Shown here piece after piece: positions 1-64,000 of a DNA stretch of 64,000 bases. Source of the stretch: Leptodesmis sichuanensis A121 (GTDB lineage Bacteria > Cyanobacteriota > Cyanobacteriia > Leptolyngbyales > Leptolyngbyaceae); NCBI RefSeq assembly GCF_021379005.1, contig NZ_CP075171.1, positions 3,906,001-3,970,000 of the forward strand, in the 5' to 3' direction. Under the pieces are notes generated by a model. That model was not told the DNA's origin, made no database searches, and saw only the letters and a list, made by a program, of their open reading frames with translations. Each line of letters starts with the position of its first letter. Positions within the stretch are counted from its first letter, which is position 1. The position numbers and the translations under genes were made by a program.

Positions 1-398
1 TGGCTGGAGTCATCCTATCAGGACAGAGCCAGGGGGCATCCATCAAGGTTCAATGAATAGGCCATGAGATTGCGTGAAGTCTTGACTCGCGATCGGCAAA
101 ACTCCACCTGGCCCATAGTTCACCTTACTCGTTAGTTTTCAATAAATGGGTCAGCAGGATCACGGCATCCTTGCCAACAGTTTTTTCTCTAAAGCATCCT
201 AACCGTAATATTGCGGATTCTGGTAACAGCAGTCTGGCCCCTCAAGATTTCGCCAATGGCTTACGTAGTCCTGTCTAGAGCAGAATTTCAAGGATTGCAC
301 GGATTTAAAAGGTTAGATGAAGATCTAGGATCAAATCATAAGAAGTCTATAAAGAAGTACATTTAGACTGATTTGGACGGAACGGAGTAAATAAGACG
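1..398. other. Gene-free leader of the window
   Basis: No reading frame with a plausible start and coding character, no tRNA and no clear terminator hairpin is visible here. It probably holds the promoter of the small gene starting at 399 and the end of whatever lies left of the window. Confidence 0.4.
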
Positions 399-596
399 AT
401 GGCCTGGCAAATCTGTATTCGTTATCCTAACGGACAAGAGAAAGCCCTATGTGCTTATAAAAATCGGGAAACAGCCCTGAAACAGATTGATGCGATTTAT
501 TCCCAGGGCTATCCTATGCATGTGGCCTATGTAGTTCGACCGATCGAGCCTCTAGACCCCGATGACGAGAACGACTCTTACTTGCAATTTGCCTAG
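399..596 (+). CDS. Small conserved hypothetical protein, 65 aa
   Basis: A 65-residue soluble protein starting with ATG and ending with TAG. It has no signal peptide, membrane segment or catalytic motif that I recognise. The N-terminal half is basic (residues 1-30) and the C-terminus is acidic (Asp-Pro-Asp-Asp-Glu near 53-57). The composition is that of a real folded domain and not of a random frame. It stands alone: the next gene, frr, is convergent and ends 190 bases away. Function unknown; I infer a cyanobacterial lineage protein only from its look. Confidence 0.6.
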   Translation: MAWQICIRYPNGQEKALCAYKNRETALKQIDAIYSQGYPMHVAYVVRPIEPLDPDDENDSYLQFA

Positions 597-785
597 AAGA
601 CTTTGGCATAAGGGCAGCCTTCAGTGGGCAATCCTGACGGAGTTGCCAAGCTCTGTAGCTGTATGCTTCGCCCCGACAATTGCCGAATTGAGCGTGTCTC
701 TGTTCTGGCTGATTTGGAAGGGACGCATTGGATCACAACATCCTGAACTCTGACCAATGGGATAACCTGCTGCGCCCCTGCCTTT

Positions 786-1334
786 TCAAACCGTTGTAAT
801 ATCTTTCTCTTTTTCTGCCAGCAATTCATCCACTTTAGCAATGTATTTGTCGGTTAGCTTCTGAATTTTGTCCTGCAGATCCCTGGCTTCATCTTCAGAA
901 ACTTCGCTGGCCTTCTCTTGCTTCCGCACAGAATCCACAGCATCCCGTCGAATATTCCGGATCGCTACCTTGCCTTCTTCCGCAAACTTGGCAGCCATCT
1001 TCACCAGTTCTTTCCGGCGATCGCTGGTCAATGGGGGAATATTGATCCGAATCGTGGAGCCATCATTGTTGGGAGTCAGTCCCAGATCCGAGAGTTGAAT
1101 TGCCTTTTCAATCAGATTCAAACTACTGCGGTCAAAGGGCTGAATCGCGATCGTGCTGGCATCGGGAGTCGTGATACTGGCCAGAGACTTCAGGGGGGTA
1201 GGAGATCCATAGTATTCCACCATTACCCGATCCAGCAGGGAAGGATTGGCCCGCCCCGTCCGAATCGTGTTAAACGACCGTTGAGTGGCCTCAACCGTCT
1301 TGTGCATATGATCCTCAACGTCAGCTAACTTCAC
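786..1334 (-). CDS. frr: Ribosome recycling factor
   Basis: Splits post-termination ribosomes together with EF-G. The 182-residue product has the family pattern: start [10 protein letters not shown], the [13 protein letters not shown] block near residues 25-37, [12 protein letters not shown] in the middle, and a long helical C-terminus. I choose the GTG at 1334 over the in-frame TTG at 1358 because GGAGG lies five bases before it and because the family begins with this Met-Lys-Leu-Ala-like sequence. The gene overlaps the end of pyrH by 14 bases, the usual pyrH-frr pair, so translation is probably coupled. Very sure of identity. Confidence 0.96.
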
Positions 1335-2049
1335 AAGAACCTCCGACAAGCGTTCCAATTTGCTCTCCCATCACGGCGCGACTGATATTTCCTGGAACGG
1401 AAAGGTCGAACACAATGATCGGAATATTGTTGTCCTTACATAAGGATATGGCAGTACTGTCCATTACCCGTAGATCCTGGGTTAGAACATGCCCATACGT
1501 CAGCGTATTATAACGGCGAGCGTTGGGATTAGAGCGGGGATCAGAATCGTATACGCCATCCACTTTCGTGGCTTTGAATAATACATCTGCGCCGATTTCC
1601 GCCGCTCGCAGTGCCGCCGTCGTGTCTGTGGTAAAGAAGGGATTACCGGAGCCACCCCCAAAAATTACTACCCGGCCTTTTTCTAAGTGACGAATGGCCC
1701 GTCGCCGAATGTAGGGTTCAGCCACTTCTTGCATGGCGATCGCTGTCTGCACACGAGTTGGCACGCCATTTCGTTCCAGGGCATCTTGCAACGTCATGGA
1801 ATTCATCACCGTTGCAATCATCCCAATATAGTCTGCTGTGGCTCGATCCATTCCCGCGGCGGCCCCTTTAATGCCCCGAAAAATATTGCCACCGCCGACC
1901 ACGATCGCCACTTGCACACCACTGGCCACAATATTGGCCACTTCCTGTGCAATGTTCTGTACAATTTCCGGATCAATCCCATATTGCAGGTCGCCCATCA
2001 AGGCTTCCCCGCTTAATTTCAGTACGATCCGCCGATAAGTAACGCCCAT
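1321..2049 (-). CDS. pyrH: Uridylate kinase (UMP kinase)
   Basis: Phosphorylates UMP to UDP with ATP, in cytosolic pyrimidine nucleotide synthesis; bacterial hexameric amino-acid-kinase fold. The 242-residue protein shows KLSGEAL (11-17), the glycine loop VGGGNIFRG (51-59) and [15 protein letters not shown] (131-145), all family signatures. A TTG start at 2067 is possible, but ATG at 2049 gives the family's normal length and N-terminus. Its end overlaps frr by 14 bases. A perfect 8-bp hairpin (2075-2093) lies just upstream. Confidence 0.95.
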
Positions 2050-2074
2050 GAGGTGCTTCCGCTCCAAATACCTT

Positions 2075-2093
2075 CCTAAAGATACTCTTTAGG
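2075..2093 (-). promoter_or_regulatory. Short perfect hairpin before pyrH
   Basis: CCTAAAGATACTCTTTAGG is an 8-bp perfect inverted repeat with a 3-base loop, ending 25 bases before the pyrH ATG. It would form in the pyrH leader or could be an operator. There is no T-run, so it is not an ordinary terminator. Its role is inferred only from position. Confidence 0.35.
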
Positions 2094-2248
2094 AACCATT
2101 TCGTCTATTTAGCAAGTTGCTCAGGATGGTTTATCCACCTCAGGATACTGATTGTACGGCTGGAGCGTCAGCAGTCAGCGGTCAGCGGTTATTGGCCTGC
2201 ATCTGTTCCCACAGGACAAATGGCGAAGAACACATGCCCCCATGCTGC

Positions 2249-2806
2249 TCAAGTTCTCCATTTAATCGAACACCCGATCGGTTCCGTAGCGCCAGGAGTC
2301 ACCAGCGCACCGCTCAGCACCTGAACGATCGCATCCCGGAACGAGTGAACCTGGGCGGCTTCAGGGCGATCGGGCTGGTCATCAATGCGCCCACTGTAGC
2401 AGAGTACACCATCCTGGTTGAGAAGAAACACATGGGGCGTTTTCAGCGCACCGAAACTGTTCGCAACATCCTGAGTTTCATCCCGCAAATAGGGAAAGTT
2501 CAGTTGCTGATCAGTCGCAAACGTTTTCATTTGCTCAAACCCATCTTCAGGGAACTGAGTTGCATCGTTCGGGTTGATCCCAATCAGCGTGAAGCCTTGC
2601 GGTTCAAACTCGGTTTGCAGTTGTTTCAGGCGATTTAAGTAGAGCTTGACGTAGGGACAGTGGTTGCACATAAACACCACTCCAACTGCCCGAAACTTCT
2701 TTAGATAGCGGGCCAGGTGATGCACGGAGCCATCCACTCCCGGTAGCTCAAAGTCTGGTGCATATCCCCCGATCGCAGTTCCCATCATTTCCATAGAATC
2801 ACCCAT
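2249..2806 (-). CDS. Thioredoxin-fold redoxin (AhpC/TSA-like)
   Basis: A 185-residue cytosolic thioredoxin-like protein of the redoxin/alkyl hydroperoxide reductase superfamily. The N-terminal AIGGYAPDFELPGVDG block is the typical redoxin entry strand. The active-site pair CNHC is at residues 47-50, followed by PYVK, the form found in the 'thioredoxin family protein' group with CxHCPYVK. A thiol peroxidase or disulfide reductase role is likely; the substrate cannot be read from sequence. Length is normal and there is no signal peptide. It lies upstream of pyrH on the same strand, with about 200 bases between, so co-transcription is uncertain. Confidence 0.85.
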   Translation of the reverse strand: MGDSMEMMGTAIGGYAPDFELPGVDGSVHHLARYLKKFRAVGVVFMCNHCPYVKLYLNRLKQLQTEFEPQGFTLIGINPNDATQFPEDGFEQMKTFATDQQLNFPYLRDETQDVANSFGALKTPHVFLLNQDGVLCYSGRIDDQPDRPEAAQVHSFRDAIVQVLSGALVTPGATEPIGCSIKWRT

Positions 2807-2900
2807 TCAGTTCCCTATGTTCAGATTTCATCGTACTGACATTTTGCCGCAACGCCCCTGGCTTTCCTTCCCCTTTCCGATTTCCTACTCCCTATTCCTA

Positions 2901-3809
2901 TTACCACCCCTGTGCCACAGCCTGGTATCCCACTAATTTATAAACCAATTTGGCGGCTGTAAACTCTGAAACGACCGAATCGGTAATGGGAGCCAGTTCC
3001 ATGACATCGCAACCAATCACCTCATGGTTTTGAAAGACCTGTTCTAAAAAGGTGAGCAAGCTGAACCAGTTGAGGCCACCCGGTTCCGGCGTACCAACTC
3101 CGGGAATCAACGTAGGATCAATGCCATCCAGATCAATCGTAAGAAAAACCTTTTGGGTTTGAATAGCGGCCAGGGCACGCTGCATCCAGTCGGGTTTTAG
3201 AGCAATCTCTCTGGCTCGAATGACTGTCAGTTGCCGTTCCCGAATCAGATCTGCCTCTTCTTTACAGATGCTGCGAATTCCAATTTGCACTGTCGGCAAT
3301 CCCATATCCACAATTCGCCGCATGACACAGGCATGATTATGAATTGACCCTTCATACTCATTGCGTAAATCTCCGTGAGCATCAATCTGCACCACGGTAA
3401 ACGGCTCTCTCGGATGCGCCTGCCGATACGCTTCCACAATGCCTGTGGTGATACTATGTTCACCCCCCAGGGAAATTACAAACTTGCCATCTGCAATCAA
3501 CTGGGCAACGGTATTTTGCACCTCTGTCAGCATTTCTTGAGAGGAGACGTGATGGCCGTTGCGAGTATCGGCGATCGTTTCATGGGTATAAAGACCCACT
3601 GGCCACCATTCGCGATCGTGGTCATCGTCGTAATATTCCACCTGTTGGGACGCATCCAGAATCGCGGCTGGCCCGTTTTCACAACCACGGCGGTAAGTTG
3701 TAGTAGCTTCGTAAGGAATGGGCAGGATGACAACCCGCGCTGTATCATAGTCTGCGGCTACATCCGGCCCCAAAAAGGGCAATGAAGAAGTTAAGGTCTG
3801 CACCTGCAT
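2901..3809 (-). CDS. speB: Agmatinase/ureohydrolase family enzyme
   Basis: A 302-residue binuclear Mn enzyme of the arginase/agmatinase family, expected to cleave agmatine to putrescine and urea. Metal ligand motifs are intact: GGEHS (115-119), DAHGD (143-147) and DLDGIDP (226-232). Length fits agmatinase rather than the longer cyanobacterial guanidine hydrolases. Substrate assignment within this family is often uncertain (agmatine, arginine, guanidinobutyrate), so the gene symbol is by family resemblance. It is a single gene with about 90 bases between it and the redoxin gene downstream. Confidence 0.85.
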   Translation of the reverse strand: MQVQTLTSSLPFLGPDVAADYDTARVVILPIPYEATTTYRRGCENGPAAILDASQQVEYYDDDHDREWWPVGLYTHETIADTRNGHHVSSQEMLTEVQNTVAQLIADGKFVISLGGEHSITTGIVEAYRQAHPREPFTVVQIDAHGDLRNEYEGSIHNHACVMRRIVDMGLPTVQIGIRSICKEEADLIRERQLTVIRAREIALKPDWMQRALAAIQTQKVFLTIDLDGIDPTLIPGVGTPEPGGLNWFSLLTFLEQVFQNHEVIGCDVMELAPITDSVVSEFTAAKLVYKLVGYQAVAQGW

Positions 3810-4177
3810 CAGTTATCCCAATCAGCAACACTTCATCCTGACACAGTTCAGGAGCAAGTGGCATCAGGAGTCGTGCTGATATTGGGCATTAAGAGTCATT
3901 GGTCATTAGTCAACTGGTCAAATGCTAGAACGAGGCAGGAGCCAATCAACAGATAAACGACCGATGATGAATGACAAAGGACAAATGAGCAATAGACTTC
4001 TGGCAAATTGGAAAAAAGGTAGGATGGGCAAAGGGAAACGTTCCATCCTGTCATTCGCGATCGCCCTCTGTAGAAGCGTGGTATGTGGCCAATGATCGCT
4101 TGAAAACACCGCCAAACTGTCACCTGAATGCCATGCCCTTACAGATCCAGGGGATAAACCGAAGCTTAAACACCCTG
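3810..4177. other. Repeat-containing intergenic region
   Basis: This 368-base gap holds short direct repeats of the type 'agtcattggtcattagtca' at about 3892-3912 and one copy of a 70-77 bp terminal-inverted-repeat element at 4068-4144. I see no convincing gene; the frames on the minus strand here read into repeat sequence. Confidence 0.5.
4068..4144. repeat. Palindromic repeat family A, copy 1
   Basis: A 77-base unit whose ends CTGTAGAAGCGTGGTATGTGG and, on the other strand, CTGTAAGGGCATGGCATTCAGG match imperfectly as terminal inverted repeats. The interior aligns with the copy at 7001-7070 (shared AACACCGC core). A third relative is at 62170-62240. No coding capacity, so it looks like a MITE or a small structured repeat. 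Confidence 0.65.
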
Positions 4178-4711
4178 TTAAAATTCAACCTTCGTAATCA
4201 CAACCTTGTCTCCCTTTCTAAGGGGGATTGCACTGAAGCTTGACTTTTCTCCTGCCTGCAATTGACGAGCTTCAGTTCTGGTAGAACCAGAGTAGATCAA
4301 CGTCCACTTGGTATCGCTTTCTCTCAGGTAAGTTGCGTAATTGATCGTTGCTCTGCCGATCGCTTTGCCAGTTCTATTTCTAACAAAACCGACTAAAATA
4401 CCGGCATCATAATTCAGTTCCGAAAATTCCATTCTGCGGGTGGCTTCCGTTCTCACCTCAACAATCCCTTTGGTATTCACCTTTTTTGCTTCTGGGCTGG
4501 CAGGAGTAGCAGCAGGTTTAGGCGTATTTTTGGCAGCTAAGGGCGGAGTTTGCTTACAGAGGCTATTCAGGTTAATCACCTGGTCATAGGGTTTGCGTGC
4601 ATAACAAAAGAAGTCAGGCTCCCCAGGGAATGCTTTTACTCCCTGTGCAAGGGTCAAAGGGATACAAGCCACAGCTAAAGATACAGTGAATTGGAATGCT
4701 CTTGCAGCCAT
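4178..4711 (-). CDS. Secreted protein, FxLYD-like domain
   Basis: A 177-residue exported protein. It begins with a signal peptide (residues 1-27, hydrophobic core after MAARAFQ, cleavage near VKA-FPG). A Pro/Ala linker around residues 60-75 follows, then a C-terminal beta domain (about 85-177) with the pattern GILVGFVRNRTGKAIGRA and a later LYSGSTR-like strand. This resembles small extracellular beta-sandwich domains such as FxLYD; no catalytic residues are seen. A good GAGGAG ribosome site precedes the ATG. Monocistronic. Function unknown. Confidence 0.7.
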   Translation of the reverse strand: MAARAFQFTVSLAVACIPLTLAQGVKAFPGEPDFFCYARKPYDQVINLNSLCKQTPPLAAKNTPKPAATPASPEAKKVNTKGIVEVRTEATRRMEFSELNYDAGILVGFVRNRTGKAIGRATINYATYLRESDTKWTLIYSGSTRTEARQLQAGEKSSFSAIPLRKGDKVVITKVEF

Positions 4712-4908
4712 TCTTATTGCTCCTCAGAAGTTGATTTAAGTTGAGATCCATCAGACTTAAAGTGCCCTTCAGAACATCGATCGCACTATCGATCGCAGCC
4801 AGGTTCCGCTAAAAAAGAGGAACCTCTCCCTGAAGAGAACTCCCAGTTTTAAACCTGGATAAGGTTTAATTCATTCTTCTGAGGAAGATTGATCGCATCC
4901 GGTAGAAT

Positions 4909-5772
4909 TTATCCGGCAGGCCTGGTCGCTTGAGCGGGTTTTTCACCTACCGATCTGGCAACTTCCACACCGTTTTCTTCCAGAATTACGACAGGTTCTG
5001 AGCCATCTCGCATTTCAATTCGTTTCACCAAAACCCTGCCATTGGAAATTCGCTGACCAACTCCTACATAGCGACTGGTTGCATCTCCGGGGGCAACGAC
5101 GATCGCCTGGGGAGTATTTCCGATCTTAATTACGCCAGTCACTTCAACAGCTTGAGCCATATCCGTTGAGGGTTTGGGGGGTAAAGCAGCCGTCTGGGAT
5201 TTGGGGACGGCTGGGGGAATGTTGAACCCCAGAGGAGCACCCTGCGCTTTGGGAATTGATGGAGAAGCAACGCTGACTTTGGGCTGGATCGTGGAGCCAC
5301 CCGTAGTACCTCGAGCCGTTGTCGTACCCCGATTTGGTGAAGGACGATTGCCAGGTTGATTCGGTGCTGGACTCCCCATCCCCCCACCCGGTTGAGTTGC
5401 CGGTTGAGGGCCAGGTAAGCCAGGTACGGATGGTACAGGCTGAGGAGATGCAGCAGGCGCGATCGGCACATTCGGTTGTAGTCCGGCAAAGGGATCGCGG
5501 GATTGATTTTTGATCTCAGTCTGGACTTGCCGTGCCCGTTCTTGAGGATTGGTCGGTTGAATCAACCCTGAAACTGCAGGAGCAGGTGGCTTCTGGGTAA
5601 CTAAAGGTTGGGCGGTGGCAGGTTTTGTCGGCGATGGGGAGGGTTGGGGACTGACAGCAGGGCTAGGACTAACGGCAGGTGATGTGGCTACAGGCGGGGT
5701 TTCATCTGAGGCGCATCCCGCGATCGCTACCGTTATCACTCCAATAAATGCCACCAGCTTAGGCCGACGCAT
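4909..5772 (-). CDS. Proline-rich lipoprotein with PilP/T2SC-like C-terminus
   Basis: A 287-residue lipoprotein. The ATG at 5772 (AAGGGG upstream) gives MRRPKLVAFIGVITVAIAGC, a lipid-attachment signal ending at a lipobox Cys near residue 20. Residues about 25-210 are low-complexity Pro/Ala/Ser/Gln. The last 75 residues form a compact domain (VEVTGVIKIGN, VGVGQRISNGRVLVKRIEM, PVVILEENG), similar in pattern to the HR domain of type II secretion GspC and pilus PilP. A pilus or secretion role is therefore possible but inferred. An in-frame TTG at 5790 is a weaker start. Confidence 0.65.
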   Translation of the reverse strand: MRRPKLVAFIGVITVAIAGCASDETPPVATSPAVSPSPAVSPQPSPSPTKPATAQPLVTQKPPAPAVSGLIQPTNPQERARQVQTEIKNQSRDPFAGLQPNVPIAPAASPQPVPSVPGLPGPQPATQPGGGMGSPAPNQPGNRPSPNRGTTTARGTTGGSTIQPKVSVASPSIPKAQGAPLGFNIPPAVPKSQTAALPPKPSTDMAQAVEVTGVIKIGNTPQAIVVAPGDATSRYVGVGQRISNGRVLVKRIEMRDGSEPVVILEENGVEVARSVGEKPAQATRPAG

Positions 5773-6199
5773 GACAAATACCCCTTTCAAAAGACTTTAA
5801 TTCCAAGATAACTCTATTAGGTTTGTTCTGTCGAAACTCCTCAAATTTGATCCTGGCTTTCTCACTTTTTAAAAGCAGAATACCGGGAAGCTCCCTGGAA
5901 CACTTGGCCGCGATCGAGCAGCAACTGATTCTGGCAAATTAGGCTGTTCCGAATGCCAGTTGCTGAACAATTAATCTTGAATTTCGCCCGCAAGAAAATG
6001 CTGCATTTATTGAATTAAACGTATGATTGAATCAAAGTCCGGCTAAAATAGCTGGAGTTTTCCTGAAAAGGAACTACAGTTCTGAATCTCAGACACGGTT
6101 TTACTACCCGTCTGCATCGTCCAAATCTGGATTGTCCTAAAAGTAGACATTCAAAAAAGTAGACATTCAAAAAGTAGGCATTGCCCTGTGGAGACTATT
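5773..6199. other. Divergent promoter region
   Basis: A 427-base gap between the lipoprotein gene (left) and the MORN gene (right). It should hold both promoters. The only clear structure is a 16-base tandem repeat just before the MORN start (6139-6182). No gene seen. Confidence 0.4.
6139..6182 (+). repeat. 16-bp tandem direct repeats upstream of the MORN gene
   Basis: AAAAGTAGACATTCAA occurs at 6139-6154 and 6155-6170 exactly, then AAAGTAGGCATT (6171-6182) as a partial third unit. The array ends eight bases before the ribosome site of the downstream gene. It could be an iterated operator or a leader element; no known regulator site matches. Confidence 0.75.
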
Positions 6200-6994
6200 A
6201 TGAAGGGTTGCTCAGTTAAGCAAGTTCAATACCTCATGAGTGGGTTGACTCTCACCTTGATCGGTGCAGCTCTTAGCTTCGGTACCCACTTACCAGCCCG
6301 TGCACAATATGGATTTCTGCAATTAGCCGGAGGCTGGAAATGTGAGGGACGATTTCAGGGCAATAATGGCAATGGCATCTGTGTCCAGCGAGGCGATCAG
6401 GGCAAAGTAGAAGCTGGAACGCCCTATGATTATTACCGGGGAGATGTCCGCAACGGCACGTTTACCGGCAATGGAACGATCGTGTATAGCAATGGCGATC
6501 GGTATCAGGGACAAGTTCGCAACGGTCGCCCCAACGGTCGAGGGATGTTCTTAGTCGCTAATAATGAGCGCTACGAGGGGAGCTTCCGGAACGGTGAATT
6601 TCACGGTCAGGGAACTTATACCTACGCCAATGGCAATAAATACGAAGGACAATTTGGCGGGGGACAACCGCATGGCCGGGGCACTTTCACCTTTCTGGAA
6701 AATGGCAAGTATGCCTACGCCTATACTGGACAGTTTTATTTAGGAACCATTAATGGCAACGGAGTTGTGACCAATGCCAATGGTGTGCGGTGTAGTGGCG
6801 TATTTTACAACAATGATCTGGTCGGTCGAGGCACCTGTACCTACCCCAGTGGCAGTCCTTTCAGAAGTTACACCGGAGAGTTACGCAACGGACGGCCAGA
6901 AGGTCGGGGAACCCTGGTTTATGCCAATGGCAAGCGCTACACAGGTGAATTTCGTGCCGGACTACCAGGGCTTTCTCCAGATAAAGGAGGATAA
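6200..6994 (+). CDS. Exported MORN-repeat protein
   Basis: A 264-residue protein starting at ATG 6200 behind GGAG (6190-6193); a GTG at 6188 is less likely. A signal peptide runs to about residue 38 (LPARA-QYG). The rest is built of about seven or eight MORN beta-hairpin repeats with the pattern YxGxxxNGxxxGxGTxxYxNG, for example YRGDVRNGTFTGNGTIVYSNG, RYEGSFRNGEFHGQGTYTYA and the last one YTGEFRAG. MORN proteins bind lipid or scaffold envelope complexes; the specific role here is unknown. The gene sits alone behind an unusual tandem repeat and is followed directly by a palindromic repeat copy. Confidence 0.85.
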   Translation: MKGCSVKQVQYLMSGLTLTLIGAALSFGTHLPARAQYGFLQLAGGWKCEGRFQGNNGNGICVQRGDQGKVEAGTPYDYYRGDVRNGTFTGNGTIVYSNGDRYQGQVRNGRPNGRGMFLVANNERYEGSFRNGEFHGQGTYTYANGNKYEGQFGGGQPHGRGTFTFLENGKYAYAYTGQFYLGTINGNGVVTNANGVRCSGVFYNNDLVGRGTCTYPSGSPFRSYTGELRNGRPEGRGTLVYANGKRYTGEFRAGLPGLSPDKGG

Positions 6995-7000
6995 AGGTTT

Positions 7001-7070
7001 GTAGGGCGTGGCATTCGGTCAATGTTCCCTGAACAACACCGCAAACCTGTTATCCGAATGCACCGTTTAC
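7001..7070. repeat. Palindromic repeat family A, copy 2
   Basis: A 70-base element with ends GTAGGGCGTGGCATTCGG and, on the other strand, GTAAACGGTGCATTCGG. It aligns with 4068-4144 through the interior. It begins six bases after the MORN stop and overlaps the 3' end of the small minus-strand gene, supplying that gene's last codons and its TAA. Confidence 0.7.
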
Positions 7071-7310
7071 GTAACTTATGTTTGGGCTAGGGTTTGGATT
7101 GGGTATCACAGGTTGTGGTGTGACATCTTGAGGAGCGGTGAACCCTGAATTAATCAGACATATAGCCAGTGCTTTTAGAGCAGAATCGCTAAGTTGCCCA
7201 CCTTGCGCTATGGTCGTGCCTTGCATAGTTGCCGTTGCGTTGGGGGCGGCTTTCACGAGAATGATGAGTGCAACTGCTAAACCTGCTATAAAACCGATTA
7301 AATATTTCAT
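7050..7310 (-). CDS. Small exported or membrane-anchored protein
   Basis: An 86-residue protein from ATG 7310 (an upstream GTG at 7322 would add four residues). A single hydrophobic segment, residues about 3-22 (YLIGFIAGLAVALIILV), acts as signal or anchor. A short polar part contains ALAICLINSG and a Pro/Asn-rich tail. No family recognised. The last six residues and the stop codon lie inside a repeat element (7001-7070), so the native C-terminus was probably replaced by repeat insertion. Confidence 0.5.
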   Translation of the reverse strand: MKYLIGFIAGLAVALIILVKAAPNATATMQGTTIAQGGQLSDSALKALAICLINSGFTAPQDVTPQPVIPNPNPSPNISYVNGAFG

Positions 7311-7427
7311 ACTACTCTTCACTGGGTTATCCTAAACGCCAGCTTCAAAATATCACCCACCTTCAAGAAAGAATTTTACTTTATATTAAATCCTGAAGAA
7401 ATAAATTCCTGTATGTTACTTGCAGTT

Positions 7428-8636
7428 TTAATGAGTTTCTAGAAACTGCTGGATTCGTGCCACCGCAGTTTCCAGGATGGCTGGATCATGCACCAGGGCA
7501 AACCGGACATAGCCTTCCCCAGATTTACCAAATCCGGCTCCGGGTGATACCGCAACTCCAGTGGTTTCTACCAGTTGCACACAAAACTTGATGGAGTCCT
7601 TGACCCAGGGTTCAGGAAGCCTTGCCCAAACGTACATTGTGGCTTCTGGCCTGGGAACTTGCCAGCCAATTCGATGCAGGGCATTGACAAACGCATCCCG
7701 ACGCTGACGAAAGATTTCTACAGATGCTTGCACGCCATCCTGGGGGCCAGTCAGGGCTGCGATCGCCCCATTCAAAATGCCGCGATACTGATTAAAGTCA
7801 ATCGCTGCTTTGACCTGCCGTAACGCCCGGATTAACTCAGAATTGCCGATCGCGTATCCCACCCGGAAGCCGCCCATATTGTAAGACTTGGACAGGGTGA
7901 AGAATTCAATGGAAACGGTTTTGTTGGGGTCGGCCTGGAGGATGGAGGGGGCGAGGGAGGACGAGGGTGTGGGGTGTGGGGTGTGGGGTGTGGGGGATGG
8001 GAAGACCAGATCCACATAGGGGAAGTCGTGGACGAGGACGAGGTTGTGTTGCTGACAGAAGGCGACGGCTTCCTGAAAGAAGGAAAGAGGGGCGATCGCG
8101 GTGGTGGGGTTATGGGGATAACTCAAGACCATCATTTTGGCTTGAGCCAGTACCGGAGCCGGAATGTCTGCGAATACCGGCAAAAAATGGTTCTCAGCTA
8201 AGAGCGGCATGGCATAGATTTGACCACTGGCCAGGTATACACCGCCAGCATGGGAAGGATAGCCCGGATCCAGCAGCAGCGCAAAATCACCCGGATTCAG
8301 AATTGCCAGCGGTAAATGGGCGGTACCTTCCTGAGAACCAATCAGGGGTAGAACTTCAGTTTCTGGGTCAACGGCTATCCCAAACTTTTGGTGATACCAG
8401 GTGGCCGCGGCTTCCCGGAAGGGACGGGTGCCATGAAACAGCAGATAGCCGTGGGTCTGAGGATCGGAGAGCGATTGCGCGATCGCCTCCAGGACATGAG
8501 GCTGGGCAGGCAAATCTGAGGATCCCAGCGAAAGATCAATCAACTCCTGGCCCATCGCTCTGGCTCTGGCTTTCGCCTGATCCATGTCTGCAAATACATT
8601 TGATCGAAGAGGCCCCAAACGATCCGCAAATTCCAT
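7428..8636 (-). CDS. Class I/II PLP aminotransferase (DAP-aminotransferase-like)
   Basis: A 402-residue fold-type I aminotransferase. Visible marks are the N-terminal RLGPLRSNVFADMD, GYLLFHGTRPFREAAA, IGSQEGTAHLPLA, YPHNPTTA (the NPTT equivalent) and the PLP lysine in TLSKSYNMGGFRVGYA. The closest class by look is LL-diaminopimelate/succinyl-DAP aminotransferase, so lysine and peptidoglycan precursor synthesis is likely; the exact substrate is inferred. Around residues 215-238 a Pro/Thr/His-rich stretch (PTPHTPHPTPSSS) is encoded by a (GGGTGTG)4 tandem repeat, an in-frame insertion that orthologues are unlikely to share. Confidence 0.8.
   Translation of the reverse strand: MEFADRLGPLRSNVFADMDQAKARARAMGQELIDLSLGSSDLPAQPHVLEAIAQSLSDPQTHGYLLFHGTRPFREAAATWYHQKFGIAVDPETEVLPLIGSQEGTAHLPLAILNPGDFALLLDPGYPSHAGGVYLASGQIYAMPLLAENHFLPVFADIPAPVLAQAKMMVLSYPHNPTTAIAPLSFFQEAVAFCQQHNLVLVHDFPYVDLVFPSPTPHTPHPTPSSSLAPSILQADPNKTVSIEFFTLSKSYNMGGFRVGYAIGNSELIRALRQVKAAIDFNQYRGILNGAIAALTGPQDGVQASVEIFRQRRDAFVNALHRIGWQVPRPEATMYVWARLPEPWVKDSIKFCVQLVETTGVAVSPGAGFGKSGEGYVRFALVHDPAILETAVARIQQFLETH
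7965..7992. repeat. Heptamer tandem repeat (GGGTGTG)x4 inside a gene
   Basis: Four exact copies of GGGTGTG lie within the aminotransferase reading frame (minus strand) and encode a Pro/Thr/His peptide. The same repeat style, (TAGGGTG)x3, occurs between genes at 24781-24808. Seven bases per unit means a change of copy number would shift the frame unless in multiples of three. Confidence 0.85.
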
Positions 8637-8781
8637 AACCCTTCACTCTCAACTATCAGCAACCTGCGCTCAACCCCAAGAGGCGTTTCTCATTCCGCGA
8701 TCGAACCTCCAGAGCCTGAAGCCCTATTTTAACGAACTGGAGCGATCGGACGACGATTAACCTGCCGCCCTCCGCTTGCTT

Positions 8782-9645
8782 CTACCTTCCACTCCGATGC
8801 AAGGCAAACAGCGCCTGCCTAATATCGGCATCCTGAATCAGGAAGGCGCGGAAAGTCCCTGTCGATCGGCTGGTGATGAAAGGAAAGGGATTTTGCATGG
8901 AGGTGCCAATGAAAATATCGATGTGATTGCCCTGAATCCCACTCCCGACGTCAGCAGCGAAGAAGAAGCCATCATGGATCACCCGATCGCCGGATGGCCA
9001 AGTAACGACTTTTCCCCGTGCCTCTGGAATGTAGATGACGGAACCAATGGGAATCCGGGTGCGATCGACGGCGATCGTCCGGTAAGGCACCAGACGATAC
9101 CCATCCGTCCCCTGACCATAGGAATTTTTGGCGAGAGCAAACCTGACCCGATTCACCCGCTCCAGCGTAGAACTGGAAAGACTACTGAAAAACAGGGAAC
9201 AGTCTGTCTGCGGCGTGTTTCCCCGACCTGCAAAGTTATAGACAGAGGTTCGGCCTCCGGGTTCCAGAATCTGTACCGTTCCTTGCAATGCTGCATGGCA
9301 CCAGTCCTTACGAGACAGCCGTGGCCCTAGCGGTTGTCCCCTGAGATCCAGTAGCGGCTGCCCATTGGCCACGGCTTGAGCGCGATGAATGGAATAGTAG
9401 GTAGCCCATAATGTCACAGGCGTGGCGCGACTCATTGCATTGAAACTGTTCACCTGGAGCCAGACATCCTGGTGGGGCAGGTTGAAAAGCTGTAACCGAC
9501 CTGACGTAAAGGGTACGGCAGCAGGATTCAGAAACAGGGAGGGAGGAACTGCGATCGCCATTAAACCAGCATTACTCGCAACCCAAATCCCGGTCATGTT
9601 TCCCAGCAGAATACCTCTAACCCGGAGTGCAACAGACAACGACAT
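8782..9645 (-). CDS. 3D-domain protein (MltA C-terminal-like)
   Basis: A 287-residue protein from ATG 9645 (TTG 9651 also possible). An N-terminal hydrophobic segment (about 10-40) suggests export. The C-terminal part (about 165-270) carries the 3D domain, a double-psi beta barrel: YRTIAVDRTRIPIGSVIYIP, then HDGFFFAADVGSGIQGNHID with its three aspartates. Such domains occur in lytic transglycosylases and Rpf-like cell-wall proteins, so peptidoglycan remodelling outside the membrane is likely. The N-terminal 120 residues are not recognised. Monocistronic. Confidence 0.8.
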   Translation of the reverse strand: MSLSVALRVRGILLGNMTGIWVASNAGLMAIAVPPSLFLNPAAVPFTSGRLQLFNLPHQDVWLQVNSFNAMSRATPVTLWATYYSIHRAQAVANGQPLLDLRGQPLGPRLSRKDWCHAALQGTVQILEPGGRTSVYNFAGRGNTPQTDCSLFFSSLSSSTLERVNRVRFALAKNSYGQGTDGYRLVPYRTIAVDRTRIPIGSVIYIPEARGKVVTWPSGDRVIHDGFFFAADVGSGIQGNHIDIFIGTSMQNPFPFITSRSTGTFRAFLIQDADIRQALFALHRSGR

Positions 9646-9755
9646 GGACAATGTTCAAAACAGGACTTGAACATTATCCATGCCTTTGCTGGAAATGGGG
9701 CAGGAAAGGGGGGAAGGGGTAGAGGAGGTGATGAGTAGAGGGGTAGAGGTGAGAA

Positions 9756-9831
9756 CTTAAACCTTGTCCAAGTCCAGAACCGGAGTTTCTCTGATCGGAA
9801 AACGACCGTTCTCTAGCTGGACTGGGTTTAA
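9756..9831. repeat. 76-bp palindromic repeat family B, copy 1
   Basis: A nested imperfect palindrome (AAACC-TT-GTCCA pairing with TGGAC-TG-GGTTT, and AGAACCGG facing CCGTTCTCT) that aligns without gaps to 63374-63449 at 65 of 76 positions by my count. Runs of CAACTCTTAACT-like repeats follow it. Non-coding. Confidence 0.75.
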
Positions 9832-9878
9832 AACCAAAACTTCTCACTCTCAACTCTTAACTCTTAACTTTCAACTCT

Positions 9879-12800
9879 TTACTCTCCTCCTCCAAACCCT
9901 CCTCCTCCCGGTGTTTCAATCACAAATACATCTCCGGCCTGCATAGCAACCTCCGCTTTGCCGCCCAAATTTTCCACACGGCCATCTGCCCGTTCTACCC
10001 GGTTGCGACCTGTTAGACCAGGACTGCCCCCCTGCAACCCGAAGGGGGCAACGAGGCGATGACCAGAGAGAATGGCAGCCGTCATCGGTTCCCGAAAGCG
10101 AAGTCGGCGAATCACCCCATTGCCACCGGGATAGGTGCCTGCTCCCCCGCTATCAGGACGAATCGAGAACGTTTCTAACAGGACGGGAAAGCGCCATTCC
10201 AAAACTTCTGGATCGGTGAGGCGGGAGTTGGTCATGTGAGTATGAACGGCATCTGTGCCAGCGAAGGTGGGGCCAGCGCCAGAACCGCCACAGATGGTTT
10301 CGTAATACTGGTAGCGCTGGTTGCCAAAGGTGAAGTTATTCATGGTGCCCTGGGACGCGGCCATTGCGCCTAATGCCCCATACAGCGCATCTGTCACTGT
10401 TTGAGAAGTTTCGACATTTCCGGCCACCACAGCGGCAGGTGGTTGGGGATTCAGCAGACAGCCTGCGGGAACATGGATGGTTAACGGCTTCAAACATCCC
10501 GCATTCAGGGGAATATCGTCGTTGACGAGGGTGCGGAAGACATACAGTACAGCCGCTTTGCAGACCGCTAAGGGAGCATTAAAGTTATTCGGCTGTTGCG
10601 GAGAGGTACCCGTAAAGTCAATGGTGGCGCTGCGAGTAGCGCGATCGATGGCAATTTGTACCTGAATCTGACAGCCATCATCCATCTGATAGGTGAAAGT
10701 GCCATCATGCAAGGCATCAATCACTCGCCGCACCGAGGCTTCTGCATTATCTTGAACGTGCTGCATATACGCTTGGACTGTTTCCAACCCAAAGTGCCGC
10801 ACCATCGCATGCAGTTCCTGAACCCCTTTCGCGTTAGCCGCCACCTGCGCTTTCAAATCGGCTAGGTTCTGCATCGGATTGCGAACGGGATAGGCACCGG
10901 AAGTCAGCAATTCCAATAATTCTGCTTCCCGAAACCGCCCTGCTTCGACAAGTTGAAAGTTGTCAATCAAAATCCCTTCCTGGTCAATGCTCACACTATT
11001 CGGTGGCATTGAACCGGGCGTAATTCCCCCAATGTCGGCATGATGACCACGGGAAGCGACATAGAAGAGGGGAGAATTATGAATTATGAATTTTGAATTT
11101 TGAATTGCTGCTTCATCTCCCCCATCTTCCCCATCTTGCTGCCCTCTGTCTTCTGACTTCTGCCTTTCCTCCGCAAAGACTGGTGTAATCACTGTGACAT
11201 CGGGTAAATGAGTGCCGCCGTTATACGGATTGTTTGACACATAGACATCACCCGGTTTGAGAGACGAACCGCGATCGCGAATCAGGGATTGCACACTTTC
11301 GCCCATCGACCCCAAGTGAACCGGGATATGAGGCGCATTTGCCACCAGTTGTCCTTGCGGATCAAAAATGGCGCAGGAAAAGTCTAATCGCTCCTTAATA
11401 TTGACGGAATAGCTGGTGTTTTGCAGGGTAAAGCCCATCTGCTCCGCGATCGCCATGAATAGGTGATTGAAGATTTCCAGCAAGACGGGGTCGGGAGTAG
11501 AATTTTGAATTATGAATTTTGAATTATGAATTTTGATTTGTCCCTGGTGTTCTAAAGACGAATGACGAATTCCTAATTCCTGATTCCTAATTCCTAATTC
11601 CTGATTGCCCAACTTCCTCAGCATCAAATGCCCTTTCTGCGTTAACTCCGCCTGCCATCTAGGTTCAATTACATTGGTGCCGGTAGCTTCCAGGACGATC
11701 GCGGGGCCAGGAATTACATCTCCGGGCAATAAATCGTCGCGCTGGAAGAGAGGCACGTCTTGCCAGGAGCCGGAGACATACATGGGACGGGTAGCGATCG
11801 CGGCCAAAGGTTGATGTCGTTGGTGCGTGATGTCTGGTTCATTCAGGTGGGCAGACAGACCCACGGCTTCCAGGGAAAGGGCTTCCACGACGATGGCTTT
11901 GTCGCTGGCAATGAAGCCATAGCGCTGAAAGTGAGCCTGCTCAAACCGCTGGGTCATAGTTGCTATGTTCCCAAAGTCTACGAGCAAAGCCGAGTCCGTG
12001 CCTTCGTAGCGAAGATGGGCTTTGGGCAAGGTTTCCACCTGGGCATCGGCATCTAGTTGGGGTTGTAGTTCGGCTCTGGCAATGGCCTCCAAATCGGCCA
12101 GGGTTTGCTGCAACTGGGGGAGCGCGGCCTCACTCAGGGGTGCTTCTACCGATCGCTCCCGAATCACACTTTGATTCGCCAGCCCCATGCCATAGGCCGA
12201 CAACACTCCGGCATACGGATGAATGAAGACCTGCCTCATGCCAAGGGAATTGGCGATCGCGCAGGCATGTTGTCCTCCGGCTCCCCCAAAGCAGCAGAGA
12301 GTGTATTCGGTAATGTCGTAGCCCCGTTGCACAGAGATTTTTTTGATGGCATTCGCCATTTTTTCCACTGCGATCGCCAGAAAGCCTTCAGCTACCTGTT
12401 CTGGCGATCGTCCATCTCCCGTGCTAGCTCGAATCTCCTCTGCCAATTGCGTGAATTTCTGGCGTACAATCTCTGCATCCAAGGGCAAATTGCCCTCTAA
12501 CCCAAATACCTGGGGAAAAAATTCCGGGTGAATCCGGCCCAACATCACATTGCAATCCGTCACTGCCAGTGGCCCACCGCGACGGTAGCAGGCTGGCCCC
12601 GGATTGGCTCCAGCCGATTCTGGCCCCACCCGATAGCGGGAACCATCGAAAAACAAAATCGACCCGCCGCCTGCTGCTACCGTATGAATCGACATCATCG
12701 GTGCTCGCAGTCTCACCCCGGCCACTTCTGTCTCAAAAGCTCGTTCATACTCCCCGGCATAATGGGCTACGTCTGTAGAAGTTCCCCCCATATCAAAGCT

Positions 12801-13664
12801 GATCACTTTCTCTAACCCCGCCATCTGACTGGTCTGCACCGCACCCACAATGCCCCCTGCTGGCCCCGACAGAATGCTGTCCTTGCCCTGAAACGCCTGG
12901 GCATCAGCGAGGCCACCGTTAGATTGCATGAAGAGCAGACGGGGTTGTCCCCCCAACTCTCCTGCTACCTGATTCACATACCGCCGCAAGATGGGAGACA
13001 GGTAGGCATCAACGACGGTAGTATCGCCACGACTCACCAGCTTCATCAGGGGACTGACTTCGTGGGAGACGGAGACCTGGGGAAAGCCGATCGCACGGGC
13101 AATCTCTGCAACTTGCTGTTCATGCTGGGGATAGCGGTAGCCATGTAACAAGGCGATCGCACAGGAGCGAATCCCCTTGTCGTAAGCGGCTTGTAAGAGA
13201 GTGCTTAACCGGGCTGTCTCGGCTGCCGTAATCGGAATCAGTTCTTCTCCCTGAGCGGTATAGCGTTCGTTGACTTCAATCACCTGCTCATACAACATCT
13301 CTGGCAGCACAATCTGACGGGCAAAAATGTTGGGGCGGTTTTGGTACCCAATGCGCAACACATCCCGAAATCCCTGAGTGGTGACAAACAGAGTGCGATC
13401 GCCTTTGCGCTCCAACAGAGCATTGGTGGCCACTGTTGTCCCCATTTTGACGGCAGCAATCTGGTCAGCCGGGATGGGAGCGTCTCCAGACAGGCCCAAA
13501 AGTTCCCGAATGCCCTGAATTGCTGCATCTTTGTAACGTTCGGGATTCTCGGAAAGGAGTTTGTGAACGGTCAGGCTGCCGTCGGGTTTGCGAGCCACAA
13601 TATCGGTGAAGGTGCCACCGCGATCGATCCAAAATTGCCAGCGTTGCGAGGTTTTGGGTGCCAT
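9879..13664 (-). CDS. Fused 5-oxoprolinase / hydantoinase HyuA-HyuB
   Basis: A 1261-residue ATP-dependent amidohydrolase of the 5-oxoprolinase family, which opens 5-oxoproline to glutamate in the cytosol. The N-terminal HyuA half (1-680) has [11 protein letters not shown] (14-24), [13 protein letters not shown] and [18 protein letters not shown]. The C-terminal HyuB half (about 735-1261) has [34 protein letters not shown] and [10 protein letters not shown] at the end. Two low-complexity insertions are encoded by dispersed repeats: residues about 690-725 in the inter-domain linker ([14 protein letters not shown], then [10 protein letters not shown]) and about 830-863 in HyuB ([13 protein letters not shown]). 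Both stay in frame. It is divergent from a LysR gene that may control it. Confidence 0.9.
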
Positions 13665-13713
13665 GATGGATTACCTATGAGGGTGCTATCAGGATAAGAA
13701 AACGAAGCTATAC

Positions 13714-13743
13714 TTTCAATCGTGATTTATTTCAATCGAAATA
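13714..13743. promoter_or_regulatory. Candidate LysR operator
   Basis: Between the divergent oxoprolinase and LysR genes lies a perfect inverted repeat TATTTC-AATC-GAAATA (13728-13743). The 9-mer TTTCAATCG also occurs twice as a direct repeat (13714-13722, 13730-13738). Position and shape fit a LysR-type binding site, although a strict T-N11-A core is not obvious. Function is inferred. Confidence 0.5.
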
Positions 13744-13760
13744 TCAGCAGCGATATAGTG

Positions 13761-14705
13761 ATGGATTGGCAGCGACTCAGCACCCTGGAATTAAGACAGA
13801 TTTGTTATTTTCTGGCGGTTGTGGAAGCCGAAAATAACTTCAGCCGTGCTGCCGATCGCTTGCACATTGAGCAACCCCCTTTGAGTCAACGGGTGCGATC
13901 GCTGGAAAAAGCCTTGCAGGTGCGACTGTTCGATCGCCGCTATCGCCCTTTGCAATTGACGGCAGCCGGAAAAGTATTTTGGGCTGAGGCGCAACTGGCC
14001 TTAAGGCATCTGGAACGGGGGATCACTGAAGCTAAACGGGCTAATCAGGGAGAGTTGGGCCAATTAACCATTGGCATCAGCAGTGCCGTTTCTAACAGTG
14101 TTCTACCGGATATTCTGCGAACCTTTCGCCAGCAGTACCCGGATGTAGAACTGGAACTGCGAGAACTGACGATGGAGCAGCAACTGCAAGAATTACGCGA
14201 TCGCCAACTGGATGTTGGATTTGAACATATTCCCGCTCCCTACAACCAGGATCCCCAGTTTCAACTCCTGCCTCTGTTTCAGGAAGAATTGGTCGTCGCC
14301 CTGCCAGAAGCTCATCCCCTCACGGCTCAAGCCTCAATTTCCCTGGCAGCACTGGCTCAAGAATCTCTGTTGTTGCCCTCTCTTAAAGCATTTCCCTTTT
14401 ATCAGGAAGTACTGCAACAGTTTCAGCAGGCGGGCTTAACTCCCAATGTGCTGCAAAATGCCAAAGCCACCTGGCTGCTCACCCTCCTCAGTCTGGTAGC
14501 GGCAGGAGTGGGGGTAGCGATTTTACCCAGTAGTAATGTGCAAAATATTCAGCGCACCGGGGTTGTCTATCGAGCGATCGCAGACCTGACGCTGACTCGT
14601 CAACTGTCTGCCATCTGGCGATCTGACCATGTATCCCCGGTGTTACAAGCGTTTTTGAAAATTCTGCAGACCTTTAAACTGCCCAGGGATGAGAAGCTTG
14701 ACTGA
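13761..14705 (+). CDS. LysR-family transcriptional regulator
   Basis: A 314-residue LTTR from ATG 13761; an upstream in-frame start at 13722 would run through the operator-like repeat and add an untypical leader. The winged HTH spans about residues 5-65 (LRQICYFLAVVEAENNFSRAADRL, then QPPLSQRVRSLEKALQVRLFDR). The effector domain (90-300) contains LTIGISSAVSN and the C-terminal VAAGVGVAILPSS loop. The inducer is unknown. Divergent from the oxoprolinase gene with 96 bases between, the classic layout for a LysR regulator and its target. Confidence 0.88.
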   Translation: MDWQRLSTLELRQICYFLAVVEAENNFSRAADRLHIEQPPLSQRVRSLEKALQVRLFDRRYRPLQLTAAGKVFWAEAQLALRHLERGITEAKRANQGELGQLTIGISSAVSNSVLPDILRTFRQQYPDVELELRELTMEQQLQELRDRQLDVGFEHIPAPYNQDPQFQLLPLFQEELVVALPEAHPLTAQASISLAALAQESLLLPSLKAFPFYQEVLQQFQQAGLTPNVLQNAKATWLLTLLSLVAAGVGVAILPSSNVQNIQRTGVVYRAIADLTLTRQLSAIWRSDHVSPVLQAFLKILQTFKLPRDEKLD

Positions 14706-14886
14706 GTTGCGTCGCTTACCCGAAATTTGCCGATTTAAAACGAAAATTTTTGTAAAAAACTATCACTTGTTGCCTATATCTAGTATCCTTATGCCTTTAA
14801 GACTGGATCATGTTCCGGCCTAAGCACTAAATATAGATTGACCAACCCCCCTTAGACCAGCGGTAAGATTCCGTGGAGTGGAAGTT

Positions 14887-17490
14887 ATGGAAGAGTGGAA
14901 GTTTCTCCTGCAAAAAGATGGCGATCGCTCCTGGCTACCGCTGGATGCCCCGGATGCAGAAATTTTAGAAGGACGGTACCGTCTGGTGGCGCGTTCCTCC
15001 CAGGTTAACACCGATATCGGAATTCGCATCTGTCATTTAGCGACGGCAGAAGATCCCCCCAAGCGCCGCATCCAGAAACGCTCTAGCCGCACCAATGGCA
15101 ATGGCTTAATGGTGGTGATTCCCTTCACCTACCTGAAGGCGGGACTCTGGGAAATTTCCTGTTTTTCCACCGATCCCATGTCTGACCTGATGGGGGATAC
15201 GCTACACCATACGATTTGTTTAAGTGTGACAGCACCCGTTGCCGAAGGGGATCCAGATGACTGGGCTATGCCTTCTGCAACGGAGCATTCAGAGCTTCCA
15301 ACTTCAGCAGAATCTCCCATTGAGGCACCCATTGAGGCACCCATTGAGGCCATAGAGGAAGCCTCCCCTGAACCCGCCGCCCTTCCAGGGGCCGAAGTGG
15401 CCCAATCTATGGACCTGTCCATGGAGCGGTTGCGGGCTATGACCGATCAGTTATCGCATCAGGTGGTTGACGAGGCGTTTCGGGAGTTTCATTGGGAATC
15501 TGGAGCCACCACAGGTGCGATCGCCAGCCCCACATCTGAGCCACTGTCTGCCCCACCTGCCATATCTGACTCAGGAAACAGTTCGTCTGCTGAACTGGAA
15601 GAGGCTGTGCCGGCGCTGAATGTTTCGACCCTCCGGTTGCAACTCGATCGGACGGCGCTAACTGCGAGTCGAGGGCAGGTCTTCACCCTGGCCGGGCAGA
15701 TTGTAGTAGACGACCTGGCCCAACTGGAGACGGAAATCCCCGCTCACTGGTTACGAACTCCTACTTCGGGCGAGGATGTCTTGTCCCCAACGACCTCAGA
15801 AATTGGTTCTTCGCCTTCCTTAGAGGGGGTTGTTGCCAGAGAACTGCATCTGTGTTTGCGAGATCCACAAAGCTCAACCATTCTGATACGGGAGCAGCAA
15901 GCCTTTCCCAGTGGTACACCGCCCCTGAACTTCAGATTTTCCGTATCCCTACCCCATACCCTGGCCACCTTCTTGCTACTCGGAGAAGTTGTTTTATATG
16001 GCTCTCAGCCGGATCAGGATGAGACATTGATCGCGCTGCAGGTGATGCCCTTTACGGTCACGGTCGATCCAGAGAATTTGGTTGAAGAATTGAAAAAAGT
16101 GAATGCAGCGCTGGATCAGGCCATGCTGGAAGATGGCTCTCGCGGAGCCGAGTTGGCAGATTTAGCGGTGCAATTTTCCCTGAAATTGCGGCAGGAGAAA
16201 CTGAAATCTCCCCTGGATCTTTCCTTTCTCAATCTGACCACCCTTGCCTCTATCCCAGAGGAACAGCCTCCAGTGCAGCCAGCCAGCCAACCTGTTCAGG
16301 CAGGAACCTCGCAGGCCACGGTTCGCCCTTTTATTCCTGGCAATGCTGCGCCAGCCGCTGTGAAGCAAATCTTGCCGCCCCAACTTTATCCTGCTCCTGA
16401 GCGATCGACCGGCAAAAAACATCTGGAGCTACCTGTTTTTGACCGTTCCCCTACTGAGGTGCCGGCGGCCTTTCCCCAGAGGGATGCCTCACTTGAGGAT
16501 TTGTTTTCCTCAGCAGTAGCCGCACCCGTTGAAGAGGAGTTAGTGCTTCAGGGGACGAGTTTACAAGAGTCCAGTCAGAATGTTGCCCTGGAACCAACCA
16601 CTCTGGAGCAACCCCCTCTGGACGCCGCAGAATCTCCAGAGACGGCTGACCTGGACAGTCCGGCGATCGCCTCTGAAGCCAAGACACCCGAAGCCAACGA
16701 ACCCCAGTCTTGCCCTCCTGCATCGAGGGAATCGGCTGTCCAGCCTGGAACCTACCCAGAACTGTCCCGCGCTCTACCCTTATCCCCTCCGGATGAGGAT
16801 GCCGCCTCGCCGATCCGCTTAGAATTTCAATCCTTAAAGTTACAGGAGCGGTTTTTGCATCGCCTAAACCAGTTAGCAGAGGATGCCGCTCTTACAGCTT
16901 CGCTCAAACGATCCTTGGCCCATGCCTCTACAGGCAGCACTGTGGTGCTGGAGGAAAGCCGAGTCGCAGCTTCGTCTCCTGTGTTCCTGGAAACTGGGGC
17001 AATGGCAAAAGAAATTGTGGTGGAAGATGATTTGTCCTGGCGAGATGAAGTTCCTCGATCGCCTCGTCGCCGCCTAAACCTCAACTCTGAGGTACCTCAG
17101 AACCAATGGCTGGTCTTGCCGGAAGACACCCCAGTACCAACTCCCGTGGTGGAAATTTTGACCGACAAAATTATCGCAGATTCCCCCATTCACCTGCGGG
17201 TCAAACTGCCCGATATTGCGCCCCGGATTGCCGTCAAGTTATGGGTGAGCGATCGCCAGACCCGCACCCTGTTGGATGGCCCTCGCTGGCTGATGGACTT
17301 TTCTCCCAATGGCTTTGATCAGCTAGAAACCAGTCTGGAAATTATCGCTCCTCAGGGTACTTTGGATATTCGGATCGAAGCGATTTCAGTGGAAATGCAG
17401 ACCCAACGCGAGAGCCAGAAGATGGCGTTAGAGCGATCGGTCACTCCATCTGGCCTGCCTGACCTGTGGGACGATGACCTGGGATTTTAA
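14887..17490 (+). CDS. Large cyanobacterial protein of unknown function
   Basis: An 867-residue soluble protein, ATG 14887 with GGAG eight bases before it. The first 110 residues form a compact domain (MEEWKFLLQKDGDRSW, GRYRLVARSS, KAGLWEISCFS). Two further beta-rich Ig-like segments are seen around 240-400 (LRLQLDRTALTASRGQ, LHLCLRDPQSSTILIREQQ) and near the C-terminus (about 745-850: IADSPIHLRVKLPDIAPRIAVKLWVSDRQTRTLLDGPRW). They are joined by long acidic Pro/Glu/Ala/Ser linkers, one with a tandem PIEA repeat (about 145-155). Domain order suggests a multi-domain scaffold. I do not recognise a named family. Monocistronic and followed by a repeat hairpin. Confidence 0.75.
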   Translation: MEEWKFLLQKDGDRSWLPLDAPDAEILEGRYRLVARSSQVNTDIGIRICHLATAEDPPKRRIQKRSSRTNGNGLMVVIPFTYLKAGLWEISCFSTDPMSDLMGDTLHHTICLSVTAPVAEGDPDDWAMPSATEHSELPTSAESPIEAPIEAPIEAIEEASPEPAALPGAEVAQSMDLSMERLRAMTDQLSHQVVDEAFREFHWESGATTGAIASPTSEPLSAPPAISDSGNSSSAELEEAVPALNVSTLRLQLDRTALTASRGQVFTLAGQIVVDDLAQLETEIPAHWLRTPTSGEDVLSPTTSEIGSSPSLEGVVARELHLCLRDPQSSTILIREQQAFPSGTPPLNFRFSVSLPHTLATFLLLGEVVLYGSQPDQDETLIALQVMPFTVTVDPENLVEELKKVNAALDQAMLEDGSRGAELADLAVQFSLKLRQEKLKSPLDLSFLNLTTLASIPEEQPPVQPASQPVQAGTSQATVRPFIPGNAAPAAVKQILPPQLYPAPERSTGKKHLELPVFDRSPTEVPAAFPQRDASLEDLFSSAVAAPVEEELVLQGTSLQESSQNVALEPTTLEQPPLDAAESPETADLDSPAIASEAKTPEANEPQSCPPASRESAVQPGTYPELSRALPLSPPDEDAASPIRLEFQSLKLQERFLHRLNQLAEDAALTASLKRSLAHASTGSTVVLEESRVAASSPVFLETGAMAKEIVVEDDLSWRDEVPRSPRRRLNLNSEVPQNQWLVLPEDTPVPTPVVEILTDKIIADSPIHLRVKLPDIAPRIAVKLWVSDRQTRTLLDGPRWLMDFSPNGFDQLETSLEIIAPQGTLDIRIEAISVEMQTQRESQKMALERSVTPSGLPDLWDDDLGF

Positions 17491-17493
17491 GCA

Positions 17494-17522
17494 GTAGAGA
17501 CGTTCCGCCGGAACGTCTCTAC
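17494..17522. repeat. 29-nt perfect hairpin, repeat family C, copy 1
   Basis: A 13-bp perfect stem (arms GTAGAGACGTTCC and GGAACGTCTCTAC) around a 3-base loop, four bases after the stop of the preceding gene. A degenerate copy of the same length is at 57917-57945 (25 of 29 identical). Such hairpins are common between cyanobacterial genes; it may help end or stabilise the transcript. Confidence 0.8.
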
Positions 17523-17581
17523 AAAATCAATTTGATATTGATACAGACACAGAGGCCAATTCAATTCTCAGAAGCCTAAAG

Positions 17582-18220
17582 TTAGCCAGGAGTTGAGGGA
17601 ACCTCCGTGGGAGCATGAGCCATCTTGCCATTTTTGGCATTGGTATGACCATTGCCATTCCGGGGTTGGATCACGCCATAGCCCCCGTGGTTCCGTTCAT
17701 ACACAACGTTGATTTCCCCGGTTTCAGCATTGCGGAACACATAGAAGTCATGATCGACCAATTCCAGATGTTCCAGGGCTTCCTGCACTGACATTGGGGG
17801 CATGGCAAAGTACTTGGTGCGAACAACCTGAGCCGGTAACTCTGGGGCGCGATCTTGCAACAGATCCGTAACAACAGGTTGATCACTAAGAGCTTCAGCC
17901 GTTTTTGTGGGAGCGTGTTTAGCAGCCCGTTTTTCCTTGTACTTGCGCAGTTGGCGAGAAATCTTATCTGCAACTAGATCAATACTGGCGTATAGGTTCT
18001 CGCTACCTTCCTCGGCTCGAACAACAGCACCATTTAAATACATCGTCACTTCGGCAATTTGTCGGGAGTTCACGCGGGGGTTCCGGGCGACGGACAGATG
18101 CACATCAACTTCTGTAATCAGGTTTTGAAAGTGGCTCACCGCCTTCTCAATTTTTTGATTGACATATTCACGAATTGCATCGGTAATTTCAATATTTTTG
18201 CCCTGAATTACAAGCTTCAT
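17582..18220 (-). CDS. hpf: Ribosome hibernation promoting factor, long form (LrtA)
   Basis: A 212-residue long-form HPF, called LrtA (light-repressed transcript) in cyanobacteria; it dimerises 70S ribosomes into inactive 100S particles. The N-terminal HPF domain (1-100: [53 protein letters not shown]) is followed by a charged linker and the C-terminal dimerisation domain (about 140-195: [40 protein letters not shown]). ATG 18220 has a strong GGGGAGG site; an upstream start at 18277 is not needed. The 274-base gap upstream is shared with divergent lipB and may hold the long leader known for lrtA. Confidence 0.93.
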
Positions 18221-18494
18221 GGAGCTTCCTCCCCTAAAAACGGGTTTAACTTTACCCTCATCGGGTCTTAACTTCACCCTAGCACTTTGTATTGTGACAA
18301 ACAGACCCCTTTAAAATGTTTTGCATGGCTTGATAATTCTTGATTTGAGAAAGGGCAAATTCAGCCAAATTTCCGTCTGATCCCCCTTGATTCTTCGGGC
18401 GTTTTGCAGGATCTTAGATAGTTGGGGCTAAACTTACTCTAGAAAAATTGATGATTCAGCAATTGCTCATTCTTTTTCGCTGCATATTCTTGAA

Positions 18495-19196
18495 ATGAGT
18501 GATTTTGCCAATTTGTCTGCGAAAGATTTTAATCCTTTCTTAAGCTTTTCAGGGCATCGTTGTTGCCAGGTATTCCACTTTGGAGTCGTCCCTTATCAAG
18601 AAGCGTTAGCATGGCAGCGATCGCGCGTCGCAAAATGCAAACTCGATCCCGCATTAGAAGATACGTTGTTGTTATTGGAACACCCGCCGGTCTACACCTT
18701 GGGCCAGGGTTCCGATACTCGGTTTCTCAAGTTTGATCCAGCGTGCTCGCCAGTAGAAGTCGTGCGAATTGAGCGGGGTGGCGAAGTCACTTACCATTGT
18801 CCCGGTCAACTGGTGGGCTATCCCATCTTAAACCTGGCCTACTATCAGAAAGACCTGCACTGGTATCTGCGCCAGCTAGAGGAAGTGATCATTCGCGTTT
18901 TGGCAGAGTATCACCTGCAGGGATCTCGCATTCCAGGCTTAACCGGAGTCTGGGTAGAGGGGTATAAGGTGGCTGCGATCGGCATTAAGGTCAGCCGTTG
19001 GATTACCATGCACGGATTCGCTCTCAATGTCTGCCCGGACTTGAGTGGCTTTCAAGCGATCGTGCCCTGCGGGATTAGCGATCGCCCCGTTGGTAGCCTG
19101 GAACAGTTTGTTCCGGGAATTCAGATGAGCCAGGTGCGGCAACAGGTGGCGATCGCGTTTGCAGATGTATTTCAGGTGCAGTTGATTGAAGCGTAA
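18495..19196 (+). CDS. lipB: Octanoyl-[ACP]:protein N-octanoyltransferase
   Basis: Transfers octanoyl from acyl carrier protein to lipoate-dependent enzymes, the first step of lipoate attachment. The 233-residue protein shows [14 protein letters not shown] (61-74), [17 protein letters not shown] (94-110), the conserved Lys158 in GYKVAAIG and the catalytic Cys192 in VPCGI. The N-terminus is about 20 residues longer than usual, so translation might start further in, but no better start is evident. No lipA in the window. Confidence 0.93.
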
Positions 19197-19355
19197 AACA
19201 GAAGAGGCGCAATTAATCACGTCTGTACACAGTTTTGAAGGGCAATTATGGAAAATAATAATAGAATTAATTTGAGTAGTACCTATGTACGATAGAATTG
19301 CTCTAGACAAGGCGCTGTAGGTAGATCTTCTAGCTTCACCGCTAGGCGAATTCAG

Positions 19356-19760
19356 TTAGTCTTCCGTCTTGGGTAGTAATTCCAATACATAGTCTACAAA
19401 GGCTTGGTGATCCACCACGGGTTTGGAGATGTAGCCATCTGCGCCGCTCTGCTTCAGGAAGTTCTCGCGATCGCCTTCCATCGCGTGGGCCGTGACCAGA
19501 ATAATAGGCAAATCAGCGGTATTCGGGTCACTTTTCAAGATCTGCGTGATCTTAATGCCATCCACAGACTTGCCCTGGTACATACTGCGGGAGAGGGAAA
19601 CATCCATCAAAATAATGTCCGCTCCCCGTTCCTGAGCAATCTGCATCACTTCATCTACGTTTTCTGTATGTTGAACCGCCAATCCACCCCGTTTTGTCAA
19701 TATCTTGGAAAATACCCGTGCATTAATCAGATCATCTTCCACAATCAGTACTGTCTTCAT
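19356..19760 (-). CDS. Single-domain response regulator (CheY/DivK-like)
   Basis: A 134-residue stand-alone receiver from ATG 19760 (AGGA eight bases before). The acidic pair is Asp9-Asp10, the phosphorylation site is Asp53 (IILMDVSLSR), with Thr90 and Lys113 (YISKP) in place, so it should be phosphorylated normally. There is no output domain and no kinase next door. The sequence is of the DivK/CheY type used in phosphorelays, cell polarity or motility; the partner is unknown. Confidence 0.88.
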   Translation of the reverse strand: MKTVLIVEDDLINARVFSKILTKRGGLAVQHTENVDEVMQIAQERGADIILMDVSLSRSMYQGKSVDGIKITQILKSDPNTADLPIILVTAHAMEGDRENFLKQSGADGYISKPVVDHQAFVDYVLELLPKTED

Positions 19761-19958
19761 AAACCATTCCTGCAATCAACGTGGTGTAGTCCTAATTTAA
19801 CCCTACAGATAAACCAGTGCAAAAGTGGTGTTATAGCGATGAAATGCCCATAATGACAGCGGTGAAGATGCGATAGTAGGTGAAAATTGCCAGTATGGTA
19901 GAAGTCGTCCGTTTGCGATCGAATTGCGCTCTGAGGAACTCAGCAGGTAAAAAGGCTC

Positions 19959-22526
19959 ATGGCTAAACAGTTAAATGTACTCTCTGGGGGACAAGTAATC
20001 ACCACGGCACTGCATACCGAAATGCAGCAGTCCTACCTTGAATATGCCATGAGCGTGATTGTAGGGCGTGCCCTGCCTGATGTTCGAGATGGCCTGAAAC
20101 CCGTACATCGGCGGATTTTGTATGCGATGCATGAGTTGGGCTTGACTCCCGATCGCCCCTACCGCAAATGTGCCCGTGTGGTTGGGGATGTCCTCGGTAA
20201 ATACCACCCCCACGGCGATCAGGCAGTTTATGATGCCCTGGTGCGTATGGTGCAGGACTTTTCCAGTCGCTATCCGCTGCTGGCCGGACACGGCAATTTC
20301 GGCTCTGTCGATGATGACCCGCCAGCCGCCATGCGCTATACCGAGACGCGGTTAGCCCCCATTGGGAATGAAGCTCTGTTGAATGAAATTGGGGAAGCCA
20401 CCGTCGATTTCATCGGCAACTTTGACAACTCACAGCAAGAACCAACTGTTCTGCCGTCCCAGTTGCCCATTCTGCTGCTGAATGGCAGTTCTGGGATTGC
20501 CGTTGGGATGGCCACCAACATCCCTCCCCACAATCTGGGAGAAGTGGTGGATGGCCTGATGGCGCTGATCGATCACCCCAACCTGTCTGACGAAAAGTTG
20601 CTGGAGTTGATTCCTGGCCCCGATTTTCCCACAGGTGGCGAAATTGTTGATACTCGTGGCATCTGGGATGCTTACACCACAGGCCGGGGTAGTATTCCCG
20701 TGCGAGGAATTGCCCAAATTGAAGAAATTCAGGTCGGTCGGGGGAAGCATCGACGCACAGCGATCGTCATCACAGAACTGCCTTTCCAGGTGAATAAAGC
20801 AGGCTGGATTGAGAAAGTGGCTGAACTGGTGTCTCAAGGAAAACTGGATGGTATTTCCGATATTCGCGATGAGAGCGATCGGGATGGCATTCGTGTGGTG
20901 ATTGAACTAAAGCGAGAAGCCAATCCTCATAAGCTGCTCAATCTGCTGTACAAGCAAACCGCCCTGCAAACCAACTTCGGGGTGATCATGCTGGCTCTGG
21001 ATAACGGTCAACCGCGCCAGATGCCCCTCCGGGAACTGATGCAGCGGTTTCTGGATTTTCGCGAAGAAACCCTTACCCGTCGCTACCAGCATGAACTGAA
21101 TCAGGCTGAGAATCGCCGTCATATTGTCGAAGGCTTGCTGATTGCCCTGGAAAATCTAGACGATATTATTGATATCCTGCGGAATGCTCCCGATGGCAGT
21201 ACCGCCAAAGCCGAGTTTCAGGCCGAATTTGACCTCAGCGATCGCCAAGCCGATGCCATTCTTGCTATGCCCATGCGTCGCCTGACGGGCATTGAACAGG
21301 AAAATCTGCAAAATGAATTTGATGAATTGACCGATCGCATAGCCGACCTGGAACGGCTGCTGGGCGATCGACGGGAACTGTTGAAGTCGCTGAAAAAGGA
21401 TCTGCGATCGCTCAAGAAAAAGTATGCCGACGATCGACGCACCCGCATTACTCCCAGCCCTGATCCATCCTCTGCCCTCCCGGAAGAAGGCAATGCTAAA
21501 AAGCAGCAGGCTGAGGAATCCAGTACCCAGGCCAGCTTTTTTGAAGAGGAAATTGAAGACGAAGAAACTGTGCTGGAACTGACCCAGCGGGGCTATGTAC
21601 GTCGGATTTCTATAAAATCCTTTCAGCGGCAAAATCGCAATCGCAATGAAGACGGCCCAGTCACGTTGACCGAAGGCGATGATCTGGTGCTGCAAACTCA
21701 GATCACCAGTACCGCCAAAGAAATGATTGTTCTGACTCGCAGTGGCAAAGCTTATTCCGTGCGTGTGGGAGACATTCCTCAGACCTCTGGACGCGCCAAA
21801 GGAACGCCACTGGTCACGCTCCTGCCTCCTGCCGCGCAAAGCGATCCAACCGGAATCGTCGGCCATTTCATGCTGCCAGATCACCCCCAGGATAAGAACT
21901 TGCTGATTCTGACTCAACAGGGACGAGTCAAACGCCTGCCCGTCGAAGATTTCAAAGGCTTAACTGGCAGGGGATTAACCGCACTCAAGTTGAAAGATGA
22001 CGACCAGATCGTGTCCATCAGCCTGACGGAGCCAGATCAGCAACTGATCGTGGCAACCTCTGGTGGACGGCTGCTGCGGGTTGAAATTAACGATGACCAA
22101 TTACCGATTCAAAGCCGCACCTCCCAGGGGCAACTGGTGATGCGGTTAGGGAAACGGGAAAAACTGATTGGTTGTGTGACCGCATCCCTGGGCAGTGTGC
22201 TGCTGATGGTGACTGAGAAAGGCTATGCTAAGCGAACTCCCGTGGCCACCTTGCGCCAGTCTCACCCAGGCGAGTTGGGCGCTCAAGGTATTCAATTTGC
22301 CAGCAAAACCGATGCTCTGGTCGGCTTACTGGGACTGCGACCCGATCTGGAGGTGATCTTTCTCAGTACTCAGAATCGGATTCTCCGTCCTGATCTAACA
22401 GCAATACCGATGGGGGGACGAGACAGCACGGGCGATCGCATTGTGAAACTGGAGCGGGATGAAAAGATTGTCGCCGTATCTGCCCTACAGCAAATTTTGC
22501 CCGGAACTTCTGAGTCAGCAAATTAG
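19959..22526 (+). CDS. gyrA: Type IIA topoisomerase subunit A (GyrA/ParC)
   Basis: An 855-residue DNA-cleaving subunit of gyrase or topoisomerase IV. The catalytic Tyr127 is in AMRYTETRL. The DNA gate helix has [17 protein letters not shown] (81-97), with Gln88 where E. coli GyrA has the quinolone-related Ser83. Breakage domain and coiled coil run to about 500, followed by an acidic linker (about 505-540) and six-blade C-terminal beta-pinwheel (about 545-840: [47 protein letters not shown]). The GyrA-box position (about 555-562) reads QRQNRNRN and not QRRGGKG, so supercoiling cannot be taken for granted. It could be the second GyrA/ParC paralogue of cyanobacteria. Confidence 0.88.
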
Positions 22527-22612
22527 CCATCTGACTATACAGGTGGGATATAGAGAGCGATCGCAATTGATCAGTGTGATAGAGTGATCGCTACTTTTAT
22601 CTGCTCCGGATT

Positions 22613-22912
22613 ATGAGTAACGGACAGCCTGATCCAAGCACCCAGCCATTGCTAAGCACGCTCCTGCAAGCCAACGCAGAATCGCTTTAGTTAAATCGCC
22701 AGAACAGTCAGGTGTTGGGCAATTTGACTCAAGAAGTCGCTAATTTAACTGTACAAGTCGGGCATCTAACGGAAGGTTTAACAGAGATTAGATACCTGGT
22801 TCAAGAACAATCAGAAACGGCAAAGCGGCAAGCAGAAACAGCGGAACGCCAAGAGCGAAACATTGAACGCCTGGTAGGAATTGTCGATCGCCTGATTCAA
22901 GACCGCCGCTGA
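22613..22912 (+). pseudogene. Small coiled-coil gene with in-frame amber stop
   Basis: ATG 22613 opens MSNGQPDPSTQPLLSTLLQ..., reaches TAG at 22688-22690 (codon 26), and the same frame continues for 73 more sense codons to 22912. The later part (TQEVANLTVQVGHLTEGLTEI, TAKRQAETAERQERNIERLV) is a heptad coiled coil that matches the character of the first 25 residues. So one gene is split by a single nonsense codon. A shortened product could start at GTG 22709. Readthrough or sequencing error cannot be excluded. Confidence 0.6.
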
Positions 22913-22985
22913 ACCGAGTTCAATTTAAATTGTTCCTTTCTCACTCCAACTCGACCATTCCAGGGAGTCTGGTAGTAAGCTAGTC

Positions 22986-23005
22986 AGTTGATGAATTGAT
23001 CAACT
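22986..23005. promoter_or_regulatory. Inverted repeat before the ABC ATPase
   Basis: AGTTGAT-GAATTG-ATCAACT is a perfect 7-bp inverted repeat with a 6-base spacer, ending 13 bases before the GTG start at 23019. It may be an operator or an RNA hairpin near the ribosome site. No regulator can be named. Confidence 0.4.
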
Positions 23006-23018
23006 CCAGGCAGTCACC

Positions 23019-24338
23019 GTGGCACAGGTCGTTCTTGAAAATATCTATAAAAGCTTTCAGAAAGGTACAGGGAGCCGGGAACCGGGAACAGAGAGCGCTC
23101 CCCACCCAACCGCCGTTCTGCGCAACATCAACCTGACAATTCAGGATGGGGAATTCATGGTACTGGTGGGGCCATCCGGCTGCGGCAAAAGCACCCTCCT
23201 GCGATTAATTGCAGGGTTGGAAGAGATTACCGGCGGCAATATTTATGTCGGCGATCGCCGGATCAACGAACTACCCCCCAAAGCCCGCGACATTGCTATG
23301 GTGTTCCAGAATTATGCCCTGTATCCTCACATGACGGTGTATGACAACCTGGCCTTTGGGCTACGGCGGACAGCAGGAGGGAGTGGGGAGTCGGGAGCCG
23401 GGAGTAGAGGAGATGAGGGAGATAGGGGGGGGCAATGCAAAACTCAACACTCAACACTCAAAACTCAAAACTCCCTTCCCCTTTGGGCCGAAAACTTGTT
23501 GATTGAAACGACTCGTAAACTGCCGAAAGGATTGCAATATCAATCGGAGCGCGAGAAAGGCATTGATCAACGGGTGCGAAACATTGCCCAAATCTTGCAA
23601 ATTGAACCGTTGCTGAATCGGCTACCTAAACAACTCTCTGGTGGACAAAAACAGCGGGTCGCGCTGGGACGAGCAATGGCTCGCGATCCGCAGGTGTTCT
23701 TAATGGATGAGCCACTGTCGAACCTGGATGCTAAGTTGCGGGCAGAAACTCGATCGCAAATTGTGAAACTGCAACGTCGTCTGGGAACCACCACCATTTA
23801 CGTCACCCACGATCAGACAGAAGCCATGACCATGGGCGATCGCATTGCCGTGATGAATGCAGGGCAAATTCAGCAAATTGCCTCTCCTCTAGAACTCTAT
23901 AACCGTCCGGCGAACCGCTTTGTCGCCGAATTCATTGGCTCCCCGCCGATGAACTTTCTCCCCGTGCAGTTCAAAGCGCCACTGCTGATTACCCATGATC
24001 CCTTCCGGTTAACCCTGCCTCCGGCCTGGGAACCTGCCTTAAGTCGGTATGATGGCCGTACTCTGATGCTGGGGATTCGACCCGAACATCTCAGTGTTGG
24101 GGTTCCCGCTCCTAAAAATCTGCACGTCCAGGTAGAACTGGTGGAAGCGTTGGGCAGTGAAACCTACCTTGCTGTCCGCTTACTGGATACAGGTACCCGT
24201 CAACCCATCTTCCTGCAAGCCAGAATTGAACCGGATCATCAGGTTCAGGTGGGAGCCGATCTCTGGTTAACGATCGCCCCCGATAAACTGCACTTGTTCG
24301 ATCCAGCAACAGACCTCGCGATCGCCTGTCCCGTATGA
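23019..24338 (+). CDS. ugpC: ABC transporter ATPase, MalK/UgpC type
   Basis: A 439-residue nucleotide-binding subunit of a carbohydrate-class importer. Walker A GPSGCGKST (51-59), Q-loop VFQNYALYPHMTVYDNLAFG (95-114), signature LSGGQ (206-210), Walker B VFLMDEP (226-232), H-loop YVTHDQTEAM, and the C-terminal regulatory OB domain with MLGIRPEHLSV. The family is usually about 360-380 residues; the excess is two low-complexity inserts: residues about 16-30 (TGSREPGTES) and about 119-155 (GSGESGAGSRGDEGDR, then KTQHSTLKTQNS), both repeat-derived and in frame. GTG start, overlapping the next gene by 4 bases. No permease nearby, as is common for shared ATPases of this class. Confidence 0.85.
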   Translation: MAQVVLENIYKSFQKGTGSREPGTESAPHPTAVLRNINLTIQDGEFMVLVGPSGCGKSTLLRLIAGLEEITGGNIYVGDRRINELPPKARDIAMVFQNYALYPHMTVYDNLAFGLRRTAGGSGESGAGSRGDEGDRGGQCKTQHSTLKTQNSLPLWAENLLIETTRKLPKGLQYQSEREKGIDQRVRNIAQILQIEPLLNRLPKQLSGGQKQRVALGRAMARDPQVFLMDEPLSNLDAKLRAETRSQIVKLQRRLGTTTIYVTHDQTEAMTMGDRIAVMNAGQIQQIASPLELYNRPANRFVAEFIGSPPMNFLPVQFKAPLLITHDPFRLTLPPAWEPALSRYDGRTLMLGIRPEHLSVGVPAPKNLHVQVELVEALGSETYLAVRLLDTGTRQPIFLQARIEPDHQVQVGADLWLTIAPDKLHLFDPATDLAIACPV

Positions 24339-24772
24339 ACCTTCCTTCTTTTCTCTGGCTCTGGCGCATTGCCGCCTGGTCAATGGGCTTATCCTGGCTG
24401 GCCTTTTTGATCCTGGCCGTATCCGGTGGCTGGATGTGGTGGCGACGGCGATCGCACCAACCCCGACCCGATTGGTTGCGGCCTTTCCATTATTGTGTCG
24501 GCGCAACCCTGGCAATCTTGGTGCTGATCTTGCTGGCGATCGGTATTATTGGCACACTGGGCCATTATGGGAGTTTGGGTCACTCAATTCACCTATATGC
24601 CGGATTAGCCGTCGTTGATCTGGTATTCCTGTCAGCCTGGAGTGCGATGCAAATTCAGCCCACTCGTCCCTGGGCCAGACGGCTACATTTGGCAATCAAT
24701 GCCATGTTGCTGCTGGGATTCATAGCGGTTTCAGTCACTGGGTGGGCGGTTGTGCAAAAGTACCTGCCTTGA
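24335..24772 (+). CDS. Four-helix membrane protein (DUF4079-like)
   Basis: A 145-residue integral membrane protein with four predicted helices (about 10-32, 50-72, 80-100, 118-140). Histidines sit near helix ends (FHYCVG, GHYGSLGHSIHLYAG, LHLAINA), as in cytochrome b561-like and DUF4079 proteins of cyanobacteria, so haem binding is possible but unproven. Its ATG overlaps the stop of the ABC ATPase gene (ATGA), which implies translational coupling. Confidence 0.7.
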   Translation: MNLPSFLWLWRIAAWSMGLSWLAFLILAVSGGWMWWRRRSHQPRPDWLRPFHYCVGATLAILVLILLAIGIIGTLGHYGSLGHSIHLYAGLAVVDLVFLSAWSAMQIQPTRPWARRLHLAINAMLLLGFIAVSVTGWAVVQKYLP

Positions 24773-24780
24773 AGGGGGAA

Positions 24781-24808
24781 TAGGGTGTAGGGTGTAGGGT
24801 GTAGGGTT
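24781..24808. repeat. Heptamer tandem repeat (TAGGGTG)x3
   Basis: Three exact TAGGGTG units followed by TAGGGTT, between two genes. It is the same class of short tandem repeat as the GGGTGTG array inside the aminotransferase gene at 7965-7992. Confidence 0.8.
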
Positions 24809-24823
24809 AGAGGAGTATTTCCC

Positions 24824-25456
24824 TTGGTCGAGTTCAGTTCTCAAGTGCAGCCGGATGCTACGACAGCGTCAGAAACTCTGGTTGAGCCAGCCATCTTCAG
24901 AATTTCTCCCTTAATTCGCGTCACCTTGCTGAGTCTGTATGTTGCTCTTACGCTGCCGCTGCCCTTTTTACCGCAACTGGCTGGGCCAACAGTACCACCG
25001 CTGATTCTGTGGGTCGGGATTGGTCTGGGAGCGATCGCGCTGTATGGGGCATTAAGCGAACGGGTGGTGCTGGATGACGCGGGAATTCAAGTGATTTATC
25101 CTGTATGGATGGCTCCAATTTTTCGCAGAGGATGGTCGTTGTCCTGGTCTGAGGTACAGGCATTAAAGCCGCGTTCAACGGGACAGGGAGGATTAGTGTA
25201 TTACTTCCTGAGTCGATCGGGAGAAGCATTTTTGTTGCCCATGCGAGTTGCGGGGTTTGCCCGTCTGGTGCGGCTGGTAGAAGCCAAAACGGGTATTGAT
25301 ACAACTGATGTGCGCCCTTTATCCCAACCCTGGATGTATCTGATCCTATTAGGGTTTACCCTGCTGCTGTTGCTGGTAGATAGCTGGATCATCTGGACGG
25401 CTTTCCACCTTGCTCCGACGACGATCGCGACTATGTTTATCAGCAATTTTCAGTAG
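24824..25456 (+). CDS. Membrane protein with PH-like domain
   Basis: A 210-residue membrane protein with hydrophobic helices at about 25-46, 55-75 and 170-200. A cytosolic beta-rich segment (about 78-160: ERVVLDDAGIQVIYPVWM, LSWSEVQALKPRSTG, GEAFLLPMRVAGFARLV) resembles bacterial PH-like (DUF304/YdbT-type) domains. It starts at TTG 24824 with GAGGAG nine bases before; no ATG fits better. Function unknown. Same strand as the two genes before and the ABC ATPase after. Confidence 0.65.
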   Translation: MVEFSSQVQPDATTASETLVEPAIFRISPLIRVTLLSLYVALTLPLPFLPQLAGPTVPPLILWVGIGLGAIALYGALSERVVLDDAGIQVIYPVWMAPIFRRGWSLSWSEVQALKPRSTGQGGLVYYFLSRSGEAFLLPMRVAGFARLVRLVEAKTGIDTTDVRPLSQPWMYLILLGFTLLLLLVDSWIIWTAFHLAPTTIATMFISNFQ

Positions 25457-25475
25457 CGGGCAGTGCCCACCCTAC
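25453..25475. repeat. GTAG...CTAC palindromic repeat, family D copy 1
   Basis: GTAGCGGGCAGTGCCCACCC plus TAC forms an imperfect hairpin overlapping the stop codon of the preceding gene. It shares CAGTGCCCACCCTAC with 53746-53770. Confidence 0.6.
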
Positions 25476-25521
25476 CGAGGTCGATCGTCCTTTATCTCAC
25501 GCGACAACAACTTGCTACATC

Positions 25522-26322
25522 ATGACGGTTTCCGCTTCTACTCCTCAACTTCAACTGGAGCAGGTTAGTTTAGCCCCCAATCTGTTTCGTTCGGCAAAAG
25601 TTAGTCCGAAAGACCTGGCGAGCGTCAATCCTTACTATCTGTTGCGGGACGTTTCGTTGCAGGTTTTTACAGGCGATCGCATTGCGATCATAGGGCCATC
25701 AGGGGCGGGAAAAACTAGCTTATTGAGACTGATTAATCGGCTGAATGAACCCACATCTGGAACGTTGTACTTTGAAGAGCAACCTTACTCCAAAATTCCG
25801 GTACTTCAGCTTCGTCAGCAAGTGGTGCTGGTCTTACAGGAATCAAAGTTGCTGGGGATGATGGTTCAGGATGCCTTGGCCTATCCACTGCAGTTACGGG
25901 GATTGGATAAGAAAACAATTCAAGCCCGTATGAGGGAATGGATCGAACGATTTCGTATCCCCTCTGATTGGCTAAACCGCACGGAACAACAACTGTCCGT
26001 TGGTCAGCGTCAGATTGTGGCGATCGCTCGTGCTGCCCTCACTCATCCCAAAGTACTGCTGCTCGATGAACCCACCTCGGCTCTGGATGCTGGTCGCAGC
26101 CAACAACTTCTGGATGTGCTCAATGAGCTATCAGCCAATCACGGCACCACCATTCTGATGATCAATCATCAACTCGATCTGGCCGAGCAGTTTAGCGATC
26201 GCATGGTGTATCTAGAGCAAGGACAGATCCTGCAAGACTATCCTTCCCAGCAGATAGACTGGCTTGCTCTCAAACAACAACTGCAATGCACCGAACAGCA
26301 ACAGACTGAAGAATGGCTGTAA
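25522..26322 (+). CDS. ABC transporter ATPase with LSVGQ signature
   Basis: A 266-residue ATPase. Walker A GPSGAGKT (58-65), Q-loop VLVLQESKLLGMMVQDAL, signature LSVGQRQ (158-164) with Val in place of the usual first Gly, Walker B VLLLDEP (178-184), H-loop MINHQLDLAEQ. The sequence type recalls the FetA/YbbL-like (metal or phosphate export) branch, which is an inference. Residues 20-38 form an extra stretch between the first two strands. No permease gene adjoins, so the partner must be encoded elsewhere. Confidence 0.8.
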   Translation: MTVSASTPQLQLEQVSLAPNLFRSAKVSPKDLASVNPYYLLRDVSLQVFTGDRIAIIGPSGAGKTSLLRLINRLNEPTSGTLYFEEQPYSKIPVLQLRQQVVLVLQESKLLGMMVQDALAYPLQLRGLDKKTIQARMREWIERFRIPSDWLNRTEQQLSVGQRQIVAIARAALTHPKVLLLDEPTSALDAGRSQQLLDVLNELSANHGTTILMINHQLDLAEQFSDRMVYLEQGQILQDYPSQQIDWLALKQQLQCTEQQQTEEWL

Positions 26323-26465
26323 GTTGGCTCAATTTGGAGTTGTACCTCTGGAAAAAAGTAGATATTCTCAAGCTTGCCCATTTTCCCTAGAGCAGATTCT
26401 AGATGAGAAATTCGTTGGCTTGTAAGGTGAACAATCACTCACCCTGTTGCTTGAAATTTTCCAAC

Positions 26466-26496
26466 AAAAAAGGCTCTACCAGCATATGGAAGAGCC
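26466..26496 (-). terminator. Rho-independent terminator of glnB
   Basis: On the minus strand GGCTCT...AGAGCC closes a hairpin with a 13-base loop, followed by TTTTTT. It lies 60 bases after the glnB stop. Confidence 0.85.
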
Positions 26497-26556
26497 AGGA
26501 CTCAATCAAGAGGTTGAAACAGTAAACTCAATTCAGATAAAGAAGAATAAACAGGA

Positions 26557-26907
<351 letters not shown>

Positions 26908-26980
26908 TTAGCTTTTAAGTAGTTTCTAAGTGTGACCCGTTCTAGCCTGTCACTAATACTATTAGCATGACATTTTCTAA

Positions 26981-26994
26981 CACCGTAAACGGTG
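26981..26994. promoter_or_regulatory. Perfect palindrome in the glnB promoter
   Basis: CACCGTAAACGGTG is a 14-base perfect palindrome between the NtcA-type site and the glnB start. It might be a second operator or a start-site hairpin. No factor can be named. Confidence 0.4.
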
Positions 26995-27001
26995 GGGGTT
27001 T

Positions 27002-27015
27002 GTAACAAAAAATAC
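27002..27015 (-). promoter_or_regulatory. NtcA-binding site of glnB
   Basis: GTA-N8-TAC is exact (GTAACAAAAAATAC read on the plus strand). It lies about 107 bases before the glnB start, with a weak -10-like TAGAAA about 22 bases further downstream on the minus strand. This is the known arrangement of NtcA-activated class II promoters, and glnB is an established NtcA target in cyanobacteria. Confidence 0.8.
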
Positions 27016-27060
27016 ATTCTGTTAAGCTGCGATCGTGGCCTTACTTGGCTTTCTGACCCA

Positions 27061-27678
27061 TTAGCGGGAGGGGAGTAAGGGCCGAACGATCAGGAAACCC
27101 GTTCCAAAGGCTGAGACCACAATCAAACAGACTACCAGCACCAGCCACCAGGTACTGATTTCTCCAGAGTTTTCTACCGCTGCGATCGGGTGAGGTTGGC
27201 TGTCCTGGCCCGTAAGTACACGGGTGGGGGCGGGGCTAGCTGGAGCATCGGGAATTTCATTGGCTGAAGTAGCAGATACCAGATGAGCTGCTTCAGCGGC
27301 AGCGGTTGATTTTGCTGCCGTTGAATCGAGACTATCGTGGGCCGGGGCGATCGCTGGGGCAGTGAAATCCAGGGCTTCCAGATGGGAAGGAAAAGTCTCC
27401 AGCGTTCCCTGTCCTGAACGATAGGAGTCCGCCAGTTGACGCAGATGCAAGGTGGATTGAACGACCCGCTCAATTTCCAGGCGCAATTGCTGGTTTTGTT
27501 GAATTAAATGCTGATTTTCGGTTTTCAGGGAATGGAGGTCGCTCTTAGCGGTTTGCAACTCATTGGCGACTTCCCGATACAAAGAAAGAGGAACTGCAGG
27601 AGCTTGAGCCGCTCCTCTTGCAGCAGGAGTTGCTTTAGCCGATGGAGTTTCTGACCTGGGGTTGGCGTTAGAAGTCAT
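27061..27678 (-). CDS. Coiled-coil protein with C-terminal membrane anchor
   Basis: A 205-residue protein. It has a Pro/Ala-rich start, a coiled coil at about residues 33-85 (YREVANELQTAKSDLHSLKT, ENQHLIQQNQQLRLEIERVV), a long Ala/Ser/Pro linker, and one transmembrane helix at about 177-200 (WWLVLVVCLIVVSAFGTGFL). This looks like a tail-anchored cytosolic coiled coil. I do not recognise the family. Monocistronic, divergent from queF. Confidence 0.65.
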   Translation of the reverse strand: MTSNANPRSETPSAKATPAARGAAQAPAVPLSLYREVANELQTAKSDLHSLKTENQHLIQQNQQLRLEIERVVQSTLHLRQLADSYRSGQGTLETFPSHLEALDFTAPAIAPAHDSLDSTAAKSTAAAEAAHLVSATSANEIPDAPASPAPTRVLTGQDSQPHPIAAVENSGEISTWWLVLVVCLIVVSAFGTGFLIVRPLLPSR

Positions 27679-27887
27679 ACAGTGTCAGCCAGTACAAGAA
27701 AAATACGCCCACCAGAATAGACCCAATCTCACAAAATGCACGTTTTATTTGTTGAGAATTGCTACGAAGGGGAGGAGGGTTTGGGATGAGTGCCAGTTTC
27801 TAGTGCCAGGGGATAGAGGGGTTCTTTTCGTCGATCGCCATAGCTCATCTTTTACAATGGAGCGGCGGTCTTAAAAGCAAGTAGTTC

Positions 27888-28334
27888 ATGAGTCAACCTT
27901 TTGTGCAGCAACCGAATGATTTAGTCACGGATCTGGAATCCTCCACTCCATCGACAGACGCGAAATATGGTGAACGAATCATTGCAGAAGGGCAATTGAT
28001 TACCTTCCCCAATCCCAGAGTTGGTCGGCGTTACGAAATTCACGTCAGTTTGCCGGAGTTTACCTGCAAATGTCCGTTCTCGGGGTATCCCGACTTTGCC
28101 ACCATTTATGTCACCTATGTCCCTGATGAAAGGGTTGTAGAGTTAAAAGCGTTGAAGCTCTATATTAATAGCTACCGCGATCGCTACATTTCCCATGAAG
28201 AGGCGGTGAATCAGATTCTGGATGACTTCATTGCGGCCTGCGAACCTTTAGAAATTAAAGTGAAAGGCGACTTCAACCCGCGTGGCAACGTTCACATGGT
28301 CGTTGAGGTTGAGCATCGTAAAGCTGTTTCCTAA
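27888..28334 (+). CDS. queF: 7-cyano-7-deazaguanine reductase (QueF, short type)
   Basis: Reduces preQ0 to preQ1 with NADPH in queuosine synthesis. The 148-residue unimodular QueF has the catalytic Cys62 and Asp69 in CKCPFSGYPDF and the QueF motif ELKALKLY (85-92). Glu104-105 lies in RYISHEE. No preQ1 riboswitch could be recognised in the short upstream gap. Clear assignment. Confidence 0.95.
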   Translation: MSQPFVQQPNDLVTDLESSTPSTDAKYGERIIAEGQLITFPNPRVGRRYEIHVSLPEFTCKCPFSGYPDFATIYVTYVPDERVVELKALKLYINSYRDRYISHEEAVNQILDDFIAACEPLEIKVKGDFNPRGNVHMVVEVEHRKAVS

Positions 28335-28346
28335 GAATGCCTGGTT

Positions 28347-29675
28347 ATGATTCCTGCCCGTCGAATTTACTGGTTGCTGATTCTGGGGACGATCGTGGGC
28401 ACTGGAATGGCTACCTTAGGCTCCAGCATCCTGCCAGCACTGAATCTGGGCACTGCAATCCTGCTTACCCTGGCCTTTGATGCGGTACTCCTGGGATTAA
28501 CAGTGCTGGATGGGCTGCGAGTCAAACCTTACCGGGTTGAAGTACAGCGAGAGCCATTGGAGCGGTTGTCTATTGGGCGCGAGAATCCCATTCGGTTAAG
28601 GGTGCAGTCTGGCGATCGGGCTGCACAGTTGCAAATCCGGGATGACTACCCCCAAACCTTCCGGATTTCTGAGTCATTCCTCTCCCTCTCCCTGGCTGCC
28701 AATGCCAGCGAAACACTCACCTATACTGCCTTTCCCAGTCAGCGAGGCGAGTACGATTGGGGCAACATTCACATCCGCCAGTTGGGATCATGGGGCTTAG
28801 CCTGGTATCAGTGGACAATTCCCCAGCGGCAAACCGTGGCTGTCTATCCTGATCTGATTGGGCTGCGATCGCTCTCGATTCAACTCACCTTACAAACTAC
28901 CGGGAACATTCGACGGGTGCGACGGCAGGGCATGGGCACCGAATTTGTTGAACTGCGGGAGTATGCTACCGGAGACGATCCTCGCTTTATTGACTGGAAG
29001 GCCACTGCTCGGCGGGGACGGATGCTGGTGCGGGTGCTGGAACCGGAACAGGAACAAACCCTGATTGTCCTACTGGATCGGGGCCGACTGATGACCGCTC
29101 AAGTCAATGGCCTGGCTCGCTTCGATTGGGGATTGAATGCTCTGCTGTCGCTGACCCTGGCTGGCTTGCATCGGGGCGATCGCGTCGGGGTGGGTGTATT
29201 CGATCGCCAATTACACACCTGGATTCCTCCCGACCGGGGTCAAATCCAACTGGCCAAAATCATTGACCAACTCACTCCCATCCAACCCGCGCTCCTGGAA
29301 CCAGACTACCTGGGAGCCGTCACCACAGTTGCCACCCGCCAAACTCGCCGCGCTCTAGTGGTTTTGATTACGGATGTAATTGATGCGATCGCCTCGGCTG
29401 AACTGCTGGCTGCAATGGGTCGCCTTACCCCGCGTCACCTGCCCTTCTGCGTCACCCTCCGCGATCCTCGCATCGACCTGAAAGCCACCACTCCTACTAT
29501 GGCCATTCCCGACACTTACGCCCGTGCAGTTGCCTTAGATCTGCTCTCCCAACGGCAACTGGCCCTCGCCACCTTGAAGCAAAAAGGCGTGCTGATCCTG
29601 GATGCTCCGGCTAATCAAATTAGTGAGGAACTGGTCGATCGCTACCTGCAACTCAAAGCCCGAAATCAGTTGTGA
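28347..29675 (+). CDS. DUF58-domain membrane protein
   Basis: A 442-residue protein with two N-terminal helices (about 8-55), a beta-sandwich region (65-170) and a vWA-like DUF58 domain. The DUF58 hallmark is GTEFVELREYATGDDPRFIDWKATAR at about 198-223, followed by LIVLLDRGRLM (MIDAS-like DxG) and ALVVLITDVID. DUF58 proteins usually pair with a MoxR AAA+ ATPase; none is adjacent here. It starts 12 bases after queF and is probably co-transcribed with it. Function in the family is poorly known. Confidence 0.85.
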   Translation: MIPARRIYWLLILGTIVGTGMATLGSSILPALNLGTAILLTLAFDAVLLGLTVLDGLRVKPYRVEVQREPLERLSIGRENPIRLRVQSGDRAAQLQIRDDYPQTFRISESFLSLSLAANASETLTYTAFPSQRGEYDWGNIHIRQLGSWGLAWYQWTIPQRQTVAVYPDLIGLRSLSIQLTLQTTGNIRRVRRQGMGTEFVELREYATGDDPRFIDWKATARRGRMLVRVLEPEQEQTLIVLLDRGRLMTAQVNGLARFDWGLNALLSLTLAGLHRGDRVGVGVFDRQLHTWIPPDRGQIQLAKIIDQLTPIQPALLEPDYLGAVTTVATRQTRRALVVLITDVIDAIASAELLAAMGRLTPRHLPFCVTLRDPRIDLKATTPTMAIPDTYARAVALDLLSQRQLALATLKQKGVLILDAPANQISEELVDRYLQLKARNQL

Positions 29676-29806
29676 TTGGCAAGCTCAAGCTGCTTCAATT
29701 GCTCTCCCTAATTTTTCGTTGCAGGATTAGTAACCGAACGATCGCCTCTACCAAACTCAGTCATGCTGGAGAAAGATCAATCTGAATCTATGTGTGAGGA
29801 GACTGT

Positions 29807-30592
29807 ATGCGATCGTTAATTGCTTCTGCTTTGACTCTGTTGACTGGACTTTTGCCCTTAACGGCGGCTGTGGCCCAGGAAGAAATGCAACCCCCTCAAC
29901 CTCTGACGATTAACTTTGAAACGCAGGGGTGTGGGCGCTTCCCGCAAGAAGCCTATTATGAAACTCAATTTCACTTTGTCAATATTTGTCGGGGTGAGGC
30001 CAATTTACAGATGGTGGTGACTGATGCCGACGGGTTAGGACGGGAACGCATTCCGGCTGAGAAACAAAGCCGCCCTGATGGCATTCGGTTTGTTGGTCAA
30101 TCCGATCGCAAGATTGGCTACGCGATCGACAATCAAACCTTTACGATTGTGTTTCCCGATCAAAAGCCTTACCAGGAAAAAGTGACCCGGTTTGTCTTTG
30201 CCACATCCCCGACGACCAAACCTACTACGCGGCCAACGACTAAGCCAATGAATCTGGCTACCGTAACGGGGAATGTTACCTATCGTCCCCGGATTGCCCT
30301 GCCGCCCAATGCGGTTGTCAAGGTGAGTTTGCAGGATGTGAGCCGAGCCGATGCGCCAGCGATCGTCCTGGATGAGCAAACTATCCCTACCAATGGCCAG
30401 CAGGTGCCGATTCCCTTCACCCTCAGATACGATCCCAGCCAGATTAAACCTCATCACAGCTATGCCGTTTCCGCTCGAATTTTAGTGAATGGCCGACTGC
30501 AATGGATTAGCACAACTCGCAACTCAGTGATTACCAAGGGCAATCCAACGAGTAATGTGACGGTGTTGGTGCAGCAGGTTCCTCGCAGGTAG
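29807..30592 (+). CDS. Exported YbaY-family protein
   Basis: A 261-residue secreted protein. The signal peptide is residues 1-23 (cleavage VAQ-EE; no lipobox Cys). Residues about 25-125 are a family-specific N-terminal region. A Thr/Pro linker (TTKPTTRPTTKP) leads to a C-terminal YbaY domain (about 147-258: ATVTGNVTYRPRIALPPNAVVKVSLQDVS, RYDPSQIKPHHSYAVSARI). YbaY domains are beta-sandwich folds found in envelope proteins; the precise role is unknown. Monocistronic. Confidence 0.75.
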   Translation: MRSLIASALTLLTGLLPLTAAVAQEEMQPPQPLTINFETQGCGRFPQEAYYETQFHFVNICRGEANLQMVVTDADGLGRERIPAEKQSRPDGIRFVGQSDRKIGYAIDNQTFTIVFPDQKPYQEKVTRFVFATSPTTKPTTRPTTKPMNLATVTGNVTYRPRIALPPNAVVKVSLQDVSRADAPAIVLDEQTIPTNGQQVPIPFTLRYDPSQIKPHHSYAVSARILVNGRLQWISTTRNSVITKGNPTSNVTVLVQQVPRR

Positions 30593-30603
30593 GGGAGCGG
30601 GGA

Positions 30604-32544
30604 TCAGGAACGAGGGATGGGGGATGGGGGACGAGGAGGGGAGCGATCATCCGTTTCTACCATGACCATTTGCCCACAGGCGCGGTTTCGCCCTTGCATT
30701 TTTGCATCGTATAAGGCTGCGTCTGCTGCGGCAATTAACAGCTCCGACTGACAGGATGGATGCGGTAGAATGCTGGCCACCCCCAAACTGACTGTTATCA
30801 ATGGGCTGATCTCTGATGCAGCATGAGGACATTGCAGTGCTTGAATGTTTGTCCGAATCACCTCTGCCACCTGCATTGCGCCCGCCAGATCGGTGCAGGG
30901 CAAAATGATGCCAAATTCTTCACCTCCATAGCGGGCTACCAGATCCGTCTCTCGTTGGGTTGCCTGCGCGATCGCTTGAGCCACTTGTTTTAAGCATTCA
31001 TCCCCGCTTTGATGTCCATAGGTGTCGTTGTAGCGTTTGAAATAATCCACATCGCACAAGATCAACGAAAGAAAAGACTGACTGCGAATGGCATGGAGCC
31101 ACTCCTGATGCAGATACTCATCAAAGTGACGACGATTGGCAACCTGGGTCAGACTGTCGGTGGTGGCCAGTCGCTTGAGTTCCTGGTTTGCCTGCTCCAG
31201 GGCTTCTGTGCGTTCAGCAATTTCTGCTTCCAGACGGCGATTGTAAGCGGCTAGTTGATCTTTGCTAGAGAGCAATGCCCGATTTAATGTCTCCATCTCG
31301 GTGAATGAGTGCTGTAACTGTTGCGACATCTGATTGAATGAGTTGGCCAGTTCGCCCACTTCATCCTGCCGATGAATGACGATCGGCTGCTGCCAATCAC
31401 CCTCAGCAATTTTCTTAGCGGCAGCGTTTAACTCCAGCAGGGGAGTGGTTACCCAGCGGGCAGTAAGACTCCCAATCAGCAGGGCGATCGCCACAGACAG
31501 GAGACATAGCCAGAGAGTGATGTGATTATTGACATGAATCTGGGCCAGGAAATCAGATTCGGGAATCACGATCACAATCAACCAGTTCAGCCCATAATTA
31601 TCCTGAAATGGCAGCACCGCGAGATAGTGAGGTGTGTTGTTAATGTGAAATTTCCGCTTCTGGTGTTGGTGAATTTGGGATAGTCGCTCAGGAGCCTGAT
31701 CCAGGTACTGAGCTGTCGTGCGGGTCAGGAAATTTTTGCTGTTGGTGGCTCGGATCAATTCTCGTGAGCCAGATCGATCGCGAAACGGCAGTTCACCCGT
31801 AGAGGTTGCTAGCAAGGTGCCCTGGCGATCCACAATAAACGCCTGTCCTGTTTTCCCTATGTTTAAGCTGTGCAGGAATTTACCAATCCCATCTAATCGC
31901 AAAGACGCAATGACAAATCCTTGAAATTGTTTGTGCTTACGGATTGGATAGGCTCTAGCAATCAGCAGGGTTGGTTGTAATAACGATGCGAAAACGGGAG
32001 TCCAAATGGGTTTATCGGCCTGCGCAATACTTTTATATTCTTGGCGCTGGCGGAGGCGAAAGTCAGGGATTGATGACTTTAACTGCAGCCGATCGCCTGT
32101 CGCATCAACCTCATAGGAACGAAACCCAAAGGACTCTTCAGCCCTATTTAACCGGAGGGAGACATCATCCTGTTGTTCAGCAGAGTGATATTCCCCCTGT
32201 GGATTGCCCACACCAACGTAAAGAATTTTTGGATGATAAACCTGCACCTGTTGCAGCAAGTACGGATCCCACTGCGGCAAATTTTGTAAATTCAGCTTCC
32301 CAGCTTTGATCAATCCATGATTGGTGCGATTAATGGCACTGGGAGTGGCAAGATGAGCCTGCAAATTCTGCTTGATACGCTGGCTTACCTCTCCCATTAA
32401 TTGATCGGCCAGAATATCGATCGCCTGTTGTCGATTTTGAGCAGTTAAATAACCGACGGTTGCCACCGCTGCCAAAATTTGCAGCACAAAGGGCAACACC
32501 AGAACCACTCTTAATGGCACTTTTCTTAAACGAACTGGGGGCAT
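30604..32544 (-). CDS. Membrane diguanylate cyclase (dCache-HAMP-GGDEF)
   Basis: A 646-residue signalling enzyme making c-di-GMP. One N-terminal helix (about 12-33) and a second at about 335-358 flank a periplasmic dCache-like sensor (about 40-330). A HAMP domain follows (about 360-412, TARWVTTPLLELNAAAKKIAEGD), then a coiled coil (about 420-455) and a GGDEF domain (about 460-625). The active loop is GGEEF and the inhibitory I-site RETD lies five residues before it, so the cyclase should be active and product-inhibited. The sensed ligand is unknown. ATG 32544 is preferred over GTG 32547. Confidence 0.88.
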   Translation of the reverse strand: MPPVRLRKVPLRVVLVLPFVLQILAAVATVGYLTAQNRQQAIDILADQLMGEVSQRIKQNLQAHLATPSAINRTNHGLIKAGKLNLQNLPQWDPYLLQQVQVYHPKILYVGVGNPQGEYHSAEQQDDVSLRLNRAEESFGFRSYEVDATGDRLQLKSSIPDFRLRQRQEYKSIAQADKPIWTPVFASLLQPTLLIARAYPIRKHKQFQGFVIASLRLDGIGKFLHSLNIGKTGQAFIVDRQGTLLATSTGELPFRDRSGSRELIRATNSKNFLTRTTAQYLDQAPERLSQIHQHQKRKFHINNTPHYLAVLPFQDNYGLNWLIVIVIPESDFLAQIHVNNHITLWLCLLSVAIALLIGSLTARWVTTPLLELNAAAKKIAEGDWQQPIVIHRQDEVGELANSFNQMSQQLQHSFTEMETLNRALLSSKDQLAAYNRRLEAEIAERTEALEQANQELKRLATTDSLTQVANRRHFDEYLHQEWLHAIRSQSFLSLILCDVDYFKRYNDTYGHQSGDECLKQVAQAIAQATQRETDLVARYGGEEFGIILPCTDLAGAMQVAEVIRTNIQALQCPHAASEISPLITVSLGVASILPHPSCQSELLIAAADAALYDAKMQGRNRACGQMVMVETDDRSPPRPPSPIPRS

Positions 32545-32618
32545 CACACCGAATGACTGAGACTGCTGGGCGGCAAGCGGGTCAATATTCTGAAAAGAAT
32601 AATTCAGTATGCCCCAGT

Positions 32619-32771
32619 TTAGAGAAAGCTCTTCGTATCAATGCTGCTATTCAACCCAGATTTTAGTGACAACTCAATTAACTCCCTGTCGATCAGTTCA
32701 ACAGGCCGTTCAAGGTCAGGATCAGCCAAGGCAAGGTAGTCTGCAAAGGATAGCTTATGGGTGGAGGCCAT
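32619..32771 (-). pseudogene. N-terminal remnant of a Uma2-family (DUF820) gene
   Basis: A 50-codon frame starting one base after the stop of the DUF2141 gene. It reads MASTHKLSFADYLALADPD, then RPVELIDRELIELSLKSGLN, and ends at TAA. This is the N-terminal pattern of Uma2 proteins (xxxYLxxxxxxxxRxELIDGELxExxPESGLN). The family is about 180-200 residues and has its PD-(D/E)xK catalytic core later, which is absent here. The piece is therefore a truncated relic. Confidence 0.6.
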
Positions 32772-32772
32772 G

Positions 32773-33231
32773 CTAGGTACCGTATTTCATTTGAATCCGG
32801 ATGCCTGTGTTGGGGCCAGCGACCAGAAAAACCGCCTGACCAAATTTGGGTGGGCCAGTTTTCACGGCGGGATTGTTGGAAAAGCCATAGCCTTCTAGCG
32901 GCATTCCGGCACTATTGCGGTTGAGTTTGCGATCGCCGTTGGTGTCATGAAACACCGCTACCGCATAGCTGCCTGCTGTCAGGGTCTTAAAAGTTAGTTT
33001 AATCGGCTCTTCCGTAATTTTGATACAGTCCTTTTTGACAGCTTTCTCATTGCTATCTGGAAAACCCTGGCTTCCAGAAAAGAGCTTATAGCACAATAGT
33101 CCCTTTTGTCCCTTTAACCCCTCTACCTGAACCGTCAAGTCCCCTTTGTACTGAGCTGCTGCACTGCCAGCAAACATGGCGGCGCTAACTGCCATCAGCA
33201 GCGATGTACCGATTTTCCAACTCCTCACCAT
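32773..33231 (-). CDS. Exported DUF2141 protein
   Basis: A 152-residue secreted protein from ATG 33231 with GGAG six bases before. The signal peptide ends near AAA-QYKG (residue about 26). The mature domain (30-150) matches DUF2141: LTVQVEGLKGQKGLLCYKLF, GSYAVAVFHDTNGDRKLNRN and GIPLEGYGFSNN-like AGMPLEGYGFSNNP. Small beta proteins of this family are periplasmic, with unknown function. Downstream, one base later, is the Uma2 remnant. Confidence 0.82.
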   Translation of the reverse strand: MVRSWKIGTSLLMAVSAAMFAGSAAAQYKGDLTVQVEGLKGQKGLLCYKLFSGSQGFPDSNEKAVKKDCIKITEEPIKLTFKTLTAGSYAVAVFHDTNGDRKLNRNSAGMPLEGYGFSNNPAVKTGPPKFGQAVFLVAGPNTGIRIQMKYGT

Positions 33232-33258
33232 TTTCCTCTCCGTGACCACTCCATAGCT

Positions 33259-33498
33259 TTACTTACGGACGACAGCCGTAATGATGACAGTCAGGGTAGC
33301 GCTGGCGATCAGGGTAAAAGCCAATTGCATCACCCATTGCGTTGCTCGCTGATAATTACTGAAGCGATCGTTGAATTTGTCAAGTTCCGTTTTGAAGCGA
33401 TCGTTATCCGCCAGGCTTTTGTTGAGATCAGAGGTTAATTTATCCAGCTTATTCGCTAAATCTTGCAGAGTTGGTTCAGAATCAGGTGTGGTTGTCAT
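33259..33498 (-). CDS. Small coiled-coil, tail-anchored protein
   Basis: A 79-residue protein with a coiled coil at about 8-48 (LQDLANKLDKLTSDLNKSLA) and a C-terminal membrane helix at about 53-77 (TQWVMQLAFTLIASATLTVI). No named family recognised. It lies 27 bases upstream of the DUF2141 gene on the same strand and may share its transcript. Confidence 0.6.
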   Translation of the reverse strand: MTTTPDSEPTLQDLANKLDKLTSDLNKSLADNDRFKTELDKFNDRFSNYQRATQWVMQLAFTLIASATLTVIITAVVRK

Positions 33499-33561
33499 AA
33501 ATGTTGGACTGGATTACCCCCCTTATGGTTCCCATTGTAGAAAACCTTGAGCTACTTCCTT

Positions 33562-35208
33562 TTAAGAGTAAGTTTCATGGAAGCCTGACTCCTGGTTGGA
33601 GTTTTGGGCCGAAAGGGCGATCGCGATCGCATCCACCACTCGTCCCACTGGAGTGACTTCCATCCCCACATTAGAAAACGTTTGTCCTTTGGGTATGATG
33701 GCCCGTTTAAAGCCAAGTTTTGCCGCTTCCTTGAGGCGTAACTCCATCTGGGAAACGGGCCGTACCTGGCCTCCCAATCCGACTTCTCCAATCAGCACCA
33801 TCCGCGGATCGACGATGCGATCGCGAAAACTGGCCACTACTGCTACCGCTACCCCCAGGTCAGCGGCGGGTTCATTCACATTCAACCCACCGGAAGACGC
33901 AACATAGGCATCTAATTTGGATAAGGGAATGCCCACCCGCTTTTCCAGTACCGCCAGAATTTGTAACAGACGGTTGTACTCAATGCCTGTGGTAGAGCGA
34001 CGGGGAGAACTGTAGCTAGTGGGACTGACGAGGGCTTGCAGTTCCACCACGATCGGTCGCGTTCCTTCACAGGCCACAATCGTTGCGCTACCAGGAGCAA
34101 TTTCGTCCCGATTGCCCAGAAACAGTTCAGATGGATTCAGCACCTCCTCCAGTCCCTGATCTGCCATCTCGAATACGCCAATTTCATGAGTCGCACCAAA
34201 GCGATTCTTCACCGAGCGCAACAGACGATGGCTGGCAAAGCGATCGCCCTCAAAATATAGGACCGTGTCTACCAGATGTTCCAAGACTTTCGGGCCAGCG
34301 ATCGCGCCTTCCTTGGTCACATGGCCGACAATAAATAGGGCAATATTCTGCCGCTTGGCAAACTGCATCAACATCGACGTACATTCCCGCACCTGGGCTA
34401 CGGAACCGGGAGCCGAAGTCAGCGCACTGAAATACAACGCCTGAATACTATCGATGACGGCAATCTGAGGTTGCAGCGACTCCAGTTCTTCCAGGATGGT
34501 GTCGAGGTCGATTTCGGGCAGGAGGTAGAGATTGGGGATTGGGGATGGGGGATTGGGAGGGTTTGGAGTTTGGAGTTTGGAGTTTGGAGTTTGGATTTCG
34601 ATTGGCTCTTTGTCCTTTGTCCCTTGTCCTTTGTCTTTTGTAAGTGACAAATGACGAATGACGGATGACGAGTTGCCTTCTCCATCTTCCTCATCCTCTC
34701 CACCTTTCCTACTCTCTACTCCCCACTCCCCACTCCCTACTCCCAGCCGCATCGCTCTCAACTTCACCTGCTGGCCAGATTCCTCAGCGCAGACGTAGAG
34801 GACGCGATAACTTTGGGCAAGACGATTGGCCGTTTGCAGGAGGAGTGTAGACTTGCCAATGCCTGGATCGCCTCCGATCAAAATCAGGGATCCGGGAACG
34901 ATACCGCCTCCCAGCACGCGATCAAGTTCCACGTACCCAGAGGAGAGGCGCGGTTGCGGGTGATCAGAAATTTGGGCCAGGGTTAAGGCGGCTTTGGGTT
35001 GGGCTGGGGCCGATGGATTAGACCGTTTACTGCGGCTGGGTAATCGCCCGGTTGATAAACTACTGGAACGGGCTGATGAGGCATTACTGGCAGCGACTAC
35101 CTGTTCTTGCAAAGTATTCCAGGCTTCACAGGCTAAACACTTACCAAAATATTGAGAAAACTCAGCCCCACATTGGCTACAAACGTATAGCGATCGCGAT
35201 TTCGGCAT
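33562..35208 (-). CDS. radA: DNA repair protein RadA with repeat-derived insertion
   Basis: A 548-residue RadA/Sms, a RecA-like branch-migration ATPase in recombinational repair. It has a zinc finger with Cys10, Cys13, Cys24 and Cys27, Walker A GGDPGIGKST (112-121), CAEESGQQVKLRAMRL (140-155), Walker B AVIDSIQALYF, the RadA motif KNRFG, and a C-terminal Lon-like domain with GLNVNEPAADLGVAVAV. Normal RadA is about 450-460 residues. The excess is one insert at about 157-225, made of repeat-encoded peptides (GSGEWGVESRKGG, LTKDKGQGTKDKE, IQTPNSKLQTPN). The frame is intact. Whether the enzyme is active is not known, but both flanks are perfect. Confidence 0.92.
   Translation of the reverse strand: MPKSRSLYVCSQCGAEFSQYFGKCLACEAWNTLQEQVVAASNASSARSSSLSTGRLPSRSKRSNPSAPAQPKAALTLAQISDHPQPRLSSGYVELDRVLGGGIVPGSLILIGGDPGIGKSTLLLQTANRLAQSYRVLYVCAEESGQQVKLRAMRLGVGSGEWGVESRKGGEDEEDGEGNSSSVIRHLSLTKDKGQGTKDKEPIEIQTPNSKLQTPNPPNPPSPIPNLYLLPEIDLDTILEELESLQPQIAVIDSIQALYFSALTSAPGSVAQVRECTSMLMQFAKRQNIALFIVGHVTKEGAIAGPKVLEHLVDTVLYFEGDRFASHRLLRSVKNRFGATHEIGVFEMADQGLEEVLNPSELFLGNRDEIAPGSATIVACEGTRPIVVELQALVSPTSYSSPRRSTTGIEYNRLLQILAVLEKRVGIPLSKLDAYVASSGGLNVNEPAADLGVAVAVVASFRDRIVDPRMVLIGEVGLGGQVRPVSQMELRLKEAAKLGFKRAIIPKGQTFSNVGMEVTPVGRVVDAIAIALSAQNSNQESGFHETYS
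34530..34745. repeat. Mixed short tandem repeats inside radA
   Basis: Consecutive arrays lie within the coding frame: about five GTTTGGA heptamers (34563-34596), a CTTTGTC/CCTTGTC array (about 34606-34640), an AATGACGAATGACGGATGACGA array (about 34648-34670) and TACTCCCCACTCCC repeats (about 34708-34742). None introduces a stop on the coding strand. Confidence 0.8.
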
Positions 35209-35395
35209 ACATTATTTAAGCGCTAAAAAGATGAGTTGAAGCGATAAGGCAACCGATAAAACAAATCTTAAAAAAGTCTGAAGCGACCCCAGGAAAACTA
35301 CTTTAGCGATCCCAATCTTTACGAATAGAGTACTATTCTAATCATAGGGTACGAAACTTAATGATTAGAAATTCTACTTAAGGAGCCAGAGAGCG

Positions 35396-36133
35396 TTGGA
35401 AAATCACAAGGAAAAAATACTGGTAGTTGATGATGAAGCAAGTATTCGTCGTATCCTTGAGACTCGCCTTTCTATGATTGGCTACGACGTTGTGACGGCG
35501 GCAGACGGCGAAGAAGCGCTAGATACCTTCCGCAGTGCCGACCCCGATCTGGTTGTTCTGGATGTCATGATGCCGAAGTTGGATGGGTATGGAGTTTGTC
35601 AGGAACTGCGGAAAGAGTCTGATGTCCCCATCATTATGCTGACGGCACTGGGCGATGTGGCCGATCGCATCACTGGACTGGAACTGGGAGCGGATGACTA
35701 CGTAGTGAAACCATTCTCTCCCAAGGAATTAGAAGCCCGCATTCGATCGGTGCTGCGACGGGTGGAAAAAACCGGAACCTCTGGTATTCCCAGTTCTGGA
35801 GTGATTCATATCAACAATATCCGGATTGATACGAATAAGCGCCAGGTCTATAAAGGTGACGAGCGCATCCGGTTGACAGGCATGGAATTCAGTCTACTGG
35901 AACTGCTGGTCAGTCGTTCTGGGGAAGCATTTTCCCGATCGGAAATCCTGCAGGAAGTCTGGGGCTATACTCCAGAACGTCATGTGGATACCCGCGTGGT
36001 GGATGTTCACATCTCGCGGCTGCGGGCCAAGCTGGAAGATGATCCCAGCAATCCAGAACTCATTCTGACAGCCCGTGGAACTGGATACTTATTCCAACGA
36101 ATTATCGAGCCAGGAGAAAACGAGAAGGCGTAA
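35396..36133 (+). CDS. rpaB: OmpR-family response regulator RpaB (Ycf27)
   Basis: A 245-residue regulator, essential in cyanobacteria, that binds HLR1 sites of high-light and photosystem genes. The receiver (1-120) has Asp12-Asp13, phospho-acceptor Asp56 in VVLDVMMP, and Lys105. The winged-helix output (about 140-240) has RLTGMEFSLLELLVSRSGEAF and VWGYTPERHVDTRVVDVHISRLR. The start is TTG 35396 behind AAGGAG. The N-terminus KEKILVVDDEASIRRILETR is that of RpaB. psaE, a known type of RpaB target, lies 19 kb away. Confidence 0.93.
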   Translation: MENHKEKILVVDDEASIRRILETRLSMIGYDVVTAADGEEALDTFRSADPDLVVLDVMMPKLDGYGVCQELRKESDVPIIMLTALGDVADRITGLELGADDYVVKPFSPKELEARIRSVLRRVEKTGTSGIPSSGVIHINNIRIDTNKRQVYKGDERIRLTGMEFSLLELLVSRSGEAFSRSEILQEVWGYTPERHVDTRVVDVHISRLRAKLEDDPSNPELILTARGTGYLFQRIIEPGENEKA

Positions 36134-36168
36134 GCTGGAAGAGAGTAAGCTCATTTTCTGATCTCTCC

Positions 36169-37335
36169 ATGCAAATCTACCTGGATTACAGTGCCACGAC
36201 TCCCACTCGCCCAGAGGCGATCGCGGCAATGCAGCAAGCTCTCACTGAGCAGTGGGGCAATCCATCTAGCCTCCATGCCTGGGGACAGCGGGCTGCCACG
36301 GCATTGGAAAGAGCCAGGGTACAAGTGGCGCGGCTGATCAATGCCCCCTCAGAGGCGATCGTGTTTACGTCGGGTGGTACCGAGGCGGATAACCTTGCCA
36401 TTTTGGGGGTGGCTCGGCAGTACACCACCCCCCAGCATCTCATTATCTCCAGTGTCGAGCATTCGGCGATCGCAGAATCTGTGCGGTGGCTGGAACAGTG
36501 GGGCTGGCAGGTGACTCGCTTACCCGTTGATCGCCAGGGTCGGGTACATCCTTTGGATCTGAAAACCGCACTCCGGGCCAATACAGTCCTGGTGTCGATT
36601 ATCTACGGACAGAGCGAAGTTGGGACGCTACAACCGATTGCAACCCTGGGGGCGATCGCTCGTGATCACGGTGCCCTCTTCCATACCGATGCCGTTCAGG
36701 TTGCAGGTCGCCTGCCACTGGATGTGCAACAGTTACCCGTTGATTTATTGTCCATCTCCAGTCACAAAATCTATGGGCCGCAAGGAGCCGGAGCGCTTTA
36801 CATTCGTTCCGGTGTGGAATTAGTCCCGTTAATTAGCGGGGGTGGTCAGGAAGCCGGACTGCGATCTGGAACCCAGGCCGTTGCCACGATCGCAGGCTTT
36901 GGTGTAGCCGCCGAACTCGCTGCCCAGGAAATGGGTACAGAAACCCCTCGTCTGGTGACACTGCGCGATCGCCTGTTTGAACAGTTGAAAGATGTTCCTG
37001 GATTACTGCCTACGGGCGATCGTTGGAACCGCCTGCCTCACCATGTCAGCTTCTGTCTGCAAGATGCGGATGGCGACAGTCTGAATGGTAAAGCGCTGGT
37101 GCGGCAAATGAACCTGGCTGGAATTGGCATCAGTGCCGGAGCCGCCTGCCGCAGTGGGAAAGTTACCCCTAGCCCCGTTCTACAAGCTATGGGATACAGC
37201 GATCGTGTCGCTAAATCGGGGATTCGTCTAACTTTGGGACGGGACACCACAGAAGCTGACATCGATTGGACGGCAATGGTTTTGAAGCAAGTGCTGGAGC
37301 GATCGCGCCTCCAATTTGCCCTATCACGTCTATAA
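36169..37335 (+). CDS. Cysteine desulfurase (IscS/NifS type)
   Basis: A 388-residue PLP enzyme that takes sulfur from cysteine for Fe-S clusters and thio-modification. It begins MQIYLDYSATTPTRPEA, with SGGTEADN (68-75), VEHSA (96-100), the PLP lysine Lys200 in SSHKIYGPQG, and the active Cys327 in GAACRSGKVTPS on the long loop of class I enzymes. It starts 35 bases after rpaB, so may be co-transcribed. No isc, suf or dnd partners lie beside it; a housekeeping role is most likely. Confidence 0.9.
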   Translation: MQIYLDYSATTPTRPEAIAAMQQALTEQWGNPSSLHAWGQRAATALERARVQVARLINAPSEAIVFTSGGTEADNLAILGVARQYTTPQHLIISSVEHSAIAESVRWLEQWGWQVTRLPVDRQGRVHPLDLKTALRANTVLVSIIYGQSEVGTLQPIATLGAIARDHGALFHTDAVQVAGRLPLDVQQLPVDLLSISSHKIYGPQGAGALYIRSGVELVPLISGGGQEAGLRSGTQAVATIAGFGVAAELAAQEMGTETPRLVTLRDRLFEQLKDVPGLLPTGDRWNRLPHHVSFCLQDADGDSLNGKALVRQMNLAGIGISAGAACRSGKVTPSPVLQAMGYSDRVAKSGIRLTLGRDTTEADIDWTAMVLKQVLERSRLQFALSRL

Positions 37336-37401
37336 ACTTCCTAACTCGACCGAAAACCGCTATAGAAACCTCTCCAAGTGAAATTAAATTCAGCAGTGCC
37401 G

Positions 37402-37965
37402 TCAGTCAAACAAATTAAGTTGCTGGGAAATTGTGTTTGCATTGGGATCAGCAGAACGCAAGATCAGTCCATGCTTCTCCAAACCCCCAAGACGATTAAT
37501 ATTCTCAATGATCATCGGTAAACAATACTCTCCCATACGTTCCCGGACATCACGGCTGCTGAATCGCAGCGTTCGCCATCCCAATGTTTCCAGGTCATTG
37601 TCTCGGCGTTTGTCTTGAAGAACTCGATCCTTGACTGAGTGATAGGTATCTCCATCTGCCTCAACATTGATTCTGCCCTGATTGCAGTAAATCGCAAAAT
37701 CAAGCTGATAAGTTCCCTTGCTGGTTTTCACAGATTCTTGCCGTTCAGCATCTATCCCTAGGCGTTTCATGGCTACCCATAATTCATCTTCCAAAGGGCT
37801 GTCGTTCCACAAATCGTTGATTTCACTAGCTTGCTGTAACTTCTCTAAGGTGGTGGGAATAAAGGTAATCCGGCGAAACCGTTTGCTGATAATGCATTGA
37901 GGAAGCTGCTGCAGAGGACATAATTCAATCTTGTAGTACTGCTTTTGGGCCTTCTGTCCGGGCAA
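37402..37965 (-). CDS. DUF559-type PD-(D/E)xK nuclease with clamp-like C-terminus
   Basis: A 187-residue protein from TTG 37965; a TAG in frame 11 codons earlier leaves no other start. Residues about 55-165 are a DUF559/Vsr-like endonuclease core: SPLEDELWVAMKRLGI, YQLDFAIYCNQGRINVEADGDTYH (the D...ExD pair) and GWRTLRFSSRDVRE. The N-terminal 50 residues (PQCIISKRFRRITFIPTTLEKL) are a family-specific lead. The very C-terminus, QQLNLFD, fits the beta-clamp-binding consensus QLxLF. Convergent with the desulfurase gene. The cellular role is unknown; repair or a restriction-like role is possible. Confidence 0.7.
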   Translation of the reverse strand: MPGQKAQKQYYKIELCPLQQLPQCIISKRFRRITFIPTTLEKLQQASEINDLWNDSPLEDELWVAMKRLGIDAERQESVKTSKGTYQLDFAIYCNQGRINVEADGDTYHSVKDRVLQDKRRDNDLETLGWRTLRFSSRDVRERMGEYCLPMIIENINRLGGLEKHGLILRSADPNANTISQQLNLFD

Positions 37966-38216
37966 CTCGTCTGGAAATAACAGCTTAGAGCCAGTATTCC
38001 CCTAACTTGTGTTCCGCTACTGCCTAACATTGAGCAACCCTACCTCCGAAATCACTGATTAGTAGAGGTGTTTTAATCCAAAATCGAAAATCTAAAATTG
38101 ACCCACTCCAGGATTAATTTCTCAGGATTCCCCTTGCTCTTTCTCAGATACGTTAATATTAATTAACACAGTACACTCGATAAAACTCCACATTTGATAT
38201 AGGAGGACAGACCCCG

Positions 38217-40088
38217 GTGAATAAGCGGTGGAGAAATGTAGGACTTTATGCATTGCTGGCGATCGTGGTGATTTCGCTGGCAACGGCCTTTATTGATGGT
38301 CGGCAGCCTCAGAGCAGAAATACCATGCCCTATAGTGATTTTATTCAACGGGTTGAGGCGGGCAAACCGAAGGCCGGAGAAACAGAAAATACAAAAATTG
38401 GTAAGGTTCGGATTAGCGCCGATCGCTCGGTTGCCCGGTTCCGGGAAGGCAACACCGAGGTATCTGTGAATCTGCCCAATGACCCCGAACTGATTGATAT
38501 TTTGACCAAGGACGGTGTAGATATTGCCGTCATGCCTCAAGCGGAAGGAGGCGACTTCTGGTTCAAGGCTCTCAGCAGTCTGTTCTTCCCCATCTTGTTA
38601 CTCGTCGGTCTGTTCTTCTTGCTGCGGCGTGCTCAAAACGGCCCTGGCAGTCAGGCGATGAACTTTGGTAAGTCCAAGGCACGGGTACAAATGGAGCCAC
38701 AGACGCAGGTGACGTTTGGTGATGTGGCTGGAATTGATCAGGCCAAACTGGAACTGAGCGAAGTGGTAGATTTCTTGAAGAACGCCGATCGCTTCACCGC
38801 CGTTGGAGCCAAGATTCCCAAGGGTGTGCTCCTGGTTGGGCCTCCGGGAACCGGTAAAACTCTGTTAGCGCGGGCGGTAGCTGGAGAAGCAGGCGTTCCC
38901 TTCTTTTCCATCTCTGGTTCCGAGTTCGTGGAAATGTTCGTGGGGGTAGGTGCTTCCCGCGTGCGTGACCTATTTGAGCAAGCCAAAGCCAATGCCCCCT
39001 GTATCGTCTTTATCGATGAAATTGATGCGGTTGGTCGGCAACGGGGTGCTGGTTTAGGTGGCGGCAACGACGAACGGGAACAAACCCTGAACCAGTTGCT
39101 GACCGAAATGGATGGCTTTGAGGGCAATACGGGCATCATCATCATTGCGGCTACCAACCGTCCTGATGTTTTGGATGCGGCGCTTCTGCGTCCTGGTCGC
39201 TTTGACCGTCAGGTGGTGGTCGATCGCCCTGATTATGCAGGTCGTCTGGAAATTCTGCGCGTTCACGCTCGTGGTAAGACTCTGGCGAAGGACGTGGATC
39301 TGGAGAAGATCGCCCGTCGGACTCCAGGTTTCACAGGTGCCGACTTGTCCAACTTGCTGAATGAAGCGGCGATTCTGGCGGCTCGGCGGAATTTAACCGA
39401 AATTTCGATGGATGAGATCAATGATGCGATCGATCGGGTACTGGCTGGCCCAGAAAAGAAAGATCGCGTCATGAGCGAAAAGCGGAAGACCCTGGTGGCT
39501 TACCATGAAGCTGGCCATGCTCTGGTGGGTGCTCTGATGCCGGACTACGATCCTGTGCAAAAGATCAGCATTATTCCTCGTGGCCGTGCGGGTGGCCTAA
39601 CCTGGTTCACTCCTAACGAAGACCGCATGGATTCTGGCCTGTATTCCCGTTCCTACCTGCAAAACCAGATGGCAGTGGCGCTGGGTGGCCGGATTGCAGA
39701 AGAACTGGTCTTTGGCGAAGAGGAAGTGACCACTGGGGCTTCCAATGACTTGCAGCAAGTGGCTCGCGTAGCACGGCAAATGGTAACTCGCTTCGGCATG
39801 AGCGATCGCCTAGGGCCAGTCGCCTTAGGTCGTCAGCAGGGCAATATGTTCCTGGGGCGAGATATTGCGGCGGAGCGGGACTTCTCTGAAGAAACTGCAG
39901 CGGCGATCGACGATGAAGTGCGGAATCTGGTTGAACAAGCCTATCGTCGTGCGAAGGCGGTTCTAGCCAGTAACCGGCATGTCCTGGATCAACTCGCTGA
40001 TATGTTGATTGACAAGGAGACCGTAGATGCTGAGGAATTGCAAGAACTCTTAGCGCATAGCGATGTGAAGGTCGCCTCGATCGCCTAG
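38217..40088 (+). CDS. ftsH: ATP-dependent zinc metalloprotease FtsH
   Basis: A 623-residue membrane-bound AAA+ protease involved in membrane-protein quality control. Two helices (about 8-26 and 118-137) flank a small lumenal/periplasmic domain. AAA: Walker A GPPGTGKT (208-215), Walker B FIDEID (265-270), [22 protein letters not shown]. Protease: zinc site HEAGH (430-434) and the third ligand in [17 protein letters not shown] start with GGAGG upstream. The N-terminus [14 protein letters not shown] recalls the essential FtsH3-type paralogue of cyanobacteria, but I cannot be sure which paralogue it is. A terminator follows. Confidence 0.93.
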
Positions 40089-40181
40089 AGTTGTAGCAAA
40101 AACTCGGTTTCTGCTGCTGAATGCTGCTGTTGCAGATGCTGATGCAGAAACCCGGTTGCTTCACCTGTAACAGATATTAAG

Positions 40182-40216
40182 AGGGGTTAACTCAGTTAAG
40201 AGCTAACCCCTTTTTT
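40182..40216 (+). terminator. Rho-independent terminator after ftsH
   Basis: AGGGGTTA and TAACCCCT pair across a 14-base loop and are followed by TTTTTT. It ends the ftsH transcript. Confidence 0.9.
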
Positions 40217-40296
40217 GATATGCAACCGTCAGTATGAATTGCAGTTCGTCATTAGCCATCTAGTTTTTACGAAAAATGACGCATGACGTATGCCTC

Positions 40297-42315
40297 CTAA
40301 AGCTGACTACACTGGTCAAGCCATTCCTGATAGGCTTGCTGCAATTTGCCATCTTCAAGTTCAATTTCAATTCGGACACTCTTGCAGCGATTTTGCAGTG
40401 CTTTAGCGATCGCTTCTAAAGCCTGACTGGCTACCGCAGGAGAGGCGAATTCGCCTGAAACCGTTGGCTTATCCTCGGTTCCGGCTAGCTCGATATTGTC
40501 CAAGGCACCCTGGCTTAAATCCACTTCCGCCAGGGACTTCCGCTCTGGACTGACTTGCTCAATAATCAGCTTTTCGTAGCGGACGGGAACCTGCACCATG
40601 CGCGTTTCAATCTGCTTGCGAATGATGACTTCTCCCACCTTACGACGCTGATATTCAACGTTTAATTGTTCTTCTAGTAAGGGCAACTCGGTATTCAGTT
40701 CCTCTGCAGGTTGGGCAGGAGCACTGGTAATCTCTTCAGTCACATTTTCCACTGGCTCCTCCTGATTCCGGTCAGGGGAACTACCAGCCGCAAATCCGGC
40801 AGCTAGTCCTGCGGCTCCAACTCCTGCTGCGGCCAACCACTCACCGTGAATTTCTGGTTCATTCACAGGAGGGGACTCCAATTGCAAATTATCTTGCTCA
40901 TCGCTGACAGGTGGGCTGGTGGATTCTTCATCGGGTGCTACATCCAAAGAACCAGCCAGTGATATATCGGATGGCTGCTCCAGCAGATCGTCACTCTGGA
41001 AGTCAATTGGCTCCAGATTGAGTGAACTGTCAGGCAGTTGATCAGATGGTTGGTCGATAAGTTCGTCAAAGGTAGGGGCAGCGTCTTCTACAGTATCGGG
41101 ATGCTCACCAACAATATCCAGGTCGGCCAGGGAAGAGATTGTATCCGGGGCAGACACATCGAAGGCAAAGTCTGCATTTTCTAATGTGAAATCGGACGCT
41201 TCTTGACTTGTAGCTGTATCAGTCCAATCTAAATTTGGCAACTCTTCGGCTGAAGCAGGGGTAAATTCGGTTGCTTCTTCAGGCGTATTGCCATCGCTCC
41301 AATCCAGATCCGGCAATTCTTCACCTGAAGCCGCAGCAAAATCATGCGAACTTGCCTCTGTGGTGCTGCTGCTCCAATCTAGATCTGGCAATTTTTCACC
41401 GGGTGCCAGGGTCGCATCAACATCTAAATCTGGTAATGCCCCGGCAAAGGGATTGGCAGATTCATCTGCTGACAGAGACTCAGTGCCCAACAAACCTTCT
41501 TCGCCCACATCCAAAGCCGGAGGTTCCGGGGTCAAAGATTCTAAATCCAAATTGAGTTCAAAGCTGTTAGAAGTATCTGCTGGTTCAGCAAAGGTTCCCA
41601 ACTCTGACCAGTCATTATCCAGTTGCAAATCCAGGTGTTCTAGTTCGCTAGCCAGACTCTCAGAGGATTCAGGTGCAAAACTGAAACTGGGCGTTGCGGA
41701 TGCCGCAGTCTGATCCCAGGCAAATACGTCCTCAGACTGATTTTGACTGGATAGTTCCCAATTCTGCGACAGAGCATCAACTTCAGCCGCGATCGAGTCC
41801 TCTGGCTCTGTAGTAAATAAAGACTGCGCCAGTTCTAAATCTGCCGCCGTAGGTTGGGCAGGATGTTCCTCGCTGAGGAAAGCAGAATGCTCTGGGAAAG
41901 AGCTTTCCTCTGAGAAAGACAAATCCGGGAAGGATGCGGCTGAAGCAGCAGATGCGGTCTGTTCCAGGGCTTCCAGGGAGGGTGCGCCTTCAGAGGGAGA
42001 GTATTCTGGCAAAAACTGAGTGTCTGCTTTCGTGATATCGACAAATACAGATTGGGTCTGAACACTGACTTTTTTGATACGCCGCCCATTCAGCAAGACA
42101 GAAGTTGCATCCGCCAGGGCAATCACAAGGTTTAATTGGTGCCCTGCATCTAGAATCAGGTCGGTGATTTCTCCCAGTGGTTGCCCCAGTTCATCAATTA
42201 CGGTGAAGTGGTGCAGTTTACTTTTGAGATTATTCAAGTTGTCCAGCAGGGTTCTCAGGCGATCGCTGTCTGAATCTGAGGAATCGATAGGTCTTGCAGA
42301 ATATTGGTTACTCAT
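40297..42315 (-). CDS. PRC-barrel / DUF2382 stress-type protein with acidic repeats
   Basis: A 672-residue protein. Residues about 30-100 resemble a PRC-barrel (FTVIDELGQPLGEITDLILD). A long acidic Ser/Glu/Asp/Ala region (about 110-530) contains degenerate repeats with LPDLDWS/LPNLDWT cores spaced about 28 residues apart. A short Ala/Gly hydrophobic stretch (AAAGVGAAGLAAGFAAG) follows, then DUF2382 (about 545-590: LPLLEEQLNVEYQRRKVGEV, RMVQVPVRYEKLIIEQVSPE) and a C-terminal helical part. DUF2382 proteins include YsnF/AvaK stress and akinete proteins. A second DUF2382-like gene lies 65 bases upstream. Exact function unknown. Confidence 0.75.
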   Translation of the reverse strand: MSNQYSARPIDSSDSDSDRLRTLLDNLNNLKSKLHHFTVIDELGQPLGEITDLILDAGHQLNLVIALADATSVLLNGRRIKKVSVQTQSVFVDITKADTQFLPEYSPSEGAPSLEALEQTASAASAASFPDLSFSEESSFPEHSAFLSEEHPAQPTAADLELAQSLFTTEPEDSIAAEVDALSQNWELSSQNQSEDVFAWDQTAASATPSFSFAPESSESLASELEHLDLQLDNDWSELGTFAEPADTSNSFELNLDLESLTPEPPALDVGEEGLLGTESLSADESANPFAGALPDLDVDATLAPGEKLPDLDWSSSTTEASSHDFAAASGEELPDLDWSDGNTPEEATEFTPASAEELPNLDWTDTATSQEASDFTLENADFAFDVSAPDTISSLADLDIVGEHPDTVEDAAPTFDELIDQPSDQLPDSSLNLEPIDFQSDDLLEQPSDISLAGSLDVAPDEESTSPPVSDEQDNLQLESPPVNEPEIHGEWLAAAGVGAAGLAAGFAAGSSPDRNQEEPVENVTEEITSAPAQPAEELNTELPLLEEQLNVEYQRRKVGEVIIRKQIETRMVQVPVRYEKLIIEQVSPERKSLAEVDLSQGALDNIELAGTEDKPTVSGEFASPAVASQALEAIAKALQNRCKSVRIEIELEDGKLQQAYQEWLDQCSQL

Positions 42316-42380
42316 TGTCCTGCCTTTAAAGGAACGGAAGTTAGCGCATCAAAACGACGATGGGTTCAATTTTTAGCTGG

Positions 42381-42623
42381 TTAGGAATCCAAGTTAATCA
42401 CTTTCTTGATATAAACCTTTTCACTCGCTACAGTTTTGCGATGAATTGTAGGAACTTCTTCATACAGTTCAATTCGAATCACTTCACTGTCTTGAAAATT
42501 TAATTGCTGACTCACCTCTGCTGCGGCAGGGTGTGAAGAAACTGCAGCTTCATTAGCTTGCTGAGTCCCTGATTGATCTGAACTGTGCATAGCTGTGCTG
42601 ACTGCAAACTGATCACTTTCCAT
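42381..42623 (-). CDS. Short DUF2382-like protein
   Basis: An 80-residue protein whose C-terminal half (about 45-78: SEVIRIELYEEVPTIHRKTV, then SEKVYIKKVI) is a half-length DUF2382 strand-helix unit, with a Ser/Gln/Ala-rich lead. It immediately precedes the large PRC-barrel/DUF2382 gene on the same strand and probably shares its operon and role. Confidence 0.6.
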   Translation of the reverse strand: MESDQFAVSTAMHSSDQSGTQQANEAAVSSHPAAAEVSQQLNFQDSEVIRIELYEEVPTIHRKTVASEKVYIKKVINLDS

Positions 42624-42961
42624 ATTTCAACCTCTTCCCGGATCTCATTCATCAATTAATGAGGATGCTGTCGCTACAACAGTCCTGTATTTATCTCGCG
42701 ATCGCCAAATCAAAGGTGTTTTCGCAGGTCATTGGGGCGCAAATAACTCTAGATGTGATTACCATGATATTAAAGATTTTCTAATCAGGATTTTTTTCTT
42801 GTCCATTCGATACCTAGGAACAAGCACATCTGGCCCTGTTCAACTCACGAAAAACGCAAAGTTTTGATGAGGGAATGCGAGGGCATGTTTAAACAGCCCC
42901 TGGGTCAAGAGTTCCCCCATCAATCGCTAAATTACCTAAATGCTTTACTTATTTTCTTAAG
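42624..42961. other. Divergent intergenic region
   Basis: A 338-base gap between the DUF2382 pair (left) and eda (right). Apart from A/T-rich stretches that should be promoters, I see no hairpin, repeat, tRNA or gene. Confidence 0.4.
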
Positions 42962-43657
42962 GTGGAATTACACTCCTGGTTTCTGGCTCTTCATCGTTCT
43001 CCTGTGATTGCTGTAATCCGTGCTCCTGAATTTACGGTCGGCTTGAAGATGGCCAAAGCAGTTGTTGCGGGCGGCATTCAGCTTGTGGAAATTACCTGGA
43101 ACAGCGATCGCGCTGCAGATTTAATCAACCATCTGCGGCAAAAATTGCCCAACTGCCTGATCGGTGCAGGAACGTTACTGACGTTGGAGCAGGAACAGCA
43201 GGCGATCGCAGCAGGCGCTCAGTTTCTGTTTACCCCTCATGTCAGCGGTGAGTTGATTCAAAATGCCCTGTCTCAACAGGTTCCGATCGTGGCAGGAGCA
43301 CTCTCGCCCAGCGAAATAGTTCAGGCATGGCAGGCTGGAGCGACCTGTGTCAAGGTTTTTCCAGTACAGGCTTTAGGTGGAGCGACCTACATTCACAGTT
43401 TGCAGGGGCCTCTGGGGCATATTCCGCTGATTCCAACGGGTGGGGTAACGCTGAAGAATACGCCAGACCTGCTGCAGGCTGGAGCGGTCGCCGTGGGGCT
43501 GGCAGGAGATTTATTTCCCAAGGAAGTGATACAGCAGGGCAAGTGGATGGCAATCACCCAACGGGCCAGAACCCTCATGGAGAGTTTGCATGGCTGCCGA
43601 CAGAATGGGACGATCGCGATTGATAACGGCTTACAAAGAAATATCGAGAAATTTTAA
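42962..43657 (+). CDS. eda: KHG/KDPG aldolase
   Basis: Splits 2-keto-3-deoxy-6-phosphogluconate to pyruvate and glyceraldehyde-3-phosphate (Entner-Doudoroff), or 4-hydroxy-2-oxoglutarate to pyruvate and glyoxylate. The 231-residue TIM barrel has the catalytic Glu43 (LVEITWN) and the Schiff-base Lys131 (TCVKVFPVQALGG), plus GAGTLLT (68-74) and PTGGV. GTG start at 42962 after a TTAAGG-like site. The C-terminal 25 residues are an extension. Monocistronic; no edd nearby. Confidence 0.9.
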   Translation: MELHSWFLALHRSPVIAVIRAPEFTVGLKMAKAVVAGGIQLVEITWNSDRAADLINHLRQKLPNCLIGAGTLLTLEQEQQAIAAGAQFLFTPHVSGELIQNALSQQVPIVAGALSPSEIVQAWQAGATCVKVFPVQALGGATYIHSLQGPLGHIPLIPTGGVTLKNTPDLLQAGAVAVGLAGDLFPKEVIQQGKWMAITQRARTLMESLHGCRQNGTIAIDNGLQRNIEKF

Positions 43658-43722
43658 AGTTCGTGATGGCGGCTTCCCAACCCCCTATGGAGCGGGCATA
43701 GGATGGTGTCAGGAGTGACGAT

Positions 43723-44238
43723 ATGAACGATTTACTGTCTGCTTTGCGCCATCCCAGAGTGGTGGTTAGTTCTCTGTTTCTGCTGTCGATCATTTATTTT
43801 TTGCCAGATCCCTGCTTTTCCCAGTCTGGGGAACCCAGTCCACCCAGTAGCGTTACGGTGGCTTTGGCAGACCTGAAACAATCGGGACGGCGATGGATTG
43901 AGATCAATCTAACCAGCCAGCGATTGATTGCCTGGGAGGGAGGAGTTCCCGTATATGCGGTTATTATCTCTACTGGGAAGTCATCCACCCCTACTCCCAC
44001 GGGCGTGTTTGCGATTCAAACCCGTCACCGCTCGACCCGTATGCAGGGAGCAGACTATGATGTCCCCGATGTGCCCTACACCATGTACTATTACGGGGGG
44101 TATGCGATTCATGGGGCTTACTGGCATAACCGCTTTGGCACTCCGGTCAGTCATGGCTGCATTAATGTGGCGGTTGACCATGCCCGCTGGTTATTTTACT
44201 GGGCTGCTGTGGGAACGCCTGTGGTAGTTCACCGTTAG
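43723..44238 (+). CDS. L,D-transpeptidase (YkuD family)
   Basis: A 171-residue exported peptidoglycan cross-linking enzyme. The N-terminal hydrophobic segment (about 13-33) is a signal or anchor. The YkuD domain (about 57-170) contains INLTSQRLIAWEGG, PTPTGVF and the active-site motif HGCINV (144-149) with Cys146. A short family member. It lies 11 bases upstream of the degenerate Nudix gene and is probably co-transcribed with it. Confidence 0.9.
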   Translation: MNDLLSALRHPRVVVSSLFLLSIIYFLPDPCFSQSGEPSPPSSVTVALADLKQSGRRWIEINLTSQRLIAWEGGVPVYAVIISTGKSSTPTPTGVFAIQTRHRSTRMQGADYDVPDVPYTMYYYGGYAIHGAYWHNRFGTPVSHGCINVAVDHARWLFYWAAVGTPVVVHR

Positions 44239-44249
44239 GACGATCGCTG

Positions 44250-44819
44250 ATGACTGAAACTGGGCCTTATTGGGAAACCCGCGATCGCTTTCTAGATCTG
44301 CGATCGCATTGGTTCCGGTTAATTGGCGAGCATTTGCTGAATGACCAGGGGCAGTTGCTGGAATACTGGCGTGTGGAGCGGGCACATTCTGTCATTGTGC
44401 TGCCCATTCAAGGCAATCAGATCATCCTTATGGCTCCTGATTTTCGTCCCGGTGTGGGTCAACCAACCTATGACTTTCCAGGAGGGCGATTACCGGACGA
44501 CCAGACTCCAGCGCAGGCCGCTCCAGTTATTCTAGGTCGAGAGTTGGGGATTGAGCCAACCGCGATCGCCCAGCTTACTCCGATCAACTCAGAAGCTTGG
44601 TTGGTGAACAGTTCTTTTTCCAATCAGAAACTCTACGGCTTTGTGGCTCATTTACAGCCCTCGGTTCAGATTCCTGCCGATCGTCAAGGGCCAACGTTTG
44701 CGATCGACCCGGAAGGTATGCATTCCCTACTCGCTATTCTCAACTGTTTGCAATGCCGCGCTCTGGCGTTGGAATGGTGGCTGAATCACCCTAGTTCCTC
44801 AAGGACTGCCCCTGCATGA
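44250..44819 (+). CDS. Nudix-fold protein with degenerate Nudix box
   Basis: A 189-residue Nudix-fold protein similar in layout to ADP-ribose-type pyrophosphatases: SVIVLPIQGNQIILMAPDFR, PTYDFPGGRLPDDQTPAQAA, then GRELGIEPT. Compared with the box Gx5Ex7REUxEExGU, the first Glu is Gln, Arg-Glu is Val-Ile and the first Glu of the EE pair is Arg; only one of four key acids remains. Hydrolysis is therefore unlikely and a ligand-binding or regulatory role is more plausible (inference). Eleven bases after the L,D-transpeptidase gene. Confidence 0.75.
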   Translation: MTETGPYWETRDRFLDLRSHWFRLIGEHLLNDQGQLLEYWRVERAHSVIVLPIQGNQIILMAPDFRPGVGQPTYDFPGGRLPDDQTPAQAAPVILGRELGIEPTAIAQLTPINSEAWLVNSSFSNQKLYGFVAHLQPSVQIPADRQGPTFAIDPEGMHSLLAILNCLQCRALALEWWLNHPSSSRTAPA

Positions 44820-44833
44820 GATAACAGTTGAAA

Positions 44834-44906
44834 CGGGCTCAACAGGATTCGAACCTGTGACCGATCGCTTAGAAGGCGATTGCTCTATCCACTGAGCTAT
44901 GAGCCC
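44834..44906 (-). tRNA. tRNA-Arg (TCT)
   Basis: A full 73-nt cloverleaf: acceptor GGGCTCA/TGAGCCC, D-stem GCTC/GAGC, anticodon stem ATCGC/GCGAT with loop CTTCTAA (anticodon TCT), TpsiC stem ACAGG/CCTGT with TTCGAAT loop, discriminator G. CCA is not encoded. Confidence 0.97.
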
Positions 44907-45328
44907 CGGCTACTAATATGGAAATGGATCTCACCAACACTCCACTCCATTTTAAGGAGCTTCATGGAAAAAACGTTAACCCATCAGCCATTTATTTCAT
45001 GAAATGTCAGTTGTCCTGAACAACAAACTGTTCTAGCTTACAGTATTGTTGATTGTCCCCTCCAAGCAACCTGGGCACTGAGAGCATGTCACCTTTGCAG
45101 GTTCTCATCCCCCAGCCCCTTCTCCAAACCTGGGAGAAGGGGAGCCGAGCCATCTCAAAGTCCCTCTCCTAATTTGGGAGAGGGATTTAGGGTGAGGGCA
45201 AAAGTGACATGCACCCTGGGCACTCCCTCCTCTCTAAAACTAAGGAAGGTCAAGCTTCAATCCTTTGAGCGGCCTATCCGATGTACACTAAAAGCCCAAA
45301 AGTGGGAATTCCATAAGTTGAGGTTTGC
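44907..45328. other. Gap holding a MITE-like element
   Basis: A 422-base gap between the tRNA and the next small frame. Its main content is the terminal-inverted-repeat unit at 45080-45214. The rest shows no gene. Confidence 0.45.
45070..45224. mobile_element. MITE-like element with 10-bp target duplication
   Basis: A 135-base unit (45080-45214) is flanked by the exact direct repeat CCTGGGCACT (45070-45079 and 45215-45224). Its ends are inverted: GCATGTCACCTTTGC on the left and, on the other strand, GCATGTCACTTTTGC on the right (14 of 15). The interior holds CCCTTCTCC...GGAGAAGGG and CCCTCTCC...GGGAGAGGG hairpins. No coding capacity. This is the structure of a miniature transposable element; its right half is related to 50732-50770. 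Confidence 0.8.
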
Positions 45329-45487
45329 ATGAGCCGGATTAAAATTAACAAACCCAGCGCTATCAAACCCAACAACCAGACACTTTCTTCCGGGTCATCA
45401 AGGCTATGTCCAGAAGATTGGTCTGGGGTACTTCCGGTTCACTTCAGATCCCGACAGGAGAAATTGCTAGTGTCATGTTTATTCTGA
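45329..45487 (+). CDS. Possible 52-aa protein, coupled to the next gene
   Basis: ATG 45329 has GAGG six bases before it and reads MSRIKINKPSAIKPNNQTLS, then RLCPEDWSG, to TGA at 45485-45487. Its end overlaps by 13 bases the ATG 45475 of the next gene, which lacks a well-spaced ribosome site of its own, so translational coupling is plausible. Too short to assign; it may be a real small protein or a leader peptide. Confidence 0.4.
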   Translation: MSRIKINKPSAIKPNNQTLSSGSSRLCPEDWSGVLPVHFRSRQEKLLVSCLF

Positions 45488-46143
45488 AACGGCAGGATGT
45501 TGAGATCTCTAGCATTCAGCACCCCAAACGGGATCAGCAAATTCCTATTTTGACTTATCAGGGACAAACGTTTCGCCTGATCAGTGTCTTTAGTGCCGCT
45601 CAGGAAGAAGATGCTAAAGCCTTCTGGCGAGAATTAACAGATAACCAGGGCAAAGCCTGCGTGCTGCTGGAAGAACCGGAACGGTACAGTGTTTGGGGTA
45701 AAATTCGGCTGGATCAGTTTGCCCATGAAGCGGAACCGACTCACGACTATACAGCCAATCCGGTTTATGTGAAAGGGTGCCTTTTGATGCTGCAAGCCCT
45801 GTCGATCGATATCGAAGATTTACTGGGCCATCGACAGGCAGGACTCTTTCAAAAAGACCTAACGGATGTCTTCAAACAATGGCGGTTTCCCCAAGCCGAT
45901 ACTCCAGAGGCGATTAATCACCTGCTGACAATGGATCCTCTGAATACTGGTCACCTTCCTGCCTGGCAGGAACATCACCTTAATACTTTGTTACAAGAAC
46001 TGCACCGCATCGGTAAATCCTACTTTGGCAATACCAGCTTTACCCCCCGCGCTGTAGATGCCATCCAGGACTTACCTCCAGCCGATAGCCAGCAATTTTT
46101 GGCCTGGTTAAAGCAATCTCCTCCTGGAAAGCTATGGCGCTAG
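45475..46143 (+). CDS. Conserved hypothetical protein, 222 aa
   Basis: A soluble 222-residue protein if started at ATG 45475 (MFILKRQDVEISSIQHPKRD). An upstream ATG at 45406 would add 23 residues that read like non-coding sequence and overlap the small frame before it. The protein has LTYQGQTFRLISVFSAAQEE, LEEPERYSVWGKIRLDQF, and a C-terminal helical half ending QQFLAWLKQSPPGKLWR. No motif or family name recognised. It is cytosolic by composition. Confidence 0.7.
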   Translation: MFILKRQDVEISSIQHPKRDQQIPILTYQGQTFRLISVFSAAQEEDAKAFWRELTDNQGKACVLLEEPERYSVWGKIRLDQFAHEAEPTHDYTANPVYVKGCLLMLQALSIDIEDLLGHRQAGLFQKDLTDVFKQWRFPQADTPEAINHLLTMDPLNTGHLPAWQEHHLNTLLQELHRIGKSYFGNTSFTPRAVDAIQDLPPADSQQFLAWLKQSPPGKLWR

Positions 46144-46221
46144 GTTAAAGAATTTTGGATGAATGGTGCGATCGTTCTTCAGGTATGGGACGCTTGCTTG
46201 AAATACGACGGCTAAAATAGC

Positions 46222-47292
46222 GTGTCTGAAACATGGTATCTACTCCTCTTATCTGTTACCTGTCTGTTACCTGCTGCACCTACCCTCTATTGGTCACGTT
46301 CTATGAGCAGTGTTGATAAATCTGGTTCTAAGCCCTTTCTCTCTGTACAGGTCATTGTTCTGTTTCAGGTTCTCTGGGCAATGTTGGCACTTTTATTTTT
46401 TACCCTGTTTGGGGTAACCGCCAGGGGCGAAGACCACCCCATGTGGTATTCGGTGGGGACGTTAATTCTGGAATCTATGGCCTTTCTGATCGCCTGGATT
46501 TTATGTTTTCGGAATTGGCGCAGTCCCCAGATTGTGAGTGGGCGGAGTGTCTGGTTCAATATTGGCCTGGGGATGTTGTTTTATTTTTTCGGAGGCTTAT
46601 TGTTTAGCTACTGGGAGTTAGTGCTTAAACGCAACCCTGCTGTCTCTCCGGGGGATTTTTTCTACATCCTGACGTATATTTTTCTGCTCATTGGAATGGT
46701 GCAGGCTGTGTTCTCCAGACGGTTAAATCTGGAGCTGTGGCAGAAGGGGGTGATTGCGGCGATCGCGGTAGTGGGAATTGCGATCGCGTTGTCGGCGGCA
46801 GGTAAACCCTCTCAAGGAACAGCCTGGCAATGGATAGAAGCCCCCGCTTATGCACAGACGGCTCCAGCGACTAAACCCGCCCAGTCACCTGCTGCCCCCC
46901 TTACTGCCAGTCCGGTAGTCGCTGCTGAACCAACCCCTGAAGTACCTGCCTTTGTAGAAAGTTTGGAGCAGTTATTACAACCTCTAGAAGGGCCGGTGCA
47001 ACTGTTTTATCTCATTTGTGATGTGTTGCTGCTGGTGTTGGCCACGACCCTGTTGCTGGCTTTTTGGGGCGGGCGCTTCTCCCAATCCTGGCGCATGATC
47101 GCGATCGCGGCCTTATTCCTGTACATCGCTGATATGGCTTTTAAATTTGCAACCCGCGATCCCAATTATCAAAGTGGCGGGTGGTTAGAGGTATTTTGGG
47201 TCTTCAGTGGGGTGTTCTTTGGCATTGGGGCGGCACTGGAATATGATCTGTCGGTGCGCTCTCGCCGCTCAAGTTCCCGCCGGAGAGCATAA
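46222..47292 (+). CDS. Polytopic membrane protein of unknown function
   Basis: A 356-residue membrane protein (GTG start) with about eight or nine helices: about 5-22, 42-65, 75-95, 110-130, 145-162, 175-193, 262-285, 292-310 and 325-342. A soluble Pro/Ala-rich loop at about 200-255 contains AYAQTAPATKPAQSPAAP. The C-terminus is very basic (RSRRSSSRRRA). No conserved catalytic motif or family recognised. Followed after 58 bases by the HTH-protein gene on the same strand. Confidence 0.65.
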   Translation: MSETWYLLLLSVTCLLPAAPTLYWSRSMSSVDKSGSKPFLSVQVIVLFQVLWAMLALLFFTLFGVTARGEDHPMWYSVGTLILESMAFLIAWILCFRNWRSPQIVSGRSVWFNIGLGMLFYFFGGLLFSYWELVLKRNPAVSPGDFFYILTYIFLLIGMVQAVFSRRLNLELWQKGVIAAIAVVGIAIALSAAGKPSQGTAWQWIEAPAYAQTAPATKPAQSPAAPLTASPVVAAEPTPEVPAFVESLEQLLQPLEGPVQLFYLICDVLLLVLATTLLLAFWGGRFSQSWRMIAIAALFLYIADMAFKFATRDPNYQSGGWLEVFWVFSGVFFGIGAALEYDLSVRSRRSSSRRRA

Positions 47293-47350
47293 CTTCCCCA
47301 GTTCGACTTACAATAAGTTCAGGCTGGTTTGTTCTTCTAGTGCCTGTAGC

Positions 47351-48292
47351 ATGAGTGCCCGAAAACTTTCTGATTCCGAAAAGCAAACAATTCTTCAACT
47401 GTACCGAGAAACGAGTGAGACCAGTTCCAGTCTGGCCGCTCGCTATGGAGTCAGTACATCTACTGTCAGCAGGCTGCTCAAAAGCACACTACCAGCCGAT
47501 GAGTATGAAGCGTTGATTCAGCAGAAACGGGCAGCACGGTCTGCAGATAATCAGAGTGTGGAACTCCCGGATGCCGCATTGGTAGAGTCTGTGAAACACC
47601 AGTTAGATCTGGGATTTGTTGAACCGGAACCTCAACCCGCAGCCGAGGAAGCAGCCCCGCGCCGTACCGTTGCCCCGCCAGTGCGCCGTTCCCGAAAACG
47701 GTCTTCAGTCGCTGAGTCGGCAACAGCAGTCGCTGCCAGTCCTGCGATCGCTCCTGATGTGGATGGGGCTGAAGTGACACCAGAACTAGAGCCAGGAGAA
47801 GTCAGGAACCCGGTCGCGGCTGAGGTGTTGAAAGAAATCCTGAGTGATGAGGTGCTGGATCTGGAAGAAGAAGAGGAGGAGGATCTAGAGGACGATCTGG
47901 ACGAGGACGAGGATGAGGATGAAGACGATCTCGATAGTCGCTTGCCAGACCGGGAATTATTTGTGGGCAGTCCTGGCGGCAGTGTCCAGGTTTTGCCCCT
48001 GGCAGAGGCAACCATTCCCCGTACCTGCTACTTAGTGGTCGATCGATCGGCTGAACTGATTGCCCCTCCCCTGAAAGAGTTTGGCGATTTGGGACAAATT
48101 CCAGAAGCAGAAATTCAAGAAAAAACCTTACCCATCTTTGACAATCACCGGGTTGCTAAGCGCTATTCCAATCCCCGTACCCAGCGCGTGATCAAGTTAC
48201 CCGATGGGAAGGTGCTGCAAAAAGCGATTCCCCATCTACAAGCCAAAGGGATTACGCGGGTGCTGATCGATGGCCGGGTGTATTCTTTCTAG
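47351..48292 (+). CDS. HTH protein with acidic linker
   Basis: A 313-residue protein from ATG 47351; an upstream in-frame start at 47207 would overlap the membrane-protein gene and is rejected. The N-terminus (1-60: MSARKLSDSEKQTILQLYRE, YGVSTSTVSRLLKS) is a transposase/Hin-like helix-turn-helix. The middle (about 160-200) is a very acidic Asp/Glu tract. The C-terminal 110 residues (PRTCYLVVDRSAELIAPPLK, NHRVAKRYSNPRTQRVIKLP, ITRVLIDGRVYSF) form a conserved-looking domain of unknown function. Probably a DNA-binding regulator; target unknown. Confidence 0.75.
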   Translation: MSARKLSDSEKQTILQLYRETSETSSSLAARYGVSTSTVSRLLKSTLPADEYEALIQQKRAARSADNQSVELPDAALVESVKHQLDLGFVEPEPQPAAEEAAPRRTVAPPVRRSRKRSSVAESATAVAASPAIAPDVDGAEVTPELEPGEVRNPVAAEVLKEILSDEVLDLEEEEEEDLEDDLDEDEDEDEDDLDSRLPDRELFVGSPGGSVQVLPLAEATIPRTCYLVVDRSAELIAPPLKEFGDLGQIPEAEIQEKTLPIFDNHRVAKRYSNPRTQRVIKLPDGKVLQKAIPHLQAKGITRVLIDGRVYSF

Positions 48293-48323
48293 CATCCCAA
48301 TCCCTAATCCCCACGCCCCAATC

Positions 48324-48563
48324 CTACTCTTCCTCAAAACGGTTTCCTGAACTGGATGTGCCCAACAGAAGTTGGAGAAAGGCTGTGCCAACGGCTCCTA
48401 CACCAACGGCAAACGCTAGCACAATGCCGATCGGAATCTCAATCGACTGGAAGGTGAAGAACCGAAAGGAGACTGGGGTAAAGTTCTGCACGGACAGGAT
48501 GGCGATCGCCCCAATCCACAAGGCAACAATACAGGTTGTGAGGAAAACAGCCAGAGTTTTCAT
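48324..48563 (-). CDS. LapA-domain (DUF1049) membrane protein
   Basis: A 79-residue protein with two membrane helices (about 5-24 and 44-67) and the LapA/DUF1049 spacing: LSVQNFTPVSFRFFTFQSIEIPIG between them, acidic tail RFEEE. Function in the family is unclear (envelope or LPS assembly in E. coli LapA). It lies just left of the IS element. Confidence 0.75.
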   Translation of the reverse strand: MKTLAVFLTTCIVALWIGAIAILSVQNFTPVSFRFFTFQSIEIPIGIVLAFAVGVGAVGTAFLQLLLGTSSSGNRFEEE

Positions 48564-48655
48564 AGGCGGGTAATGGTCAGCAATGCGTTGAATGGAATAG
48601 TGTTGTTTTCCAGGCTAGCCTGAATTATTCACGAAGAGTCAAGAAGACATGGAAA

Positions 48656-48689
48656 AGAGAGCTTGAAACAGAATAGAATCAAGCTCTCT
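48656..48689 (-). terminator. Hairpin at the left end of the IS element
   Basis: AGAGAGCTTGA (48656-48666) and TCAAGCTCTCT (48679-48689) form a perfect 11-bp stem with a 12-base loop. Read on the minus strand it is followed by TTTT, so it could stop outward transcription; on the plus strand it lies in the transposase leader. Confidence 0.45.
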
Positions 48690-48715
48690 AGCATTTTAAG
48701 CGTCTTTATTTTGAC

Positions 48716-50064
48716 ATGACAGTGTGTAATTCAGAGCTTCGGTACGATTTTTATGCGCCCCGTTCACTCGTGGTGCAATTTTCAGAGCTTGAACTCAGTT
48801 CTGATGCAGGAATTTTGTTGGCGCGTCAAGCTGAAGAGAAGGAGCAGGTTTGTCAGGCATTGGCAGAGAGCATTGAAGAGTGGCGAGACACCAACAAGAT
48901 TACCCACAGCCTGCATCAGTTGGTGAGCCAACGGGTGTATCAGTTAGTGGGTGGGTATGAAGATGCCAATGATAGCAACCAATTGCGATATGATCCGATT
49001 TACAAAATTGCTTGTGGACGACTGCCGCTAGCAGACGAGGAGTTGTTGGCAAGTCAACCGACGATGACTCGGTTGGAGAACCATGTCAGCAAGCGAGAAG
49101 TGTCCAAGATGCGAATCGGATGGTGGAGAGGTTTATTGGCCGCTACCGGGGGGTTCCTCAAGAAATTGTGCTGGATATTGATGGGTGGGACGATCCAACG
49201 CATGGAGAGCAGCAATTAAGCTTCTTCCACGGCTACTATGGACAGCACATGTACTTCCCAGTGCTGATCAACGAGGCCAATAGTGGGTATCCCGTGGTGC
49301 TTCAGTTACGTGCTGGCAATAGTCATCCCGGCAAAGGCGTGGCTGGAATTTTACGCTGGTTGTTCTGGCGGTTGAAACGAGCGTTTCCAGGCGTACGGAT
49401 TATTCTCAGAGCCGATGCTGGTTTTGCCCTGCCAGAAATCTTGCCAGTCTGTGAACGCTCCGGTGTCGGCTATGCCATTGGCTATGCTCGCAATGCAGTA
49501 ACCGAGCGTAAAATTGCACCCTTGTTAGAACGGGCCCGCTTGCAGTGCATCCAAACCGGCGACAAGGCTCGGCTGTTTGATGATGTCTATTACGCCGCAT
49601 CGACTTGGACGTATCCTCGGCGCTTGGTGATGAAGGCCGAATGGCTCCCCAAAGGCCCCAATCCCCGCTTTGTCCTCACCAATTTGGAGTTGCCGCCCCA
49701 AGTCCTCTACGACTCGTTTGATGGCAAACGGGGGGCAGACAGTGAACACCGGATCAAAGAATTGAAGTTGGGTCTGCAAGCCGACCGCCTCAGTTGTCAC
49801 AGTTTTATCGCCAACCAATTTCGCTTGTTACTCGCTCAAGCCGCTTACATCCTGCTGCTCGCCATTCGGCAGGCGGCCACGGGCACTCAGTTCGCCACCG
49901 CTCAAGTGGAGCGTCTGCGCTCGATGCTGATTCAGAGCGCGGCCAGAGTCAAAGTTTCCGCACGACGAGTCCTGGTGGAGTTAGTGGCTTTCTGCCCCTT
50001 TGCCAATGAATTGCGGCGGATTACGCAACACTTACTTCAGCCTCCAGCACTCGCGTTGGGCTAA
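48716..50064 (+). pseudogene. IS1380-family DDE transposase, frameshifted
   Basis: The first part (48716 to about 49099) reads MTVCNSELRYDFYAPRSLVV ... ASQPTMTRLENHVSKRE. The rest continues in the -1 frame from about 49099 to 50064 (QDANRMVERFIGRYRG, VLDIDGWDDPTHGEQQLSFF, ILRADAGFALPEIL, HRIKELKLGLQADRLSCHSF). The first Asp is in DIDGWDD, the second in RADAGF, the acidic Glu in HRIKELK. Combined length of about 449 codons fits the family. One base is missing between about 49090 and 49102; no A-rich slippery site is present, so this is a broken gene and not programmed frameshifting. Confidence 0.85.
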
Positions 50065-50114
50065 TTTGTGTCTCCTCATAGGAGGAGTGTGTCTGTGAAG
50101 CCAAGATTCGGGCT

Positions 50115-50224
50115 GTTTTAGTCATTTTTATTCTCATTGACGTGGCTATTTCAGAACTTTTGACTCGGTAATTCCGATCGCGTGCCTCAAACTGGGCTAA
50201 TTGACTAACCTTCCACTGCTCATG
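50115..50224. other. Gap between the IS end and the intron remnant
   Basis: No gene, tRNA or clear hairpin seen. It may contain eroded intron or IS sequence. Confidence 0.3.
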
Positions 50225-50566
50225 AATAATGCAGGGTAAGTCAACTGCAAAGGAAGCCGAATTCCTCAGGGGGTAAAGGAGGTCAGAGAAAGCAAAGGCA
50301 TGGGGTAATGCCTGGGATAGGGGTTCAAGCTTTGCCCTACACCGAAAGATGGCAGACTTCTGACTGGTGCTGAACGGTTAGTCCAGATTGAAGAACCCGA
50401 ATACTGGTGAAAGATAGAGTCCTTCGGGATATCGGAGCCAGTAAACCGAATGGTTAAGGTTTTGAGAGTTTGGCAATACCGAGCGGTGCTTGAGCCGGAT
50501 GATGGGAAACTGTCCAGTCCGGTTCTCAGAGGAAGAGGGGGCGGCGACGCTTCCCTCTTTACCCGA
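50225..50566 (+). mobile_element. Group II intron 3' remnant (domains V and VI)
   Basis: At 50492-50526 the RNA folds as domain V: GAGCCGGA pairs with TCCGGTTC, a bulge, then GATGG-GAAA-CTGTC with its GAAA tetraloop and the catalytic AGC near the 5' end. A domain VI-like hairpin follows (AAGAGGG...CCCTCTT, 50533-50559), ending about 50566. The 270 bases before it are structured, intron-like sequence without an open frame. No reverse transcriptase gene is present, so this is an ORF-less or truncated copy. The left boundary is uncertain. Confidence 0.7.
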
Positions 50567-50731
50567 CAAGCCACTGTGCTGAGTTCGAGGTTAACTGCCG
50601 CCTCTGCATTTTGCCGTTAAACTGAACAAATATGGAACCTAATAATCAACAGGGTTATGAACCGTGACATCAGTGAATTATGATGCCATGAGAGTTGATG
50701 AATAATGACGGTATGCTCTACCCGTAAATTC

Positions 50732-50770
50732 TGCCCTCATCCTAGCCCTCTCCCTGTAGGAGAGGGAACC
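50732..50770. repeat. Half copy of the MITE-like repeat
   Basis: TGCCCTCATCCTAGCCCTCT and the following CCCTGTAGGAGAGGGAACC resemble the right half of the 45080-45214 element (TGCCCTCACCCTAAATCCCTCTCC on the other strand). It includes a CCCTCTCC-GGAGAGGG hairpin. No flanking duplication seen. Confidence 0.6.
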
Positions 50771-50847
50771 AGTAATTGCCCGAAAGCATTTTTTCCAGGA
50801 AGAAGGGTTGGGATAAGGGAAAATTTAGTCACACATCCCGTTAACTT

Positions 50848-50894
50848 CTAATCCCTAATTCCCGATCCCTGATCCCTAATCCCTAATTCCCAAC
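50848..50894. repeat. Degenerate CTAATCC/CTAATTCC heptamers before asnS
   Basis: About six imperfect units of CTAATCC, CTAATTCC, CGATCC and TGATCC lead directly to AACCCCCCC and the asnS ATG at 50901. They replace the region where a ribosome-binding site is expected. Confidence 0.75.
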
Positions 50895-50900
50895 CCCCCC

Positions 50901-52289
50901 ATGACCCAACGCATCATTGATCTCCTCCGCAATGGCCAGCCCAACGAAACTGTCACTGTCAAAGGCTGGGTTCGCACCAAACGAGAGCAAAAAGAATTCA
51001 CCTTTATTGAAGTCAACGATGGCTCCTCAATGGCCGGATTACAGGTGGTGGTGAATCAGGATGTGCCGGGATATGCGGAGACGATGAAGCGGATCAGCAC
51101 CGGAGCTTCAGTGGAAATCGCTGGCACGCTGGTCGAATCTCCTGCCAAAGGACAGCGAATTGAGTTAAGAACGGACTCCATCATTGTTTATGGCGAAGCG
51201 GATCCGGAGACCTATCCCCTCCAGAAAAAACGTCATTCCTTTGAGTTTTTGCGGGAAATTGCCCATTTGCGATCGCGCACTAATACCCTCGGCGCTGTCT
51301 TTCGGGTTCGGAATGCAGCTTCTGCAGCGATTCACCAGTTCTTTCAGGAACGGGGCTTTCTCTGGATTCACACCCCGATCATCAGTGCCAGTGACTGTGA
51401 AGGGGCGGGCGAAATGTTTACGGTCACTGGATTCGACTTGAACAAGGTGCCTTTAACCGCTGACAAACAGGTCGATTACAGCAAGGATTTCTTTGGCAGA
51501 CAGGCTTACCTGACGGTGAGTGGCCAACTGGAGGCGGAAATCATGGCGATGGCCTTTAGCAATGTCTACACCTTCGGGCCAACCTTCCGGGCGGAAAACT
51601 CCAATACGTCTCGCCACCTGGCGGAGTTCTGGATGGTGGAACCGGAGATGGCCTTCTGTGACCTGGAAGGGGACATGAATCTAGCGGAGGAATTCCTTAA
51701 GTCGGTGTTTCAGCACGTCATGAACACCTGCCCGGAGGACATGGAGTTCTTTAATCAGCGGATTGACAACTCGGTGTTAGCGACGGCAGACAACATTATC
51801 AATAACGAGTTTGCGCGGGTGACATATACGGAAGCGATCGCCCTGCTGGAAAAATCCGGCAAGACTTTTGAGTATCCCGTCGAGTGGGGGCTGGATATGC
51901 AATCCGAACATGAGCGCTATCTGGCCGAAGAGTATTTCAAGAAGCCGACGATCGTCACGGATTATCCGGCTCACATCAAAGCCTTTTATATGCGGTTGAA
52001 CGACGATGGCAAAACTGTGCGGGCCATGGATATTCTCGCTCCCAAAATTGGAGAAATCATTGGCGGTTCCCAGCGGGAAGAACGACTGGATGTGCTGGAA
52101 CAACGGATTCAAGATGTTGGATTAGATCCGGCGCCCTACTGGTGGTATCTGGATTTGCGTCGCTATGGTACTGTGCCCCACGCAGGCTTCGGTCTGGGCT
52201 TTGAACGACTGGTGCAATTCATGACTGGCATGGGCAATATCCGGGATGTTATCCCCTTCCCCCGCGCTCCTCAAGAAGTGGAGTTTTAG
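50901..52289 (+). CDS. asnS: Asparaginyl-tRNA synthetase
   Basis: Charges tRNA-Asn with asparagine. The 462-residue class IIb enzyme has an N-terminal OB anticodon-binding domain (about 1-110: [20 protein letters not shown]) and the catalytic core: motif 2-like [22 protein letters not shown], and motif 3 [10 protein letters not shown] near the end. Length is normal. Unusually, no purine-rich ribosome site precedes the ATG, only pyrimidine-rich heptamers. Monocistronic. Confidence 0.96.
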
Positions 52290-52402
52290 GAGTTAAAGAA
52301 TTCAGCATTTTCTCAGGCTGCTAGCTTCTCAGGCGTATAACGTTACATATCCGGACTGCCGCAACCCAATGGCGCGATCGCTCAACTCTAGCGGGTGATG
52401 TT

Positions 52403-53320
52403 GTGGATAAAGTTGCCCTATTGCAAGCTACCAGCCTGTTTGCAGGAATCAACGCTAAGGACTTAGAGGAGTTAGCGCAAACATTAATCGTCAGAAAGTT
52501 TAAAGCAAGGCAGTTAATCTTTCGTCAAGGGGATTATGGCTCCACGCTGTACATTGTGGCGCGAGGACGAGTCCATATTTACCTGCCCGCTTCCCCGGAT
52601 GACTTGCCTCTGCAAACGTTGGAAGCGGGCGACTATTTCGGGGAACTGGCGCTGTTCGATAATCAACCCCGCAGTGCCAGTGCTTTAGCCGCTACACCTG
52701 TTGTGCTGCTAGAACTGACCCAACCTGTTTTGATGCAGTGCATAGCCCAACGGCCCAATCTGGCGCTGTCCCTGCTGAAAAGTATGTCAACTCGTTTAAG
52801 AGCAACAAATGCTTTGTTATATGAGCGGGCTGCCCAAAATGTGGATCAGGAAGTGGAAAAGCAATTGACCTGGCAAGATCACCTTGCAGACCGGGTAGCC
52901 GAGCTGAACGGCAGTTGGGTATTCATCATTGGCCTAATTGGTCTGACTCTCATCTGGATGTTGCTTAACAACAGTTCTCTGTTGACTCCTCCCTTTGATC
53001 CCTATCCGTTTGTATTTTTTAACCTCATCCTGGCCATTCTGGTGGCTTTACAAGGGCCATTGATTATGATGAGCTAGAATCGACAGGCGTTGAAAGACCG
53101 CACCCGATCGGAAACGGACTATCGGGTCAACCTGAAAAATGAGGTGAATATTGAAATGCTGTTGCAAGAAGTGAAACGAGTTGGGACGCGACTCAGTCAG
53201 CGGTTAGACGAAATTGAAAAGAATTTGAGTGGATCGCAAGGTGAGAAATTTTTGGATGCGGATCGCCAATCTCAACCCTCTCCATTCCCATCTACCCACC
53301 CGAATCACCCCAAGGATTAA
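52403..53320 (+). pseudogene. Cyclic-nucleotide-binding/DUF1003 protein split by an amber codon
   Basis: The GTG-started frame encodes a cNMP-binding domain (about 5-125: LFAGINAKDLEELAQ, GDYFGELALFDNQPRSASA) and then DUF1003 with two membrane helices (about 172-224). It meets TAG at 53075-53077 (codon 225) inside the conserved DUF1003 motif, reading MMS-stop-NRQALKDRTRSETDY where the family has MMSQNRQA. The same frame goes on for 81 sense codons to 53320 with correct DUF1003 sequence (NLKNEVNIEMLLQEV). A single C-to-T change (CAG to TAG) explains it. A truncated product without the cytosolic tail may still be made. Confidence 0.85.
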
Positions 53321-53324
53321 CCCA

Positions 53325-53638
53325 TCCTGCAACAGTTGGTTTAACTCTTCCGGGTTGTCTCAGTTGGCTTGAGCGGTCAACTCTGTCAGTTCAGATTAGC
53401 TTGTTCGAGCTTGCGCCAGGAGAGCCACCTGCAATTGGGTGACGGTTACTGTGTCATTCAGTAATTCACTAGAGCCAGCATAACCAGACCCAGCGCTTCC
53501 TCTTTTCAACTTTAGAAGATTAAAGATCAGGGGTAGAACTGCAAATCCCAGCACTACCAATAGAAATAGGAAGCCAACATCATTACCCAGTGCCGGAGCA
53601 GATGGATAAGTGAGATAGTCCCATAACGAACTCTTCAC
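53325..53638 (-). pseudogene. DUF1517-like gene relic
   Basis: From GTG 53638 an 80-codon frame has one membrane helix (about 20-40) and ends ...TVTVTQLQVALLAQARTS at TAA (53396-53398). The same frame then continues SELTELTAQAN, a TGA (53360-53362) and DNPEELNQLLQ. The pieces together match the pattern of DUF1517 proteins, in which LQVxLLAxARxLQ is followed by a helical region. Two in-frame stops and the loss of the rest show a decayed gene. It abuts the amber-interrupted DUF1003 gene tail to tail. Confidence 0.65.
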
Positions 53639-53745
53639 CAGTTGCCCTTATTTTGCAGGTTCCACAAAAAAATTTCTACTATTGCAGGTTTGAAAGCGAG
53701 AAAACTCACAGGATGTTGCGATCGCCCCTGCTTTAAACGAAGAAA

Positions 53746-53770
53746 GTAGGGTAGACAGTGCCCACCCTAC
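53746..53770. repeat. GTAG...CTAC palindromic repeat, family D copy 2
   Basis: GTAGGGT and ACCCTAC enclose AGACAGTGCCC. It shares CAGTGCCCACCCTAC with 25453-25475 and forms a short hairpin downstream of guaB3. Confidence 0.65.
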
Positions 53771-53814
53771 TGTGCAACGGCCAGAAAAACTAGCTTTGCT
53801 TCTTGTCGAATTCC

Positions 53815-54978
53815 CTACTTACCCATACCGAGTTGCTGGGCTTTCTGGTAAACTTTGCCTTCCGTTAATAAGGATGGGGCAATGACCACTTCTACCTGCT
53901 GCATCTCTTTAATGTTCTTTGCACCCAGAGTTCCCATGCTGGTTTTCAGTGCCCCTAACAGGTTGTGGGTGCCATCATCCAGTTGGGCAGGGCCACGCAG
54001 AATTTGTTCCAGGGTGCCTGTGGTGCCCACCCGGATACGGGTACCACGGGGTAGGACGGGACTGGGAGTGGCCATGCCCCAGTGATAACCACGACCAGGA
54101 GCTTCTTGCGCTCTGGCAAAAGGGGAACCAATCATCACCCCATCGGCTCCGCAGGCAATACATTTACAAATATCGCCTCCCGTGACCAGCCCCCCATCGG
54201 CAATCACCGGAACATAATTGCCGGTTTCGCGGTGATATTCATCCCGGGCAGCAGCACAATCAGCGATCGCGGTGGCTTGCGGTACACCAACCCCCAAGAC
54301 TCCCCGTGAGGTGCAGGCGGCTCCTGGGCCAATTCCCACCATCACGGCAGCGGCTCCCGCTTTCATCAAATTCAATGCCACCTCATAGGTCACACAATTT
54401 CCTAAAGCAACTGGAATTGGCATTTCCTGACAGAAGGTGGCCAGATCTAAGGGCGTAACCGATTCCGGGGACAGGTGAGCCGTGGACACGACTGTGGCTT
54501 GCACAAAAAAGAGATCGGCCCCAGCATCGGCAACCGTTTCTCCATATTTCGTGGCGGCGATAGGAGTTGCACTCACTGCGGCAATTCCGCCCTGCTGCTT
54601 AATTTCTTGCACTCGTCGCCGAATTAATTCCGGTTTAATTGGTTCTGCATACAGTTCCTGCATCAGGGTGACAAACTCATCTTTGCCCACTGCAGCAATG
54701 CGATCGAGGATAGGATTGGGGTCTGCATAGCGAGTTTGAATACCCTCCAGGTTCAACACTCCTAAAGCGCCTAATTGGGACAACCGGACGGCCATACCCA
54801 CATCCACCACCCCATCCATGGCACTGGCGATGATAGGAATTTCCCGCTCAATGCCACCAATCGTCCAACGGGTATCCGCTAAAGATGGATCAAGCGTTCG
54901 TGGCCCCGGAGCTAATGCAATTTCATCGATTCCGTATGCTCTACGGGCAACTTTGCCTCTACCAATTTGAATATCCAC
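53815..54978 (-). CDS. guaB3: IMPDH/GMP-reductase family protein (GuaB3)
   Basis: A 387-residue TIM-barrel enzyme of the IMP dehydrogenase superfamily, lacking CBS domains. It starts [20 protein letters not shown], with the catalytic Cys222 in [17 protein letters not shown] and phosphate-binding [26 protein letters not shown]. This is the cyanobacterial and actinobacterial GuaB3 type; published work on a cyanobacterial GuaB3 supports GMP reductase activity, so GMP to IMP conversion is more likely than IMP oxidation. Monocistronic, downstream of psaE's terminator. Confidence 0.9.
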
Positions 54979-55093
54979 AGTCCTGGTTCCTGGTCATTCC
55001 CAAACTATTTAAGCTAGGGTATCAAATTTCTGGGGATGCCGGGTATACGGAAGGATCTAGAGATTGAAATGCTGCAGAAGTGAATACACATAC

Positions 55094-55134
55094 AAAAAGG
55101 GCAACAATAAACCAGGAACGGCTTGTTGTTACCC
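55094..55134 (-). terminator. Terminator of psaE
   Basis: On the minus strand GGGTAACAA and TTGTTGCCC pair across an inner loop and are followed by TTTTT. It lies 85 bases after psaE and before guaB3. Confidence 0.8.
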
Positions 55135-55218
55135 AATTTCAAGTTTTAAAAGTGATTGAGGAAAGAAAATACTAGCCTTCGCTATTAGAGTTTTCTAATC
55201 AGCAGACTATTTCAGAAA

Positions 55219-55449
55219 TTACTCGGCTGCTTGGGAAGCAGGAGCTTTCTTCTTAGCAGGAGGCGCGACTTCAACGACTTCGTTGGTAGCAAAGTTGTTG
55301 GTATTCACACCTGCATAGTTCACCCGATCGAATCGGACAATAACAGGGTATTTAATGCCACTGGTGTCAACTGAGGCAACGGTGCCGACATCTTGAAACC
55401 AGTAGGACTCCTTACGGAGAATACGGACTTTAGAACCACGCTGAACCAT
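55219..55449 (-). CDS. psaE: Photosystem I reaction centre subunit IV
   Basis: A stromal/cytosolic PSI subunit that helps ferredoxin docking and cyclic electron flow. The 76-residue protein has the SH3-like PsaE fold: [20 protein letters not shown], then [20 protein letters not shown], and an Ala/Pro/Lys-rich tail typical of cyanobacteria. ATG start; its own terminator follows, so it is monocistronic. Photosystem I genes are commonly controlled by RpaB, which is also encoded in this window, but no clean HLR1 site was found here. Confidence 0.98.
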
Positions 55450-55597
55450 GAGTGTTTTCCCTTGTTTATGTTTAACTCACACAGCTAATGCTCAACACTT
55501 TACTACGGACTGGAAACAGACAAAAACGGTAAACCTCTGGTTGCAACAATCTGAAATATTTTGAGAGAGTTGAGAGTTGAGAGCCAGATCTCAATTC

Positions 55598-56848
55598 TTA
55601 ACTCTGCTCCTTCCCATAGCTCCGGCCTCGCCACTGTTTGGGGGTTTGAGTGGAAGAGAGAAAGATGCGCAAGACAGCGATCGGGTCAGCCAGGGGAGAG
55701 AGCCAGAAGAGCCAGCGAAGTTTGGCTTGAGACAGGTCATAGGAAGGGGCGATCGCGGCATTTAAGCCAAACCGAATCATTACCAGCAGGAGATTGAGAC
55801 TGAAGGTGGCCACGATCGGAATGCTGGTCTTACCAGCCAGAATTGCCCCCAGAAACAGAACGGTTAGAGGTAAAGGCAATCCCTGAACCAGCAGCAAAAA
55901 TAGCCAGTCCCCCCAAACCTGAGCACGGGAGGCGGCATCTTTGAGATCCAGCGATCGTCCCCATTCTCGCCAGGTTTCTGCCATGCCTTCATACATTCGT
56001 ACCTTCAGCACCTTGGCTCCATCTAAAAAGCCGACTCTGGCTCCCTGTGCGGCGATCGTCCGGGCCAGGGTGACATCATCGCAGAAAGAGCGACGGGCGC
56101 TACTGTAGCCTCCCACTTGGGCTAACACAGAACGACGACAGAAGAAACACTGACCATTAGCCATCACTCGATCAGCAGAATTATTGGTTTCTCCAGCCGG
56201 GCCAAACCGATAAACCAGTGTCATCAGCAACGCGGGTTGCAACCACAGTTCTCCCGGATCTTTGAGGATAAACTGGGGCGACAGAGAAATCAGGTCATAA
56301 CCTTCCGTCAGAGCGGTATGCAGTAAACTGGCCACTAAGCCCGCCTGGGGTTGCGTATCGGCATCAATGCCTAAAATCCACTCGCTGTCTGCAGAACTGG
56401 CGAGAAACCCGTTATGCAAGGCCCAGGGACGACCCACCCAGTCACCTGGCAATGGATCGTCATGCATTAGCCGAAAGCGAGGATCTTGCTGTTGAGCGTT
56501 CTTCACCAGATCGATCGTGCCATCTGTGGAGTCACTATCCACCACAAGGATTTCCCGTACTTCATAGCTTTGCTGACTTAATCCGGTCAGGCAGGGCGAA
56601 ATGCGGGCCGCTTCATTCAATGTGGGCACAACGACACTCACCTTACCCAGAAACTCCGGATCAGGAGCCAACGGCTGCAAGGGAGGATGGCGAGTTGGGC
56701 CACGTAGCAGCCGGGACAGGAGAATTGCCACGGCTGGCAGTTGGAGTAGCAAGAGCAGCAAGCCGCCAGCCTCTAGCAAGAAACTGGCCCTTGAACCAGC
56801 GATCGCAGGAGCCAGTGTTCCATTAATCAAAAAAACGTGAATGATCAA
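55598..56848 (-). CDS. cruG: Carotenoid 2'-O-glycosyltransferase CruG
   Basis: A membrane-associated GT2-type glycosyltransferase of about 416 residues, expected to glycosylate the 2'-hydroxyl of myxol to make myxoxanthophyll. An N-terminal helix (about 20-42) precedes the catalytic domain: VVVPTLNEAARISPCL, VVDSDSTDGTIDL, LGIDADTQPQAGL (DxD) and SFCDDVTLARTI. Several helices follow at the C-terminus. Translation most likely begins at TTG 56848, 10 bases after the cruF stop with AGGG before it; a GTG at 56929 would overlap cruF by 71 bases. Function rests on the cruF neighbour and known cyanobacterial pairs. Confidence 0.85.
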   Translation of the reverse strand: MIIHVFLINGTLAPAIAGSRASFLLEAGGLLLLLLQLPAVAILLSRLLRGPTRHPPLQPLAPDPEFLGKVSVVVPTLNEAARISPCLTGLSQQSYEVREILVVDSDSTDGTIDLVKNAQQQDPRFRLMHDDPLPGDWVGRPWALHNGFLASSADSEWILGIDADTQPQAGLVASLLHTALTEGYDLISLSPQFILKDPGELWLQPALLMTLVYRFGPAGETNNSADRVMANGQCFFCRRSVLAQVGGYSSARRSFCDDVTLARTIAAQGARVGFLDGAKVLKVRMYEGMAETWREWGRSLDLKDAASRAQVWGDWLFLLLVQGLPLPLTVLFLGAILAGKTSIPIVATFSLNLLLVMIRFGLNAAIAPSYDLSQAKLRWLFWLSPLADPIAVLRIFLSSTQTPKQWRGRSYGKEQS

Positions 56849-56858
56849 CCGTTTGCCC

Positions 56859-57824
56859 TTAACCCTTGACTTGAATGGGCATGGAAATAGCTGGGATCTC
56901 AGACGGCAATCCCAAAGGCTGCTCTTCACTGACAGATTCAGACTCGGCTCCAGCAGGTTGAGCGGGTTGAGATTGAGAATCAGGAGCGACTGACCACCAT
57001 AACAGGATTGCCGGAACTACCCCCAACAGAATGCTAATGGAGGTGGGAATCCAGAAGCGGACATCCAATTGGGTAATGGTAATGATCGCTCCAAAGGCAA
57101 AATTCACCAGATAGATGGCTAGAGGAACCGTTAATTGCGATCGCTGCAACGGTTGGGCCGATGGCTTCCAGAACAGGGTGGCTATAGACATAAACAGTGC
57201 TCCAGTGCCAAGCCATCCCGTCACATTCCGGTAAGGCATCCCGAAAAATTCACCCACATCCTGAAATGTCCAGAAGGGATAGGGAGCCTGACTCATGGCC
57301 GGATCCAGCACAAAATCCCAGGAGGTGAGCAGTACAGCACCGAGGGCGATCGCGCCCAGTTTCGTTACCCAACCAGGTAGCCCTTTCGCTGCCAGACCCC
57401 CTCGCGCCAGGATATAGGCCGAAAATCCCAGGTAAAACCAGGACAGGGGAATGGTAAACGGCACCAGGCCAGCAATCTTATAACCCAAACCATTCAGGTA
57501 GGCATAGTGCCCAAATGGAAAGCCGGTACTGGTTCCCAACAACTCACTGCTGAGGGATAGAAACACGGCAGGCAGCATGAACGCCAACCAGTTTCGCACT
57601 CCCAGGTTGCGATAGGCATACAGAGCAACGGTAATCGCCCCCAATAGAATATAAACAACCCCCCCTCCGGCCATTGACCAGCCAAATAACTTTTGGCCAA
57701 AAGCAGGCAGGGCGGCAATAAATCTGGGGTTAGGTAGCACCAGGATTAACCCTGCCAGCCCAAACACCAGAGACAAAATATGACCACTTAGACAGATACG
57801 CTCAACAGCAACCAGTCGTTTCAT
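56859..57824 (-). CDS. cruF: Gamma-carotene 1'-hydroxylase CruF
   Basis: A 321-residue membrane enzyme that hydrates the psi-end of gamma-carotene in myxoxanthophyll synthesis. It has seven or eight helices and the CruF/bisanhydrobacterioruberin hydratase (DUF422) pattern: SSELLGTSTGFPFGHYAYLN, SWDFVLDPAMSQAPYPFW and GMPYRNVTGWLGTG. The C-terminal 50 residues are hydrophilic and Pro/Glu-rich. It is followed at once by cruG, forming the cruF-cruG unit known from Synechococcus sp. PCC 7002. Confidence 0.9.
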   Translation of the reverse strand: MKRLVAVERICLSGHILSLVFGLAGLILVLPNPRFIAALPAFGQKLFGWSMAGGGVVYILLGAITVALYAYRNLGVRNWLAFMLPAVFLSLSSELLGTSTGFPFGHYAYLNGLGYKIAGLVPFTIPLSWFYLGFSAYILARGGLAAKGLPGWVTKLGAIALGAVLLTSWDFVLDPAMSQAPYPFWTFQDVGEFFGMPYRNVTGWLGTGALFMSIATLFWKPSAQPLQRSQLTVPLAIYLVNFAFGAIITITQLDVRFWIPTSISILLGVVPAILLWWSVAPDSQSQPAQPAGAESESVSEEQPLGLPSEIPAISMPIQVKG

Positions 57825-57916
57825 AGAAACTCCTCTACGAGTAGGGCACCAGAAATGCCTGGTTACAGTTTACAAATGTTTAATAACAAAGATTAAGTAA
57901 AGTTGAGAAAAATTCT

Positions 57917-57945
57917 GTAGAAACATTCTGCCGGAACGCCTCTAC
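57917..57945. repeat. 29-nt hairpin, repeat family C, copy 2
   Basis: GTAG...CTAC hairpin of the same 29-base length as 17494-17522, with four differences, so the stem is weaker. It lies between cruF and purQ, 16 bases downstream of the purQ stop. Confidence 0.65.
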
Positions 57946-57961
57946 TAGCCAAAGTGTTGCC

Positions 57962-58699
57962 TTAGCCCAAAGAAGCCAGTTGGGGGATTTCCACCTGTTC
58001 TCCCAGGGCAGCCAGCAATCCCTGGAACAGGCGTAACCCATCCGTTCCACCCAGAACCGGATCGGAGGCTCGTTCCGGGTGCGGCATCATGCCCAAAACA
58101 TTTCCCTCCGGGTTACAAATTCCAGCAATGTTGCGGAGTGAGCCATTGGGATTACTGCCCGGTTCCGGTTTCCCATCTGCCGTGCAATAGCGGAACAGAA
58201 TTTGCCGATGGTCTTCCAAGGCCGCCAGGGTATCCGGATCTGCATAATAATTGCCTTCTCCATGGGCGATCGGCATCGTAATCACTTCTCCCGGCTCATA
58301 GTGCTGCGTCCAGGGCAGTTCAGCCCGCTCGACTCGTAAGGGAACCCGATCGCAGATGAAATGCAAATCCCGATTCCTGACTAAAGCTCCTGGCAGCAAT
58401 CCTGCCTCAGTCAGCACCTGAAAGCCATTGCAGATGCCCAGCACATACTTCCCCTGTTTAGCGTGTTCGACCACCGCTTTCATGGCTGGAGAGAAGCGAG
58501 CGATCGCTCCACAACGTAAATAATCACCGTAACTAAAGCCTCCCGGTACGACCACCACATCCACATCGGATAGATCACTGTCTTCATGCCAGATCATGCG
58601 TGTGGGCTGGTGCAGCAGATCGCGGGTTACATACACCACATCGCGATCGCAGTTCGACCCCGGAAACACAATCACCCCAAACCGAACTCCTGCTGTCAC
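57962..58699 (-). CDS. purQ: Phosphoribosylformylglycinamidine synthase, glutaminase subunit
   Basis: Supplies ammonia from glutamine to PurL in purine synthesis. From GTG 58699 (AGGGGG seven bases before) the protein has 245 residues: [29 protein letters not shown], the nucleophile Cys90 in LGICNGFQ, and the His/Glu part in [15 protein letters not shown] at 58729 would add ten residues without support. purS, often adjacent, is not seen in this window. Confidence 0.94.
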
Positions 58700-58759
58700 A
58701 ACTTTCCCCCTTAATAAAGCTCCATACAAAAAATAGGATGCAAAACCCGCTTTCTCCTA

Positions 58760-58818
58760 TAGAATGATGCGCGATCGAGAAACTCCAACTTCTAAGGTGT
58801 CCCTGGGGCACCTTTTTT
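58760..58818 (+). ncRNA. Candidate small RNA with orphan terminator
   Basis: A strong plus-strand terminator (AAGGTG, CCCTGGG, CACCTT then TTTTTT; 58794-58818) lies between two minus-strand genes, so no plus-strand gene precedes it. A good -10 box (TAGAAT, 58760-58765) sits 30 bases before the hairpin. This implies a transcript of about 45-50 nt starting near 58772. It does not contain the ACTCCTCACAC core of Yfr1. Existence and function are inferred. Confidence 0.5.
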
Positions 58819-58871
58819 ATTAGGTAGGAAATGGGGAGTGGGGAGTAGGGTTTTCTCGCTCACCCACTGAC

Positions 58872-59318
58872 TCATCCTTCCTGATGCAAAATCAGCCAGT
58901 TTCCTTCTGGATCATAGGCGTAAATCTCACGCCCGTGGGAGGCAGTAAGAATTTTTCCAGGAGGAGGGTAGCCGAGGTCAGTCAGGTGGGCGATCGCCGC
59001 CTCCAAATCCTCCACCTCCAAACACAACGCCATTCCCCTTGGGGAATTTTGAATTTTGAATTTTGAACTTTGAATGACTTCACCCGCTCCCCCCGTCTCC
59101 TCTGCTCCCCCTCTTCCCCTCTCCTTCGGCTGAAAAATCCCTAACTTTACTCCTGGCAACTCAAATTCTGCATACCGATTGGGCATGAACACCGTTGGTT
59201 GCTGTTCCAACAGGTTGCAGTAGAAGCCAACTAACCCATCAAACTGCCGAGCAGCCAGAGTGACAAGCGCACCAGTACACCTTACAGTCACGATCGAGTT
59301 CTCCTGGTTATCAACCAT
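58872..59318 (-). CDS. VOC/glyoxalase-fold protein with repeat insert
   Basis: A 148-residue vicinal-oxygen-chelate protein. First module VTLAARQFDGLVGFYCNLLE, EFELPGVKLGIF; second module GMALCLEVEDLEAAIAHLTD, GREIYAYDPEGNWLILHQ. Between them, residues about 67-92 (ERGRGGAEETGGAGE, then SSKFKIQNS) are repeat-encoded, from TTTTGAATT arrays at 59044-59075. Metal ligands and substrate are not clear. It starts with ATG 59318. The insertion lies exactly at the loop joining the two halves. Confidence 0.78.
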   Translation of the reverse strand: MVDNQENSIVTVRCTGALVTLAARQFDGLVGFYCNLLEQQPTVFMPNRYAEFELPGVKLGIFQPKERGRGGAEETGGAGEVIQSSKFKIQNSPRGMALCLEVEDLEAAIAHLTDLGYPPPGKILTASHGREIYAYDPEGNWLILHQEG

Positions 59319-59461
59319 TTATACAAATGACCAATGACTCTACCATTTCAGCCCCTGACACTCACTTATGACCATTTGCTGACATAGCTTGAGAAAAGCC
59401 ATGTCATGTCTAAATAGCTGCGGTATTCTGGTCTAAGTCGAGCCACATTCCCGTGAGAACC

Positions 59462-60628
59462 ATGAAACTGGCAGCAAGAGTTGGTCAACTTTCCCCTTCA
59501 TTGACCCTGACGATCGATGCAAAAGCCAAGGCGATGAAGGCCGAAGGGCAGGATGTATGTAACTTTAGTGTGGGTGAACCGGATTTTCCAACACCTGACC
59601 ATATCTGTAAAGCCGCCGAAGCTGCGCTGGAAGCAGGCAAAACTAAGTACGGCCCAGTCGCTGGAGAACCGAAACTGCGGCAGGCGATCGCCCAAAAGTT
59701 GCAGAAGGATAATAATCTCTGCTACGCGGCTGAAAACATCATTGTCACGAATGGTGGAAAGCACTCGCTGTATAACCTGATGATGGCGCTCATCAATCCG
59801 GGTGATGAGGTAATTATTCCGGCTCCCTATTGGGTCAGCTATCCCGAAATGGTAAAGCTGGCGGCTGGGATTCCGGTGATTGTGCAGACAGATGATGCCA
59901 ACCAGTTCAAAATTACTCCTGAGCAACTGCAACAGGCAATTACTCCCAAAACCCGTCTGTTTGTGCTGAATTCTCCATCGAATCCTACGGGGGTGGTGTA
60001 TACCCCGGATGAAATTCGGGCACTGGCGCAGGTAGTCGTAGACAACGATATTTATGTTGTATCTGACGAAATTTACGAAAAGCTGCTGTACGATGGAGCC
60101 ACTCATCTCAGTATTGGAGCCGTCAGTCCAGAGTCATTCGATCGCACCATTGTCAGCAGTGGGTTTGCCAAAGCCTATTCCATGACGGGCTGGCGAATTG
60201 GCTATTTAGCCGGGTCAGTAGATCTGATTAAAGCTTGCTCAACCATTCAAGGTCACAGTACGTCCAATGTCTGTACCTTTGCGCAGTATGGGGCGATCGC
60301 CGGACTGGAAGGGCCACAGGATTGTATTCAGGAAATGCTGTCAGCCTTTGCGGAACGGCGGCAGTTCATGCTAGATGCGATCAATTCGATTCCGGGCCTC
60401 AGTTGCGTCAAACCGGATGGAGCCTTTTACCTGATGCCCAATATTCAAAAAACAGGGATGAACTCCCTTGATTTCTGTCAGGCATTGTTGGAAGAGCATC
60501 AGGTAGTGATGGTGCCGGGAATTGCTTTTGGCACGGATGGATTTGTCCGCATTTCCTATGCCGCCGATCTGAAAACCATTGAAAAAGGCATGGAGCGGCT
60601 GGACAAGTTTGTGCGATCGCGAATCTAA
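59462..60628 (+). CDS. aspC: Aspartate aminotransferase, class I
   Basis: A 388-residue PLP aminotransferase moving the amino group between aspartate and 2-oxoglutarate; related enzymes also act on prephenate. From ATG 59462: [65 protein letters not shown], and the PLP lysine in [18 protein letters not shown]. The GTG at 59453 would add three residues. This is the 1-beta-type AspAT common in cyanobacteria. Monocistronic. Confidence 0.92.
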
Positions 60629-60687
60629 ATTCTTGAGGGAAGGCTCCACCATTGGGACTGTGACAAGACAGTGATCAATGTCGTAAA

Positions 60688-61302
60688 TCAGGTATTAGTC
60701 AATCGGTGGCCGCAACTTGTACAGAACCGATCTTCTGACTTCACCGCAGTACCACATTGACTACAAAAACGTCGAGTTGCTGGAGCTACTCCAGTTGGCG
60801 TGTGAGCGGCAGCAGTAGCGGATCCCATGCGCATTGCCATGTCGCCCATCCGCATTTCCATCGGATTCATGCTCATCTGCATATCTCCCATTGTCATGGG
60901 CTGATTCGGTTCCATTGGTTGCATGGGTTCCATCGGCTGCATCGGCCGCATGGGTTGCATGGGTTCCATTGGTTTCATAGAAGGCATGGATGGAGCCACA
61001 AACCCGGATGTTTGTTGCATCTGCATCTGTTGCAACTCGTTTAAGGACAGGGCTTCACTCACGCCAATACTATTGCCCTGTAAGCGAATATAGTTTGCGC
61101 CACGGGCCGTTTGTAACTTCACCACTGCACCATCAGAAGTCAGGTAAACTTCCGGAGTGGCTATCCAGGGGCCGGTCTGGAAGCTACTACTGGCCTGTTG
61201 CTGCTGTCCCGGTGCTGTGTTCGCGATGGTGATTACGGTTTGACCACCTTGATTGTCTAAATAAAGCCGCCGTCCCACTCCCATGTCACAGACATACGCC
61301 AT
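60688..61302 (-). CDS. Met/Pro-rich protein with C-terminal zinc ribbon
   Basis: A 204-residue protein from ATG 61302 with GGAGGGG eight bases before. Residues 1-95 form a beta-rich domain (MGVGRRLYLDNQGGQTVITI, PEVYLTSDGAVVKLQTARGA). Residues about 105-165 are methionine-rich, 20 Met in 54 residues, mostly as xPM tripeptides (KPMEPMQPMRPMQPMEPM) and then GDMQMSMNPMEMRM. The last 25 residues hold a zinc ribbon, CSQCG-x9-CTSCG. Met-rich arrays bind Cu(I) or act as oxidant sinks in other proteins; that is an inference here. Divergent from the methyltransferase gene by 44 bases. Confidence 0.75.
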   Translation of the reverse strand: MAYVCDMGVGRRLYLDNQGGQTVITIANTAPGQQQQASSSFQTGPWIATPEVYLTSDGAVVKLQTARGANYIRLQGNSIGVSEALSLNELQQMQMQQTSGFVAPSMPSMKPMEPMQPMRPMQPMEPMQPMEPNQPMTMGDMQMSMNPMEMRMGDMAMRMGSATAAAHTPTGVAPATRRFCSQCGTAVKSEDRFCTSCGHRLTNT

Positions 61303-61346
61303 GATAGTTCCCCTCCAGTTGCTCACACTCTCAGTGTACAAATCCC

Positions 61347-62123
61347 ATGACTCGAACGACTTTAAATAAAGCTGTAGGAAATCAAATGATCCGGGGTTGG
61401 CAAATCTTGATCGTTATTGCACTTTGTAGCCTGATGGGGTTGGGCTGGAGTATGCCTGCAATCGCCCTCTCCCCTGCTGATCCGGTATACGAGTATCGCT
61501 CTCACCCCCACTCCGATGGCATTGGCAAGCTGTACATGGGCCGAGAAATTGCTCAGGTGATGGGGCACCAGGGCGCAGGTTGGTTAGAACGATCCAGCCG
61601 GGAAAGAGAAGAGCGGCCTCAACAGCTAATCGAGTCCCTGAACTTACAGCCCACCGATGTGGTTGCCGATATTGGAGCAGGTACAGGTTACTTCAGCTTT
61701 CGAATTGCTCCTCTCGTACCCCAGGGCAAGGTGCTGGCGATCGATGTACAACCTGAAATGATCGAAATTCTACGGCTTCTCAAGCAAGAAAAGCAGCAGA
61801 CCAATGTAGAGCCAATCTTGGGTTTGGAAACTGATCCCCGGCTTGTGCCCTCCAGTGTGGATGTAGCGCTGATGGTGGATGCCTACCACGAGTTTGAGTA
61901 TCCCAGGGAGATGATGCAGGCGATCGTGCAAGCCCTCAAATCGGATGGCCGGGTCGTCTTAGTGGAATATCGGGGAGAAGATCCCTGGGTCTTCATCAAA
62001 CCCCTGCACAAAATGACTCAGAAACAAGTCAAGAAAGAGATGGCTGCCGTAGGACTCACCTGGCTGGAAACCAAAAAATTCCTGCCGCAACAGCATGTAT
62101 TGATTTTTGGTAAGCAAACTTAA
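61347..62123 (+). CDS. Exported class I SAM methyltransferase
   Basis: A 258-residue protein with an N-terminal signal or anchor (about 15-40, WQILIVIALCSLMGLGWSMP then AIALSPAD). Residues 95-230 form a Rossmann-type methyltransferase: motif I VVADIGAGTGYFSFRIAP, VLAIDVQPEMIEIL, DVALMVDAYHEFEYP, and a late FGKQT end. The upstream part has HPHSDGIGKLYMGREIAQVMGH, a pattern seen in periplasmic methyltransferases of cyanobacteria and proteobacteria. The substrate is unknown. ATG start. Confidence 0.8.
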   Translation: MTRTTLNKAVGNQMIRGWQILIVIALCSLMGLGWSMPAIALSPADPVYEYRSHPHSDGIGKLYMGREIAQVMGHQGAGWLERSSREREERPQQLIESLNLQPTDVVADIGAGTGYFSFRIAPLVPQGKVLAIDVQPEMIEILRLLKQEKQQTNVEPILGLETDPRLVPSSVDVALMVDAYHEFEYPREMMQAIVQALKSDGRVVLVEYRGEDPWVFIKPLHKMTQKQVKKEMAAVGLTWLETKKFLPQQHVLIFGKQT

Positions 62124-62169
62124 GCAAAAACTGATGCTCCCGGATTTTGTATTTATACCGTTCGACCCT

Positions 62170-62240
62170 GTAAGGGCGTGGCATTTGGGCAAAAACATCG
62201 AGTCAAGCCAAAAATTTCTTACCAAATGCTGCGCCCCTAC
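62170..62240. repeat. Palindromic repeat family A, copy 3
   Basis: GTAAGGGCGTGGCATTTGG at one end and, on the other strand, GTAGGGGCGCAGCATTTGG at the other end form terminal inverted repeats of 19 bases around a 33-base loop. The ends match the copies at 4068 and 7001; the interior is unlike theirs. Confidence 0.75.
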
Positions 62241-62293
62241 AAATGAAAACTGTTACTTCGGTCAATCCAAAATCGCAAATCTAAAATCCAAAA

Positions 62294-63256
62294 TCAAAGT
62301 CGATAGGCCAATACAAACCGCTCAATCCCTGCCAGGTCAGCATGAACTTCGATGGAGTGATAACTGCCCTCCTGTTCCAGCAACTCAACAACGGTTGGAG
62401 CTTGACCTGCCATCATTTCAATCAACCAGATGCCATTGGTTTGAAGATAGTCGGGGGCAGAGTTGATCAGATGACGAATGCAGTTCAGGCCATCGGCTCC
62501 ACCATCTAAAGCTAAGTGCGGTTCATGCTGCATAACCTCTGGCTGCAGCTCCAATACCATGGCGCTGGGAATATAGGGAGGATTGGCAACCAGACCGCTC
62601 AACTGTCCTTTGAGGTGACTTAACGGTTCTAACCAGGAACCCTGATAAAAGTGGATGCGATCGCCCAACCCATAAGCTTCTGCATTGGCTCGTGCGATCG
62701 CCAGTGCCTCAGCACTGCAATCCACAGCATGAATAGTCGCTTCAGGAAAAGCCGTTGCCAGTCCGAGAGCGATCGCACCACTGCCCGTTCCCAGGTCAGC
62801 CCAGTCTCCGGTGGAGAATTTTGAATTTTGAATTTTGAATTTTGAATTTTGAACGGCAGCAACAGCCAGGTCAATTAATAGCTCTGTTTCAGGCCGGGGG
62901 ATGAGAACAGCGGGGGAGACTTTCAGGGAAAAGTTGCGCCAGGAGGTTGATCCAGCCAGGTACTGCACCGGAACTCGGCGAACGAGGCGCTGTTGCCAGA
63001 GATCGGTCAGAACGTCGAGAGAATGTTTCAGTGTGATCTGTTGTTGAGCTTTGAAGGTTTCTAAGCGTAAGTCTAGAGGCTGCAGGGTTGTCATTTCCTG
63101 GAGCAGCCAATCTACTTCTGAGATAGGGACGTGAGCGGCGATCGCCTGTTGCCGCGCCTCCTGCCACCACTGCCACAATTCCAGCCCAGAAACAACAATT
63201 CCTCGCCCTGGTTGAGGGGACGAGGAATCATTGAACTTTTGCTCAAACTCTGACAT
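62294..63256 (-). CDS. prmC: Release factor glutamine methyltransferase
   Basis: Methylates the GGQ glutamine of peptide chain release factors. From ATG 63256 (321 residues): N-terminal helical domain (LELWQWWQEARQQAIAA), VPVQYLAGSTSWRNFSLKVS, PRPETELLIDLA, SAM motif I ADLGTGSGAIALGLA, and the catalytic NPPY in VANPPYIPS. Just before motif I sits AAVQNSKFKIQNSKFSTGD, encoded by a TTTTGAATT array (62815-62854). A TTG at 63343 is a possible but longer start; the family usually has about 290 residues. Confidence 0.9.
   Translation of the reverse strand: MSEFEQKFNDSSSPQPGRGIVVSGLELWQWWQEARQQAIAAHVPISEVDWLLQEMTTLQPLDLRLETFKAQQQITLKHSLDVLTDLWQQRLVRRVPVQYLAGSTSWRNFSLKVSPAVLIPRPETELLIDLAVAAVQNSKFKIQNSKFSTGDWADLGTGSGAIALGLATAFPEATIHAVDCSAEALAIARANAEAYGLGDRIHFYQGSWLEPLSHLKGQLSGLVANPPYIPSAMVLELQPEVMQHEPHLALDGGADGLNCIRHLINSAPDYLQTNGIWLIEMMAGQAPTVVELLEQEGSYHSIEVHADLAGIERFVLAYRL
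62815..62854. repeat. TTTTGAATT-type repeat inside prmC
   Basis: About four GAATTTT units encode QNSKFKIQNSKF on the minus strand. The same repeat type lies in the VOC gene (59044-59075) and twice in the oxoprolinase gene (about 11076-11107 and 11501-11538). Confidence 0.85.
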
Positions 63257-63373
63257 GGAATCGAAGAAAGATTCAGGAAGGGGAATGAATTCAGCTTCAG
63301 TTACTAGCTGCCATTGGTCACTAAAACGATTTGCGGGTATCAACTTTTTGGGAAATCGCCTTAACTCTCAACT

Positions 63374-63449
63374 CTTAAGCCTTGCCCAAGCCCAGAGCCA
63401 TAGTTTCTCTGATCGAAAAACAACTGCTCTCTAGCTGGACTTGGTTTAA
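63374..63449. repeat. 76-bp palindromic repeat family B, copy 2
   Basis: Aligns without gaps to 9756-9831, 11 differences in 76, same orientation. It lies in the short gap between prmC and the Tic22 gene and, like copy 1, is bordered by CAACTCTTAA-like repeats. Confidence 0.75.
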
Positions 63450-63494
63450 CTTTTAACTCTTCACTGAGTACTTTCCCAATTCCCCATCCTCTCT

Positions 63495-64000
63495 TTACTT
63501 CTTATTGGGTGTAGCTGCAGGTTTCACCTGATTTGCAGGTTTCTGTTGATTGCCCATTTGAGAGCGGATGAATTCCAGAGACTCTCTGGGGGGAATCAGG
63601 ACAATTTGATTCAGTTGGGGATCGTTCTTGGTTCGCATAACTTCAATCACCCCTTCCAGATTCAATACCTGAACCTCCAGGGTGGAAGCCACTTTAGGAT
63701 CTTGTTGCTTGAATCGATCCATCAAGTTTTGCAGGTCTTCCTTCTTGAAGAACATGGGAATTACGGTTTCATTGCCCTGTTGAATCGTTAAATAACCTTT
63801 TTCAGGGCCACCACGAGCCACAAACAAGGGTGTACCGCTGAAGGTATTTTTGTCACCACTTTGCTTCAGTAGAGTTTGGGCCGTGTCTACTTGTTGGCGA
63901 GAGGGAACAAAAGCAAAATCGAGTTTCTCTTTTTTATCCTTGTTGGCTACATTGAGCTGATATATCTCAGCCAGGGAGACAGGTACTACACGGACGTTTT
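63495..64000 (-). CDS. Tic22-family protein, 5' end beyond the window
   Basis: The frame is open from the right edge of the window to TAA at 63495; at least 167 residues are present. From the edge it reads VRVVPVSLAEIYQLNVANKD, KLDFAFVPSRQQVDTAQTLL, GTPLFVARGGPEKGYLTIQQ, PMFFKKEDLQNLMDRF, ending in a Lys/Pro/Ala-rich tail. This matches the Tic22 family, periplasmic proteins of cyanobacteria linked to outer-membrane biogenesis and the chloroplast import homologue. The signal peptide and start lie outside. The internal TTG at 63827 is not the start. Confidence 0.85.
   Translation of the reverse strand, partial: NVRVVPVSLAEIYQLNVANKDKKEKLDFAFVPSRQQVDTAQTLLKQSGDKNTFSGTPLFVARGGPEKGYLTIQQGNETVIPMFFKKEDLQNLMDRFKQQDPKVASTLEVQVLNLEGVIEVMRTKNDPQLNQIVLIPPRESLEFIRSQMGNQQKPANQVKPAATPNKK

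Follow-up and report, generated by a model that had tools for sequence, protein, structure and literature searches.

A MITE of Leptodesmis sichuanensis with ISKra4-type ends around a double-hairpin core that recurs between other transposon ends

Short units with inverted ends and a perfect flanking repeat raise the question of whether they were genuinely inserted and, if so, by which enzyme. One such unit lies in the window, by which we mean the whole stretch of 64,000 nucleotides of Leptodesmis sichuanensis A121 analysed here, between the genes for tRNA-Arg (TCT) (44834-44906, minus strand) and a DUF7469 protein (45406-46143), upstream of both. The initial annotation had read it as a fairly recent, MITE-like insertion of 135 bp with 15-bp near-perfect inverted ends and a perfect 10-bp duplication, whose mobilising transposase was unknown. 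We therefore asked where the element begins and ends, what could have moved it and what its interior represents.

Alignment of 30 copies of the element together with their flanks places its limits at GAGAGCATGTCAC and GTGACATGCACCC, which correspond to 45080-45216 and to a length of 137 bp rather than 135 bp; the target duplication is therefore 8 bp, TGGGCACT. The 10-bp repeat CCTGGGCACT does occur at 45070-45079 and 45215-45224, but it was rejected as the duplication because it consists of these 8 bp and the element's own terminal CC, which is matched by chance by a CC in the left flank. The inverted ends were confirmed, with GCATGTCACCTTTGC (45084-45098) and GCAAAAGTGACATGC (45198-45212) matching at 14 of 15 positions, and the 24-nt arms of the element are 79% complementary. 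It has no coding capacity: none of the ORFs of at least 80 aa reaches into it. We took as the marks of a MITE a length of 50-500 bp, the lack of coding capacity, terminal inverted repeats, duplications of fixed length and variable sequence, dispersed copies and the ends of an autonomous insertion sequence (IS); all of these were found for the 137-bp element, including multiple dispersed copies and ends shared with IS. The features considered below are as follows.

45072-45079, no strand: left target-site duplication TGGGCACT, 8 bp, with boundaries from the 30-copy comparison
45080-45216, plus strand: MITE, 137 bp, GAGAGCATGTCAC...GTGACATGCACCC, about 35 copies in the home genome (G000), terminal inverted repeats common to ISKra4-family IS of the same genome
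45080-45101, plus strand: left arm, ISKra4-type terminal repeat GAGAGCATGTCACCTTTGCAGG, conserved among the genome's own copies and present as an exact 22-mer in two other cyanobacterial MAGs
45102-45199, plus strand: double-hairpin core, outer stem CCCTCA/TGAGGG with TT for the first CC here, common to elements with other ends
45116-45142, plus strand: core hairpin 1, from the DNA fold (z = -5.6) and pairing over 61 copies
45158-45188, plus strand: core hairpin 2, from the DNA fold and pairing over 61 copies
45200-45216, plus strand: right arm, reverse complement GGGTGCATGTCACTTTT, of which the first 13 bases are one end of a 1155-bp ISKra4-family IS
45217-45224, no strand: right target-site duplication TGGGCACT, 8 bp, from the copy comparison
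50724-50821, minus strand: diverged core-like palindrome without IS ends, 64% identity over 107 aligned columns, E 4e-7

The home genome (5.35 Mb, one contig) holds about 35 near-identical copies of the MITE. Exact flanking duplications, nearly all of different sequence, were found genome-wide at 23 of the 30 copies aligned, being 8 bp long in 17 and 9 bp in six, and exact duplications of 5-7 or 10-12 bp were absent from these 30 copies. The mean identity of the 8-bp flanks was 0.77, compared with a permutation maximum of 0.39. The copy number and the 8-9-bp duplications that differ between copies uphold the view that the element is MITE-like and genuinely inserted. Its age needs more careful interpretation. 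The perfect duplication in the window speaks for a fairly recent event, but the identity of the copy there to the family consensus is only 96.4%, and the 30 copies share a mean pairwise identity of 94.7%, so that the burst cannot be brand new even though many duplications are still perfect. Two further cyanobacterial MAGs contain an exact match to the 22-base left end; many of the duplications there have decayed, and flank matches to the insertion sites seen here are short and scattered. The orthologous interval in two genomes of other genera (G013 and G022) is without the MITE and too diverged to reveal the target. Within the home genome, 31 of 33 copies leave ORFs of at least 120 aa uninterrupted, whilst 70% of random window positions fall inside such an ORF; this near-exclusively intergenic placement would result from selection or from target preference.

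Four copies are enlarged by inserts of one kind, CTGCCGTGTACACACAAGTC...GTACACAGTAG (L063, with 471 bp; L066, with 315 bp; L073; and L075). In each copy the insert sits at the same point, in the loop of hairpin 2, with CCCAATTTGGG-like borders on both sides, and it may be a second, nested repeat that targets the hairpin loop or travels with the MITE. The enlarged copies have differing duplications of their own (GACTCGGCA, 9 bp, for L063 and TGTGATGA, 8 bp, for L066), so it is the ends rather than the length of the interior that govern movement, and the enlarged form, too, has apparently moved.

Searching the genome with the end GTGACATGCACCC returned, besides the MITE copies, pairs of ends lying 1155 bp apart in three places and 1180 bp apart in others. 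These pairs delimit intact IS, most of them with 9-bp duplications. The 1155-bp IS (L078-L080) has the ends GGGTGCATGTCAC and GGGTGCGTGTCAC and three 9-bp duplications, and the 1180-bp IS (L081-L083) has the end GGGAGCGTGTCAC and likewise 9-bp duplications. Their transposases, which we propose as helpers, match the ISKra4-family model NF033572 (E 4e-83 and 9e-76, respectively) with scores of 256-280 bits against a cut-off of 205. The match of the 1180-bp IS falls into two frames (325485-325676 and 325625-326545), which a -1 shift would join. Over 13 bases, GGGTGCATGTCAC, the right end of the MITE and one end of the 1155-bp IS are the same, and the left end GAGAGCATGTCAC has three mismatches to the IS end in 13 positions (GAGAG vs GGGTG). 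A full-length element with the same kind of ends, which the initial annotation had proposed to look for, is thus present in the same genome as intact ISKra4-family IS of 1155 and 1180 bp, and the transposase that it had called unknown is in all likelihood of this family.

The duplication lengths deserve comment, since the 1155- and 1180-bp IS leave 9 bp and the MITE 8 bp (17 copies) or 9 bp (six copies). The home genome has 104 matches to the ISKra4 model and its other ISKra4 IS leave 8 or 9 bp; a further type, with the ends GAGTGCATCCCA, gives duplications of both lengths, and a mixture of the two is therefore normal here. The true helper may accordingly be another ISKra4 IS of the home genome, or a relative since lost. 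Because intact ISKra4 IS with the same kind of ends reside in the same genome, it is almost certainly an ISKra4-family transposase that mobilises the MITE in trans, an action to which the ends, the duplications and the co-residence all point.

The IS1380 element nearby had been considered not to be the mover, and our results agree with this. Its transposase, at 48716-50064, matches NF033539 in two overlapping ORFs (E 2e-25 and 1e-78) and is probably frameshifted given this split, and its ends are not those of the MITE; within the window, the only matches to the MITE end at one mismatch or fewer are the element's own two ends. Beside the IS1380 element there is a match to the Rfam group II intron family RF00029 (50490-50567, 48 bits). 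The feature at 50732-50770 had been taken for a related half copy of the MITE; it is instead the diverged, full-length core-like palindrome at 50724-50821, which is without MITE ends. A short tandem repeat of 7/14 bp, CTAATCCCTAATTCCC..., lies at 50848-50897, just upstream of a gene at 50901 that looks like a putative asparaginyl-tRNA synthetase gene.

This palindrome leads to the interior of the MITE. The core comprises element positions 23-120, about 97 bp with the borders CCCTCATCC...GGTGAGGGC, and the MITE folds as DNA with z = -5.6. Across 61 core copies, 96.7% of stem cells are paired; the stem sequences hardly vary, and differences fall mainly in the loops and in the joint between the hairpins. 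Compensatory changes were considered as proof of a selected structure, but they amount to only six cells in three pairs, and in 41 of 500 shuffles one control (a) gave as many pairs. With the stems near-fixed and such changes so few, selection on the sequence, or its recent spread, is better shown than selection on pairing. No known RNA family was found for the core; Rfam gave no family match at gathering score over the element and only sub-threshold, chance-like matches for the homologous copy L002.

Most relatives match the MITE solely over this core. At 80 further loci the core has the same borders, CCCTCATCC and GGTGAGGGC, and differing ends, the homology across end types coming from a similarity search that favours high identity. 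ISKra4-type ends with 8-9-bp duplications enclose it in the home genome and in ten further genomes, with exact duplications counted in the home genome and in G005, G013, G022, G025, G028, G029, G035 and G049, whilst in four genomes (G004, G104, G136 and G201) it lies between ends of the IS5 type, AGACCTCTTGC, and the 3-bp duplications there are exact; the 12 places in G004 may include the same copy more than once. No full-length IS5 parent with paired ends was seen in G004, but an IS5-family element of 914 bp with the same IS5-type ends and ATA duplications was found on a viral contig (L340), where its two ORFs match NF033581 (E 9e-28 and 1e-17). An IS5-ended miniature of 137 bp without the core, also with an ATA duplication, was observed at L343. 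Among 386 genomes sampled from the cyanobacterial phylum, at least 20 carry the core at E 1e-12 or better, which is a lower bound because only two candidates were scored per genome. Named carriers include plasmids of Kovacikia minuta, Leptolyngbya sp. BL0902, Tolypothrix and Pseudanabaena.

Other surroundings of the core were also seen. In the home genome's own copies L276-L280, and in L354 (G012), it lies between the ends TACAACAAGGCGGAAGT and TGCTCTGTGGCGTAAGT, and four of the five own copies have CTAG at either side. IS701 was considered as the donor of these CTAG-flanked ends and set aside, since the single intact IS701 match that the genome contains showed no convincing matching ends, and this end type was not found in the viral contigs searched. 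Core copies without recognisable IS ends also occur (L262-L264 and L350). At L218 (G031) a direct repeat of about 20 bp, GGCGCTAAGGCACCAAACTG, flanks the core in place of IS-type ends. Two own copies, L258 and L260, have longer flanks in common at either side (AATAGTCCGGACACTTTTGC.. and TAAAGCTGACGGCGTGGCAAGGG..) and possibly lie inside a larger repeat.

Taken together, we consider it very probable that the element is a MITE with ISKra4-type arms, moved by an ISKra4 transposase of the same genome, and that its core is a separate module. The boundaries, duplications, copy number, shared ends and intergenic placement are direct observations, as is the core's position between two kinds of end, each with the matching duplication length. 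Mechanistically, the 22-bp and 17-bp arms bear the recognition ends of ISKra4-family IS, so that a transposase supplied by one of the genome's full-length IS would cut out and insert the MITE, leaving an 8- or 9-bp duplication. The core would be a separate module, found with the same borders between unrelated IS5-family ends elsewhere or without recognisable ends. By its homology it is common to elements served by IS5-family transposases, and we infer at least one event in which new ends were gained by the core, or the core by new ends. It is possible, although we hold this only tentatively, that the double hairpin is selected in its own right and that ends of unrelated transposon families have taken it up time and again, which would let it spread by means of several transposases. 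Any benefit might lie in insulating or protecting the neighbouring gene, or in aiding transposition.

Several other explanations bear on this reading. That there was no insertion at all, and that a static palindromic repeat is flanked by a chance match, might be suggested by the strongly palindromic, low-complexity core, but is refuted by the exact, nearly all different 8- or 9-bp duplications at 23 of 30 copies and can be given practically no weight. A more conventional account would make the MITE an internal-deletion product of a single ISKra4 IS, with the core as leftover IS interior that diversified with the family. Most core copies in relatives are indeed ISKra4-ended, and for one IS type the likeness between arm and IS end extends over about 20 bp (GAGTGCATCCCAGTTTTGTAAG, L124, vs GGGTGCATCCCAGTTTTGCAAG, L246). 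However, the genome search with the element gave no copy inside a full-length ISKra4 IS, IS5-type ends with 3-bp duplications also enclose the core, and the borders of the core stay constant whatever the ends, all of which makes this origin improbable.

How a separate core came to lie between different ends could be explained in more than one way. The core may itself be a mobile or hitch-hiking, REP-like double hairpin with borders of its own, which repeatedly entered existing MITEs and was then carried by them. This would fit the sharp, fixed borders in every end type, the copies without recognisable IS ends (L262-L264 and L350) and the IS5-ended miniatures without a core (L343), but core-only copies could be linked with neither a duplication nor an enzyme, and at no single site was a MITE seen in both core-bearing and core-free form, leaving such mobility conceivable but somewhat doubtful. 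Alternatively, ends may have been swapped by recombination, one MITE or IS becoming nested in another before a deletion, with the core kept as the region of homology. Nesting does occur, as the insert in the hairpin 2 loop of four MITE copies demonstrates, and several core-bearing MITE types exist within one genome; recombination alone, however, would not fix the junction at the same core base in each end type, and we regard this as a possibility of about the same modest standing as a mobile core.

MITEs are usually seen as deletion remnants of one parent IS. What distinguishes the present case is a homologous interior with conserved borders that is enclosed by the ends of either of two unrelated families of DDE transposases, and in each instance the duplication has the length expected of the family. 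If this is confirmed, non-autonomous elements could switch helper without losing their body. This would account for the persistence of such repeats beyond the lifetime of any single transposase, and it would open the function of the core to direct testing.

The MITE itself belongs to a known kind, but we found the core common to two unrelated transposon families described nowhere, a statement we make with reserve; our literature search returned no ISKra4-derived cyanobacterial MITEs and no core common to IS families, with Elhai 2008 and Zhou 2008 lying outside the comparison. The closest likeness is to the ISKra4 family (p-MULT 4; the ISAzba1, ISMich2 and ISKra4 groups; Guerillot et al. 2014, PMC3942029), with which the element shares the kind of 13-bp end and the 8-9-bp duplications. 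In the ISMich2 group the transposase is encoded in two frames joined by a -1 shift (PMC3942029), an arrangement that the split match in the 1180-bp IS resembles. Unlike the ISKra4 IS, the 137-bp MITE is non-coding and without any IS interior. Nezha and other cyanobacterial MITEs (Zhou et al. 2008, as related in PMC10969869 and PMC3733652) are, by that description, likewise short and non-coding with terminal inverted repeats. The IS5 family (NF033581, DDE_Tnp_4) supplies the ends AGACCTCTTGCAAAAGTC that flank the same core in other genomes; these ends are absent from the MITE in the window, and IS5 duplications are 3 bp compared with the 8-9 bp of the MITE. Cyanobacterial REP palindromes and small dispersed repeats, as outlined in PMC3733652 and the works that it cites, are similarly short, intergenic, palindromic and present in many copies, but REPs are tied to RAYT/IS200-type enzymes, whereas the MITE has terminal repeats and duplications of the DDE-transposase kind.
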